From Isoetes taiwanensis (Eukaryota; Streptophyta; Lycopodiopsida; Isoetales; Isoetaceae), in assembly GCA_021234155.1 (NCBI GenBank), contig JAJEKV010000059.1, positions 2,434,182-2,498,181 of the forward strand: DNA of 64,000 bases. Reading direction: 5' to 3'. Of the stretch, positions 1-64,000 are shown piece by piece. The notes beneath the pieces were generated by a model. The model worked only from the letters and a program-made list of their open reading frames with translations. It searched no databases and was not told the DNA's origin. Within the stretch, counting starts at the first letter, position 1; each line of letters begins with the position of its first letter. A program made the position numbers and the translations under genes.

Positions 1-110
1 TCTTTGTGGTAACCAACGGAACCAACAAAATGTAGATGAAGATGAACATAGCAGCTATTTTCTTCCTCGAACTTGAGCTAACTACTTTTCCTGGAGTTGG
101 GGTAAGTTCG
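1..110. repeat. Copy of SEC11 intron segment (matches 7893-7998)
   Basis: The first ~110 bases match 7893-7998 closely and in the same orientation. The 7893-7998 copy lies between exons 5 and 4 of the SEC11 pseudogene. This makes the window start the edge of another unit of the same duplicated block. Similarity stops near the GGGGTAAGTTCG / GGGGTTGAGTGA divergence. No coding content is seen in bases 110-460. Confidence 0.7.
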
Positions 111-1386
111 TGGATCTTGTGCATTTCTCCTATACATTTTTTACACAAGAATGGGAAAAAATTATTTATGCTTGCTGATAGATACTACTCATTTTGTATT
201 CTTGTATTTATATATTGTACTTTTGCAGGCAAATAATTGTAGAATGAGCAGCATTAATTGTTCAATGGCATATTCATGGCATGTATTTTCTTGTTTGAGA
301 ATATTCTACAATGGTACAGCAACATGAAACTGCCAGAAAAAAGACTCAACATTTCTTCTGGAAATGATAGAATTTAAGTGAGATGTTCAGGCCATGGAAT
401 TAGTTCATACACCTCTTGTTGATGATGCTAGTACTATATGGTAGCTCACAGTCAAGAGCTTAATGCTGAACATCAAAGGAAAAAACAATCCAGAAAGTTG
501 TGGAAGGAGTATTGATTAAATGATAATGATTGGCTGCAGTTTGATCATGACAATGGGAGAGCTTACTGCATATATTGTGAGGAATATCAAAAATGCCGAA
601 GTGCATTTGATAAGAAGGGTTCTCCTAACTTAAGGACGTCTGCTTTTAGAGAACATGCTGAGCATAGACATGCTTCTTTGGTGGCAACATCAGAAAAAGT
701 GCATTGCATAAAGAATAAGGAATCTATTGATAAAGAGATGGTTAATCTAATTAAATGTGCTTATTACGTAGAAATGAGAGCTTGGCTTATAGAATTTTGT
801 ATCCATTGTACATTTACTTTGAGGTTGTAAATTGGTTCTCCATTACTCTACAATGATGATAAAGCTGGCAGCAATTCCTTGAACTACATTAGTAAATCAT
901 TAGGAGAGAAATTGTTGGGGAGGATAAACTTAAGCCCATGGTTTGGCATAATGGTGGATGAGTTTATTGATGTTAGTGTGTATCAAATTTTTTAGCCCAC
1001 TTATCTAGTAGAATTCCAGTCAAGAAAGGCTTTCTTAAGCCTGTTATCCCTGCCACAAGTTGATGCAAAGACTATTGTACCAGCCATTCATGATAAACTT
1101 AAAAAAAAAAAAGCAACTTAGATTCGCTAAAAAAGGTTGCTTTTGGGCCTGATGGAGTTGTTGCTATCATTGGTTGTAAAAGTAGAGTGGCGACTAAATT
1201 GAGAAAGCAGCATCCTTACATGACATTCATTCATTGTGTCGCGCATAGAACCAATTTATGTGTTTGCTTCAATTGCCAGGCATCTATGCTACAAGCTGAT
1301 TTGTGACAAGATCAAGCTTATCAAAGGAGCAGCTACTTATTTCTCAAATAACAGTTGAAGGGGACATTATATAAGAGAATTTGAGG

Positions 1387-3087
1387 AAGGAAGGAAGGAA
1401 GGAAGGAAGTACATTTTAGTGTCACGCCACTAGGCAGCATCCAACTTGGACATGTGACCAGCACTGGGCGTAAACCCCAACAAGAACGAAGAACAAAAGT
1501 AATGGGCCTAAGCCCGTACAGAACCACAGGCATATGCCCGCACAAAAACAAATAGAACAAAAAAGAGAGTAAGTACACAGGAATCCGAAACTGAACGTAG
1601 ATGAGCGGTCCCAACTGCAACCTACAACACCCAATCGCCAAAGCGGTTGACCGAAGCTGCCTGAACCTACAGCACCTGTGTGGAGAATCGGAGCGCCTTT
1701 GCCATTAACCAATGTTTGTACATGCTCGCAATGCTTCTCTGTGGCCGCCACCCATTATGTGCTGTCTATATCCGCTACATGTGTTTGTTACACCGCATCT
1801 CTACTACACTGAAATAGACCATGGATCAGAAGGTCACTGATCCCGAATAATAGCCTGTGCCCCTCTATAAACTGCCCACTTTCGCTGTAGGCGAGCCTCT
1901 CTGACCTTACATAACTCTTCCCTCCGCCTGCATAACTGTAACGGCGTCAAATCCTCCTGAACTGAAAAACTGGTTCCACGAAGGTGATTTCCATGCCTCA
2001 AAATCTGCATCCTGGTAAGAGCATCCTGGAAACAGACTAATAGATGACGGGGTCGGTCTGGTCGTGCCGCTCCAACCCTATGGGCAGAGATGATGCCCTC
2101 TGCTGAAAGGTGCATCTGTTCAGTAAAGAAACTCGCAGGCCGAGTGATCTGTGGTCTCCTGCAGGCCTATAATACGAAGACTCAAAGACGAGATCTGCTA
2201 GTCATGTGTAGGTGGCATACTTGGAGCAATGCAACTAGCACGGATGTCCTCCAGTGATGTCTGTGTAGACATGTCAACCCTAGCCACAGACTGTGGTTTT
2301 GAAGACTCTCTGGCTAGGTCGGCCTCTATAGGACTATCCTCTGACCGCATCACTTCCTCTGGCTGCTGAACTGGACCCTGGCTGATTGTATCTACCATCA
2401 ACTGCATGAGCTGCGTCCAACCTCTCAAAGACAACTTAACTGTGTTGCCTGTGATGCTGACATTGTTCCAAATTATCTGCAGCTTTGTACTGACATCTGG
2501 TGGCAGATTGAGCTTCCATTGTGCCCACAAAGCTGACTCATCTGGAGGAGGGGTGTTGTGCACAAGAAGTGGTCGCTGGGGTCCAATGGAAGGAGCTTTC
2601 TGGAGATAGGCCTGTATATTAGAATCATACACCTTGCTAGATGGTTGATCAGGTAATTCAACCAGATTCTTGGCTTTGCGAGTTTCTCTAGCCATGCGCT
2701 TTATTTCAGGTGGTTTAGACTTGAAAGGCATGGCAGACAAAGAGGGCTTTGGTTTGGGAGGCATGACGAATCAATAGATACGATTATGAAAAAGAAAGCT
2801 TCTCAGAAAGGCGAGAAATCTGAAAGGGAGAGTTGCATAAAGAAAGAAAAAAACAAGTCCGATGGTGTACCGCAGTGGCCAAAATCTAAAACCAGAAATC
2901 GGGCAGGGAAGCAGGCCAAGAAATACCTGATGCAGCACACCGTTAGAAAGCCCTTGAAACCAGCTTTCCAATACACCAAAAATCACTAAATTCTGACAAC
3001 CGAGAAGGGAGTTATGATCGAAACTGTGTAGAGCGGCAGCGCCTGTGTTAGGGCAGCGTCCTCTGTTAGGGCGGCGTAAAAAATGTA
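1387..3087 (-). mobile_element. L1-clade LINE, ORF2-deleted, inserted in hAT copy A
   Basis: A 1.7-kb insertion absent from the homologous site in copy B. Read on the minus strand it has a ~320-bp 5' leader, an ORF1 (2764 down to ~1834), about 450 bp of noncoding 3' sequence, and a simple (TTCC)n tail ending at 1387. No reverse transcriptase or endonuclease is present, so the element is a non-autonomous deletion derivative of a LINE or a badly truncated copy. The target-site duplication could not be defined confidently: the left flank reads TTTGAGG and the right AGAGG around the ancestral TTTGAAGAGG. Confidence 0.6.
1834..2764 (-). pseudogene. LINE-1 type ORF1 protein (Transposase_22-like), frameshifted
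   Basis: The reading frame starts with MPPKPKPS at 2764 and runs 188 codons to a TAG at 2198. Reading through that TAG gives an 'LRIIGLQE' block, which is the start of the RRM core of L1 ORF1p. After one frameshift near 2130, the ORF at 2115-1834 gives 'ISAHRVG', 'RPDRPRHLLVCF' and 'RREELCKVREARL', the familiar order of the ORF1p C-terminal domain. In L1 elements this protein binds RNA and acts as a nucleic-acid chaperone during target-primed reverse transcription. Typical angiosperm LINE ORF1s carry a CCHC knuckle and DUF4283 instead, so this architecture is notable. The N-terminal part (2764-2300) is not recognisable beyond a basic start. Confidence 0.6.
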
Positions 3088-4170
3088 GAGGATCTTGCAT
3101 ATTCCACACTCAGACTTGAGAATATTAGCACAACTAGATGGCTCAACAGGCCGCTGTACAAAAGCTATGTGAAGTATTTGAGCATGTTATGTTGGTATTC
3201 AAATACAATTTGTTATTATCTAGCAAGAGCTCATAGTTTTCAAAGTTGTTTATATATTACATTTTTTGGCTGCCATAATGAAGCATTTGTCCATGTTCAC
3301 TTTAGATTTTTAGAAAGATTGGGTGCATGTGACGGCAATTGGCAGCCTCGTGAAAAAACACAAAGAAGCATATTGAATTGGAATTCCTAGACAAGGTAGA
3401 CATTTTAGGTTTAAATGGGTATTTGAAAGACAGCAAACGCTATCCAGTCATTCCTGACTTTGCCACCTCGAAAGGCTATCTTGGAGCACTAGAGGTGCCA
3501 TCAAAAGAAACATGTAACAAACGGTTGAATTAACTAAAGATGTTGGAGGAAATGGTTTTTGATGGCTTTTGATTTCACAGCCTTGGTGGCTTGTTAGATG
3601 CCATTGAATTTCAAAAGGTATTTCTAGATGTGTCTTAGATCCTTTAGATGAAAGGTTTGCTGAGCAAGAAAATCTAGCATGCTTTAAGATCCTTTCATCA
3701 GCATATGTTCCGAGGGTTGCGAGGGAGTTAAAAGAATTTGGATAGAAGAGCTCAACCACTTAGTGAACTTTTATAGGGAACCTTGTGGCATTGCTACATC
3801 TGATAGTCTTATTTCGGAAGATAAAGACCTTTCTGTTTACATTTTATGGTCAAAGGAAAAAAAAAAGCTTCCTGGTTTTAAGTTACAGGAAATAATGGTC
3901 GGCAAGATTAAGTAATTAACAAGTTCTCTGTAAGGTTACGAGAAATCTTCCTTTTGAAGTTTCCCAAAAAGTGACAATGTTTATCATATTTGACTAAATG
4001 CTATTTTAAGAACTTGCTTTTGATACTAAAAAGTTTCCCGGAACCCTGACAATGTTTATCATATTTGGCTAAATGCTATTTGATAAGTTGCTATTTCTTG
4101 CAATTGACTAGTGCAGTAAACGTATAGTTAAAAATGACAATTTTAGTATCGCCTTATTGGTCAGTGTACA

Positions 4171-4699
4171 TTAATCTTTTTGATGTAATACCAATAGTCC
4201 AAGAGCTCCAAAGACAATGAAATGCATATAAACGTGAAAACGGTTATTAGTGTGTTAAACTCCATAAAAAACACAATCCTTCATTCAAAGTACCTTGACA
4301 AATGGTAGCTCAGTCATAATAATAGTAGGCCACCCAACATATGGAAAGAAGCTGCATAGCACAAGGACTTGGTCATCTTGGACAACTAATATTGGAAAGA
4401 AACTAAATAGAGAATTCGTTGCTGAAAAGAATGCATCTAGTCTATGAGCACTAGCACTTTCCTCTTAGATTGTCAAGTAAAATCAAACTAAATAGGAAAA
4501 GCCAGTAATGTTAATGGAAGAATTGTTTTGACATGTTCGTGTAAACTGAGCTTGTTATGAAAAAAATGACCCTGTTAAAGCAAACATGGACAACATAATT
4601 ACCCGATAACACGTCCTATGATATGGCGACGTTGAAGCCACTGTTGACCTGGAGCATATAGAGCATATAGAACTCGGTCGTCACCAGTGTTATTGTCCC
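4171..4699 (-). pseudogene. SEC11: SEC11 signal peptidase, 3' exon fragment (copy A)
   Basis: These are the last three exons of a SEC11-type ER signal peptidase catalytic subunit. Exon 6 (4603-4699) encodes 'GDNNTGDDRVLYA...QQWLQRRHIIGRVIG'. Exon 7 (4294-4351) encodes 'FFPYVGWPTIIMTELPFVK'. Exon 8 (4171-4221) encodes 'FIVFGALGLLVLHQKD' and a stop. These match the conserved C-terminal half of SEC11. The acceptor before exon 6 has changed from AG to AA and that before exon 8 from AG to AT, so it could not splice normally. Homology to copy B breaks off at ~4797, so exons 1-5 are missing. A 9-bp internal duplication ('LYALYA') is shared with copy B and therefore predates the segmental duplication. 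Confidence 0.85.
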
Positions 4700-4799
4700 T
4701 TGAAGATCCAAGTGCAGTTAGGCTTTGATACGCTTCAAATATGATGAAATGACAAGAAGCAATGTCCATGTAATCCCTAAATATTATTATGCAAAATAA

Positions 4800-5045
4800 T
4801 TTTTTAGATGTGTCTTAGATCGTTTAGATGAAAGGTTTGCTAAGCAAAAAAATCTAGCATGCTTTAAGATCCTTTCACCGGCATTTGTTCCGAGGGTTGC
4901 GAGGGAATTAAAAGAATTTGGGTAGAAGAGCTCAACCACTTAGTGGAAACTTTATAGGGAACCTTGTGGCATTGTCATATCTGATAATCTTATTTTGAAA
5001 GATAAGGACATTTCCATTTACATTTTATGGTCAAAGGAAAAAAAA
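4800..5045 (+). repeat. Extra fragment of the hAT C-terminal region
   Basis: About 245 bp that match 3626-3870 and 6327-6570, including the 'LDPLDERFA' coding block. It is joined directly to the truncated end of SEC11 copy A, so it marks a breakpoint of the tandem duplication. A partial third copy of the block therefore lies between copies A and B. Confidence 0.75.
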
Positions 5046-5159
5046 AGAATAGAATAGAACTTTTATCATCCATGGAGGCCAATCGGCCTATGGAACCCAA
5101 TACAAGGAAGCAGCAGGCACATTGCTACTCGGGTTAAAAAACCCCCGCCCAGAAGGGTT

Positions 5160-6590
5160 ATCGAGAGATAAAGAGATGGTTAGTGTAATTAAATGTGCTT
5201 ATTTCGTAGAAAATAAGAGCTTGACTTATAGAATTTTTGTATCTATTGTACATTTACTTTGGGGTTGTGAATTGGTTCTCCATTACTCTACAATGATGAT
5301 AAAGCTTGCAGCAATTTCTTGAACTGCATTAGTAAATCATTAGAAGAGAAAAATTATTGGAGAGGATAAAATTAAGCCCATGGTTTGGCATAATGGTGGA
5401 TTAGTTTATTGATGTTGATGTGACTTGAATTTTTTATGCCACTTATTTAGTTGGATTCCAGCCAAGGAAGGCTTTCTTAAGCATGTTGTCCCTGCCACAA
5501 ATTGATGCAAAGACTATTGTACTAGCCATTCATGATACTTAAAAAAAAAACAACTTAGATTTGCTAAAGATTGTTGCTTTTGGGCCTGATGGAGTTGTTG
5601 CCATGATTGGTTGCAAAAGTAGAGTGGCGACTAGATTGAGGGAGCAGCATCCTTACATGACATTCATTCATTGTGTCGCGCATAGAACCAATTTATGTGT
5701 TGCTTCAATTGCCAGGCATCTAAGCTACAAGCTGATTTGTGAGAAGATCAAGCTTATCAATGGAGCAGCAACTTATTTCTCAAATAACACTTGAAGGGGA
5801 CATTATCTAAGAGAATTTGAAGAGGATCTTGCATATTCCACACTCAGACTTGAGAATATTAGCACAACTAGGTGGCTCAACAGACCGCTGTCCAAAAGCT
5901 ATGTGAAGTATTTGAGCATGTTATGGTGGTATTCAAATACAATTTTGTTAATATCTAGCAAGAGCTCAGAATTTTCAAAGTTGTTCATATATTACATTTT
6001 CTGGTTGCCATTATGAAGCAATTTGTCCATGTTGATTTTAAATTTTCAAAAAGATTGGGTGCATGTGACGACAACTGGCAGCCTCGTGAAAACAACAAAG
6101 AAGTACATTGAATGAAAATTCCTAGACAAGGTAGACATTTTAGCTTTAAAATGGGTATTTGAAAGACAACAAACGCTATCCAGTCATTCATGATATTGCC
6201 ACCTTGAAAGGCTATCTTGGACCACTTAGAGGTGCCATCAAAGGAAACATGTATCAAATGGTTGAATTAACTAGAGATGTTGAAGGACATGATTTACTAG
6301 ATGCCATTGAATTTCAGAAGGTATTTTTTGGATGTGTCTTAGATCCTTTAGATGAAAGGTTTGCTAAGCAAGAAAATCTAGCATGTTTTAAGATCCTTTC
6401 ACCAGCATTTGTTCCGAGGGTTGCAAGGGAATTAAAACAATTTGGGTGGAAGGGCTCAACCACTTAATGAATCTTTATAGGGAACCTTGTGGCATTGTTA
6501 TATCTGATAGTCTTATTTTGAAAGATAAAGACGTTTCCATTTGCATTCTATGGTCAAAGGGAAAAAAACTTTTTGGTTTTAATGTTACAG
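5160..6590 (+). mobile_element. Degenerate hAT-like transposase, copy B
   Basis: Second copy of the transposase remnant, without the LINE. Two longer open stretches survive. At 5561-5794 is 'FGPDGVVAMIGCKSRVATRL' followed by the family-typical 'HCVAHRTNL'. At 6159-6467 is a C-terminal segment with 'YPVIHDIATLKGYLGPLRG' and 'FGCVLDPLDERFAKQENL'. The blocks between them are in other frames and interrupted. Flanking sequence on the right (6600-7500) is the 3' end of SEC11 copy B, exactly as in copy A, so hAT and SEC11 sequence were duplicated together. No terminal inverted repeats were identified. Confidence 0.7.
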
Positions 6591-6879
6591 GAAATAATGG
6601 TAGGCAAGATTAAGTACTTAACAAATTCTCTTTAAGGTTACAAGAAATCTTCCTTTTGAAGTTTCACAAAACCTGACAATGTTTATCATATTTGGCTAAA
6701 TGCTATTTCAAGAACTCGCTTTGGATACTAAAAAGTTTCCCAGAACCCTGATAATGTTTATCATATTTGGCTAAATGCTATTTTAAGAAGTTGTTATTTT
6801 CTTACAATTGACTAGTGCAGTAAACGTATGCACTAGTTAAAAATGATAAATTTAAAATCTCCTTATTGGTAAGTGTACA

Positions 6880-8884
6880 TTAATCTTCTTGATGTAATAC
6901 CAGTAGTCCAAGAGCTCCAAAGATGATGAACTGCACATAAACGTGAGAGCGGTTATTAGTGTGTTAACTCCCTAAAGAACACACTCCTTCATTCAAAGTA
7001 CCTTGACAAATGGTAGCTCCCAACATATGGTAAGAAGCTGCATAGCACAAGGACTTGGTCATCTTGGACAAGTAATATTGGAAAGAAAATAAATAGAGCA
7101 TTCGTTGCTGAAAAGACTGCATCTAGTCTATGAACACTAGCACTTTCCTCTTAACTTGTCAAGTAAAATCAAACTAAATAGGAAAGTAAAATCAAACTAA
7201 ATAGGAAAGGCCAGTAATGTTAATGGAAAAATTGCTTTGACATGTTCGTGTAAACTAAGCTTGTTATGAAAAAACTAACCCTGTTAAAGCAAACATGAAC
7301 AACATAATTACCCGACAACGCGTCCTATGATATGGCGACATTGAAGCCACTGTTGACCTGGAGCATATCGAGCATATAGAACTCGGTCGTCATCAGTGTT
7401 ATTGTCCCCTGAAGATCCAAGTGCAGTTAGGCTTTGATACGCTTCAAATATGATGAAATGACAAGAAGCAATATCCATGTAATCCCTAAATGTTATTATG
7501 CAAAATATTCTTCGGCCATAAAGATAAAGTCAAACTTGTACTGCCACAAGAAGTACTTGACAATTAAACTAGATTATACCTTTCGTCAGCAAATCCACCT
7601 CACCCGTTCCTTTATGCTCATGAACCTGCAATGCAATATGAAATTCAATTATTAAGTTTTCCATTAAGAGGTTTCAAGATTCTCTACTATACATCCCAGC
7701 CTCGAGCACTACACTGCATGCACAAAGCAGCGCCCATCAACATTGAAATTTTAATCTTACCTTATGACCTGCCCTATGTTGGCAGGTCAGGGTAAGATTA
7801 CAACTTGTCATATAAAATTTAAGAATTAGTTAGAGCATTGGCAAAATGGTGACGTCAAAATTATCACATGCCAACTAAGATATATGTGTAACAATCTTTG
7901 TGGTAGCCAACATAACCAACAAAATGTAGATGAAGATGAACGTAGCACCTACTTCTTCCTAGAACTTGAGCTAACTACTTCTGGAGTTGGGGTTGAGTGA
8001 CAGCGAGACAATTTCATCCATATTAGAAAAACTAATTGGTCCAAAAGACTAATTGGTCCAAAAGACGTATTCACTTTCTCTTTTCTGGTCTAGAATAAGG
8101 CAAAACCATTGATCCTGCCTTTGGGAGATCAAGATTGGCACAAGCAACAAAATTCAGGTCAAGCCGGCCACCTAACTGGAGCACCTTCAGCTTCCTTATA
8201 GAGATGATTTTCATCAGCTTTTAGGAGAACTATTCTAATACATGCATGTATAGTAACATGCATAACTAATTGGCATAAGAAGAATACCATGTTAAAAATT
8301 TTAACTAGCTTGTTAAGCATAAGGGATACACCTACCTCAATTACACGATGGACAATATTAGGTGATTCACCTTCACGACCCTGCGAAGAGACCAACAAAA
8401 TCAGCATAAAATACACTACAGCCTAAAACAAATAAAATGACAGAGGCATACATCAACGCGGTAAATAACGATCTCTCCAACTCGAATTGGGAAATTACTC
8501 ATATGTGAAAAAATTATATCACCCTGCAGAAAAGAGTTTAACAAAATCAGAAGTCCATGCAGCCATAGTGAGAAGAAAAATGGCATTTAGGTTTACACAC
8601 CCTTTTGAAAGCAGGTTTCATGCTTCCAGACACCGGAGCTTCACTTCCAGTGACACCGGAGCTTCACTTCCAGTGACACAAATTAGAACCTTCCATATGA
8701 TCAACGCTGTTGCAAGCGTTGTTCCTGACAATGGAATTTAGTTGAAGAGATCATAAGGAACCAGCTGAAAAAAGTATAAAAGAAAACTGATATGAGCATA
8801 CATACCAATGCTAATCGCCTGAGTAAAGAGCTTGCGAACATTTGTCTGTTTGACGGAAGAACAAGTTGCAGAGATCGTATTCAT
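6880..8884 (-). pseudogene. SEC11: ER signal peptidase catalytic subunit SEC11, 8-exon pseudogene (copy B)
   Basis: SEC11 is the catalytic Ser-His-Asp subunit of the signal peptidase complex that cleaves signal peptides in the ER lumen. All eight exons can be placed with GT-AG borders: 8806-8884 (start ATG, ends 'KLFTQAISI'), 8601-8724 ('TALIIWKVLICVTGSEAPV...SGSMKPAFKR', carrying the catalytic Ser box), 8452-8523 ('GDIIFSHMSNFPIRVGEIVI'), 8336-8380 ('IVHRVIE', catalytic His), 7580-7625 ('GTGEVDLLTK'), 7312-7408 ('GDNNTDDDRVLYA'), 7002-7037 and 6880-6930 (stop TAA). It is broken in two places. In exon 2 a 23-bp tandem duplication (8633-8678) shifts the frame just before the Ser box, and four residues (VVVL) are also missing. 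In exon 7 a 22-bp deletion removes 'GWPTIIM' and shifts the frame. Exon phases agree otherwise. Confidence 0.88.
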
Positions 8885-8929
8885 CTTTAGCTGAGTTTGT
8901 GGAATTTCTCACAAAACGCAACTTGTTTT

Positions 8930-9260
8930 ATAGGGAAGGGAAGGGTGCCTTTTTTGCGCTTTTTGCTCTTTTTGCCTTTTTTGCCCTTTTTTTTTTTTTT
9001 GGCCTTTTTGCCTTTTTTGCACCTTTTTGGCGAGGGTTTGGGTTTCTCTTGGCGGCATCAAGATCCATGGTGGTTAAGGTCGTGGAATCCGTTGGTGGTC
9101 TTGGGGCCATTAATGGCCCTCGCATCTCTGCCTTAGGGATCGCATATCGTGGATTTTTTTGGAGTTTTTGGCATCAACGACCATTGGATATGATGTGCTT
9201 CTGTAATTTGCGCCTTCTTGCAGGTTTCCCTCCAAACTTTGGAGGCTTTTCATCGATTTA
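8930..9260. other. T-rich low-complexity tract (TTTTTGCC-like)
   Basis: A run of degenerate TTTTTGCC/TTTTTGGC units at 8948-9030, just upstream of the SEC11 start on its 5' side. It creates open frames on both strands, including a Lys/Ala-rich minus-strand frame, which I read as a by-product of composition. Nothing else is recognised up to 9430. Confidence 0.6.
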
Positions 9261-9439
9261 GCGCCTCTTTCCCATGATTTGAGATGCAAATGAACCTTGG
9301 ATCACTGACATGGCATGATCTCTGCTGCAAATCAAATGGATCATTGACATGGCAGTTCCAGGGCCTATGATGCATTGTTTCCTTGCTTTTATCCTTCAAT
9401 GCATGCATTGTAATGCCATTTTTTTTGTTCCTGCAGGTA

Positions 9440-9448
9440 TAAATAGGG
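9440..9448 (+). promoter_or_regulatory. Candidate TATA box
   Basis: TATAAATAG lies in ordinary-composition sequence and is followed ~85 bp on by a possible 5' exon ending AAGCGAAG|GTATTAG. It would fit the promoter of the decayed plus-strand gene that follows (9950-10740). No transcript evidence. Confidence 0.4.
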
Positions 9449-9949
9449 CTCAAGCTCTTAGAGCGTGTGTGGTTTTTTCTTGACAAGCTTCTGCATCTCG
9501 AAGAGCACTGAAAAGCGAAGGTATTAGTTTTTTTTTTTTTAAATTTGATGTTAATTCAGGGCTTCAATGCAAGCATTCTGATGTTGTTTGATGTGCATAG
9601 GGCCTAAAGAATCAAAGCAATCACGCTTTTTCCTGGAGTATTGATTTGTGAACCCAGACATGTCCATCTCATATTGCATTTGCTTTCCAGCCCATTGATT
9701 GCATTTGTTTAAATCAATCTTAGATTAATAGGATTATTGCCTTTGCACCAATCCTGGATTTCCAGCTGCCATAGCACTAATTCTGCTATAAAGCATACAA
9801 ATGCTGAAAAGAAAATTGTCAAGGCCCCTGAATCATGGGCCCCTGAATCATTATAGATTTCATTGAAGATCTTCTCTATCAGAAAGGCTGATCTGCACTT
9901 TGATATTCTGCAAACCATGCTCTTGAAGCTCTTGAAGCACTTGCCATAG

Positions 9950-10740
9950 GAACCAGAAAAGGTTCAAGCAACAGCTATGGCAGTTAGAATAGAGTAGGAA
10001 AGATTGGCTGCAAGGGCATTAGCAGGTGCAACAGGTGTTGTAGCTAATACAGATGGGGGCTACGACATACGACATCAAATGATGTGGATGATTACAAATG
10101 GAGATCAAGAGGATGGAGCTGAAGCTTACATAGAGACACCTCAAACTCGTGGTACATTAATATTCTTTTCTTACTTTCTGCTCATGACTTTATTTTCATT
10201 GATATTACTTAATTTTACTAGTATTAACTTCTTATTGGAAGTACATTGCACGTGCTAGCGGGTTATGCTTGTTGAGATTAAATTTCTACCATTAAATTGC
10301 GGACTGGCAGGCAATGACTGCACTTGTTACATCTTGTACTCATGGTAAAGTATAATCTAATCTTCTTTTACTGAATTTTCACTACACCATTAGTTTTTAT
10401 TGTCGAAAGTATATTGCAGGTGCTTGACAATGTTAATCAGCTTGCTTAGTTTTTATTGTAGAAAGTGTATTGCAGGTGCTTGACAATGTTAATCAGCTTG
10501 CTTAGATTGCCTTCAACCTGCAGCAACAAGCAACAGGTCCAAGTTCAAAAGACTTTGATGGCTGAGCATTTAAGGGGCATATCACAGATGAGATCATGCA
10601 GGCCCGACTAGAACACTGAGCATTAGAATCAAATGCATTAGATGACCTTTACCTTGCTGAAGTGGTTAATCCATATAAGAAATTTGTGCCTTCAAAGAAT
10701 TTTGAAGTTTACAATATTGTGGCTCTTAATTCTTTTTTAA
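9950..10740 (+). pseudogene. Unknown decayed multi-exon gene
   Basis: Exon-like blocks with plausible splice sites can be read in order. The first (~9950-10150) gives 'EPEKVQATAMAVRIE' then, after a TAG, 'ERLAARALAGATGVVA', a Gly/Asp-rich stretch and 'YIETPQTR' before GTACAT. A short block near 10312-10343 follows, then 'VLDNVNQLA' (10419 or its duplicate at 10477). A longer block (~10510-10740) gives 'KGHITDEIMQARLEH', a TGA, then 'ALESNALDDLYLAEVVNPY'. The in-frame TAG/TGA codons look like single substitutions. I do not recognise the family; the charged helical composition could be gag-like. The exon and acceptor at ~10419 are tandemly duplicated. Confidence 0.35.
10389..10505 (+). repeat. 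58-bp tandem duplication of an acceptor plus exon start
   Basis: Two adjacent, nearly identical copies of a ~58-bp unit (TAGTTTTTATTG...CAGGTGCTTGACAATG...CAGCTTGCT) differ at only two positions. Each contains a TTGCAG acceptor and the start of the 'VLDNVNQLA' block. Recent local slippage or unequal exchange is the simplest explanation. Confidence 0.8.
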
Positions 10741-10794
10741 GAATAGTCCTATGAAACAAACAGCGTAGAGAACAACAATGTTTTGTATGTGTTG

Positions 10795-11973
10795 AAAAAT
10801 AGTCTACCGACGATGCATGCGGCGCTCTGGGCGACGGTTAGGGTGAGGCCATTGCCTCCCCACCCTACCTCCGGTACAACACCGGATTCTTGAAGGAGAC
10901 CAGTGATCGGTGAGAGGCCAGGCCAGGGTTTTGGGAATCGATCTGTGAGCAGTTTTTAAAATCTTTCCCAGGTTTTTTCGAGTTCTAGCTGTTTTGGCGG
11001 TCTTGGATTCTGTTTAGCTTTGTTCTGCTTTTCTTGAATCTTCCTTGCAGTCTTAAGAATTCATTTGCTGGCCTTTGGTAAATGCAATCTTGAGTCTGGG
11101 TCGACCTGGGAATGAGGTACATTGTAGCTCAAGCCTTACAAATCGTGGCAGTTTGAATCTTGGATTATTCTGTGGAGGTTTCATCTGCAGTAGAAGCATC
11201 GTGGATCTTTCTTGGAATTTGCTGGTTTATTCTTACCCTTTCCTACTGGCGGGAAGACTAAATATGTGGTTCAGGAAAAAACAGGTACCCAAGCAGTTCT
11301 GGTTTCTTTATCTTGTAATACAAGCAGGTTGAGTAGATTATTTTGGATTGGATTGCCGAGCTAGGGACAAGCTGATACCTATCTTGCACCGGGCTTTAAG
11401 GGAGAAGTCTGGCGGATGGAAATATTCTTTTTCTAGCCAGCTTCAGCGCCAGGTTGAATGCTTAACCCGACAATGCAGCATTTGATTCAATTTATTTTAC
11501 AGATATGCTTGGTTATAAGAGGGGAAATTGGAACTCATGAAACAGTGGCAGTTTCTATGAGCAAAGTGGCAGGTTGCTCTTCTAACACTGTTTTTTTCCT
11601 CGATCATACATTTAGTAGCATGGTAAGAATAAGCAGAGGTAGCTTGGTGTAGGAAGGTTGCCTACCCCACATCAAAGATTTATATGATAGTAATGCTAGT
11701 GATTTTGGTTTCACGGTGCTCCTGTGGAAATCAAGGATGTATGGGCTCCTTGATGGATCGTTTCAGAAGACATTGCGCAGGTCAGGCATCCTCGGATTTC
11801 TATCTCTTTCTTTTGATGTTATGCTTCTCTTTTAAATAAGTTTCAGTTTCAAAGAGGATGAAGATGTTGAGGTTACTCCTGTAGTAATCCTCAATAAAAC
11901 TTGAAGCATTGTACTCTGTACTTTTTATTCCATAAATATAAAATACAACCTTGCCCTCAAAAAAAAAAAAAAA

Positions 11974-12012
<39 letters not shown>
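10795..12012 (+). mobile_element. 1.2-kb retroposon with poly-A/(AAT)n tail and 18-bp target-site duplication
   Basis: The insert is flanked by a perfect 18-bp direct repeat AATGTTTTGTATGTGTTG (10777-10794 and 12013-12030). Its 3' end is a ~17-bp A-run at 11959 that passes into an (AAT)n microsatellite, as LINE or processed retroposons often show. Only short non-conserved frames are found inside; no RT, endonuclease or recognisable host gene. The 5' part is GC-richer (CTCCGGTACAACACCGG). It is most likely an internally deleted LINE or a SINE/LINE chimera, inserted into the pseudogenes on either side. TSD and tail are seen directly. Confidence 0.8.
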
Positions 12013-12016
<4 letters not shown>

Positions 12017-12030
12017 TTTTGTATGTGTTG

Positions 12031-12743
12031 CCCGTAAGTGGCCTTCATCCATCAGTTTCTTTCTTCTTTGTGTTGTACATGCCTTTTTCTGAAGGTTCCG
12101 TTCAAGTTTGTGACTAGCAGGAACCTTAAATTCGAACAAGTACTCTTTTCATTGAGGTAAGTCATCATCTGAGAGTGTGACACGAGGAGTTTCTTCGTCA
12201 GAAGGTTCAATAGCTGTTGGTGTGGCATTTGGTGTGGGCTCGTCAATGGAAAATGGAGAAGGACGGTCCCAAGGAAACAACAGTCTCGGCTAGTGTCTTA
12301 GTTCAACGGCTCCAGAAGTTTCATACAAAGGAGTAGCTAGACGTTGAGTGCTACTGCTGGGAGCTGCTATTGGGGCAAGGGAGTCAGGTGGGGAAGGTGT
12401 TAATGGTATTGGCGGTGGTAGTCTGCGCTGAAGTAGTCGTGCTGAAGGTAGTGTAGCTGAAGAATCCATTCTCTGTTCTGGTTGTGTTGAAGGTGTGAAT
12501 TGCACAGGCGAAGGAGCCTACGTTCAGCTTGAGGTGGGGGTGTTAACTCGAAGGAGGAAGTACGCGTCCGGGAGGTTCCGGTGGTGTAAACTGGACAGGT
12601 CGTGGGAGTCTATGTGGCACAGGAGGTGGGCTTTCTCTCTCGGAATCAGAATCAGGAGAAGTGAATAACACAGGTGGAGGAAGTCTACGAGTCGGTTGGG
12701 GATGTTCTGAAGCACTATTAACACCAGACATTTCAAGGATCAA
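12031..12743 (-). pseudogene. Unknown Pro-rich/acidic/basic protein, broken (cassette 1, leftward gene)
   Basis: Reading leftward from an ATG at 12731 (or 12743), the protein is Pro/Ser-rich ('PPPVLFTSPDSDSERESPP', 'RPVQFTPPEPPG'), then repeats a similar 'PVQFTPSTQPEQRMDSS' block. Next come an acidic stretch 'EPSDEETPRVTLSDDDLP' and a basic end 'KLERNLQKKACTTQRRKKLM'. It is broken by a stop near 12545, frameshifts near 12290 and a TGA at ~12155; the retroposon at 10795-12012 lies just past its end. It diverges from the ParB-methylase-like gene across a ~960-bp spacer full of TATAAATTTATA palindromes. A TATTTAAG at ~12985 could be its TATA box. No family recognised; the disordered, charged make-up resembles an accessory DNA-binding or regulatory protein, which is inference only. 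Confidence 0.4.
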
Positions 12744-12752
12744 AGGAGTGGT

Positions 12753-13483
12753 CGGTATAAATTTATACCGCGGGCAGTCTGCTCTGGAAAAATAGACTTA
12801 AGTAACAAAACACCGTATAAATTTATAAGAAGACTAAACAAGAAGGAAAGACAGAGGATGACGTATATGAAATGCTATGGACAGACGCTTTACCAAAGGG
12901 CAGAGAACCGAAGTACTTAAAGCCGGCGAAGGCGCACTCATTTCCCACATAAGAGTAATGGAATCGAGGCGCTAGCCGCTCTGCCTTAAATACCTGCCCC
13001 TGTTTGCTCTCCAGCTTGCGTATAAAGATCTGCATCCGGACATGTCCACGTAAGTTGCGTTTCCGTACGGCTTTTATTTTTTATTATTTAGGTTTTCGTT
13101 TTGTTGTGTCCTCGAGCGGTATTTTTATACCGCTCAGTGGTAAGTTCGTGAGTGCTTTGACATGGGTGTTAACGTCATGGTAGAATTTTGTACCATTTTG
13201 TCTTTCTACATTGTAGAAAGTTAGAACACGACACCTAATCGGTATAAATTTATACCAATTAAGTGGCTGGGTTACAGAACACGGTATAAAATCTTAGATG
13301 TCTAAGCCTTACGCCACGGTATAAATTTATACAGTTTGAGCGTTTGGACGCGTTAAAAATTTATGCCATCTGTTCGTTTTTAAAAACTAAAGAACCTTTA
13401 ACCTTGATCTTGGTATAAATTTATACCGTAGTCAGCCACAGAAGAATATCGTTATGGACTCGACACGGTATAAATTCATACCA
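12753..13483. repeat. Palindrome cluster CGGTATAAATTTATACCG in divergent spacer
   Basis: Perfect or near-perfect copies of an 18-bp palindrome occur at 12753 (perfect), ~12813, ~13116 (variant GAGCGGTATTTTTATACCGCTC), ~13238, ~13284 (half), ~13316, ~13411 and ~13464. The core TATAAATTTATA reads as a TATA box on both strands. The same motif recurs only in noncoding parts of the cassette: intron 1 (~14088), the intron after 15412 (six copies) and the intron after 16706 (~16727). I saw none elsewhere in the window. Confidence 0.85.
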
Positions 13484-13703
13484 TTTTGACAAATCTTGCT
13501 AGAATATTGTGTAATTTACCGTAGTTTAGGCACAGGAAGTGTTCGAAACTGCTTTCTAAAGTGTAGGTTTTGGTATTTATTGTGTTGTAGAAAACGCTAT
13601 TTTGAAGGCCAAATTAACGTATAAAACACGATATTTTGCTGAATTCTGTACTTAAACATCAAATACGTCATGTTTACTTGAATGCAGCTCAAAGCAACTC
13701 ACC

Positions 13704-15412
13704 ATGAAGTTCAAAATGCCTAGAATGTCTGAGACTCTTACTCCGGAGGTGGAGACCTTTGATTGTAAAGATCTCCAATGGTTTGTGCATAGAGGTGCAA
13801 GGAAGAGAGCTCCTATAGATGTCTACCTCTTCTTGGCTAAAACTTCAGCGAAAGGGAAGTTCAAGGCGTCCGAATTCTATCCGGCCGGGGAACTCGCTTG
13901 TATCATGCCCACAGGAGAGGATGACGAGATCAAAACAAAGTGCACAAACAACGGCCGGGACATTTTGTACATTGTCAACTCCACCATGTTGCAAATGGGC
14001 TTGTGCAAGCAAAAAGATGTCTACGACTACCTCGACGAAAGTTTATCGGAAGGCCATGTAAGCTTCCTCTTTTTCTTTTCTTCTCCGTATAAATTTATAC
14101 GAATGTCTACTGAACCTTGGTGCCATTGCAGGACATTGTGGACGTTATTCAGTCAATTGTTAACTGTGAAGACCCTACTGTTATTCCAGGCTTGTGGTAT
14201 CCTGTGGAACCTGAACAAGATGAAGAAAAAAATGACGATAAAGTAATTGTCGAGGAAGTAGAAGAAGAGGAGTCTGAGCCAGAAGAAAATAAAATGACAG
14301 CTGCAAAAAAAAGATCTCAAGTGGTAGACACACAACCGCCAGTGAAGAAACCTCGGAGAACAAAGCAACTGAATAAGAAAGAATCTGAAGATGCTCTCAA
14401 AAAGGCACCTGGGGTTGATATGAACGTGAAACCATCAGACAAGGCAAGTGAAATTTTGAAGAAGGTGGCCGAAACGAAACTTGTGAAGGAATCAATTTCT
14501 CTCATGCATCAACACCATAAGGCCACCAAAAAATGAAAGTGGGGTACAAGTCCGAAAGCTGTACGCTGCACATGTGGGTTTATTGAAGCAAAGAATGCGA
14601 CGGAATCCACATGCACATGTTTCGCCCCTTATTGTCATGGTAAACAGGGAACAATGTCCGGAGCTTAGTCAGTACAAAAAAGCTGACTTTGAAGATTATA
14701 TTTACTATGTTCTGGGTGGCACACACAGCTACAAGGCAAGATCAGAGGAAGTAAGCAGGAATGAGGTGTGGAAGACTGTCGAGGCCCACATTTACGTGGG
14801 CCTTACTGATGAAGAAGCTAAAATTGGCGCTGTTGTTAGCCACAACATTAATAATGATTTTAGAATGAGGATGAGCCTCATTGATAAGATAAGGTTTATG
14901 CATAGAGAATTTATAGAGTTCAAATCCCTTCATGGAGAAGATTTTAAAAAGCAAAAAAAATAAGCCACAGGAACTCAGGGAGGCGTGCATTAGGGCATAA
15001 GCATGCTACACCCTATCAAAAAAAGTACCATTTAGGAACCATAAAACTACCTAAATAAGTACCCAAGACTGGGTACTGGGTACTTTTTTAATGTCTCAAT
15101 AACTGCAAGAGTTAAATTGCATGCATTGATTTTGACCTTCAATAGTGTTGTCTCTATCTTAACCTTGAACATTAATATGCTTTTGACATTTTATGTTGAG
15201 TTTTTGACTTAGTTTTGACCAAAAGAAGAAGGAAACAGTACCCAATCCAAAAGTACCCAGTCCAGGTACTTTGGCAGGTTCCAAAAATGGTAGGGTGTAG
15301 CATGCATATGCCCATTACAGAGTGCTGCCTGTCTTACGACACAGAGAAAACTCCTATCATGGCTGTAAGGCAGTACGATAACTATTTCCAGCTTGCTTTT
15401 AGAGATGGTCAG
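13704..15412 (+). pseudogene. ParB/sulfiredoxin-like domain protein, 5' part of a ParB-methylase gene
   Basis: Exon 1 (13704-14057) starts MKFKMPRMSE and ends in phase 0 at GT. The intron (14058-14131) contains one palindrome. Exon 2 begins at 14132 ('DIVDVIQSIV'), passes through an acidic linker and a basic NLS-like segment ('KKRSQ', 'KKPRRTKQ'). It then enters a domain reading 'LYAAHVGLLKQRMRRNPHAH', 'SPLIVMVN', 'YYVLGGTHSYKA' and 'VEAHIYVGLTDEEAKI'. This is the order expected of a ParB-like fold: the substrate-box strand, the GGxHxxxA motif, then 'v-y-G-L-sDEEA' followed by a helix with 'HN'. Two +1 shifts, each in an A-run (14528-14533 and 14952-14960), and a 321-bp MITE (14993-15313) interrupt an otherwise continuous frame that ends 'AFRDGQ' at a GT donor (15412). 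In bacteria ParB domains bind CTP or cut or bind DNA and are often joined to DNA methylases. Domain call is by motif, without a search. Confidence 0.5.
14993..15313. mobile_element. 321-bp MITE inserted in a coding exon
   Basis: Terminal inverted repeats of at least 24 bp begin GGGCATA(A/T)GCATGCTACAC at both ends, with a direct ATTA on each side (14989-14992 and 15314-15317). Subterminal sequence is also inverted (GTACC/GGTAC blocks around 15030 and 15260). Excising the element plus one ATTA joins 'PQELREACI' to 'TECCLSYDTEK' in frame, which confirms insertion into coding sequence. The GGG-ended TIR and T/A-rich target resemble PIF/Harbinger Tourist elements, but the superfamily is uncertain. 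Confidence 0.85.
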
Positions 15413-15487
15413 GTAAGACTAAACCATTGGTTTGAATAACATTGAGACAGTGGTGGCTTGTGTGTGCTTCGTTTTAGAATGGTAGGA

Positions 15488-15648
15488 CCGCGTGCCTCAA
15501 GCGGTATATTTTTATACCGCCTCGTGCAAGCGGTATAAATTTATACTGCAAGATGATTTCGGTATAAATTTATACCGCACGCCCAAAGCTATATAAATTT
15601 ACACCGCTTCGGGTAAGCGGTATAAATTTATACCGCGTGAGGCACGCT
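15488..15648. repeat. Foldback array of six palindromes with outer inverted repeat
   Basis: Inside the intron after 15412, six copies or variants of CGGTATAAATTTATACCG lie in ~150 bp. The block is bracketed by an inverted repeat (GCGTGCCTCA at ~15490 and TGAGGCACGC at ~15638). The whole unit could fold as one long hairpin or as several cruciforms. A seventh, half-diverged copy sits at ~15703. Confidence 0.8.
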
Positions 15649-15748
15649 GTAGATAATTAAACTGCAGCTGCAATGGTATTTCAGCTGGTTGTACTCCCGT
15701 TCTTGTATAAATTTATACCTTCTTTTCGTTGCTAATCTTTGTGTGCAG

Positions 15749-16950
15749 AGAATTGACTAGCATTTGGCATTTTAGGTGTAAGTTTTACAAGAGAGAATCT
15801 TTTGCATGTTCGAGGATGGTCAACTAAAGGAACAACAAGGAAGTACAAGTAAGAAGCCAAAGAAAGGAGGAGAATCGAAGCAAAAAAATATGAGCATCGT
15901 GCCCTGGACGCAGCTTCAGGGCCTCAAAAGTAAAGAAATACTAGTTAGGCTTCTTGAGAAAGTAGTGTCAGGGCAGTTCACCTTAGACGAAATGGCAAAG
16001 AAGGCAAAGACGTAAGTAGCATTAACCTTAAGCAATGTTTTAACTAGGTTTTTATGATTAAACTCTTCTTTGTGCAGTCAAAAGGATATAATGGATTATC
16101 AGACAGAGCTCATGCAGCAACTTAACCTTGAAGAATGGGAAGAATGCAGAGCTCTTTATCCAGGCAGCATTGCTGACAATGTTATTAGAGAGCACGCTGT
16201 TAACTTTAACGGCTAGGTAGGTGATTTTAATTTCTTATTTCCTTAGTGCCTTCTTACTGAGCATTTTTTATGACAGAACCAGAAAAAGGGCTACCTGCAG
16301 GACTTTTAGGTCTTGTTCGACGGACAAAAGAAGAAGCTAGACTTAAAGCTATAGAACAAGGCAAAGAGGTCGCTGCAAGCAGTTAGACGGACGAGTTCGA
16401 CAAGTTTACCCTTTTCGATCAGGATTGTTTGTACAGAGTTGTACTAGGGGACTGCAAAAATTTGCCGAATTTTGTGCCAAAGCAAAACTACACCCTTTGC
16501 ATTGCAGATATTCGTTATGGCTTCAAAATAAAGGACAGCATGTTTGATGATGAAGCTTTCAGTAGTAAGCAGGTCAAAGCATTTCTTGAGGGTCTGAAGG
16601 AGGCCGATAATTGGCGTGTCGTTATTTTCCACTCTGACCTGCAGACCATGTCTGTCTTAATGCCAATGGGTTTAGTGTGTAACGTTGGTTTTGAAAATTG
16701 TATTTGGTAAGGTTCTAAACCTCATGGTATAAATTTATACGGTTACTTAAGCTAATAGTGGCCTTTACAGGTTAAAGACAAATGTCAAAGGAAATGGTGG
16801 GGGACCAAGACTAGATACGCCTAATAACAAAGTTTTATACACGTATAAAACAAAAGATAAGCCATGGTGTGTTCACCATTATAAGGTGTGCACCAATGAC
16901 GGCACACCTACCAAGCAAACCATTGCATCCTACACGGGACTACGCCTCCT
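15749..16950 (+). pseudogene. DNA N4/N6-methylase-like domain, 3' part of the ParB-methylase gene
   Basis: Exons continue downstream: ~15749-16011 ('GSTSKKPKKGGESKQKN', 'IVPWTQLQGLKSKEILVRLL'), 16078-16216 ('DIMDYQTELMQQLNLEEWEE'), 16277-16706 and 16771-~16945, with agreeing phases at the last three junctions. The third reads 'LYRVVLGDCKNLPNF', then 'YTLCIADIRYGF', which sits where methylases have the DPPY motif (here degenerate, lacking both Pro), and 'WRVVIFHSDLQ'. The last gives 'WLKTNVKGNGGG' and 'NNKVLYTYKTKDKPW', resembling the motif region after DPPY. Three in-frame TAG codons (16214, 16307, 16352) all fit CAG changed to TAG. The entry frame at 15749-15805 is shifted. The sequence then runs straight into the kinase gene without a clear end. 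Family call by motif order; activity is very unlikely now. Confidence 0.45.
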
Positions 16951-16956
16951 TTCAAA

Positions 16957-18366
16957 TTGCATAGTTTTTCTAGCATTGAGGAGATAATTTTTCATGTTCG
17001 AGGCATATATAAGGATCTCAAAAGCAGAATGGAGACTATCTCTGTGTGCACTAATCAATGCAAATTTCTTATGGAGACAATCAAATTCGTTGTAGAATGC
17101 ATGGATGTGTGGCATTCTACAGGCCTGGATATCCAGATCTCTAACGACATTTTAGAAGGGCTGATAGTTTTGTTGTATAAGGTGATCATTATGTTTGCCA
17201 AATGCCAAAAAAAAGGTGCGTGGTTGCTGCAGGCTGCAGTTGATGAAGAGAACAGACTCACAAATTATAGCAATGCATGAAGATATATGTAAATATGTTG
17301 GCCTTATTGGTCCCTTGGTTGCAGATGGAACGGAAGTTCCTCAGACATTACTGCTCCAAGAGGAGAGGAAAAAACGAGATCTAAATTCAGCTGCAGATTC
17401 GGATAGGCAACATCTGCTTCAGCTTCTGGAGGCAATGGCAATGTCCCAAGAGAGTATACTGGCAGCGTTTGCTTACAAGGTAATGCAAAGCAAAAATTTT
17501 GCAGAACCTATCATAGAGTATGATGAGTTCAAGAATCAAAGAAATATTGGAAGAGGTTCATCTGCAGTAGTATATAAAGTAGAATGGCTGCAGCAGCAAT
17601 TTGCAGTAAAGGAGTTTGATGATGTGAATGATGATGTTTTCAACGAGGAACTCTCTGCACTTGTTTCTGTAAGACATCCAAACATAGTGCGTTTATTTGG
17701 TCATTCTCAAAATCCGCGAATTGGATCTCATTGTCTCATCATGGAATTGATGGACATGAATTTGGGACATCTGATCAATGCACGGAAAAGATTGGGAGAG
17801 AAAATGGCCCTAGACATATTTCTTCAAGTTGCAAAGGCTATGGAATACCTCCATGAGAACGATGTCGTTCACCGTGATCTTAAGCCCCAGAACATTATGG
17901 TGTCTTTTCATTGCTCAGATAAACAGTGTGGAGGACCTGTGGACGAGATCGTCCTTGCTAAAGTAGCAGATTTTGGATTGGCTAAGACCAAATTTGAATC
18001 CTCAAAAGGTACCTTAGGAAAAGGAACGTATTATTACATGGCACCCGAGTTATTCCATGGCAATGACGGGTACATTACAAGGAAGATAGATGTTTATAGC
18101 TATGGCATGACATGTTACCATCTCTTGAGTGGAGAAAAACCATTTTCTAGTATTCTTGATAGCCAACAGGAGCCGTTGATGGAGAGATTAAACAAACTTT
18201 CTACATTGTTAACCAGCGGACAGCGGCCAGCATTGAACTCCAATGTTCCAGAAATTTTTCATGAATTACTAGCAAAATGTTGGCATTCAGATCCGTCATG
18301 ACGACCGCCTTTTAAGGATATTTGCATGATCCTCGAGGATTTGCGCAAGAAGATGCTTCTTAGGAG
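16957..18366 (+). pseudogene. MLKL-like protein: four-helix bundle plus kinase, frameshift and premature stop
   Basis: The N-terminal part (16957-~17270) is an all-helical segment ('FSSIEEIIFHVRGIYKDLKS', 'DILEGLIVLLYKVIIMFAKC') of the kind that forms the MLKL/HeLo-like four-helix bundle. One frameshift near 17270 joins it to the kinase frame (to 18301). The kinase keeps all key elements: Gly loop GRGSSAVVY (~17543), FAVKEF Lys (~17607), HRDLKPQN (~17870), DFG (~17970), APE (~18043) and DVYSYGM (~18090). A TGA at 18299-18301 cuts the protein between 'CWHSDPS' and 'RPPF' of subdomain XI; the frame continues to a GT donor at ~18376. CGA to TGA would explain it. Plant MLKL-type proteins form membrane-active oligomers in immunity; that role is family knowledge. 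No start Met is in frame upstream, so a 5' exon is missing or cut by the neighbouring cassette. Confidence 0.65.
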
Positions 18367-18735
18367 GACCCGTGAGGTACCTTGCTGATTTAGAACTTCC
18401 AACCGTAGATAACAATCTAATTTGTGCTCCCTTTCCCAGGACAGCCCTTCGAACCCCTGTCTCGGACATGAAAAGAGTTTCATGACATGAAAAGATGGAT
18501 GTCCTAATAAACTATCATGATATTCTATATATCATCATACTATCATAGAGTTTGGTTTGCTTTAGTACCATGCTTTGATTGATTTTGGTTTGGTACTATG
18601 TTGTTATTGATTACTGACTTCTAGTATATCAAGGCAAAGGTTTTTCCTTCAAAACTTTAAAAGACACGAGTTTTTTAATTCTTGTGATGATGGTGATGGT
18701 TGTACTACCATATTGCCGATTAGGGTTGCCCTCCA

Positions 18736-18925
18736 GTGGAAACCCTTCCGGGATTCCATGGGAACCCTTCCGGTAATGAAACCCAGAAGGGTTTCCATGG
18801 AAAGCCGGAAGGGTTGGCTTTCCATGGAAACCCTTCCGTATTTCCAGCGTTTGAAATTCGGAAGGGTAGGGTTTCCACTTTGGAAAACTGGTAGGGTTTC
18901 CATGGAAAACCGGAAGGGTTTCCAC
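18736..18925. repeat. Foldback cluster of GGAAACCCTTCC motifs
   Basis: At least eight copies of a 12-16 bp motif alternate in orientation: GTGGAAACCCTTCCGG at 18736, 18761 and ~18822, and its reverse CCGGAAGGGTTTCC at 18786, ~18803, ~18856, ~18885 and ~18906. The first and last copies are perfect inverted ends (GTGGAAACCC ... GGGTTTCCAC), so the block can fold on itself at several scales. Single relatives occur at 19035-19084 and 24631-24675. Confidence 0.8.
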
Positions 18926-19034
18926 AAAATTTATTTATAAAATGTTCACACGCGTGAGCCTTTATGGGTCACGCTTCTCGACACGGACGCCTTCCATTAA
19001 GATGGCACGTCATCCTAAAATTCAAATTTTTAAA

Positions 19035-19084
19035 TGGAAACCCTTCCGAGTTTCCTTGTCAAGGAAAACAAGAAGGGCTTCCAC
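19035..19084. repeat. Mini foldback, GGAAACCCTTCC family
   Basis: TGGAAACCCTTCCGAGTTTC is followed by an inverted AGAAGGGCTTCCA, forming a ~50-bp hairpin of the same family as 18736-18925. Confidence 0.6.
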
Positions 19085-21230
19085 GGGAGCAATTCCAATA
19101 TCTATTCTGGTTCATGATCATATAATTGCTATAGAAATGCTTATGGTGGCGCCTTCTATTCTATGTCCACCTCCACGATGGAATTCAGCTTGCATTTGCA
19201 TTTGAATTTAAGCCTTGATTCTACATTAATTTAATTTATGTTCCAATCCCTCTAATCCCTAGTCTTTATTTCAGTTTCTACTATTTAAAATGTTTCTGTA
19301 ATAGTGCTTCCTTCAGTTTTAGATCATGTTCCAGTCTCCGCGCTATTTCTTGATTCTACTCCTACTTCCACCCATGCTCCTGGTCTATGTACTGTAGTGC
19401 TAGACCCTCCAATGCTCTCGAGCATTAACTCTAAGTTTACATTGCTTTTTCAGATCTTGCTTCTACACTAGAACTTGTTCTATGTCTAGATCTCATTTGA
19501 GATCAAGATCTTGATATTGATTTGAGTCCAAGTTTGATTCCAATTATTCAGCTTCTAGTCATATTGTTAGCCCTTAGTGTGTACATATTTCGAGTCAGAA
19601 CTAGTATCTCCATATTAATTTTGTATTGGTGTTAATGAGCTTAAAGCGTTAAGGAATTTAGCGTTCAATGCTTCAAGTCAAGGAATTCAGTGTTCAATGC
19701 TTCAAGTTTATGAGCCTTCTGCCTAGGAATCTAAAAATTGTCTTATAACCGTTTGCATAGTTTACCTATAAGATATGTGGTTATTGTGCATGAGATCAAG
19801 GTATACAATATCTTTTAATTTCCTTTATTCAATGACATAGCATTAAGCTCAGCACTCCTCAACAGCACGCCAACAAGCACGCCAAATAGGTGTATGTTAT
19901 TCATAATTTGAGTCTTCTAATGCCAGTATAAATACATACACTAGCTATTGCTTGCAAATTTCCTAACTCAAGATGATTGACTAAAAAAACATCATGTGCA
20001 TAAGTATAGCTCATTTGAACGGAATAACAATGAGATGCCATAATATGGTAAATTTACATGCATGCAGCCTGTTTTATACAATAAACACACATTAACCACT
20101 TTCATTGACAAAATCCAGATCATATTATTAGTCATATTCAACATGCTAAAAAATAATCAACAACATGGCCAAAATAGTAAATGGTATCCAAATATTATGG
20201 ACCAAATCTGTAAGTAGCTATTTTTAATCATGTTAATCAAGAACTATTTCCAAGTAAAATTATGTTTGCTTGTACATTCTTCAAAGACAGAAGCAAGGAA
20301 AGATCTCACCACATGTTAACTACTATCGAACTCAATCAACAATTTTAAATCCAAAAACCTTGCATAAAAGTATTCGAGACTGCATGTGCCTGTTCCTAGT
20401 CCTTAAAACAATTTTGTTCGCCTTTGTTGTTGAAGTCCATTCTCTTACAGAATTTTGAACTCCTCCTTACAGAATGTTCTTTCTTAGCATCATGGAGCAT
20501 TTGCCCTAGACATTCCAAAGAATCAAAAACCTTTTTTCTTACCATTATGTAACATCGGCTTCCAGTTGTTGAGATATTCGTCCCTTCACCAAGAAATTCC
20601 TTCATACTATAATGGAGCTACCAGCTCACAATAGTTCCAATAATTCCAAAGCAATCGTTCTCAGAACATTAAATCCAACTCTTTGACACCTGAACATCAA
20701 ATAAACCCAGTTAAAACAGAAACACGGTTCTTACATCCACAAATTGAGTAAAGACAGCATAAGAGATATGACAAAGATATAAATCTTCATTCGGCTGCAT
20801 ACTTAGACTTCATTCTAAAACATCCAAACTATAAGGCTTGAACATCATTTTTATCAAATGCCGATCGATCCGACGGATCGAGACTCTCAGGCAAGATGAG
20901 CATGCATGCGTTGCATGCCTTGCATGCATGCATTGCATACATTTTTGGGTCGTTCATCCAGTTAGGGGATCGCTATTTCTTCCAGAGTTCGCCTCCAGCT
21001 TCTCATCGGCGCTTTTTCTTCTCCCAGCAGTGTCTCAGGTTATGTTCTATGCTCTCCCTCTTTCCCTCCCTTAAGTATTTTGTTTATATATGTTGTTCGC
21101 GTGGCACGCGCTTTAATCAGCCCCTCGCTTTTTCGAAGTTTTTTTGTTCTTCTCTATTGCATTTTGTGGTGATGTGCAGGTACAGGAGTGATGCATGACG
21201 TTGGTTTCTCTATGGAGCGTGGGTTTTTTT
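19085..21230. other. No gene recognised
   Basis: AT-rich sequence with short random frames only. It contains a small direct repeat (AAGGAATTYAGYGTTCAATGCTTCAAGT twice near 19650-19710) and a TGCATGCATGCA-rich stretch at 20897-20940. No splice-consistent coding series was found. Confidence 0.5.
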
Positions 21231-21266
21231 GGGAAATTTAGCAGCCGGTATTGTCTAAGCCCACTG

Positions 21267-21342
21267 CTTAGGGCTTATCGCTAGGGTTTTTCCTCGAAAA
21301 CCCGAAAGGGCAGGGTTTTTTAATCCCGACGATAAGCCCTAG
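21267..21342. repeat. Hairpin with CTAGGGCTTATCG arms
   Basis: CTTAGGGCTTATCG (21267) is inverted as CGATAAGCCCTAG (21330), with a second nested inverted pair (AGGGTTTTTCC / CAGGGTTTTTT region with AAAACCCGAAAGGG). It could be a small MITE; no target-site duplication was seen. Confidence 0.6.
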
Positions 21343-21734
21343 GCAGGTACACTAGCCAACATCTATAGTATACTGTTGTATTTTGGGGTCCAAGTGTTAT
21401 AACTGGATATTCCCTTTATTTTTTGTTTTTTGTGGGTAGCTTGCGATGTGCAGCTACCCACTCTCTACCATTGTATTTATACTGCTGGGATGAATAGAAA
21501 AGCCCCATCCATTGTGTCATGCGAGTCGCAGCACGAGAATATGATTTTTTAGATGATGATACAAACAGGAAATATAACTATCAATGAAAAAGATTCCAAA
21601 ATCTGACAAGGCACACACTTAAAAATCCAACAATTAAATGGGTCTATATCAATGCAGATATCCTTTTTCTGTAACCAAAAGAAATAAATTTCTACCTGCA
21701 TTTTTTGGAAAATTTGGAAATTCTCCTTTCAAAA

Positions 21735-22105
21735 TCCCTGCCGAGAATATGCTGCAATCATGGCACTCCATAAATCAAGGCAAGGGCTCTATATCAAGCC
21801 TTCCATACTGCAGATATGTAGTGATCATGGCATTCCATGAGGCACTGTTATGTTGAGACATCTGGTAAAAGAGTTGAACTGCTTGCTGCAAATTTCCATT
21901 GAGAATAAGCTGTGATCATGGTGTTCCATGAAACTACACTTCTCTCAGGCATTCCAGAAAACATGCCTCTTGTATATTGCCATTCTGGGCATAAGCTGTG
22001 ATCATGGCATTCCAAGACATAATATTTGGCTCTGGTATCAGTCCAAACAGATCAGCAGCTGCTTCAAGGCGGCCTGCTTAGATATAAACAGCATCACCTG
22101 CTTCA
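21735..22105 (-). pseudogene. PLS-class pentatricopeptide repeat (PPR) gene fragment
   Basis: On the minus strand the sequence reads 'DAVYI', a stop, 'AGRLEAAADLFGLIPEPNIM', 'SWNAMITAYAQNGNIQEA', a shifted 'MPERSVVSWNTMITAYSQ'-like block, 'GNLQQAVQLFYQMSQHNSAS' and 'WNAMITTYLQYGRLD'. The recurring [S]WNxMI-x-[A/T]-Y-x-[Q]-x-G spacing of ~31 residues defines the plant PLS type, whose members act in organelle RNA editing and processing. Stops and frameshifts occur in nearly every repeat, and no start or E/DYW end is present, so this is a short decayed fragment. Confidence 0.75.
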
Positions 22106-24625
22106 GTTTGGGGGGGCAGAATGTATACATTTCAGGTCTTGGCATTCTGCATAATTCAACTAAGGTTTAGCCCATGAATCTGCACCTGAACAATCCATAG
22201 AAACAAGATTAGCAAAATAAATAACGAGAATATGAACATTCAAAACAAGCAACATAGCTTTATGACAAAAAAAAAAAAAAAAAAAAAAAAAGAGCACCTC
22301 AAAAGTTGGACAAAAATAGATTGGACAAAAAAAATTGAGCACCTCAAAAGCTAAATTGTTTCTACCCTGTGTAGGCTAACATGCATAAAGCCACTTTTCG
22401 GATGAATAAGCAGATAAACTGAATTAACTCCCCTTCCTACAATACCTGCAAAAGAAATGTGAGTTTGGAGTCACGGTATGGAACATGTCTCTGCTTTCCA
22501 TTTGCAATATCCACTAATGCCATGATAACTTGCCTACATGGATAGATTTTTTATGTATATAGTTTGCTATCTGAACCATAGCGAATTTATGAACCAAATG
22601 AAATATGCCACAGATGAATGTGAAACTAACAAATTGCAAACTGCCATGCTCATGATCTCATCATTTTCATAAACATAATACACCTGAATATACGTTGAAG
22701 ACACCTTTTATAAAAGCTTCAATTTTGCCACGTATCTGCAGACATTTGAAGACTGATACTTCAAGAAGAGTAGAGGGAAAATTACACATGTTGAAACATA
22801 CAAAAGCAAATGGCAGACCTCCACAACCAAACTGTAAAGTGCTTTATGATATATATCACCAGTTTCAGAAGTTAGAAAAGGTGCAACAAACTAATACTCA
22901 GAAAATTTCCAACTCAGAAAATTTAATTCCAGATCCTTCAAGTTTACCTACTCTCTGCTGTATCAACACAGACAAGGTTTAGAGATGAAAAACGATTCAA
23001 GTTGCAATTCCTGTTTCGCAATGTCAACTCAGAAAAACCCAGAAGCACATTAGGGTTTGTAAAATTAAAGCTCGGATCCTTCAAATTTTACTCTCTGCTT
23101 CTTCCTTTTCGCATCTTCTACCTTTAACCAAAAAAGACAGGAACAGGGCTTTCACATAAAAAACCAAAGCAGGGCTTTTCCACCAGAGCAGGCTTTCCTA
23201 GAAGCAAAACCGAAGCTAGGATTTCAGTATTTGAAGATACAACTGGGAAAATTTTGACCCAGGGTGTTTTTTAGTGGCCCCGACGAGCCAGTTGGCCACA
23301 CATTCATATTTTTTTGAAAAATAGTCAGCCACGCTATAGTAGGATGCATTCTCACCATAAGCAAATGGGGGTGGCCAGTTCAAAACACCAATTTATCAAA
23401 TTTACTTCATATGTGGCCAATTTGATATTTGCCAAATCTTCAGACCCCTAGGGCGTGGCCATTTCAAAATACTATGCGCAATAAGAATTTGCTAGGGTGG
23501 CCATTTAAACCATGGAATAATTATATCTTTTAGGATTGTGGCTAAGCTCTATATAGGCCAATTGTAGGGATAGGATTTTGCCACTTGTAGGGTAGCAAAA
23601 TTATCTTAATGTTTAGCCCTAACTTGATGAAGGTATTCCAGACATATAGTATCTCGACTAGATTCTTGTGGCTATCTTTTCCACCTTCTTCGACCTTCAT
23701 TTCCTCATTTCAATATATCGGCCAGTTTGCCAATGTAGTATTTTGGAATATCGACTATCTTCTAGATGGCATTTCTTCATTTCAATTCTTTCATTTCGAC
23801 CTTATTGATCATATCATATTTTACTTGTAACTTGTGTGTTATATAGGTGAATATGGGTAACTTGAAAGCCTTAGCACATATTGATTTGATAGCCTTTGCA
23901 AAATGAAACTACTGATACTATAATATAAATTGAAAAAATATATATAAACTAAATAGATATAATATGATTTGTGCATCTATTAGTAACAATTTCCACCCAT
24001 CCATATTTACATGATGCCAAAATGCGCAATATAATTGTGCACAAATAGAGCCCTTTGGATTTGTTAAGTCTTGCATATGATTTTCTTTCCTAATCACAGA
24101 AAAAACTTATGGTGCAAAACAAGTTTGAGAAGGCTCTAAAATGATAGGTGAGCTATTATGATCTTAATGATCAAGAGGCTCCTCAACAAATATTGACCTA
24201 GTTACCACCTTTACACGTAGGATATACAGATGTGGCCAAATTGAATATTTGTGAAAAAAATTAGTCCCATGGTTTCGCCATTTAAGTTACAACCCTTTCA
24301 TGTAACAATTATAAAAAGGGCAGGCCAAGCTACGATTAGCAATTTATCCAAAGCAAGTAGTGGCCAATATTTTACGCCCCATCAAATATGTAGGTAGGTT
24401 AGAAAATACCCTGTTATGACCTGCACCAAAAGACGACCTGTTTGAAGAATATCGACCTGTTTGAAGAAACAACTGGAAAAACTCTGACCTGCACTGGTAT
24501 TCCGGTCTGTGGCGTTCCTGTTGTTCCATTCCATTCCAGCGAGGCGAGATAATCCAAGACTCCAGCTTAGCAGCCGTAGGAATTAAACTGGCACACCCAC
24601 CAAAAAATTTGCTGTGATTTTTTTC
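22106..24625. other. No gene recognised
   Basis: AT-rich noncoding sequence. It includes an A-run (~22267-22291) beside a small local duplication (GAGCACCTCAAAAG near 22293 and 22338). Between 23265 and 24370 the word GTGGCCA/TTGGCCA recurs, suggesting a decayed non-autonomous element, but ends could not be set. Confidence 0.4.
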
Positions 24626-24630
24626 TGTCA

Positions 24631-24675
24631 GTGGAAACCCTTCCGGGTTTTATTGAAAACAGGAAGGGTTTCCAC
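24631..24675. repeat. Perfect mini foldback, GGAAACCCTTCC family
   Basis: GTGGAAACCCTTCCGGGTTTT is followed almost at once by AGGAAGGGTTTCCAC. It is the simplest member of the family also present at 18736-18925. Confidence 0.8.
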
Positions 24676-25244
24676 TTGCATCGGTTTTCCAACCCTAATT
24701 GGGGGTAGATAATTTGAGCGATATTGTATGGTCCTATATGGCCTATATGGCCTATTGGTCTTCATTGGACGTAGTGCTCAAGTAGCCAAAATGGGAGAGA
24801 GAATTAAAACTGGGGCATACATGTGTCCGTTGATGGAGCATAACACAGTGAAGACCTTACATCTGGGCATGGGCAATAGTTACAATCAAACATAACAAAC
24901 TAATTGTGCCATCAATGCCTTATAAAAGTAATCTTGGATATTTTGGGCGCCATAACAGTGCTACAAACAAATATAACCATTCACTTGCAGAAATATATCA
25001 GCATAGGAAACAGATTTAGCTCTCAGCACCTCCACTGAAGTTTCTTTTCTGTTCTGTCATGATCACGCAAGGCATAGAAGCAAGGAATGCGTTGGCCATT
25101 CATGACCATGGGCTATGGCAGTCGGAGAAGCTATGGCGGCAACAGAAACAAGGTGTTGTGCACGGAGGGTTGCCTCTCAAGGGTTCATTTTGTTTGATGG
25201 ATTTGTTATTTTGCACTTGCACTGACTTGCTATTTGCAACACAA

Positions 25245-28200
25245 TATCAATATATGAACTTTAAGTGTTTCAAAAAGAATGTGAATTGCTTTTTGTTACT
25301 AAATAATTGCCCTACTATAAACCTAAAGAATTAGAAATTTGAAAGTCAAATTTGCATTGCAAGCCAATGGTCACCCTAGTGGGTAAGGTCAAATCGAAAC
25401 GTCAAGCCAAATTTGAACCCAAGTGAAGGAGTCAAACCAAAGCCAAAGTCATTCTAAGTAAGTAGGATCGAACTTAACACTAGAGTGGTCCCGGGGACCA
25501 TTCCTGATCCATGGACCAGAATTGGTCCAGTTGACCCACTGCCACTTAAACCATTATATCTGAGAATAGATATTCCAATTTTACAATATATCACCGCCAT
25601 ATTAATCTTTACTTGATTCTTAATGACCTTTAAGAATCTCACAACCAATGAGCTCACCTATACGTTGTGGTGATTGTCCAAAAGTTAGAGAATTTGGCAG
25701 TTTCTGCAACAGTCCAGAACTGCATTCTTGGGTTTTCCTAGCATAAGATGACCTAAACATTGTTAAATTTGGAAGTAATTGCCTATTTATGATAGAACAC
25801 TTTAATTTGTATATTTTCAGCTTTGGTTGCTATCATCTAACATCTGTGGAAGCCAATAAACCCCATTTTGTTAAAAAATGCTGCTTGCGGTTTCGGAATT
25901 ATTTCTCTCTTATTATTACAAGTTTTGACTTAATTCTTGTGGCCATGAGTTGTTAACTATATGAACTACAATCTCATGTTTTTTTGGAGTGTTCATAAGT
26001 TATATCAACTTCCAAATTTTATAAAGAATTATATATATAGAATTTTGGACAAAATTATATGTTAAAATGATTCAAAATCACAATTTTTAAGTATCAGTAG
26101 GGCAATAAATGATGCATTCTATTTATATCTATATAGAAGATCACTTTATCAACTTGCAAGTAGTGTAGTTAGTGTTTAATTGTGCAATTAACTGGATTTA
26201 AAGATTATGTTCAGCAAACAGGATTAACACATAAGAGGTTAAATATGTGAGTTAATTCTAAAATTATAGGCTAAAGACTGAGCATTTACATAGCTAGTGA
26301 TGTTTATTGATGATTGGAAGTGAAGATCTTGAAGTTCAACTATGAGAATCAACAATAAGACCATATGACCTTTGATGTGTTCTTATTAGCTTTGTAAAGA
26401 ATACGCTACATTCCTCCAAATATGCCTTCCAAATGGTTCAAAATATGACAAGGGACATATATATAGGTCCATTATGTAGGTTGGGTGTCCTTCTTGCAAA
26501 AAAATATGGAGAAACATAGTTATTTCTTACTTGTATAGAACTAGTATATCCATTGCTGCTACAAAGCATTGGAGTTTTTGTAGGATAACATTACATATAG
26601 GTCATCTTTCATGTACATTATATTTTTCATGAATGCGGGCCTTCCTTTGCAATACAACTCTCTAATTTCATAATGAAATAACATGTTATTTGGAAGCTAC
26701 GAATATAATTCGGCATGGACCATTTATGGTCCACAGCTAGACCAATTGTATAGAGCTTATATCTCTCTCTAGCCCTATCCATTTTGTCCCTATAATAATA
26801 CCATGGTTTCTTACCTTTAATAACATAATTCTTGAAAGGTGTGAGTGGAACTCCACGTAGATTCAATTGGTGAATAAGTGCCTCATAAATCCACAGTTGT
26901 TTGTGTTTAAACGTTGCCCTCAAATTATGCAAGCTCGCTTAACCAACCAATTTTATCCTATAGAGAATTATATGCATAACATATATTCCAAAGTTGAGAT
27001 CAAAATTGATTAAGATGTTGCGTCTATTAATTTTTAAACTTTCAGTCCTGTGGACCAATAATGGTCTGCAAGTAGAACTGCACATAGCATTCTAACTTGA
27101 CTTTTTATGGTCATAAACTTTCATATTTTTCTTTGAATCTTTTTGCATTGATCTCATGACATGGGAAATTGTATGAATATGATTTTTCAAAGTCATATCT
27201 CGAGACATAAATCTAGAATAAACATAGAAGACATATTTGAAGCTGATGCTATTTAGATTAATCCAAATCTCAAGGTTATGATCAACAAATATTTTCATTT
27301 ACTCAAGTAGATCGACTATGTTTTTAATTTGGACTTCTTTTGCTTCAACATATGCATGTTGTTATTTTTCAAGTGAGTCTGGGTTCTGTGGACCAGTTCT
27401 GGTCTACATATAGGACTGCAGACAGAAACCTTCTATGAATTATTCAGAGCATATGCTTGGGTCTTTTTCTGTGATTTTCTTTCCATTTGTCTAATATCCT
27501 TCAACACTTTCATGCTATGATTTTCTCCTACACCACGTAAGGTATTTTTCTTCCAAAGAGAGGGTTTTATACACTTTCACAACTTCCCTAAAATTCAAAT
27601 CGTAAAGGGAAAGGCAAAACTACAATTTCAAGACCAAACATTATTTTTTGTTTGTAGAGGTACTTGTGTACTACTAGTATGCCAAATTTGAGCTCGAAAC
27701 TCAAAACCTTGCAAAAGTTCTTGTTTATACAATGGAACTGCCTTCTGGGAACCAATACTGGTTCCCTGCAGACAGAGACCCTGTCATGTTTGAACGGCAA
27801 TATCTCCCTTACTAGAGTTCGGATTGGCATGAGGATTTTTGGAACTTTCTCTCCATCTCCCATAGAAAAATCACATGACAATCAAAAAAATCAAAAAAAT
27901 CTTTTTGCCAAGACAGTTTCACTTTGTTTGAACTTGAAGGATTTTATACTTGACCCCCTTGAGTTTGCCTAAGCATAAGTCACAACAATGGGGTCAGCTA
28001 CATTTTTAGGTATTTTTCCCATGAAGCACAACTGCCATATATGATGTCCTAGGAAGGGCTTGACAAGATTTTACACAATCGATTTTATATGATTTTTTTA
28101 GTGAACAGTCCAAATGGACCATTTCTGGTCCATCACGGGACCAATCTAGTGTTAAATTTAAATAAGGGAATCTTAGAGAATCTAATGGATATGCAATTGA

Positions 28201-29699
28201 ACGAATGTACTTTTTTATCCTTTTTTATCACGGCCACATTACGCAGAGCTATGTTGTCATCACAACCTATTTCTGAACTAGGTTTTGTGATCCGGTTTTC
28301 TTGTGGAGGCTTGAGCTTCCCTTGTTTTGGAAAGATTATGTGGTTATGTGGGATTGTGGCTCTGTGGGAAGATTTTATGGCTCTGTGGTGAGCAAGGTTG
28401 GCCTCTGAGTGTATGTCAAACCCTGTGCTTGTTGTTTTGTTCTTCATGGTCATAAATTATATGATATATGGGGTTTTGGCTGTATGTGTGTGCCGAATCC
28501 TCTTTGTTCTGTAAGGCTTTGGCAGCAGTGGGTTTTCCAGGTTGTTGCAGGCCTAGCATGGAAGGCGTTGATCAGTCGACAGAGGAGACGGCCATCCCAT
28601 CTTCAGGCTGGATCCTTCTGTTATAAGTGCTAGTATTGATGCATCTTGTCCTGATCCTTTAGTGTTTCCTCCAGAGGGTGAAGAGTTATTTACTGCAGAA
28701 GAATTCATAAGATGTATTATTCAAGTTGGCGACGAAGCTCACAGGATTGCAGCTTCGCTTAGAATTCTTAGGAGGCATCTGAGTAGTTTCTATGCATCTA
28801 TTGATTCCGCCATTTCTAGTGTTGCTTTGGAACAGCTGGGAGCACTGATGTCTGAATTGCATGCTTTGAGGTCTCATATGAGTCTTGCCCTGGGGTTGCT
28901 AACGCAGGAGATTTGGTAGCTTGATGCTGTGATCAGGCGTGGAGCATCTGGGGAATCTAGGAATTAGAACTTGCTTCTGTTTTGCTCTTTTTTGAGATAA
29001 CTTACTTCTGTTTTCCTTTTTATGTAAACTTTTTGAGTGAGGACTTGGCTTCACATGCTGGTGGCAGTTCTGCCACGTGTACATTTTTATCTTGTGAATA
29101 CTAATATTTGTGTTTATGGTTTTTAGATTTATTTCATATCTTTCATATTGTTATACTAACACATGTATTGTTTTAGAGGGCTTCGGCCCCCATGCATAAG
29201 AGAGATTCCAAGTTTTGGGATCTCCCTTATGTTCGGATGAGCATTGGCATTAATACTGAGTTCGATTCCCCAGGCTCATGTATTTATACTTGTATTCATT
29301 ATAAAATGAATGGTTTGGGCGCAAAATTTCTTGTGAAGTCAACTATAGAAGTTTGACTTAGCAGAGACCATATATAGGCGGCCGAGATCGATGCAGATAG
29401 AATATCCAGTTAAAGATGCTTCAATCCAATTGCCCATAAAAAATAATAGGAGCTCGAGCAAAGTGGTTCTTGTATGAAGAACCACTCCAGGAATAGCACA
29501 AAAGCCTTCTCTATCTCTGGATACAATGCACCAAAGCTTATTTGTGATGCATGTTCCAGGTCTAAGAAGGATGAAAGCATGGACATGACCTGATATGAAG
29601 CATTGTAGACCCTTCATATTGCACCTACAGGGCTTTGAAATGGACTTAACCCTGCACACATACCATTCTCATATTGATTGGAATCCAATCTCCTCAAAC
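25245..29699 (+). repeat. Repeat R copy 1, interrupted by a TTAA-flanked transposon
   Basis: About 1.78 kb (25245-25477 plus 28152-29699) matches 41926-43722 in inverted orientation along its whole length. Shared landmarks include a conserved hairpin (AAGGGAGATTCC ... GGGATCTCCCTTA, ~29190-29230), the phrase 'LWCIVSRDREGFCAIPGVVL' readable on the minus strand at ~29430-29560, and a plus-strand coding-like block (28558-28919). In copy 1 that block has frameshifts but keeps 'PPEGEELFTAEEFIRCIIQV' and 'DEAHRIAASLRILRR'. The element type is not recognised; a decayed gene or LINE-like unit are both possible. Confidence 0.75.
25478..28151. mobile_element. 2.67-kb non-autonomous DNA transposon, TTAA target, CACTAGA ends
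   Basis: The ends are inverted: CACTAGAGTGGTCCCG on the left and CACTAGATTGGTCCCG on the right (15/16), each followed by a GGACCA-N4-TGGTCC palindrome. The element is bounded by TTAA on both sides (25474-25477 and 28152-28155). Its empty site survives at ~43466 in the inverted copy of the surrounding repeat, with one TTAA. A TTAA duplication is the hallmark of piggyBac; CACTA/EnSpm elements also begin CACTA but duplicate 3 bp. No transposase frame is present. Inside, the palindrome recurs every ~335-370 bp (26717, 27052, 27390, 27749, 28116). The piggyBac-like assignment is inference from the target. Confidence 0.85.
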
Positions 29700-30153
29700 T
29701 TATGCAGAGATAGTATTTAACGACTTGGGGTTTTCTGGATATGGATGGCAGAATAGGGATGATGAGCATCTAATTGGCATTCGGCATGAGAAACATCTAG
29801 AACACAAAAAATAGTAGTATTCTGCAATTTATGTTGAATTTTATGCAGTATTTCTTGCAGCGGTCGAAGTTATAGTTTTGGCATTATCATTCGCCAGGCT
29901 GCCGGAGCTCTGGGTTTGTGTTGGAGCTTTGCAAAGTCGGAGGTAAAATACTTTGTTTCTTACTTAAATGGGTGAGCTCAATTTTTGTTACAAGCATCTT
30001 CAACAAAAATGCATGGAAAAAGTTGACATATTTCTAGGTTGTCCATCATGTTAATGCATTGAATAGCTATTTAAATCTGATGGATTTGTCTATTTTTACA
30101 CTGAAAGGCTGATTCATTTTTTATATATCTTTTTTTTTTTTTTTTTTTCCAAA

Positions 30154-30340
30154 TCTTTGTTTGGGTGTGTTATGGCAGATCTTGTGTTTTTTTGCTTGGA
30201 AGCAAAAAAAAATCAAAAAACACGATGTGTAGCATACAAACCATTAATAAGACTGTTCATATAATGGTGTACACATCGTGTTTTTTGATTTTTTTCCTAA
30301 CAGAAAACACAAGATCTTCCATAACACACCCAAACAAAGA
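30154..30340. mobile_element. 187-bp foldback MITE
   Basis: Long inverted arms start TCTTTGTTTGGGTGTGTTAT on the left and mirror on the right to AACACACCCAAACAAAGA, continuing through AGATCTTGTGTTTT and AAAAAACACGATGTGTA, so nearly the whole element pairs. The right end abuts the CTAG of a Helitron 3' terminus. No clear target-site duplication. Confidence 0.8.
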
Positions 30341-30368
30341 CTAGTTATGGTGCCCGGCGTTGCCGGGC
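30341..30368 (-). mobile_element. Helitron 3' terminus (minus strand)
   Basis: On the minus strand the perfect hairpin GCCCGGCAACGCCGGGC (30352-30368) is followed 7 bases later by the terminal CTAG (30341-30344) and a T. This is the standard plant Helitron 3' end. The body would extend to the right; a 5' TC end was not located, and no RepHel frames were seen to 33 kb. Confidence 0.7.
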
Positions 30369-30399
30369 TTTAGTAGAATTTGAAAGGTTGGTTGTTCGT

Positions 30400-32970
30400 T
30401 TGCTTTCAGATTACTTTGCACAAAGTCTGTGGTTAGACTATGGGTATATTTTTATGTGGACAAATATTAAAACAATAGATTATATGTAATGCAATGACAA
30501 TAGACTCTTCAATTCCTTCTGGTTTTACATGATCAGCAGTTGAAATGCCCATGCTCTTATTGGAAAGTATTTTTGGTGCCATCTTTATTAGATGTGCCTC
30601 TAATCCTTGAAGGATGAGCAACTCCAAGTTCTATAAAAAGAATAGCATGTTGTAATCATTAAAGGATTAGAGTCTATGATTCAACTCAGCTTCAGCCCAG
30701 CATTATGTCCAGAAGCTAAGCCCACCGAGCATTATGTCTTTTCACTTTGTGAAGATGCAAAATCCACTAGATTATTTTTTCAACAAAGCTAATGTATTTG
30801 ACTGATCAGTCAACATAAATATGTACGTGGCACGTTCTTTTCATAGCATTTTTATATCTTTATCCTTTTTTAATCTTAGAGAGGCATGCTTGGCGACATC
30901 TCCTCATGGGTCCTAATGCATATTTTGCAAATACCTTTCTTCAATTTTATAGAGCCAAGCAACACATAAGTCTCCGGAGCTTACGTTTGTTAAGGTTTCA
31001 AATTCTAAACCAGATTAGGCTAAATTGTGAATTTGAAGAACTACTCTTTGAGCATGAAGACTACATCATCATGTAAAAAGCATGGATTGCATTGCCTTCT
31101 GCTATGGTGTATGGGTTCGTTTGCATCCACTTCAACAATTGTGGCTATTGCTTTGCCTTTGTGTTCATTAGTGGCTATTGCTTTGCATTTTCAACTAAAA
31201 GCAGAGAACAAAATTGAAATTTCATTGTGGATTGTGTATTGAAATTTCGTTGTGGATTTTGTAGCCACTTCTGTTGCAAGTTTGGTAGAGGTTCCCCATA
31301 GTTTAGGGAATAAATTATACCAATTTAATGAAATATCAATAGAGGCGAGCAAGGCATTTATTGGTTTTATCTACTTAATTGTTCCTCTATAAGGCTATGC
31401 AAGTGAAGGATTCGTTCATCGAAATAGAGGTACCAAGACATGACATCGAAAGCAAGCAAAGGCTAGACATATCAATTCACGAACAAAACATCCAAGCAAA
31501 GGCTGGACCTATCAATTGTCACAAACAAAACATCCTGGAAAAGACTATTTTCGATTGTCTGTTTAACCTAGACCCTAACAGTTCCAGACCTGTTTTGGAA
31601 AAAACTATTTGTTCACAAATTTGAAGGGATCACATTCCTAGATTTATGTCCCACAATTCAGAAAAAATATTTTACATAACATCTATGTCTCAGCAGAACA
31701 TTTTTCCAGTAGAACATTTTCATAAAAAAGCTTCCTGTTTTGGTGAGCTGAATATTTGATTCATCGATAAACCTGGAATACATGCTTGCTTCTATGAGCA
31801 TGCCAAGAGTAGAAACATTTACTAATTCTGACACCCATCTACAAAATCCCATGATTGCATGAATGCCACCATTCCTGCAAGGTAAAAGAAGAAGGAATGT
31901 TTATACTAATGCATTATTGTTCCATTTTCGGCTGCACAATCACTGTCTATCACTACATGATATGGGTGAGCCCTGAGCATACAAATATAGATCATCATCT
32001 TGGGGAAAAAGAACACGTCCTTGCTGCTTGTGTCCTTAGATACCCTGGAGTTTAACATTAATGTCTCGAAAAATCTATTTAACAACATTGCTAGCAATCT
32101 AAACAGCAAGGCCGTATCTTAGCATGAAATTTTTCTAATACAACATACAGTAGACTGCCTATAAGAAAAATCTTTCATCAGAACACTCACAAAGAACATG
32201 TTATATCCTAATCTTTATGCATGCATGAGACAGCCTTTAGATAATGAGAAACATAATTCTTCCATGAGAACAAAAATGCTTGTATGCAAACAAACAATTG
32301 GTGGTGTCTTATGCTCTTTAACACCTCCCTGCTGCCAACCTGAGCGTTAGACATGGATGCCTGCAGAAACGCAATATGTATAAATAAACCATCTGTAGAA
32401 GTCCAAGAGTAATTAAATGTAGCCTTTATTCAATCTCTGCCTTTTTTTTTAGCCCCACAGTGTGAAGTACTAAAAGAACATGTATTTTAATACATCGACA
32501 ACGATGTAGATGAAAAGCGTCATTTCTAAAACTAATTTTACTCTGAATTGGGTGCTGAAATCTATGCCATCTACATTCCTGAAGGCCCTTAAACTATGAC
32601 ATGAAATAATGAATAAGGGACAAAACTGCAAGGCTTAAAAAAGAAAGAGATTTTACAGCTAGAGATTTGTAAAAAGCATAAGCATTTTGGTTCTGCCCAC
32701 AGAATACCTTCAATTGGAGCACTGTCCTCAATCTTCTCAGTTTGTTTTAGCGCCTTCTGAGGCTTGACGCATTTACAACTGTAGCAATAAACCTAGAAAA
32801 CATTCAGTGATCGTAAAATGATAGCTTTGCTATAGCTACAGATGATTTAATCATGTTCATTTACTTCTCAAGTCAACCTAATGTCCTTTACGAACATTAG
32901 CTAGAAGTAGTAGTTATACGAAGAAACATGTTTATACGATGAAATATCTTTTAAACATTTCTAATACCAA
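30400..32970. other. No gene recognised (possible Helitron body)
   Basis: AT-rich, with only short frames. A small tandem repeat (GTGGCTATTGCTTTGCMTTT) occurs at 31140-31190. The sequence may be the interior of the Helitron whose 3' end is at 30341, but no captured gene was recognised before the PMT fragment at 32979. Confidence 0.4.
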
Positions 32971-32978
32971 GAACCAAC

Positions 32979-33205
32979 CTTCATTTAGCTCTTTGTAGCA
33001 TTGATTTGTAAAGGGTTTCATCCACATCACAGTTTGGCCCGCTTTTGCTGCAATGGTCCAGCGCATTCACTTAGTAAGATTTTTAATGGCTTCTCAAATT
33101 CTCTTATCATCCTCATCATCTTGATAGGCTGGGTTGAAAACCATGCATAATAGCCTCCTGGTCTGAGCAGTCTATCCACTTCCAAGCAAAAATTCCATCC
33201 TGCTG
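32979..33205 (-). pseudogene. PMT-family (DUF248) putative methyltransferase exon fragment
   Basis: Minus-strand blocks read 'DGIF', a shift, 'CLEVDRLLRPGGYYAWFSTQ', then after another shift 'WTIAAKAGQTVMWMKP' and 'FTNQCYKELNEG' before a GT donor at 32978. Family members have 'LLEVDRxLRPGGYxxxSxPP' and 'QTVxWxKPxxNxCY' at the same spacing. These are plant Golgi membrane proteins linked to pectin methylation (QUA2/TSD2 type). Two frameshifts and the lack of neighbouring exons mark a decayed fragment. Confidence 0.75.
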
Positions 33206-33239
33206 AGTGAAACACAAAGTATTGATTGCAAGGCACAGA

Positions 33240-35390
33240 ACATTATAATTAAATATCAGGACAATATTTGGATTACCTTATTGTTACCACCATCAGAGAT
33301 GGATATCCGAAAACAAAAGGACACAGTAGGTGCAGGTACCTGCACCTGAAGATGCCAAGTGGAATCATCTTCAAAAATGGAGATGGAGATTCTAATAATA
33401 AATAGATTACTTTTCGTCTTCGTCTTCCTCTGACTTTCTAAATATTCCTATAGAAATATAATGTCATGATTTTGCAAGGGAACTGAACATTATAATCAAG
33501 AGCCAGCTAGGCTAAAAGCAAAACACCTTACCTCCATTTCTTTTAAACCTCTACTTCGCCGGCTTTTCAATCTAAACCCCTCAAAGGTTTTTTAGGAATA
33601 TAGATATAATTCCTGTAAACATGGTTCTGCAAGGACATAACATGGCAATCAAGAACCATAGGAAAAATAACTCGCAAATTTCTTAGACTCTTTAACCTCT
33701 TCAATGGCAATGAAGAACCATCTAGGCTAAAAGTAACAGGCAAAATAACTCACAAATTACCTCTGTGCAGACATGAATTAATTCTTTTCAACAAAAATAC
33801 CTGAAGAAGAACTATTTCAGTCTTCATTCAAAAGCATCATTTTAGCCAGAAACACATGATATTTCTAAGCTCCAAACCTGGCATGATGAATTGGCAAGGG
33901 AAAATCCAAATCAATCTGCAAGCAAAATATGTTTTGGAGCTGCCGAAATGGGCTCAATAGGGTTTGTCCGCCGAAACGATCCTTCATCAGGAAGGCTACC
34001 CACGACGCCTAAACGACAGCCGATTAGTCTGACTGTGAGATGAAAAGTGAGATGAAAAGTATCAAACTTTGGATGCCTATGCTCTAACCTAAGTATCAAA
34101 CTGATGCCTATGCTCTAACCTTATTGATCTGATCATAGCAGCCAAAGATGTTGCGGCGTTGGAAGGAACCAGGGTGCAAGTGCTACCGCTGTCCTCCCGA
34201 GGTCTATGCTCGAACCCAGAAAATGATTTTCCACGGATGAATGTGGAGTTAAACATCCCTTCAAAACATATTCCAAAATCATAACAATTGATTTTTTCGA
34301 TTTTTGGATACTCGGAACTTTTTCCGGCCGTTCAAGGTTCTTGAAATCTTAGAAAATCAAGTAAAAAAAAATTCCAAAAACATTTTTAGCCAGACCGGAT
34401 AATCCCAAATTAACAAGATTGATTTGGAAAAAAAAAAAAGAGATATATAAAATTTTTTTTTTGTGTGTTTAAATTTTATTTGTGTGTTTAAATTTTTTTT
34501 GGTGTGTTTAAAATTTTACTCACAATTACTCTTGTATTGGCGAGTACAAAATAGATACACAGACGAAGCTTTTGAAAATTGGACCTGATAATATGTTCTC
34601 ATGGTTCCACGAAGAAGCTCCTTATAAATTGGAGCGATTAGGCAATAATAACTCGCACTATCTGCTGGATTAAGCCATTTAGAACCATTGCTGCAAACTT
34701 TCTCGATTCATACAAGTTTGTAGGACACACTGGCCAAACTGGGCTTAGTGTTACCAGTTACTTAGCTTAATAAGGTACAAACTAACTGCTCCTATAAATG
34801 CTCTGGTTCAAGATCCCAACCACCCAAACATTGTCAGCAGTGGTGCCATTCTAAAGGAACTAATAAACTGACTGCTCGAAACTTTAAAAAATAACCACAA
34901 CAAAGTCTTGACAGCCAAATCTGACATGGTTCTATAATATCCTTCCATTTCTTTCATTTTGGAGATTCTCTCTGCTATATCCATTGAGTTCACTATGTTC
35001 ATTCTTAGTATCCTGTGCTATAGAATCATTGAACACTTTCTGCAATTGTATTGATAATACTCTATTAGAAGCATTGAGAATACCTCTCAGACTCAGAAGC
35101 CCAGGTCAGGTCTGCTTAAAATAGCTGACTGATCAGATCTGCTGCCAAGAATGAATCATGAGAGCATTAAAATCATCACAAATGCCAAGCCATCATCATA
35201 TCCGTTACTACTAGACTTCGTTTTAACGGTCCCCCCCCCAGCCCCCAATCGGCCCCCATCGCAAATCGCCATGTCTTGCGACAAAACGCAGCTAACTTTG
35301 CATCATTTTCGGTAGGGGCAGAAACAAAGCACTGTGAAGCAGAAGGGGAGAGAAGACCCACTTAAATCGCAGAAACAAAGCATTGTGCTC
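33240..35390. other. No gene recognised; repeat at ~34300-34390
   Basis: AT-rich. The stretch ~34300-34390 (GATTTTTGGATAC ... TTTTTCCGGCCG ... CTTAGAAAA) is a diverged copy of ~57020-57110 in the same orientation. Simple (GTGTTTAAATTTT)n repeats occur at 34460-34515. Confidence 0.5.
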
Positions 35391-35398
35391 TACCTAGC

Positions 35399-35536
35399 TC
35401 AAATCAAAGCAGGAACTCCGCCACTAGTATCAGCGACCCCAGCTGCTTCAAGCTTGACGATGGCAGTGATGCGAAGACTCCTATCCTTCTGGCAATGACC
35501 CAGGAACTCTGCTCTGACAGAAATGGGAGCGGCCAT
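35399..35536 (-). CDS. Short unknown ORF, possibly a first exon
   Basis: A 45-codon frame starts MAAPISVRAEFLGHCQKDRS at 35536 and ends at a TGA at 35399. It has normal plant codon use and higher GC than its surroundings, so it may be the 5' exon of a lost gene. No family recognised. Confidence 0.25.
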   Translation of the reverse strand: MAAPISVRAEFLGHCQKDRSLRITAIVKLEAAGVADTSGGVPALI

Positions 35537-35539
35537 AGC

Positions 35540-38500
35540 CGCTGCCCTAGCCGTTTCGAAAACCTAACATCCAAAAAAAAACCTATCTTCTATCTTTTAT
35601 AGCTTTCATAGCTGTCTATTTTTTTCCTTTTACAATGGTCCACAACGCTAACAAAACAACCATTTTTCAATTTCCCTTTTTCCCAAAATAAAAAACCCCG
35701 AAAAAACCATTTGGGAACCTTATAGAATGACCTAATTGCCTTTTTGTATGTGCTGCATTTTGAATTTCCTCTAGAAGATATGGGTTGCTAACAAAAGTAA
35801 ACACTATTTTACAGAAGTTGCATTTGAAGTGCCGAAGGTTTGCAATATCAGTCATAAAATGCTTTGTTCCTTCTTAAGATGGTAGAGCTCAATCTTTGTT
35901 ACAAGTATCTACAAAATGCATCCAAGTTGTCCCTGTAACTGCAGTGAATAGCTATTCAAATCGGTTACATTCCTCTATTACTGTTGTAAAAGGCCACTTC
36001 CCTTTTCCTAAGGCTGCATTCTAGATTACTTGGCCCATTTGTATGTGCTGCATCTTGAATTCCTTCTAGAAGATACTGATTGTTAATATTTTCATGTTGT
36101 TTGGTGCCTTCTATTAGAAATACGTAGCTTTTATATAATTTGCAACTTTAAATCCAAAAGGGTCATTATATGATTGCAGGAAGGCAGAGTGTGAATCGTT
36201 GTGGGAATAAACCATATTCTTTTCTAAAATGGGTTGGTGTTGTCCTCTATGCACCCTCCCAAAAATTCCCTTTTTCTAGAATGTGACAGTTCCCTTTCAG
36301 CCTAGAGCGCTCTATTTGCTTAATTAGCCAGTCCAAATGGGAAAAAATGCCCAGGGCATAAACCAATCCTATAACGAGCCTGTTCTTTGCGCTTCAACAT
36401 GGTGGTACAAGCACAAAATACGTTTGATATGTCTAGAACTTTGCTTGCTATGTTTAGAACTTTGTTCCTTGCTTTTTGATTCTTCTATATTCTAATTCTT
36501 TTTCGTGCTAGGCTTCATAGAGAAGCCAACTTTGCTCAAAACATGTCTTTGAGTTGAAACTAGCCTGTGCTAGAATACTTTTGTGATCTTGCTGCTTGGG
36601 TGCAGGCAAGGGGACAACATGTTTAGACTTCTTAAAGGTCAGAGGTTGACACCTTCGTTTCGAAGACATTGTTAACCTGCCTATGACATTTTGTTAATGT
36701 TCATTTATTACAAATGTGCTTCACGATCGAAAAGCTCCAACAGCTTAGCCTATTTTGATGTGAGTTAGAGAACATACTAATACTAAGACTTGACAAAGAA
36801 GTGTCTTTTCTATTTCCAGCTTCAAGTACATGCCTTTAATTATAATGCTATTGAAGTTTCTATGTCTACACATGTGAATGTAAATTGTCCAGAAGAAGTT
36901 GCCTTTCAAGTTATAGAATGTTCTAATCTTGTAGTCTTATATTATGTTCCTAACCTATGTTTGTGCCACCTTATGGAGAGAGCGCATGACTTGAATCTCA
37001 TTTGTGCTATTCTAATTTGTGGTTGTCTTCCATTATAGAAAGCAGTAGATGGATGGCATATATAAATGATGTGCCCATAACGAATGGGCACTTCAATTTG
37101 GTATGGAAGTATTCTCTACCACCTTACGTGATTATGAGAATATATCAAATTGCTTTGAAGTCAGAATTGCAGAAGACCTTGTGTGCAAAAGATGCAGCAT
37201 TAGATGTTGAATCCCAAAAGTTCCAACAACAAGGGAATCAAACTTAAAGTGTTTTATTTATTGCCAAAAATTAATAATGATCAGGCTGATTTTTTTGTTT
37301 ACATAGGGATGAATAGGAGCTGTTATTGCAACATGTACTATTATTGTATGCAAATGTAATGAGTAGGATCAAATTAATGTTTAAAAATGGTAAGCAGGCA
37401 ATTGTGATGAGCACAACGAGACCATTAATATTAAGCCAAATAGCTGAGGGTTGTTGGCTGTTAAGCAGGAAAAAGAACCAGAATTTGAACTAAAGTTGCA
37501 CAAATTCATCCCAGTAGTTAATTGAACAAGTCGAAACAGCATCATTTGAAGTCAGGATAGTGTATTAACAAAAAGTTCATTTTATCTTTGCGTTGTCAAT
37601 AAAATAAGTACATTGCTTAATAGATGCATGCTTTGTAACATCACTAAAAGAGAGTTTGCACTGGAAGAGAGTTCGCTTAATAGACGTACGTTTGACGTTA
37701 GTAGAAGAAAAAATGTTTCTTTTAAAAGACCAATCAAACCACAACTTGACAAACATTGTTATGAATTTTAGTTCTATGTACATGTGATATTGAAATATGA
37801 CATTCTTTTACACAAGCAACATTCAACCTTACCTTTTTACCTTTCTTCCTCTATGTTTTGGTGAGTGCCTTTGACATATGAAGCTGGATGTAATTGGACT
37901 AAAGTCGAGGTGATGAGTTTAAAGTAGACAACTACCAACAAAGTAGATTGCTACCTACGAGGTGTGCTCCCAGAGAATATCATAAGTAATTTGCATTATC
38001 CACATCTAATAATGCTTCGCATGCACAACACCTCATGCTTGCCATGTGTTCACTTTGGATCTATCTGTAGGTCGAAGTAAATTATAGACTTTCAAGAACT
38101 TCCACCTCTCCTTCAACTATTGTGATAGCAATAGAATTGACATTCCTTGGATGGGGACACCTCTCCTCAACATTTATTATTTATTCCATCTCTTCTCTCG
38201 TTTTCATTCATCGGCGTTCTCTTGAGCTACTTTTTCTCCTACTTCTCTATCCTACCAGTTTCCCTCACCCTCCCTCCCTTGATGAATTGCCTGCAATACG
38301 TCATGTCTTTTTCCCGTTTCCCATTATTCCCTTCCATTGTTGCAGTTTCTCATTTCTCCTGCTTGCCATGTGTTCACTTTGGATCTATCTGTAGGTCGAA
38401 GTAATTTATAGACTTTCAAGAACTTCTACCTCTCCATCAATAAGGGCGCATCATAATGGGTAATTCCAGTTCTATTGTTTTTTCTGAAGAAATATATTGT

Positions 38501-39500
38501 GTCAATTGCAATGTGTGTTTGCAACAACTGCAGCCATCTGCAATGGATATCTGTGTGTAAGTAGATGTCCAAAGCCAATGAGAGGCATAAATTTGATTTT
38601 TTCTTCTGCCTATTTGCATTGGTATGTACTCAAAATAGCATTTGGTCTGAAGGCCAATAAGATATTGCAAGTTATAGCAACATCAAGGAGTGGCATAAAC
38701 AGTTGGACTTGGAATTGCCTGGTTTATGTAAGTGTAGTAATAGGAAGAAATATTGGGTGCAAATAGAGAAATATTTTGAAATATATATATTGTGTGCCAG
38801 GCAGAACGAAATATTGGATGCAAATGGTACTTGATGGTTTTGTCCTGCAGGAAGAGATTAAGAGTCAACAACTTGCTTATTTTCCCTATGATAGCATTAG
38901 GCTCTAAAAATTGCAAGGTTTTTTGGCTTTATAGTCTAAATTTGCTCATATTTACATTCAAACTACAATTTTCGTGAGGAGATTGCAAATTACAAGTGCT
39001 ACTTTCTATTTCATTGCAACGGTTCTGATTAATATATCTTTTTCTAGTAAAAAATTCCTCAAAATCTTCACTGCAGGTCATTTTGACTATGATTTTGGCA
39101 AATTTCTGTGATTCTTGGATGGTGGTGCAAACCAAATTGGAATTCAGTTCATTAGAACTTAGAATAACTTATAGGACTACTTTAAACACAACATGATAAC
39201 CTACAGAAGACCTATTGAATAAATAACACGTAGGATACAAAGTTCTATTTGACCATTGAATGGCCATAAATATTCTCCAAATGCCAATATGGGGCTTTAA
39301 GTTTTGGTACAAAATCTAATTGCTACTTTTGTGGTACGTTGTAGATGCACGTTTTGTTTAAAATCTATACAGGCAATGCCCCTCCACACCTAACTACCAC
39401 TACAAGTAATTGGCATGTGTAAAATACACCTAGCATCAAGATTCTTAGTTACGTATTGTACACAAATACATGCGCGCCACTACAACTTCAACATTGCCTA
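35540..39500. other. No gene recognised; diverged local duplications
   Basis: Noncoding. The stretch ~35872-36010 resembles ~29962-30110 (GAGCTCAATYTTTGTTACAA ... GAATAGCTATT). A word around TTTGTATGTGCTGCAT is duplicated at ~35742 and ~36042. The frames at 36790-37247 look partly coding ('NDVPITNGHFNLVWKYSLPP') but match no family I know. Confidence 0.4.
38036..38440. repeat. ~80-bp direct repeat, 326 bp apart
   Basis: CTTGCCATGTGTTCACTTTG and the ~60 bp that follow occur at 38036 and again at 38362 with three or four differences. The intervening sequence is pyrimidine-rich. Confidence 0.8.
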
Positions 39501-39517
39501 CAATAGACCCGTAGTTA

Positions 39518-39547
39518 TGCCCGGCAACGCCAGGCATCCATTACTAG
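39518..39547 (+). mobile_element. Helitron 3' terminus (plus strand)
   Basis: The hairpin TGCCCGGCAACGCCAGGCA (39518-39536) is followed by CATTACTAG|T. It belongs to the same terminal family as 30341 and 45165. The body would lie to the left; the 5' end was not found. The glycosyltransferase promoter begins within ~300 bp of this end. Confidence 0.65.
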
Positions 39548-39797
39548 TACAATTTAATTTTGCATCAAAAATGGCTTTCACACTCCAAAACATATGTAAA
39601 GAACTTTACGAAAAAGGGACGTCCTTGGCATTGTTTGAAACAAGGGGATCTATTCAACAACTTGGAAGCATGAAACTCTATATATCCACGGTGTATAAAG
39701 ATAGATACACAGTTTGTCGCATAGTGGTGGTGCTTTGCTTGTCTTAAAAGTCAAGTCAATTTCCAGGAAAATGCTATCACATTCCATGGAAAGCATG

Positions 39798-39803
39798 TAT
39801 AAG
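39798..39803 (+). promoter_or_regulatory. Candidate TATA box of the glycosyltransferase
   Basis: TATAAG lies 52-57 bases upstream of the ATG at 39855, consistent with a short 5' UTR. A weaker alternative is TATAAAGAT at ~39694. Confidence 0.35.
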
Positions 39804-39854
39804 TAGGTTAGTGAAGGAGCAAAGTACAGACAGGGGCTAATTGCAGACAAACAT

Positions 39855-41285
39855 ATGGCAATAGATTGCAGGAGCCAGAGAAAATCTGATCATGTAGTAT
39901 GTTGTATAGCAAGTGGGCGAGGCCATGTAACTGCAATGGTGAATCTGGCAAGGGCCATGGCAAGGTTAGGGATCTCAGTGACGGTAGTATTTTCAAGCGA
40001 GTCAGCATATAAATCAGTTGTTTTTGGCAATGAAGGAGACCCAGATCTAGATCCAGCCCAAGGGCTAGACATTGCCTTTGTTCTGTTAGAGGGAGCCCAA
40101 GAAATTGAAGGTTGGAATGATGGGGCCAGACTGGTAGTGAAGGGGGTGCGAAAATTTAGTTTTGGGAGCGCTGCTAAACTCAAGACGGATTTTCCAGCAG
40201 AGGAGCAGGCTTTGGAGGATCTGATTCATGCTATGCAAACTCCACCAATTGCCTTAATTTCTGACATGATCGTTGGCTGGTCTACATCCCCAGCCCAGAA
40301 ATTGAATCTCAAACGCTTCGTTTTCTACCCTGCTGCTCCGTTCTACCTCGCTGCATTGCTTAAATCTGCAAGCTTGATCTTGGAAGGCGTTGATCCAGCT
40401 TCTCACACAAGTCTAGAAATTGAGAAGGATTTGCCTCTTATTCCTTGGCCCCAGGTGCCTGATTATATGAAGGAGAAGGACCACCCGTTTTTCAACCGCT
40501 TGCAAGTGCTAAACTCAGATGGGATTTTGCTCAATACTTTCAACGAGCTAGATGGAAAGGTTTTGCAAGCTCTACAACATATGCCAGAAGCAAAAGGGAT
40601 ACAGATTTTTCCTGTAGGGCCTTTAGTTGATCCCCTGTTTTTGGATCCTGAGAAATCACTTGAAACGCTCTCTGTTACTGCTGTGTTTAAGGGCAGCCAG
40701 AAAGGGGATATGCAGTGCTTAGATTGGTTAGAAAAAAAAGCAGAGCGCACAGTTTTGTTCCTCTGTTTTGGAAGCTGGGAAACACTAGAGGATGCACAGA
40801 TTTTTGCAATTGCAAAGGGATTAGAGGCAAGCAAACAACCATTTATATGGGTTACCGCAGAATCATCCATAGCTGCGCTTCCAGAAGGATTCCAAGCTAG
40901 GACAGAAAATCAAGGCCTGATTGTTACAGACTGGGCTCCCCAACAGATTATTTTAAGGCACACTGCAATTGGGGGTTTTTTGACACACTGCGGCTGGAAT
41001 TCGATAGTGGAATGCATAAGCATAGCTGGGATTCCGATGGTGTGCTGGCCGTTTATGGGGGATCAGCCATTTGTTTGCAGATATGTGGTGGATGAGCTTA
41101 AGATTGGAATTGAAGTAGAAGCCACAGCTGAAGGATTTGTGGATGCAGATGAGGTTGAAAGATGCGCCAGAATTGTGATGGAAAAGCAAAGTGGCATCAG
41201 AGAGAGGGCCGCCGCTCTGAAAAGAAAGGCCCTTTTCTCCCGCTCTGGCCTACCTTTCTTTCTAAAATCCATCTTATCTGGATGA
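39855..41285 (+). CDS. UDP-glycosyltransferase (plant family 1, PSPG box)
   Basis: A complete single-exon GT1 enzyme of 476 residues that would move a sugar from a UDP-sugar to a small cytosolic acceptor such as a phenolic or terpenoid. Residues 13-35 ('HVVCCIASGRGHVTAMVNLA') form the N-terminal acceptor loop with the catalytic His24, and 'ALISDMIVGW' (~134) carries the usual Asp. The PSPG box starts at Trp360 ('WAPQQIILRH...THCGWNS...WPFMGDQ') and ends in Gln, as glucose users generally do. The box has 45 rather than 44 residues, with one extra residue between its Glu and the 'GIP'. The C-terminal tail after 'RERAAALKRKA' is slightly short. The start is chosen as the first ATG after a TATA-like site; Met27 or Met35 would cut the catalytic loop. 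No frameshifts: this is the only clearly intact enzyme gene in the window. The acceptor cannot be predicted. Confidence 0.95.
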   Translation: MAIDCRSQRKSDHVVCCIASGRGHVTAMVNLARAMARLGISVTVVFSSESAYKSVVFGNEGDPDLDPAQGLDIAFVLLEGAQEIEGWNDGARLVVKGVRKFSFGSAAKLKTDFPAEEQALEDLIHAMQTPPIALISDMIVGWSTSPAQKLNLKRFVFYPAAPFYLAALLKSASLILEGVDPASHTSLEIEKDLPLIPWPQVPDYMKEKDHPFFNRLQVLNSDGILLNTFNELDGKVLQALQHMPEAKGIQIFPVGPLVDPLFLDPEKSLETLSVTAVFKGSQKGDMQCLDWLEKKAERTVLFLCFGSWETLEDAQIFAIAKGLEASKQPFIWVTAESSIAALPEGFQARTENQGLIVTDWAPQQIILRHTAIGGFLTHCGWNSIVECISIAGIPMVCWPFMGDQPFVCRYVVDELKIGIEVEATAEGFVDADEVERCARIVMEKQSGIRERAAALKRKALFSRSGLPFFLKSILSG

Positions 41286-41299
41286 AACACCATCACAGA

Positions 41300-41925
41300 G
41301 AATGTGGCCTCTTCAAATTGTTATATAATTGATATTTCATTCTATTTGCATTGTCTGTTAGGATTAACCCCTGATTTGAGCTCTTTTTCACGTGGACAAA
41401 ATCTAAAATCGGTTTCCCGGCAACCAAAAGTCTCGGCACACGAGCTCCACGAGTTTGATTGCTGGCGCGTATCTTTATCCCTATCCCTTGATTATCTGGG
41501 TTTTTGGCATATTCTTAGTAGATGCTAGTATATGTCTAGAAAATGCCAAACAATGCTCCAAACGTGTTGTAGGTTGTAAACTATCGGTTGCCCTTCTTGA
41601 TGGACGGCTGCTCTGAAACTGTGGTCTAGCCGGTAACGCTAGCTCTTTTGTTCCTCTTCTTCCACCCCTGCCAAAAGCTCTTCTGGCATACATAGGCGTG
41701 TATCTGAGAGGAATATGCAGAGGTTACATTCTAATGTTTTTCAGCCCAGATCTAGCTCTATATTCGACTCCGCATATCAATCCGGCTTTGCGTATCAAGG
41801 CTTTCCTTATTAAGTTAGGAGTAGATTCTGGCTGTGGCGATTAAGAAAGCTTACGATGCTGCACCCATATCGTTTCAGGCCATACAGGGTATGGTTCTTG
41901 CATTTTAATCATAATTTTTTAGGGT
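41300..41925. other. 3' flank of the glycosyltransferase, no gene recognised
   Basis: Contains the expected 3' UTR and unremarkable intergenic sequence with short frames only. The boundary with repeat R is near 41926. Confidence 0.4.
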
Positions 41926-42036
41926 TCGAGGAGATTGGTTTCCAATCAATATAAGAATGGTATGTGTGCAAGGTTAAGTCCATTTCAAAGCCCTGTAGGT
42001 GCAACATGAAGGGTCTACAATGCTTCATATCAGGCC

Positions 42037-42282
42037 ATGTCCATGCTTTCATCCTTCTTAGACCTGGAACATGCATCACATAAGCTTTGGTGCATTGTAT
42101 CCAGAGATAGAGAAGGCTTTTGTGCTATTCCTGGAGTGGTTCTCCATACAAGAACCACTTTGCTCGGGCTCCTATTATCTTTTATGGGCAATTGGATTGA
42201 AGCATCTTTAACTGGATATTCTATCTGCATCGATCTCGGCCGCCTATATATGGTCTCTGGTAAGTCAAACTTCTATAGTTGA
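42037..42282 (+). CDS. Unknown conserved frame in repeat R
   Basis: Frame reading 'LWCIVSRDREGFCAIPGVVL', 'GNWIEASLTGYSICIDLGRL'. The copy at 29659-29339 (minus strand) keeps the same 80 residues with few changes, mostly conservative. No start codon choice is convincing; it may be one exon. Family not recognised. Confidence 0.35.
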   Translation: MSMLSSFLDLEHASHKLWCIVSRDREGFCAIPGVVLHTRTTLLGLLLSFMGNWIEASLTGYSICIDLGRLYMVSGKSNFYS

Positions 42283-42771
42283 CTTCACAAGAAGTTTTGC
42301 ACCCAAACCATGCATTTTATAATGAATACAAGTATAAATACATGAGCCTAGGGAGTCGAACCCCAGTATTAATGCCAATGCTCATCCAAACATAAGGGAG
42401 ATCCCAAAACTTGGAATCTCCCTTAAGCATGGGGGCTGAAGCCCTCTAAAACAATACATGTGTTAGTATAACAATGAAAGATATGAAATAAATCTAAAAA
42501 CCATAAACACAAATATTAGTATTCACAAGATAAAAATGTACATGTGGCAGAACTGCCACCAGCATATGAAGCCAAGTCCTCACTCAAAAAGTTTACATAA
42601 AAAGGACAACAGAAGTAAGTTATCTCAAAAAAGAGCAAAACAGAAGCAAGTTCTAATTCCTAGATTCCCCAGATGCTCCACGCCTGATCACAGCATCAAG
42701 CTGCCGAATCACCTGTGTTAGCAACCCCCGGGCAAGGCTCATATGAGACCTGAAAGCATGCAATTCAGACA

Positions 42772-43065
42772 TCAGTGCTCCCAGCTGTTCCAAAGCAACA
42801 CTAGATTAATGGCAGAATCAATAAATGCATAAAAACTACTCAGCTGCCTCCCAAGGATTCTAAGCGAAGCTGCAATCCTGTGAGCTTCGTCGCCAACTTG
42901 AATAATACATGTTATGAATTCTTCTGCAGTAAATAACTCTTCACCCTCTGGAGGAAACACTAAAGGATCAGGACGAGATGCATCAATACTAGCACTTATA
43001 ACAGAAGGTTCCAGCCTGAAGACGGGATGGCCTGTCTCCTTTGTCGACTGGTCAACGCCTTCCAT
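42772..43065 (-). CDS. Unknown helical ORF in repeat R
   Basis: From an ATG at 43065 the frame reads 'MEGVDQSTKETGHPVFRLEP', then 'PPEGEELFTAEEFITCIIQV', 'DEAHRIAASLRILGRQLSSF', and ends at ~42772 after a probable frameshift relative to copy 1, which continues 'EQLGALMSELHALRSHMSLA'. Heptad-like spacing suggests an amphipathic helical bundle. Conservation of protein-like reading between two diverged copies argues for past coding function. Family not recognised. Confidence 0.4.
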   Translation of the reverse strand: MEGVDQSTKETGHPVFRLEPSVISASIDASRPDPLVFPPEGEELFTAEEFITCIIQVGDEAHRIAASLRILGRQLSSFYAFIDSAINLVLLWNSWEH

Positions 43066-43722
43066 GCTAGACCTGCAACGACCAGGAAAAACCCACTGTT
43101 GCCAAAGCCTTACAGAACAAAGAGGATTCAGCACGCACATATAGCCAAAAACCCATATACCATATAATTTATGACCACGAAGAACAAAACAACAAGCACA
43201 GGGTTTGACATACACTCAGAGGCCAACCTTGCTCGCCACAGAGCCACAAAATCTTCCCATAGAGCCACAATCCCACATAACCGCATAATCTTCCCAAAAC
43301 AAGCTCAAGCCTCCACAAGAAAACCGGAACACAAAACGTAGTTCAGAAATAGGCTGCGATAACAACATAGCTCTGCGTAGTGTGGCCGTGATAAAAAAGG
43401 ATAATAAAGTACATTCGTTCAATTGCATATCCATTAGATTCTCTAAGATTCCCTTATTTAAATTTAAGTTCGATCCTACTTACTTAGAATGACTTTGGCT
43501 TGGATGTCTTTGGCTTTGGTTTGACTCCTTCACTTGGGTTCAAATTTGGCTTGACGTTTGATTTGACCTTACCCACTAGGGTGACCATTGGCTTGCAATG
43601 CAAATTTGACTTTCAAATTTCTATTTCTTTAAGTTTATAGTAGGGCAATTATTTAGTAACAAAAAGCAATTCACATTCTTTTTGAAAAACTTCTACACTT
43701 AAGTTCATATATTGATATTTGT

Positions 43723-45160
43723 GACGCTCCCTGAATCTATACGATACTCCCATCGTATAAATACAGGAAATCCCCTTTCCATGGCACTCCATCACCACGA
43801 AAAGGCCCTCCGACTACCTCGGACTACTCAGGATGGTCGAGTATCCGGGTGAAGGACACGGAGGTGTCATTCGCCCCATGCCTTCTATGGGAACCTATGT
43901 AGCGGAAGCGTACATACATGTTAGCACCAAGCACATATCATAACAATAATATACCACCACGAAGGGTGGCCTATCCATCATCCAAGGCAATAACTAAACA
44001 ATAGCATACAAATAAACACTTTATACCCCCATAGCTCTAGCCTGGGCTCAGACTCAAGGGAATCAACTGACGGTCAGGCCTCAAAATATCAGCAGACAGA
44101 ATCATGACAATGGCGTTGGTTGGCATAAGACAATGGCTAGGGTGAACCACTCCATCCGCCCCTCCTGTGCACACTTTGCAGATAGGCTGAATCAAGCTCT
44201 GGAATGACTATAGCCTTCCGAGTTCCGAGTTGCGCAATCTCATGGAATCACCCTATGAGACTACTCCGGCTTGCATCTCACCGGTTTCGCCGAGGCAGAT
44301 CAGGGAAGTGTCCCCTCCCCGGATCATCATGGTTCCATGGGTGTGCTAGAGAGTAGTGCCACCACAGCGACCCCTACTCGTATCCGACTTGAACCCCCCA
44401 AAATCCACAGGTCACCACAGTGCCCCTGTCGAGTTCCAAACAGCCCTTTCGGGGCCCCGAATGAACACCCAGGAGGTGTCAGTCCCATACCCGGCCCTCA
44501 CACAGTGACCGACTATAAAACTAGCACACTGTAGGAGCCCCAGTACCCGCGGTCAGCAAGGCTCCACCCCCGTTTCACCATGATGTCCGTTATTGAATTA
44601 TAAGTCACTCCATAGCCCCCACAGCCAGGTGGGCTCTTGTGCACAGGCCGCATTTAATAGGATCTAAAGGATTCTAGCTAGGAGCATCTCTAAACTAATG
44701 GCTTTTAGGTCTCTACCCCCCTTAAACCCCAAGCACAGGAGAAGCATGAAAAGAAACATCCCATCCACAGAGTATCATCATCTAGCATCCATATAACTTC
44801 AAGAGAACAAAAGAATTGAATTTAACCATTCATCTAAGCAAAGAAGGGTTAGAATTCAACAAAGACTCCTAAAACTAACCTGTATCTCCAAGTCAATTGG
44901 GTCAAACATGGGTCTACGCAGTCAAGGTGCTGGTCAATGGCAGTCAACGCAGGTCAACGGAGGGTCAACGGCGCTGCTTGAAGGCGCTGGCCCTTTTCCT
45001 TGTAAACCCTAACTGGATTTGGGCTTAAATCCCCACTTGCCATACCAAATTGGCAGGTCCTAACTAACTAATCACACTAAGCTAGGTGGCATCTAACCTT
45101 AACCTTAGCTAATTATTTAACATATAATTAGTTAACATAGCTAGAATAAACCATTAGAAT
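43723..45160 (+). mobile_element. LTR-like sequence, probable Ty3-type solo LTR or remnant
   Basis: It begins TGTGACGCTCCC exactly where homology between the two R copies ends. It is GC-richer, with a TATAAATAC at ~43758, and runs to about CCA at 45163. The same TGTGACG start occurs on the minus strand at ~57205 after a purine-rich tract. No coding or primer-binding site was seen, so a solo LTR is likely; the right border is uncertain. Confidence 0.4.
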
Positions 45161-45164
45161 CCAT

Positions 45165-45194
45165 ACTAGTAACGGGTGCCCGGCGTTGCCGGGC
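45165..45194 (-). mobile_element. Helitron 3' terminus (minus strand)
   Basis: On the minus strand the hairpin GCCCGGCAACGCCGGGC (45178-45194) is followed by ACCCGTTACTAG and T, the third terminus of the same family. The body would extend rightward into 45.2-47 kb, where no Rep/helicase frame is visible. Confidence 0.7.
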
Positions 45195-45199
45195 ATAAA

Positions 45200-46735
45200 T
45201 ATAGTTTTATTGTAGAGACAAAATTTTGTTAAACATGTGTGGTACGTATGCATCCTTAGCAAGGAGCAGCCTAGTGCCTTGCATGTTATTGTGAGTTTGA
45301 TGTATGTATATAACTATGTGGTTGCGTGGTAGATTTTCGTAGAGGTGTATAATTGCAATTTTTTGTATTTATATTTCTATGTATTTGGGTTGATTCCTTG
45401 CATTTAGGTAATTAATTGAGCTTGCATTTTTTATATTAACTTGCTTTGGCATTGGACATTAGTTTTAAAGGAAAAGAGGTGTGAGTGTGAGGGGCATTAA
45501 CACATGTTTTGTGTTGGCTAGCTCAAGAATTGGAAATACATTAAGAAATTACTCCTTTAACTCTATGCAAGGTTCATATGTAAACGCAACCACGTAGAAA
45601 AATGTTTTAGCGTGGAGCTTGTGACAACTACAATGAAAGGCCTTTTCTTTGGTTGCAAGTGTCAATCCTCAACATAGTGGTCGTGAAGAGATGGAACACA
45701 AATGCCAAAAAGACACATGCAATATACGTGTCTCTTTTTATTGAAGGCCTAGACTACGGGTTTAGTCACAATTCTAGACAACTTTTGAGAATTTCTTAAA
45801 ACCTGTAAGCTTAGGCATGGGACCTATACAATGGTATCTTACAACCTAGTTGGGTGATGCGGTACCATGTCATAAAACTTAAAATATATATTAAAAAGGA
45901 AGCAAACTTTGTTGGTTCCATATTTAGTTTGAGCCCAATTTGTGCACACTAATATTGGTTCCATATTTGGTGAATATCCTTTGTTGTTTGAGTTATAGCA
46001 TGCAAAGGCATATGATCTAAGCAAGTGATGGACATTCTTCACATCCTAAGACAAATCTAAATCACCTAATGCTGGTGGAAAACATGTTTAGCTTACAATG
46101 CCCAGCTAAAATAGATTGAAGTCCTTGTCCAAGTGGTGAGAACAAAGGGACTTGTCATGTCCACGTCTTTTGAACCAAGATTAAACGCAATTAAGAATTT
46201 TCAACCGGCCTTTGATGCTTGTCACAATTTTGGACGAACAATTAATAGCTCTAGTCCTATGACAAACTATATATGTTTGATGGGAAATTGAGGTTGTTTC
46301 AAGATGAGCATGTTTGCTTATAACATCAAGAACACTAATGAGCTGGCATCATATGCGGACATAATTTGGAAGCACTTCTTTTATATCTCTTCATGAAATA
46401 CGACCTTTTGGTCGTTCGTATCTATAGGACATCTGTATTATTCATATGCGTGTTAAGACAACTGCCATAGTGATATGCATGGAAAGATGCAATATGGAAA
46501 ACAGAACCTCATCTACTATGCTCAAGGTATGGTATATACTGCGATTAGTAGCAAGCCAGTTCCCTATTCAAAAGAAGCTTCAAGCAGATCCATCTCATGA
46601 GTACAACTCGCTACTCACTGAAATACAAAAACTAACTGACTTGGTAAAAAATAGAAGTTTAGAAACTATCATTATCATAACTATGGAGGGGCTGTATTAC
46701 AATTATATCATATATATTTACAATAATTGCAGAAT
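45200..46735. other. No gene recognised
   Basis: AT-rich sequence with short frames; possible body of the Helitron ending at 45165. Confidence 0.4.
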
Positions 46736-46738
46736 CAG

Positions 46739-47255
46739 ACACAACTCCAAATATTGTATGAATTTATGAGATGGTCAACATATTGCACAAATTTATAAGG
46801 TGACAGACGTCTAAATACTGCATGAAATTATGAGATGATCAATGTACCGCATGAATATAAAGAAATCAAGGAGCAAAACGTGTAAGGGTCAGTACTTACT
46901 GCAGATGCAAAACATGTAATCGCAGAATCAGACACAACTCCAAATACTGTATGAATTTATGAGATGGGTCAATATATTGCACAAATTTATGTGGTGACAG
47001 ACGTCTAAATACTGCATTGAGGGACTGTATTACAATTATATCATATACATTTACAATAGTCACAAACAACTCCAAATACTGTATGAATTTATGAGATGGG
47101 TCAACATATTGCACAAATTTATGAGGTGACAGACGTCTAAAGACGTCTAAATACTGCATGAAATTATGAGATGATCAATGTACGGCATGAATATAAAGAA
47201 ATCAAGGAGACACACATGTAAGGGTCAGTACTTACTGCAGATGCAAAACATGTAA
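46739..47255. repeat. Three copies of a ~100-190-bp repeat
   Basis: The sequence CACAACTCCAAATAYTGTAT...GACAGACGTCTAAATACTGC recurs from ~46739, ~46930 and ~47066. The first and third copies also share ATGATCAATGTAC...GGTCAGTACTTACTGC. A 10-bp AGACGTCTAA word is doubled in the third copy (47130-47150). Confidence 0.8.
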
Positions 47256-47750
47256 GGGTCAATCTTTCTATGCATGTGTTGAAAGTAGGAAAATGAAGAA
47301 CCAAATGGACAACATCCAAGACACATGCTCCAAAATGTCAAAAATCACCAGCTAATTAAGAAAACCTTAAACATATTTAATGTCAAAATCACCAATGAAC
47401 CAGCACATGCGAACAACCCACATTCAAATAAATTGGGAATATGTCAACTCCAAAAGCACGCCAACCTGTGGGAATCTGCTAGGGGGTTTTTGATTTTTTG
47501 TATTTCTTTTATAGACTTAATAAATCACAAGAAATTGCATTTACCATGAGCCTTTTTAGATACGTATTCATATATGCGAAATTAGTAGCCAATTTGCCAA
47601 GCTAGGTGACACCAAAAGTGAAGACCATGGAGACGAAAATACTTTGTGAGATGATAGAAAATTGCATAATTTTTTAGGCAATCGGAACCCCGAAATTATG
47701 GACACATGACACGAATCCCACAGAAAATTACGATTTATTCCACTAAAAAC

Positions 47751-48060
47751 TTAAGGGACCAATCCATGTTTTTCCACATATTTAATAAGTTGTGGTTCCA
47801 TGTCAGCTGTTATATCTAGTTCTGGATGTGAATCTAACACTTCACGCACTGTCATCCTCGCCGCCAAATTACTCATAATGGGCATGAACTTCACCAGAAA
47901 ATCATCTGTTGTAAAAGCCTTTGGATGATGAGATGGTGGATTCAGGGCCTGCATAGTAAAAACATTTGAGAGCACCATGTTACTCAAGAGTTTAATGAAG
48001 GTAGGGTAGGTGAACTTCAAGACCTTTTGGTTGATCCATTTCTATCCAGAGTATCTCTTG
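47751..48060 (-). CDS. Unknown ORF end (cassette 2, leftward gene)
   Basis: On the minus strand a frame reads through 'KFTYPTFIKLLSNMVL', a possible intron ending TATGCAG at ~47952, then 'ALNPPSHHPKAFTTDDFLVK', 'MSNLAARMTVREVLDSHPEL' and 'KYVEKHGLVP', stop at 47751. Upstream, 'EMLAEELRNIKRYS' is interrupted by a TAG. It lies just left of the 87-bp palindrome array. Protein-like composition; no family recognised. Confidence 0.4.
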
Positions 48061-48234
48061 ATATTTCTCAATTCCTCAGCTAGCATCTCCTTCAAGTGTG
48101 GCCGCGGATATATCCACTTTCATTTTGCACAGCGTGTTGATACATCACAGCCTGCTGATACATCAAACATGATATCCAGTCAGTGAGAAATGATAAAGTT
48201 GCACAGCATTGTATTAAACATCGACGGAACAAAA

Positions 48235-48960
48235 TAACGCCAGGCGTGATTTGCTCATCGCGTTAAATCAGGAAAAGTACGGCTAGCGTGGTTTTAACCA
48301 TTAAAGCACGCCAGACGAGATTTCATTTAAGCCAAAAGAGCAGACTAAATCACGCGGAGCGTGATTTAATCTGGCAATCAAACACCATTAAAGCACGCCA
48401 GACGAGATTTCATTTAAGCCAAAAGAGCAAACTAAATCACGCCGGCGTGATTTAATCCGCAATCAAACACCATTAAAAACGCCCGGGCGAGATTTCATTT
48501 AAGCCAAAGAGCAAACTAAATCACGGCGGGCGTGATTTAATCGGGCAATCAAACACCATTAAAGCACGCATGGGGCGAGATTTCATTTAAGCCAAAAAAA
48601 GCGGAGACTAAATCACGCGGAGCGTGATTTAATCTGGCAATCAAACACCATTAAAGCACCCCAGACGAGATTTCATTTAAGCCAAAAGAGCAAACTAAAT
48701 CACGCGGAGCGTGATTTAATCTGGCAATCAAACACCATTAAAGCACGCCAGACGAGATTTCATTTAAGCCAAAAGAGCAGACTAAATCACGCGGAGCGTG
48801 ATTTAATCTGGCAATCAAACACCATTAAAGCACGCCAGACGAGATTTCATTTAAGCCAAAAGAGCAAACTAAATCACGCGGAGCGTGATTTAATCTGGCA
48901 ATCAAACACCATTAAAGCACGCCAGACGAGATTTCATTTAAGACTAAAGACAAAATTGTA
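48235..48960. repeat. 87-bp tandem array, eight units, each with a CACGC palindrome
   Basis: Units starting GCACGCCAGACGAGATTTCA begin near 48305, 48392, 48476, 48562, 48655, 48742, 48829 and 48916, with spacing of 84-93 and mostly exactly 87 bp. Each holds AAATCACGC-GGA-GCGTGATTT, a 9-bp-arm palindrome. Units 3 and 4 are the most diverged; the last three or four are almost identical, so the array has grown recently from its right side. It is flanked by single variants CGCCAGGCGTGATT (48238) and ATCACGCCTGGCGCGAT (48959). Confidence 0.9.
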
Positions 48961-49543
48961 TCACGCCTGGCGCGATTTCATACCTTTCATCTTGGTTTTC
49001 GCCGTTGTTTGGTCATCTTGTCCGATTCATTCTTCCTGGAGAAGAGAAGAGCGTTAAGTCCAGCTTGCCATTGTCTTGACCCTCTTCCTCTTTGGCACTG
49101 CAAAAACAAGCAGAATTATGATTTAGCAAATACGAGATCACGCTTGGCGTGAATGAAAGCTCGCATTATCTAATTCACGCTTAGCGTGAATTAAACGCTC
49201 ATACTAGTCCAACTCCACCGTGGCTTAGGGCATCAAAAACGATTCCACATAAAACAAAAGAGTTCAAAAAACAAACAGGATTGAAAGCTTACACGCTTGG
49301 CGTGTATTCTATGACAATCAGCAGTTTAACAACTGTCTACTTACGGTCACTATTAAATTATGAATTTCATTTTGGTTTCATTTCACGCCCTATCTTACTA
49401 ATAATTTTGCCTACGATTCCTATGATATGTCATATCTTACTAATAATTTTGCCTGCGATTCCTGTGATACGAAAATCCTATGGTACGAAAATTTTGGCCT
49501 ACGACATTTAATTCGCGCCACTAAATCGTCTCTTTAAGGTATT

Positions 49544-49550
49544 TATATAA
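49544..49550 (+). promoter_or_regulatory. TATA box for the ORF at 49599
   Basis: TATATAA lies ~50 bp upstream of the ATG, which is normal for a plant promoter with a short leader. Palindromes CACGCTTGGCGTG-type lie 260-410 bp upstream (49141, 49182, 49290). Confidence 0.55.
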
Positions 49551-49598
49551 GCCTAATTCCAATTCCAATTCATCATCTCATCCAATTCCTTGCCCGTC

Positions 49599-50075
49599 AT
49601 GCCGAAGCGCGCTCGCTCCCCTTCATGCCAAGCTTCCAACTCCGTCATGCCGGAGGGCTCCGCTTCCCCTGCCAATTCCAGTTCCTCTCCTGAATCCAAA
49701 CGCCGTCTAATCACCCTACCCCTCGCCGAGGCTCAGCAGGGTTCGGCGAGGTTCCCACTCCTCGCAGAGGTTCTGCGAGCTTCCTTTGATCCTGATAGTT
49801 CTGAAACAAACAGCTCAGATAGTTCTGATAGTTCTAAAGATTCAGAGGACTACTCTGATTATGAAGATTCATCGACTGCAACGGATTTGCTGGAGTCAGA
49901 AGAAGCCCGAGAACGGGAAAGGTCGAGGGCTGAATCGACAGAAGAGGAAGAGGACGATGATGAGGAAGCTGAATCGCCAGCAGCTGAATTTGAGGCCTCA
50001 GACTCGGAAGAGTTTGAAAACTGGCTTGAAGAACGCGAAGATTATGAAGAATTTTGTAACTGGATGCGTTCTTGA
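49599..50075 (+). CDS. Unknown Ser/acidic-rich small protein (cassette 2)
   Basis: A 158-residue intact frame. The N-terminus is basic and Ser/Pro-rich ('MPKRARSPSCQASNS', 'SPESKRRLITLP'). Residues ~70-95 are Ser/Asp-rich ('SSETNSSDSSDSSKDSEDYS'), residues ~110-140 are Glu/Asp-rich, and the C-terminus repeats an acidic-aromatic pattern ('EEFENWLEEREDYEEFCNWM'). It looks intrinsically disordered and nuclear, similar in style to transcription-acidic-domain or histone-chaperone-like tails. A TATA box and a plausible 3' end (AATGAATGAAAT) suggest a transcribed gene. The start is the ATG at 49599; a TTG nine bases earlier is not a likely start. Family not recognised. Confidence 0.6.
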   Translation: MPKRARSPSCQASNSVMPEGSASPANSSSSPESKRRLITLPLAEAQQGSARFPLLAEVLRASFDPDSSETNSSDSSDSSKDSEDYSDYEDSSTATDLLESEEARERERSRAESTEEEEDDDEEAESPAAEFEASDSEEFENWLEEREDYEEFCNWMRS

Positions 50076-50237
50076 ATGTAATAGCCCGAAAGGGCACAAA
50101 AAATGAATGAAATCAATGGCCTTGTGCCTTTTTTTGTTACTTCCCATTTCAATTTTGTTTTGAGTATCTAAAAATTTTTCTACATCTGATTAATATTAAA
50201 GCACAGAAACATCGCAAGAAAGGAATTCAGGGCTAGA

Positions 50238-50392
50238 ATCTAGTATCCGGCTACATTGGCTTTGCAATACCCGGCTACATGCAAAGACATGCATGCAAAG
50301 ACATGAAATACCCGGCTACATGCAAAGACATGCATGCAAGAACTTTTTGTAGCCAATGTTTTTTTCACCAATGTAGCCGGATTCTTGGGCTT
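50238..50392. repeat. Foldback with internal direct repeats
   Basis: TATCCGGCTACATTGG near 50240 is inverted as CCAATGTAGCCGGAT near 50377. Between them the word ATACCCGGCTACATGCAAAG plus ACATGCATGCAA is repeated. A small MITE or a hairpin transcript source. Confidence 0.7.
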
Positions 50393-51060
50393 TTCATTCA
50401 GATTCATGCAAATAATTTGTAAATTCCAAAACTTCGCAAGGTTAAATACCTGGAGTAGGAGCTTAATCGGCTACTGCTTCCTCGGCCGCGTCCGCCTCGA
50501 CCAGCCTCGACCTTGAATTTTATATGAATCGAAATAGGGGGTTCCGAAATCTTCTTGACCTAAAAGTAGTCACGACCAAGATTACTTTAAAAATAACCCG
50601 TACGCCTTGATTTTTACTTTCAAAAATAACTTTTATCCCGCCTAAATGTCTAATCTCCAGTCTAATTCGAATTTTTGCGCCCGCCTGCTTTCATTATTAC
50701 GTTTATCCCACCTATTTTTTTGTGTGATTCGAATTTCTTTTGCCCACTCTAATATCCTATTTCGCGATGTCGGGAGGCTTCGAGCGCCTGCGAATGCGAG
50801 CTCGGGAATCCGGCTGCAAATTGTCATACCTCGCAGGCCAAGAAGGTATGTACAGTAGGTTAAAGTAAAAAGAGACAGTAGAGACAAGAAATCGATTGTT
50901 AAAATTATGTGCAGTAGGTTACAGTAGGTTAAAGTATGAGACAAAGCCGTTGGTTGATCACCAACAATGTATATTGATCACAAAATTTTACAAAATTGGA
51001 TTAGACTCCAGGATATACAAAACTGGGATACAGATCCATTCCCTACAATACAGATCCAAT

Positions 51061-51549
51061 TTAGTCCACCTCAGATAAATTACCCACGCCTTCCTGCCCT
51101 TCCTGACCTTCCCGGCCAGATTCTGCCTCTGGCTCCTCATCCGAAGGCCCAAGCAACTCTGCCGGAAACCCTAGCAAAGGAGGTTCATCTACAGGAAACC
51201 CTGGCACAGGCTCAGAAGGAAATCGGGCATACAGGCTACCCACAAGGAATCGCAACTCAGAGTTCTCAATTTCTAGCCGCCGGTTGCGAGTATCTAGTTC
51301 GATCAGCTCATCAATTGCCTTCTCGAAATGATCATGCAAGACTTTCATCCTCCGTGACAATCCCAGGACTTCACTTGCTAATCCCATAGCTGCCCGGCGC
51401 TGCAGGCAGAATTCTCTGAGATGCTCCAAGTAGTGAAGTGGATACATAGGTGGTTCATATCTGGGAATAGGCACTGCAGGAACAATAGGCCCTGCAGGAA
51501 TTGGAATGCTTGAAGCCTCCTGACTGCTAGGGTCTTCTTGTGGCGCCAT
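51061..51549 (-). CDS. Unknown coiled-coil protein (cassette 2)
   Basis: A 162-residue intact frame on the minus strand. The N-terminal ~40 residues are Pro-rich ('SIPIPAGPIVPAVPIPRYEP'). Residues ~45-105 form a likely coiled coil ('SRRMKVLHDHFEKAIDELIE', 'DTRNRRLEIENSELRFLVGS'), and the tail is Pro/acidic. The ATG directly follows TTCTTCTAATAG, a good 3' splice site, which implies a 5'-UTR intron. A CTATATAAA TATA box lies ~1.0 kb upstream at 52552-52560. Four CACGC palindromes and two long hairpins lie in that leader/intron. Coiled coil suggests self-association; function unknown. Confidence 0.6.
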   Translation of the reverse strand: MAPQEDPSSQEASSIPIPAGPIVPAVPIPRYEPPMYPLHYLEHLREFCLQRRAAMGLASEVLGLSRRMKVLHDHFEKAIDELIELDTRNRRLEIENSELRFLVGSLYARFPSEPVPGFPVDEPPLLGFPAELLGPSDEEPEAESGREGQEGQEGVGNLSEVD

Positions 51550-51983
51550 CTATTAGAAGAAAGTCAAAATGTTAGTATTAACATGGAAAAGTGTAGCACG
51601 CCTAGCGTGTTACACTCAGATACATACTCGCCAGGCAAGACAAGAAACAGGCAGACAAGAAACAATATGGAGAAGAAAACAAATTACACGCCAGGCGTGT
51701 AACAGCCCGCAACCCTTGGGCACGGAAAAGGACTACACGCCCAGCGTGTGATGGCTAAGGGATTTGGATGAAAAATATGCACGCCCAGCGTGTGATGGCT
51801 AAGGGGTTAGGATGAAAGAACTGGAGGCTAAGCTAAACTAAAAGATTATAGTAGCCTTGTTTTTTCGTGAGATTTAAGACACGTCTAAAAACTCTCTAAC
51901 CATTCCTAATAGATAATAGAAACTAGAGTTGACATATATACAATGCATCAAGCTTGCTACAGCATGTTTGCTTCAAGGCAAAT

Positions 51984-52098
51984 ACTGCAAAGATTCACTT
52001 GAAACAAAAAGAAGCAGATGAGGTCATAGAAAGCTATTCCTGCTTTCATGAACATCATCTGGTTCCATTGTCTCGACTGAATCCTGCAGTATTTGTTC
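51984..52098. repeat. Long imperfect hairpin 1
   Basis: Arms of ~50 nt (CAAATACTGCAAAGATTCAC ... GCAGATGAGG and its inverse CATCTGGTTCC ... CTGCAGTATTTG) pair at roughly 75-80% with a short loop, like a plant miRNA precursor. It is related to hairpin 2. Confidence 0.6.
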
Positions 52099-52209
52099 TA
52101 AAAATAAACCTGCTGTAGACATGCATTTCCAAATCAGAAATAAGTCTGTTTATAGAAATAAAGTCTTTAAAAAGTTTGAAGACATGAAATCTATTCATGC
52201 ATGCTACAG

Positions 52210-52365
52210 CATTCATTCAAGAACAAAAAGCAAGGACTTATTCGAGCCAGAAGGAAAGCAGATGAAATTTATGAGAAGCTAATCTTGCTTCCATAAACAT
52301 CATCTGCTTTCCTTCTGGCTCGATTAAGATCCCTGGCTTTTTCTTCTTGAAATAAACTTGTAGAA
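52210..52365. repeat. Long near-perfect hairpin 2
   Basis: CGAGCCAGAAGGAAAGCAGA-TGA (52245) is perfectly inverted ~35 nt later (52302-52324), and the pairing extends ~40 nt further down the stem (TCAAGAACAAAAAGC / TTTTTCTTCTTGA). Total stem is ~65 nt. It lies in the 5' leader or intron region of the 51.5-kb gene. Confidence 0.75.
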
Positions 52366-52551
52366 ACATCTAACCTGTAGAAACCTTTGTAGACAGTCGG
52401 GTTTGATTACTTATGTAGCCTGAAAGTCGAGTTTGATGACTTATTACGAACGAACAAAGCCTGCTTCGGAACGACTCAAAGTTGTTAGGCGACGACGGAT
52501 TGCCGAGGGTCGGAAAGAAGCGGGAGCAGAATTTTTGGAGCGTGAATACGG

Positions 52552-52560
52552 TTTATATAG
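52552..52560 (-). promoter_or_regulatory. TATA box of the 51.5-kb gene
   Basis: CTATATAAA on the minus strand, followed by a GC-richer leader (TTCTGCTCCCGCTTC...), is a good plant core promoter. One CACGC palindrome lies ~60 bp upstream (52618). Confidence 0.5.
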
Positions 52561-53046
52561 GCACAATTAGAAATCTAGGGCAAAATTAATTCGTGCAAAT
52601 TCTTAATTACCTGAACACACGCCAGGCGTACGATATACCCGATAGGTATAGCATCTAGGGAATATATGGTGAATATTGCATTTAAGGCATTTAGTATTTA
52701 CGGTTGCTTTTTATAAACTGCCAAAAAGATACTTTTTATGTCTTTTCTCACTTTTGATCATTTAATATTTAAATATGTTTTGGATTTCATTTCCTCGATT
52801 TCTATGTCCACATAGAGTGTGTAACAGGCTTTATAAAATTATCACAATTGCTTGGATATTTCTGGTTTTAACTAATTTCGTCCTTTCCCATTTTTATTAA
52901 TGTAAGTAAATTAGGCATTTTACCAAGGATTTTCCTGTTTTATACATGTTTCGTTTTAACTCTTTTTATGCCATAAATGTACGTATTTTGCATATGATAT
53001 TCACATACTCTTTGGTAACTTACTAAAAATGGTGTAATTTCTCTAG

Positions 53047-54479
53047 GAGTCATTGTACTAGCAGATCCTGGGCAAGCTGTTAATGATGAAAGGCTAGGGG
53101 CAATTTCAATGTTGGAAGACAACTGGAAAGGTAAGGGAATGTTTTGGTTGTGTCAAGCAATTGGAGGTTCCTTGCATCATGCCATGGCCTATGAATAGTG
53201 TTCAGTTTGTGGAGGATTACCTTTTTCCAGAGCCAGAGGTTGTTGGGGATAATGATTGTCTTGATCCTGATCCATTGGCAGTGGGTACCCTGAACCTAGG
53301 CAAACGGGGAGAAGTATCAGTTGTCAGACATTATCTTAGCAAGAGAGCCAAGTTGATTAGTGATACAACACCTGAGACTATGTTGAAGGTTAGGGGCTTA
53401 CATTGTTGTTGGGCTAGTTGTATGCAATTCTTTACAAGAGAACAATTGGTGGAAGCAAGAGCCACTATTCAAGAGTATACTGTTGATGAAAGAAGGACCT
53501 ACATGTACTCAATTTTCGAGCATGCACTTCAGGATGAAAGAGATCCAAAAAATAAAAGATACCCTTTGCTAGGCAAATGGATATGTAAAAAAGCATGGCG
53601 GAGTATCCATGCAATTCCAGATTCATCATGGTACAATTACAAAAAAAAGCAGGCAGAAGGGACAAGGATTGCTTTGCATGGAAATAATGGCTTGTTGAGA
53701 CCAACCGCTAGGACATTGGCTGCGAGGGAGATATTTGAAAAATATATTGAGTTCAATGCAGAGTGTATGCCACACAAAAGCAGAAGGGATGAGAAGAGAA
53801 CAGCAGTTGTTGAGAAAAGGTTACCATCACATTGTACTCAAAAAAGTATTTTGGAGGAAGTGAATTCCCTACTTCGAGAATTGGAAATTCCTCCAATATC
53901 CCAACCTAGCTTTAGTAGGCTATGGAAGAAGCATTTCAATCATGTGACCATAGCAACTTCAAACAACTTTGCAACCAGAGTCAAAGGGCTAGGATCTAGT
54001 GCACAGGTTGGACCTTCACGTGCTAGAGCTCAAGATCTGCCTAGAAGGCTCCTCGTGCAACCCAATAATTGTGCTTGGGGTTTTTGATGCCTGGGCATAC
54101 CCATGAGGATGTGGATGCATTTTTTGGCAAGTATAGTTGTGTACTGAAGCAGCACTACTCCAAACCCTATAGGCTCTCTCGTAAAAGAGTGCCTGATTGG
54201 AAGAGTTTTGTGGATGGTTATACCTTGGATCTTGAAGCTCATTCTAGGCCTCTTCAATTCACCACTTTCTGGGTGGGAGATGGGATTCCAATATTTCAAT
54301 GGAAGACGAGACCTTCAGAGGAAGAGTGGAGAGGAGGGGAGGAAATATGGCATAGGGATGAGAATAGCAAGCCTATGATGCCTCCAGGTAGAAATGTGAG
54401 GATTACAATACCTCAAGAGACAAGGAAGAAGGCTATGATATCTTTGGGGTTGCTTGAAGAAACTGAAAGAATTATGTAA
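53047..54479 (+). pseudogene. DUF7869-like element gene, internally deleted and frameshifted
   Basis: The main frame (53161-54087) gives 'RGLHCCWASCMQFFTREQLV', 'ERRTYMYSIFEHALQDERDP', 'YPLLGKWICKKAWRSIHAIP' and 'SWYNYKKKQAEG'. This N-terminal pattern is typical of the widespread repeat-borne proteins that end in DUF7869. Near 54030 comes 'DLPRRLLVQPNNCAWGF', then in another frame 'LGFLMPGHTHEDVDAFFGKY' (54080-54140) and a ~110-residue tail. In full-length members a long central segment with the substrate-like catalytic core separates these; here it is deleted between ~53990 and 54030. An upstream frame (53047-53150, 'ADPGQAVNDERLGAISMLED') may be a 5' exon. These genes behave like transposon cargo; biochemical function is not established to my knowledge. 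Confidence 0.55.
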
Positions 54480-57000
54480 ATTTTCTTCTTCACGTCTTTT
54501 GCAATATGTGTTATTTTGTCAAGTATTGGCTTTTTTGTGAATTATATGAAATTACATTTGCATACTTTTTGGGTGAAACGGGTAAATTTTTATATGCTAC
54601 TAAAAAGGCACACTTTGAAAACACTCCAAAAATTACGACATATTCTAAATTTATTTGAATGATGGTTGAACACTGTCGTTAAGAAAATGTGATAGGATAA
54701 TGTTCAGATTTTAAAACTCTCAGAACAGATGCCCCTCGAGAAATGAATACATTTCACCTTATGTGACTTGCAGCAGCAAAGATTCTCGTTTTTTCAAGGA
54801 TCACGGCCAAGCTTATATGCCTAATTAAAAAACCATGTATATTCTTTCCTGCAGGATCAAATATCACAAATTTGACCCATCTGCATGCAAAATAAAGCAA
54901 ATGACTTAAAAGACATGAAAGTTTGAAGTGGTTTGCTCTCTACCTTTACGTCGGATAAATATACAAAACCATGATGTGTTTGCTCTTTTGGACGAAGAGA
55001 GATAAAACATCTCTCATATCCTGGAAGGCTTCAGCGTGATACCTCTAATGGAAACCTCAAACTCAAAAGACTCAGTTTTTGCATCTGATATATTTTGTCT
55101 TTATAGAAAGGAAAGCATCAAAGTGAGTATAGAAAGGAAAGCATCAACGTGGGCATCTCAAATAAGAACCATAAAACCTCAGTTATGGACTCGAATATAC
55201 AGATCTACCTCATTGTGCTCTGTGACCAAGAAAATACATTGACTTCCACATCTTCTTAGCTTCTTCATTAAAACACTTGGATGCTAAGAGGAACTACTAA
55301 GAAAATTAATGATTTCTTTATTGCAAATGTTACATAAGAAAAGACATACCTGTTCATTACAAATGCACTGGTACTTGTACTTGATAGCCACCTAGGCTCT
55401 ATAGAATAGCATCAAGATGTTTATCTGAGCAGCCAAAGGGTACATGCTTCTAGAGGTGCTGCAAAAAGATAGAATGAAGTTAGAGTTTAACATGGAAGCA
55501 GGGTTCCTATTATAGAGACGGTTGTACAATTGGAATCCAAGAAATTACTATCTAAACAGCAAAAAGATCATCATAGATCAAGGTCCAAATACAATTAAAT
55601 AACTCCAAGACATACCTGGGCCATCTAATAGTACCTCTGGAGCCAAGGCCATGAGACCAAAAGTGCAAAGCAAAGGATGCTGGAAATTAAGGTCAAAGTT
55701 ATCACATGAAAGTCATCATATGCATGTGTCGAAAGTAGAAAAATAAAGCATAGTCTTTCTGTGCATGTGTTGAAAGTAGCAAAATAAATCATCATATCGA
55801 CAACATCCAAGAGACATGCTCCAAAAAAACCTTCTACAGACTCAATGTAAGAAATCACTGCCATAACCATTGAGCAATGCTGAAGGTCTTTTCATATACT
55901 TATCTTCACAGAGAATTACAAATGACATGCAGCAACAATATTGACAATGATTGTCCATAATAAACTTGCACAAAAAGTAAAGATATTGACCTTCTCAGCT
56001 ACGGTCCAACCTGATAAGAAGTAATGGTTCAGAACTTGAAAATCAGAACCTGAAAATCAAAGCCATCTATTGATATGAAGGTACATTAGGTTATGCAGGC
56101 ATTTGAAACTTACAAACATGTGAAAAGCCTCCTCTAAATATAATATTGTCTGACTCAAAAAAAGTGGGGACGCAACTGCATAGATACTAATAATGAAACT
56201 CTATAACTATTTGTATTCTCACCTATGAAACTCTTTTTCAGGCTGCAAAGGTCATATACCTTCTCTATTCGAAGTTCCTGCTATAATCTAAACCCCATGT
56301 CCAAAAACATGTCCCTTGCAGTGAGTAAGATTGTCTGTTTGATATGAACTCTAGGCACAACATTGTCAGCATTTTTCTTAACTGCACATCCCGACAACTA
56401 CAAAACTCGGTTTTGATTCTCATTATTGTATTGAATATGATTACTCTAGTATTATGCAACATAAAGCCTTCAAGTATTCCATCTTATCAAACATACGGAA
56501 GAAAAGAAGGAAGAAAAGGAATACCATTAAGCTGGGTAAGAAGCAGAGGTAGAGGCAAGAAAGAGTTGCAAATCTTCAGAGGTCTATACAACAGAGCAAA
56601 AGCCCGTCCTTGAATATGGTATACCTGCAATAATAATAGATATATAAATCAGACATAGCAGGGAAGCCGAAACCTCATTTGTTGGATGAATACGAAACAC
56701 AACCTTCAGTCCTGATAGTTTGCCGTAGGAGATAAGCCCTACTGTCAAATCCAAGCAATCACCTCAAAGACATCTGACATTTGATGACGCTCAGAAGGAT
56801 GCCGACACCAATTCGGATCTACCCATTTCATGAAGAAAACCAAATTGCCAACAAATTCATCAAACTTAAAGGAGTAGAAATCTAAACGCATGCCAATCCA
56901 ATTGGCCAGCATGCATGCCTCCAGAGCTGCAAGGACGGATAAAGGCATCCGCTAAAGGCTCGGAATGGATCGAGCAATCCCAAAACCTAAATTTAATAAT
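54480..57000. other. No gene recognised
   Basis: AT-rich. The block ~55755-55840 (GCATGTGTTGAAAGTAG ... ACAACATCCAAGA) matches ~47262-47345 in the same orientation. The minus-strand frame at 56745-56948 ('FDEFVGNLVFFMKWVDPNWC') looks protein-like but is unrecognised. Confidence 0.4.
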
Positions 57001-57019
57001 CATATGAAAATCCACAAAC

Positions 57020-57110
57020 CCGATTTTTGGAATACCTGTAAATTTTTCCGGCCGGTAGAAGCTCCTAGACCTTAGAAAACTTACCTGAAAATAAAATCCA
57101 AAAAGTTTGC
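57020..57110. repeat. Diverged copy of ~34300-34390
   Basis: Shared landmarks GATTTTTGGA, TTTTTCCGGCCG and CTTAGAAAA are in the same order and orientation. May be the 5' region of a dispersed element or duplicated gene. Confidence 0.5.
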
Positions 57111-57169
57111 GGCATGTCCACTTATACCCACGGTGCACCCCCACTTATACCGTGACGTATCACGACTAT

Positions 57170-57245
57170 TTGTACGTATAGCGTATAAATACGTGGAACG
57201 TCACATTCTCTCCTCCTTGAAAATGATGATGTCCTCAGCATCAAG
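57170..57245 (-). mobile_element. Possible end of a Ty3/gypsy polyprotein and 3' LTR start
   Basis: On the minus strand 'LDAEDIIIFKEE' is followed by a purine-rich GGAGGAGAGAA and TGTGACGTTCC, the order polyprotein end, polypurine tract, LTR start seen in plant gypsy elements. The LTR-like start resembles 43723. No intact pol motifs were found to the right. Confidence 0.35.
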
Positions 57246-57249
57246 GGTA

Positions 57250-60200
57250 AGCCAGGGTCACGAAACGCTCCCATGTACAGGTGACGAGGTAGACGGTAAG
57301 GTCTCCCCTCCTTGAAGAGGTGATGTGAGGTTATAAGTCACACAGAAGTCGCCATGTTCAAAGTGATCAATTTTGAAATGACTTGTCATGTGCAATTTAT
57401 AGGTAATACGGCAGACAACTTAATGGAAATGTGCGATAGAAATGCACATGTAAGGTTCAAGCTAGTTTGAGATCGAACAGTGCAAAAGGAAAAGTAAAGG
57501 AGTAAATAAGATGGTAGGTAATATAACTCCATGTAGTTCATGGTGGCAATCATACGTGTAGACACGGAAAGGTCCGTTGACGAGAACAGGTGGTTTAGAT
57601 ATAGATAGAGTGGGGCAGGAGTTGGTATGCGACAACTATAGTACGCCATACTGCACTGCAAGCGGAAGGGTAGGAAGTTTTACTAAGGGCTGAGGACTAA
57701 ATGGAATAGTAAATATCCCATTAATAGATCGGTAATCTGGTTAAAATACTAGAGGTTTGGAATAACGAGTGGAAATATATCCGTCGTGGATCTTTATTGC
57801 AGGGAAAGAAATGGATATCATAAGATGTGTGATCCCATGGAATCACTGGAATTGAAGGGATCTGAGAAGGGATACTTAATAGTTACGGCAATCTGGTGGT
57901 TATTTGGCATATATATACGATGTTGGTGGTGCGTTAAGTTGGCCATTGATGAAGAGGATACGAGTCGCTTTATGATGATACTAAATATACCACCACCATA
58001 CAGGTGAGAGTGAATTGGCCAAGGGTTAGGGCCATACGACAGGTTACAGGGGTAACGTACCAAGGTACGAGCTAATTCATTAGAAGTGGCAGCTCCGATA
58101 ATGGTGGCAAAAATATAGAAGTCCAATGCTACATTGTAAACTATTGCGATTGATTTGAGGTATGATTCATTGGAAAATGAAGATGAATGTCGTGTAACGA
58201 CGGCGGTTCATGAATTATGGATTATTAAATAATCCAAATTTTGCGTCTAAGTTCCTTAGATTTACAACGTAGATGCAAGGGTACGGGTCTGGACATATAA
58301 GGACGTAATTTTTAGACGATGAATTTATATTCACGTCCATTCCGGCGAGGTGGCCAAGTGTGGAACATAGTGTATCCACAGAATGGAAAGAATTGCAGGC
58401 GAAAATAAGCAAAGGCAAGAAGTGGCTGCTTATACGTCCAAGAGGACGGAAAAGACCAATTGCGAGTAGATGATGCAATTGTCCAGAAGCCGTAAGTGGT
58501 GCGGTGATGCCATATTATCATTGGAGGGTGATCTCCAAGAAATGATAGGTAAACATGGTAGTTGTTATAAACAACATTTCAAATAGAGGAGATTAAAAGG
58601 GACACTTTGAATAACTCAAGGTGTGGAATACGACAAGGTAGGTACCTGATGGACAACTTTCCAAGGAGAATGTCCTCTAGACGGGGTACTGTGACTTGGC
58701 TCTCCAGGAGTAGCGTCCAGGTGGTAGATGCGTACTTGGAACATGAGTTCACAACCCATATGATTGTGGATGATGTGACTAGAGCTCGGTGATCAAGCCA
58801 AAGTAGGCTTTGCATATGAGGATTTATGATAGACACTGTGAAGCGGTGGTAAAAACCACGACACCCATGTAGGACAAGATAACAAGCCAAGAAATAGGTT
58901 CGAGAGGAGAAGATGTTGAACTGATGGTGGATTACATAATCCACTAATTTGTCGTATGAAAGTAGATTAAGATGACTTTCTGGAAACAGAGTATACATGG
59001 CAAAATACATGTATAAACATATGGTTGGTGAGGATCGTACTATATAGTTAATGACTATAAACGGAGCTATGTGGCTATATCTAGCAACCTTATACGACAC
59101 TAGACTTTAGTAGTATGAGATACTACATGATTGATACGGGAAGGCTGTCGAGTTTGGCATTCGAATTCATACTAGATACTAATAGGGGCATAGATGAAAA
59201 AAAAAATTAGCCCCGATATGATATACACGAGATAAGAAATTTAAGTGAAGGATATAGCTAGAGTAAATCTAGCATATATGGTGATGCTATATGAACAAAC
59301 ATCCCGAGGATGGCTAGAACAAAGGTGAAAGAACCGGTTAATGTTTCTAATGTCTAAATACCGATGAGCTGATCAGTAGTTAGACGCTGAGGATAGCTAT
59401 TGGGTGAGAGAATAACAAAAGATATATGTTATGTCCTGTCCAATAATGAAAGACACAAAGGATCCGGACGGGAAGGTCTACACCGTGTATGGCTATGACT
59501 TTTAGACCCATAAGAGGTCAAGGAATTGGATATCACTATGGCAGTTGCGAACGAAGGTGCGGACATAAGGGTGTATGGTATGAGATTGGGACAGCAATGC
59601 CCTCGTCTCATTATGAGGGGTCCAAAGACAACAGTTGAATTTAATCAAAAGTTGAAGTGAGTAAGGTAAAGGTGACAAAGCGGAAGGAGCCTTCGGAAAA
59701 GCTCTTCGACTGGGGTAATACTATTTGGAGATTTTCCTGTAACCGCATTCAAGATCACAGGGTATTGACGTACTAAAGTAGCCAGAGGCTCAAAAGGCAT
59801 GGTGGAACTACTCGGGAAGCCCATCAAAATGTGGATAGCATCTACACCAACATAGAGTTGGCCACTCTTTATGGAAAGAAACCGGCGGCTCATCCAAAAT
59901 AGAAAAGCAGACCGAAAATGGGTTTGGTTTGAATGAACTATCAAGGTTACACGTAAGCCAAGTTAGAGCAGAACTCTAGCATTGGGGAGGAAAGCTTATA
60001 TGTTGACCACATACGTATTATGTACACATACGGTAAACATGTTGGTGAAACAAGCTTGACAGTGACATGGAGAGGGAAAGACATGTCGAAGGCCAAACTG
60101 ACAGTGAGGGTTTGGAGGATGTCTGGATTGTGCAAGTCAATCCACTACAAGTTAACAGTAGGATATTGTAGTTGGCATTGAAAATAAATGTCAACGACCA

Positions 60201-60890
60201 GAGAATAAAGCCTAAGATGATGAAGTTGAAGCATACAGTAGTATAAGTTGAGGGTAGGTGGCGGATAGCAGTTACCTACTAAAGCTCAAAATGTGTCTTA
60301 CATAGACACCAAAGATTAAATTACACAATTGATTGAGTCAGGGAAAGATAACCCTTTGGGTTACACGGATGCATAAGTTAGAGATATGTCCGAATTAGAT
60401 CAGACATGGGTGGTTTATAACGAGTTACAAAGTGCAACTCAGGCGCCCTGATGACTCTAGGTGCATTGGCTACTTAAGGTATAAGTATGGCTGGAGGTAA
60501 CTTATGAACCCTGAGATTGCGCAATGTCTAAAGTAGATAATGACAATGGCATATTATGAGGACAAGTCACGTGTAATGCTACAGTAGCAGCATAACATTA
60601 TGACAAAAGATGCCAAGGACTAACATTTGTAGAGGGTGACAATGTGGGTTGATAATCCCCACTGAGACGCGACCTAAAGAACATAATGGTAATGGAGTGT
60701 GCATAACTATAGCCTTGAAACAAGACATTTACAGCTGATGGCAAACACAAGTGGCGTGGATGCCCACATGAAGCTAAGAATATCGGAAGGCTAACTAGGT
60801 TGGTGACCTTGAAGAATAAGGCCCACAACCAAAGGAGAAAAATTGGGGCAATTTTGAAATAGAAGACGAAGTTACTTTAGAAAAGTAGAA
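57250..60890. other. Unresolved degenerate sequence
   Basis: About 3.6 kb without a recognisable domain in any frame. It is rich in TAT/GTA/TAG words; open frames are few and the longest (58579-59100, minus) has noncoding-like composition. Position beside a possible gypsy 3' end suggests a strongly mutated retrotransposon body, but no RT, RNase H or integrase motif can be read. Confidence 0.3.
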
Positions 60891-60899
60891 CAAAAGCTA

Positions 60900-61018
60900 T
60901 AACGTGGTAAATGAGTTTGGCTTGGTGGTAGAAGATCAAGGGTTCAAGTCCTAGCAATAGACTTTTGTAGAAGGGTGTGCTACTCTAGGCAAACAGAATA
61001 TTAGGTATTATTATTATA
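60900..61018 (+). mobile_element. SINE-like tRNA-derived fragment
   Basis: TGGCTTGGTGG (60918-60928) fits a pol III A box and GGGTTCAAGTCC (60941-60952) a B box, followed ~65 bp later by a TATTATTATTAT tail. The boxes are closer together than in a tRNA, as some plant SINEs show. No target-site duplication seen. Confidence 0.35.
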
Positions 61019-61149
61019 AGAAGGACGTAAAACAAATACACACTGACCCCAATTTTTGGTCCACTGTTGAAACTGTTAGTTTTTTTTGGTCCACACATAC
61101 TTTATTCAGAGATCACAGAAAAACCTACGTGTAGATCTGTGGATGTGTG

Positions 61150-61415
61150 GTTTTGCTGATTGAAGGTGTTGTTTTTAAAGTGGACACGAAATGTCCACAG
61201 TTATTTTTTCAAGGAGTTGTGGTTTTTATTTTTTTGGAGATGTGGTTTTTTAAGGAGGTATGTTTTTTGTTAAAAGAATTATGGTTTTTGGTTTTTGAGG
61301 TTACATTGTTTTTAAGGAGGTGTATTTTTTTGAAACGTGGTTTCTAAGTAAGTGTAGTTTTTAAGAAGGCATTTTTTAAAGGATGTATAGTTCTCTAAAT
61401 CGGTGTGGTTTTTAA
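61150..61415. repeat. Degenerate T/G-rich minisatellite
   Basis: Units related to TGTGGTTTTTAAGGAGGTG recur every ~20-30 bp with many changes. It directly precedes the CCACCTAGG minisatellite but shares no sequence with it. Confidence 0.6.
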
Positions 61416-61429
61416 GGCTCAAACATGCC

Positions 61430-64000
61430 ACATAGGCTCCAACATACCACCTAGGCTCCAACTATGCCACGTGGGCTCCAACATGCCACCTAGGCTACAC
61501 CATGCCAAGGTGGCTTCAACTTGCCACCTAGGATCCAACATGCCACCTAGGCTCCAACATGCCACCTAGGCACCAACATGCCACCTAGCATGTCGAGGTG
61601 GCTCCAACATGCCACCTAGTCCAACATGCCACCTAGGATCCAACGTGCCACCTAGGCTCAAACATGCCAAGGTGGCTCCAACTTGCCACCTATATAGGGT
61701 CCAACATGCCACCTAGACTCCAACATGCCACCTAACATGCTGAGGTGGCACAAACATGCAACCTAGGCTCCAACATGTCACCTAGACTCCAACTATGCCA
61801 CGTGGGCTCTAACATGCCACCTAGGTTACAACTATGCCATGTGGGCTGCAACATGCCACCTAGGCTCTACCATGCCAAGGTGGCTCAAACATGCCAACTA
61901 GGATCCGACATGCCACCGAGGCTCCAACATGCCACCTAGGCTCAAACGTGCTAGGGTAGGTTCAACTTGCCACCTAGGATCCAACATGCCACCTAGGCTC
62001 CAACTATGCCACGTGGGCTCCAACATGCCACCTAGGCTCCACCATGTCAAGGTGGCTCAAACATGCCACCTAGGCTCCAACATGCCACCTAACATGCTGA
62101 GGTGGCTCAAACATGCCACCTAGGCTCCAACTATGCCACATGGGATCCAACATGCCACCTAGGCTCCAACATGCCACCTAGGCTCAAACATGCCAAGGTG
62201 GGCCCAACTTGCCACCTAGGATCCAACATGCCACCTAGGCTCCAACTATGCCACATGGGCTCCAACATGCCACCTAGACTCCAACTATGCCACATGGGCT
62301 CCAACATGCCACCTAGGCTCCAACTATGCCACCTAGCATGCCGAGGTGGCTCAAACATGCCACCTAGGCTCCAACATGCCACCTAGGCTCCAACTATGCC
62401 ACATGGGCTCCAACATGCCACCTAGGCTCCACCATGCCAAGATGGCTCCAACTTGCCACCTAAGATCCAACATGCCACCTAGGCTCAAACATGCCAAGGT
62501 GGCTCCAACTTGCCACCTGGGATCTGACATGCCACCTAGGCTCCAACTATTCCACGTGGGCTCCAACATGCCACCTAGGCTTCACCATGCCAAGGTGGCT
62601 CCAACTTGCCCCCTGGGATCCGACATGCCACCTAGGCTCAAACATGCCAAGGTGGGTCCAACTTGCGACCCAGGATCCAACATGCCAAGGTGGCTCCAAC
62701 TATGCCACGTGGGCTCCAACATGCCACCTAGACTCCACCATGCCAAGGTGGCTCAAATATGCCACCTAGGATTCAACATGCCACCTAACATGCCGAGGTG
62801 GCTCCAACATGCCACCTAGGCTCCAACATGCCACCTAGGCTCCGATTATGTGACATGGGCTCCAACATGCCACCTACGCTACACCATGCCAACTAGGATC
62901 CAACATGGGCTCCAACTATGCCACATGGGCTCCAACATGCCACATAGGCTCCACCATGCCAAGGTGGCTCCAACTTGCCACCTAGGATCCAACATGCCAC
63001 CTAGGCTCAAACATGCCAAGGTGGCTCCAACTTGCCACCTAGGATCCGACATGCCACCTAGGCTCCAACTATGCCACGTGGGCTCCAACATGCCACCTAG
63101 GCTTCACCATGCCAATGTGGCTCCAACTTGCCACCTAGAATCCAACATGCCACCTAGGCTCAAACATGCCAAGGCGGATCCAACTTGCCACCTAGGATCC
63201 AACATGCCACCTAGACTCCAACTATGCCACGTGGGATCCAACATGCCACATAGCCTCCAACTATACCACATGGGCTCCAATATGCCACCTAGGCTCCACC
63301 ATGCCACCTAGGCTCCAACTATGCCACCTAGCATGCCGAGGTGACTCAAACATGCCACCTAGGCTCCAACGTGCCACCTAGGCTCCAACTATGCCACATG
63401 GGCTTCAACATCCCACCTAGGCTCCACCATGCCAAGGTGGCTCCAACTTGCCACCTAGGATCCAACATGCCACCTAGGCTCAAACATGCCATAGTGGCTC
63501 CAACTTGCCACCTAGGATTCGACATGCCACCTAGTCTACAACTATGCCACGTGGGCTCCAACATGCCACCTAGGCCTCACCATACCAAGGTGGCTCCAAC
63601 TTGCCACCTAGGATCCAACATGCCACCTAGGCTTAAACATGCCAAGGTGGGTCCAGCTTGCCACCTAGGATCCAACATGGCACCTAGGCTCCAACTATGC
63701 CACGTGAGCTCCAACATGCCACCTAGACTCCAACATGCCACATGGGCTCCACCATGGCAAGGTGGCTCAAATATCCCACCTAGGATCAAACATGCCACCT
63801 AACATGCCGAGGTGGCTCAAACATGCCACCTAGGCTCCGATATACGACATGGGCTCCAACATGCCACCTAGGCTACACGATGCCACCTAGGATCCAACAT
63901 GGGCTCCAACTATGCCTCATGGGCTCCAACATGCCACCTAGGCTCCACCATGCCAAGGTGGCTCCAACTTGCCACCTAGGATCCAACATGCCACCTAGGC
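61430..64000. repeat. 19-bp minisatellite with higher-order repeat, runs off the window
   Basis: More than 130 tandem units of ATGCCACCTAGGCTCCAAC and variants (TATGCCACGTGGGCTCCAAC, ATGCCAAGGTGGCTCCAACT, GGATCCAAC forms). Variants follow a repeated order: blocks starting near 62340, 62845 and 63335 correspond unit for unit, so a higher-order period of ~490-505 bp exists. The 19-bp unit is not a multiple of three, so 57-bp peptide repeats ('NMPPRLQLCHVGS') stay open on both strands; these are compositional, not genes. Confidence 0.95.

Follow-up and report, generated by a model that had tools for sequence, protein, structure and literature searches.

A truncated DNA transposon in Isoetes taiwanensis with a putative ParB-methylase gene and arrays of an 18-bp palindrome

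Proteins that join a ParB-like domain to a DNA methylase are said to have been described from green and red algal transposons by Iyer et al. 2011 and Petroll et al. 2025. Accessory genes of the ParB-methylase type have been reported from transposons of brown, green and red algae, including Sola1-1_Ec32 of the brown alga Ectocarpus, a 21.5-kb element of the Sola-1 superfamily (PMC12477816). The authors of that work propose that the ParB-methyltransferase binds and modifies the element's own sequence; the accessible part of their text names no target site (PMC12477816). Prokaryote-type amino-methylases are also found in eukaryotes as bdelloid N4CMT, which has a chromodomain, and as the Marchantia 4mC enzyme, described in the accessible text as being without additional terminal domains (PMC8885841).

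We analyzed a 64-kb stretch of the Isoetes taiwanensis genome, hereafter the window. Like Sola1-1_Ec32, as described in the accessible text, its locus is a DNA transposon with a gene for a ParB-like plus N4/N6 methyltransferase protein, here a putative one, that runs on the other strand from the gene of the transposase, here a probable one (PMC12477816); compared by description only, it differs in its DUF7869 partner, element length (8.6 kb), plant host and palindrome arrays. The order ParB then methylase, with methylase motifs in register, recurs in the phage ParB-DNA methylase proteins of the PHROG 498 family, but over the window methylase exon the identity to 22 phage rows is just 19-29%, and our protein has DIRY or DIPY for DPPY, an additional N-terminal domain and linker, and introns. 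Unlike the bdelloid and Marchantia enzymes, the gene lies inside a transposon and includes a ParB-like block. The first-pass annotation had been unaware of any described plant element built in this way; the kind is already known from algal transposons, as the accessible text shows (PMC12477816), while our literature search turned up no report of a member from land plants, of a partnership with DUF7869 or of candidate sites.

A TIR DNA transposon copy, decayed and truncated at both ends, occupies the window between 10758 and about 16955, a retroposon within that span excluded. The cassette had been placed at 12031..16950 and does lie there; the left limit has to be moved, as homology to the C4 copy (L101) resumes to about 10758. 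The retroposon, at 10795-12012, has an 18-bp target duplication and splits the remnant; one copy of the duplication makes up the last 18 bp of 10758..10794. A search for TIRs within 8 mismatches found none in the window. The recognizable parts are as follows.

10758..10794, minus strand: leftmost homology to the C4 copy, in the leftward gene (blastn, L101 8077-8113 = window 10794-10758, 86%)
12013..12740, minus strand: remains of the leftward gene, a proline-rich N-terminal portion of what is probably the transposase gene (frames; tblastn)
12753, 13240, 13317, 13411 and 13466 (span 12753..13483), no strand: intergenic palindromes between the divergent genes (site scan)
13704..14057, plus strand: exon 1, N-terminal domain of unknown kind (matches in L100, L101, L103, L105, L108 and L109)
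14058..14131, plus strand: intron 1, 74 nt, palindrome at 14085-14102
14132..14530, plus strand: exon 2, acidic/lysine-rich linker, entering a frameshift at an A run
14487..14960, plus strand: open frame with the probable ParB-like block (LGGTHSYKA ... GLTDEEA ... HNINNDF; phrog_1033; 75% and 74% identity in L101 and L108)
14993..15313, no strand: unrelated MITE-like inverted-repeat insert in the ParB exon, flanked on both sides by ATTA
15317..15412, plus strand: remainder of the ParB exon
15413..15793, plus strand: intron 2, six palindromes, five at 15502-15635 and one at 15703
15794..16011, plus strand: lysine-rich exon (81% and 61% identity in L101 and L108)
16078..16216, plus strand: exon ending at TAG, splice site approximate (frames; relatives)
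16277..16706, plus strand: methylase exon (GDC ... ADIRYG ... VVIFHSD ... CIW), in-frame TAG at 16384-16386, DIRY at 16507-16518
16707..16770, plus strand: intron 5, 64 nt, palindrome at 16725-16742
16771..16955, plus strand: methylase exon continuation (LKTNVKGNGGG...); the match to relatives stops near 16909 and the frame is open slightly beyond

Both of the divergent genes proposed earlier are present; of the introns proposed for the two, those of the rightward gene were confirmed. Several stops and frameshifts disrupt the leftward remnant, which shares 44-51% identity with its counterpart protein in the C16 copy (L108); tblastn with that protein matched window 12740-12023 (E 4e-38). The DUF7869 part is missing from the window copy, the corresponding L108 piece having no window match at E 0.01. 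Codon usage was scored for one leftward stretch, in which the chosen frame is open and not the best. In the rightward gene, where the two quoted protein blocks (ParB-like and methylase-like) lie as first described, the chosen frame was best of six in seven of the eight exon stretches, the exception being the last exon; all eight frames are open apart from the single TAG of the methylase exon. The best Pfam match of the lysine-rich exon is VbhA (E=0.043, below cut-off), and by eye this exon might be guessed to be a helix-turn-helix.

Further clusters in the genome were located through their palindromes. Two of the ten listed, C4 (L101) and C16 (L108), have the same divergent genes with all eight cassette pieces matched, and their palindromes lie in introns 1, 2 and 5 and in the spacer, as in the window. 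The C16 copy, the only one recovered with its genes and both ends, is 8601 bp long, with 30-bp inverted repeats (29/30 identical) and a 4-bp target duplication, ACCC/ACCC. TIR-like ends (at most 8 mismatches) were found in eight of the ten listed clusters, the exceptions being L101 and L106, and four of the five two-ended copies have perfect 4-bp target duplications (AAAT, TTGA, ATAG and ACCC), L109 being without one. Four shorter TIR copies are without ParB or methylase exons and have kept the palindromes. The left gene of L108 encodes a DUF7869 domain (PF25273, E 1.9e-52), which was matched strongly in L105 (72% identity) and weakly in L103 and L109; we infer that this protein is probably the transposase, a role not stated by Pfam. 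Both divergent genes lie inside the TIRs in L108, and the same arrangement occurs without detected ends in L101 and the window. Repeated copies, inverted repeats, target duplications and the DUF7869 partner bear out the earlier suggestion of a mobile element, and the comparisons support a TIR DNA transposon in which a DUF7869 gene and a putative ParB-like plus N4/N6 methylase accessory gene diverge.

The methylase assignment is likewise supported, in the C16 copy, by sequence motifs and by comparison with profiles. L108 has the motifs ADIPYG and ILDAFSGSGT; its Pfam matches, PF01170 (E=0.0014) and PF01555 (E=0.0017, 18.8 bits vs a cut-off of 26.7), both fall below the curated cut-offs, and its C-terminal piece matched phrog_498 at E=0.0018. 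Comparison by hhalign with 84 phage methylases (79 of 80 IMG/VR loci and five others) gave a probability of 87 in the correct order along the profile, with results as good in 0/200 and 1/200 shuffles. By hhalign the window methylase piece ranked 8 of 696, and 7 of 400 shuffles and none of 294 window ORFs did at least as well. A local HMM scan placed this piece 9th of 1729 (3.9 bits), and its pairwise scores with phage methylases reached z 4.0, 2.9 and 1.6 in three of five cases and were at chance in two. The best PDB match of the L108 cofactor piece was trimethylguanosine synthase (E 0.2), followed by NEDD8 and proteasome chains, with CcrM at 0.93; PDB matches to window pieces were unrelated or insignificant. 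AlphaFold2 gave a mean pLDDT of 43.7 for the methylase exon with 17 phage rows. The cofactor-motif piece (FSGSGT) was found in one of the ten listed clusters, so its position in the gene rests on L108. In the window there was no pattern match to the cofactor motif out to 26 kb and no match to the L108 piece at E 0.01, and DIRY occupies the DPPY-type position; the window copy has neither the intact DPPY-type motif nor the cofactor motif that an active N4/N6 methylase combines. In the hhalign comparison the window piece gave the only row with at least 100 aligned columns.

PHROG matches favor the proposed ParB domain as well, more weakly than the methylase: the window block matched phrog_1033 (ParB-like) at E=6.2e-4 and the L108 block phrog_723 at E 0.0037, a match to phrog_6392 reached E 0.011, and the L101 block gave no match up to E 1. 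As controls went as low as E 0.0042, these matches are individually only moderately significant. For all three copies the best Pfam match was IgA0_D2 (E 0.01, 0.003 and 0.0007), below cut-off, and no Pfam ParB model matched the window piece up to E 10. This piece lay outside the 12 best of 1729 rows in the local HMM scan, and hhalign aligned 8 columns only; comparison with local profiles of phage ParB did no better than shuffles, and pairwise alignment did so in 2 of 15 cases only, at z 2.1-2.3, the other 13 scores being at chance. A pattern search of genome contigs returned 38 matches, none of them a relative, and AlphaFold2 of the piece alone gave a mean pLDDT of 42.3. The ParB exon is under strong purifying selection, with dN/dS about 0.10 (0.097, and 0.136 for exon 1), values that are rough as dS is near saturation (1.2-1.8). 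We read the block as probably ParB-like.

The 18-bp palindrome CGGTATAAATTTATACCG has 13 window sites at up to 3 mismatches, all within 12753-16742: five in the spacer, one in intron 1, six in intron 2 and one in the last intron. The spacer is thus palindrome-rich as annotated, but the sites are not confined to it, 8/13 being intronic. None overlaps an exon, a placement equaled by 47 of 4230 rotations. Thirty first-order Markov sequences with the window's composition contained no site, and the window's own genome (1.66 Gb) contains 7218 exact copies of GGTATAAATTTATACC, where base composition predicts about 1.4 and the reversed control gave 0; the Markov and reversed-sequence controls reject a chance origin. 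Five of the six intron 2 palindromes keep an exact 29-nt period, and spacing in the arrays of the three cassettes is mostly 28-32 nt. That the element has palindromes of its own is borne out by other copies, where sites accompany its genes and ends. Palindrome pairs had no match in the viral contig and genome contig collections scanned. A single palindrome in an IMG/VR contig falls within an ORF of what is a phage sequence, and this occurrence was put down to chance.

The best overall explanation, to which we assign a probability of roughly 0.6, is a decayed TIR transposon with a self-marking ParB-methylase. The protein would bind the arrays of palindromes, both in the promoter region that the two genes share and in the introns, and would methylate the element at those places; either this mark or the complex on the DNA might regulate the divergent promoters and/or hold off host silencing, in which case the accessory protein would be selected for the element's sake. 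Use of the same protein in trans could explain why short copies retain arrays. More tentatively, and at somewhat less than even odds, the locus may represent a long-lived plant lineage of DUF7869 transposons with a ParB-type reader and an N4/N6-methylase writer for their own 18-bp palindrome arrays, forming an element-encoded, sequence-specific system of self-marking, with thousands of sites in the 1.66-Gb genome, in-trans use by non-autonomous copies and a possible role as a 4mC/6mA source in plant nuclear DNA.

It is rather unlikely that the palindromes instead serve the transposase or host factors as regulatory or structural sites, such as back-to-back TATA-like promoter elements, with the ParB-methylase acting elsewhere: the core TATAAATTTATA does hold TATAAA on either strand, and many sites lie between the divergent genes and immediately upstream of the leftward start, but a promoter role would not call for copies in three introns (1, 2 and 5) of three separate cassettes, nor for arrays spaced mostly at 28-32 nt. 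A partition-like system, in which the ParB-like protein would load on parS-like palindromes so that copies are segregated, bridged or compacted and the methylase is secondary, appears improbable. Clusters of perfect palindromes near a ParB-like gene do resemble parS, yet the site itself differs in sequence from parS, partition is superfluous for a chromosomal transposon, and neither hallmark of ParABS was found: ParA is absent among the family matches of the cassette pieces scanned, and the arginine of the CTP-binding GxxR box is replaced (GGTHSYKA vs GGEHRAQIA in a phage ParB).

Introns and purifying selection would fit an ordinary conserved plant gene or a domesticated import that is not mobile, but this is very improbable given repeated diverged copies, TIRs, target duplications and the adjoining DUF7869 gene, and a single-copy host gene was rejected on these copies and ends and the 7218 palindromes genome-wide. 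That the locus is left over from a large DNA virus or from an integrated phage-like genome is just as improbable. Phages do often carry ParB and methylase genes, and a ParB probe hit 499 phage records; against this stand the introns, the 30-bp TIRs, the 4-bp duplications and the DUF7869 partner. Searches of phages and IMG/VR with window pieces, at the sensitivity they had, gave no match; with TIRs and target duplications also present, a viral relic was rejected. In plasmids such pieces matched just three Vibrio records, at E=0.5.

The ParB-methylase kind of transposon being already known, what we did not find in the literature is the plant member, its DUF7869 partner and its candidate sites. 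With thousands of candidate sites and phased arrays co-located in three cassettes, the self-modification proposal becomes directly testable. The self-marking reading bears on whether transposons write their own DNA marks against host silencing, and on a possible origin of 4mC/6mA in plant nuclei.

Two further observations concern the arrays. The RNA fold of the intron 2 region (15412-15795) has a z of -7.9, and the array spacers are slightly similar to each other (38% vs 25%).

The window cassette is a decayed member of a terminal inverted repeat (TIR) transposon family in which a conserved ParB-methylase gene lies divergent to a DUF7869 gene. The two divergent genes described in the first-pass annotation are present in the window, in the arrangement also found in two other genomic copies (L101 and L108, below). 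The window features are:

13704 to about 16955, + strand: rightward gene from its ATG, exons with GT-AG introns traced
14993-15313: ATTA-flanked MITE-like insert of 321 bp inside the ParB exon, its inverted repeats 26 nt long (92%)
10795-12012: retroposon of 1.2 kb with a poly(A)/(AAT)n tail, splitting the leftward gene remnant

By codon usage, the chosen frame of the rightward gene came top of six for seven of the eight exon stretches, the last exon being the exception; for the one leftward stretch scored, the chosen frame was not the best of six. The rightward copy here is broken: it has two frameshifts, both in A runs, in-frame TAG codons at 16384 and at 16214 (exact splice position here uncertain), and lacks the cofactor-motif part of the methylase. 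The leftward gene is disrupted by several stops or frameshifts, and the retroposon within it is flanked by a perfect 18-bp target duplication (10777-10794 / 12013-12030). Directly downstream of the truncated methylase part lies an ORF encoding a protein kinase domain (17186-18301; PF00069, E=1.1e-49).

Scanning the 64-kb window for the palindrome CGGTATAAATTTATACCG at ≤3 mismatches yielded 13 sites, all in 12753-16742 and none outside it, against 0 in 30 composition-matched first-order Markov sequences; the proposed palindrome family is thus real. A perfect 14-mer, GTATAAATTTATAC, recurs in ten of these sites. The spacer, previously described as palindrome-rich, does hold five, but the other eight are intronic (intron 1, one; intron 2, six; last intron, one). 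None overlaps an exon; when the whole set was rotated, 47 of 4230 placements did equally well. Five palindromes of intron 2 keep an exact 29-nt period, with units 87% alike and spacers 38% (shuffled spacers 25%). As RNA, intron 2 folds far better than its shuffles (z -7.9), as expected of a palindrome array.

We found 7218 exact occurrences of GGTATAAATTTATACC in the Isoetes genome (1,658,258,908 bases, 1110 contigs), where base composition predicts about 1.4 by our own arithmetic; the reversed pattern had 0. The genome's size and a plant-type UGT gene in the window both point to a plant. Grouping its places among the matches listed gave ten clusters (L100-L109), all of which were fetched. All eight window cassette pieces were matched in two of these, L101 and L108, with the leftward gene divergent in both. 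Exon 1 or the leftward piece was matched in five more (L100, L103, L105, L106, L109), and no cassette piece in L102, L104 or L107 at E 0.01. By inspection of coordinates, L101 and L108 have their palindromes placed like those here: in the spacer, directly ahead of the point where the leftward gene begins, and within introns 1, 2 and 5. A single L108 site, at 2486, overlaps an open frame at its 3′ edge. Across the three cassettes the arrays accompany the genes at equivalent noncoding positions. Their commonest spacings, in the window and fetched stretches, are 32, 29, 30, 31 and 28 nt.

The search for further copies also reached the element's ends. The L108 copy (316416-325016, 8601 bp) is bounded by a 30-bp inverted repeat (29/30 identical) and flanked by ACCC on each side. 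At ≤8 mismatches, TIR-like ends were found in 8 of 10 clusters, L101 and L106 being without, and were not found for the window copy. Four of the five two-ended copies have perfect 4-bp duplications (AAAT, TTGA, ATAG, ACCC); L109 has none. L100, L107 and L109 form a 2.2-kb subfamily, mutually 89-91% alike, with TIRs and palindromes, and L104 is 3.4 kb long. At E 0.01 all four lack both the ParB and the methylase exons, and two have exon 1 traces. Each keeps 6-10 palindromes, a count from which the rate of array loss is not readable, since the copies were found via their palindromes.

The L108 leftward gene runs on into DUF7869 (PF25273, E 1.9e-52), in Pfam a domain of unknown function. Being encoded within a TIR element and having conserved acidic motifs, this protein is probably the transposase. 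The DUF7869 piece is 72% identical in L105, with weak matches in L103 and L109 and no window match at E 0.01. Repeated copies, TIRs, target duplications and this partner gene together support the mobile element that had been proposed. A second DUF7869-type remnant lies 37 kb from the cassette (53098-54476), its last piece scoring E=1e-7 for PF25273; it has no match to the L108 piece at E 0.01 and so is a distant relative.

The ParB exon gives dN/dS 0.097 in the L101-L108 comparison (187 codons, dS 1.16), and exon 1 gives 0.136 in the L105-L108 comparison (105 codons, dS 1.78), ratios that are rough because dS is high. Comparisons to the window copy find saturation at synonymous sites (pS 0.79-0.89) and pN of 0.12-0.15 for the ParB exon and 0.34-0.35 for exon 1. 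Rough as the ratios are, the rightward protein has been kept through old element lineages, not like a captured passenger gene.

The methylase-like domain is upheld by motifs and profile comparison in L108. ADIRYG of the window reads ADIPYG there, with ILDAFSGSGT further along; that piece is in neither the window nor the other nine clusters (E 0.001), and is assigned to the rightward gene from this single copy and its position. The middle piece matches PF01170 (E 0.0014) and the C-terminal piece PF01555 (E 0.0017), both below the curated cut-off, and phrog_498, a phage ParB-methylase family, scores E 0.0018. With hhalign against 84 phage methylases, the C-terminal piece reached probability 87 (0 of 200 shuffles as good) and the middle piece 36 (1 of 200). 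Taken alone, the window piece is only suggestive of a methylase: 7 of 400 shuffles were as good by hhalign, pairwise z was 4.0, 2.9 and 1.6 against three of five phage methylases and at chance level against two, and identity to 22 phage rows is 19-29%.

The ParB identification is weaker. The window piece matches phrog_1033, a ParB-like partition protein (E 6.2e-4), at profile positions 44-131, matched also by three phage ParB proteins, and the L108 block matches two further ParB-like families, phrog_723 (E 0.0037) and phrog_6392 (E 0.011). Nine control strings gave a best PHROG E of 0.0042, none to a ParB-named family. By eye, its GGxH box resembles GGEHRAQIA of phage ParB, but lacks the arginine. 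Against ParB, the top Pfam match in each of the three copies is IgA0_D2 (E 0.01, 0.003, 0.0007; below cut-off), and tests against local profiles and pairwise were at or near chance. Trimming the block weakened the PHROG E to 0.015, the L101 block has no PHROG match up to E 1, and structure prediction gave no usable model. ParB-methylase genes of transposons are already on record in Ectocarpus (PMC12477816), and this precedent for the pair raised our estimate that the block is ParB-like to about 0.75. That paper proposes that the protein binds and modifies its own transposon, and cites similar proteins from green and red algal transposons. The kind of element is therefore known, which qualifies the earlier statement that no such plant element is described; a survey-level literature search found no land-plant case.

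Most probably the ParB-methylase would bind the palindrome arrays and methylate element DNA, and in this way regulate the two divergent promoters or protect the element from host silencing. Less probably, the palindromes are binding sites of host factors or of the transposase, or the system has a partition-like role. With the ParB-methylase as binder, short copies would rely on it in trans.

Elsewhere in the window, an ORF with a C17orf113-type zinc finger (516-827; PF25431 E=1e-10) is perhaps another transposon. A degenerate tandem array of about 138 copies of a 19-nt unit (61415-64000) reaches the window end. Long inverted repeats at 28152-29699 and 41924-43467, 94-97% complementary over most segments and 12-15 kb apart, flank a UGT gene, one on each side.
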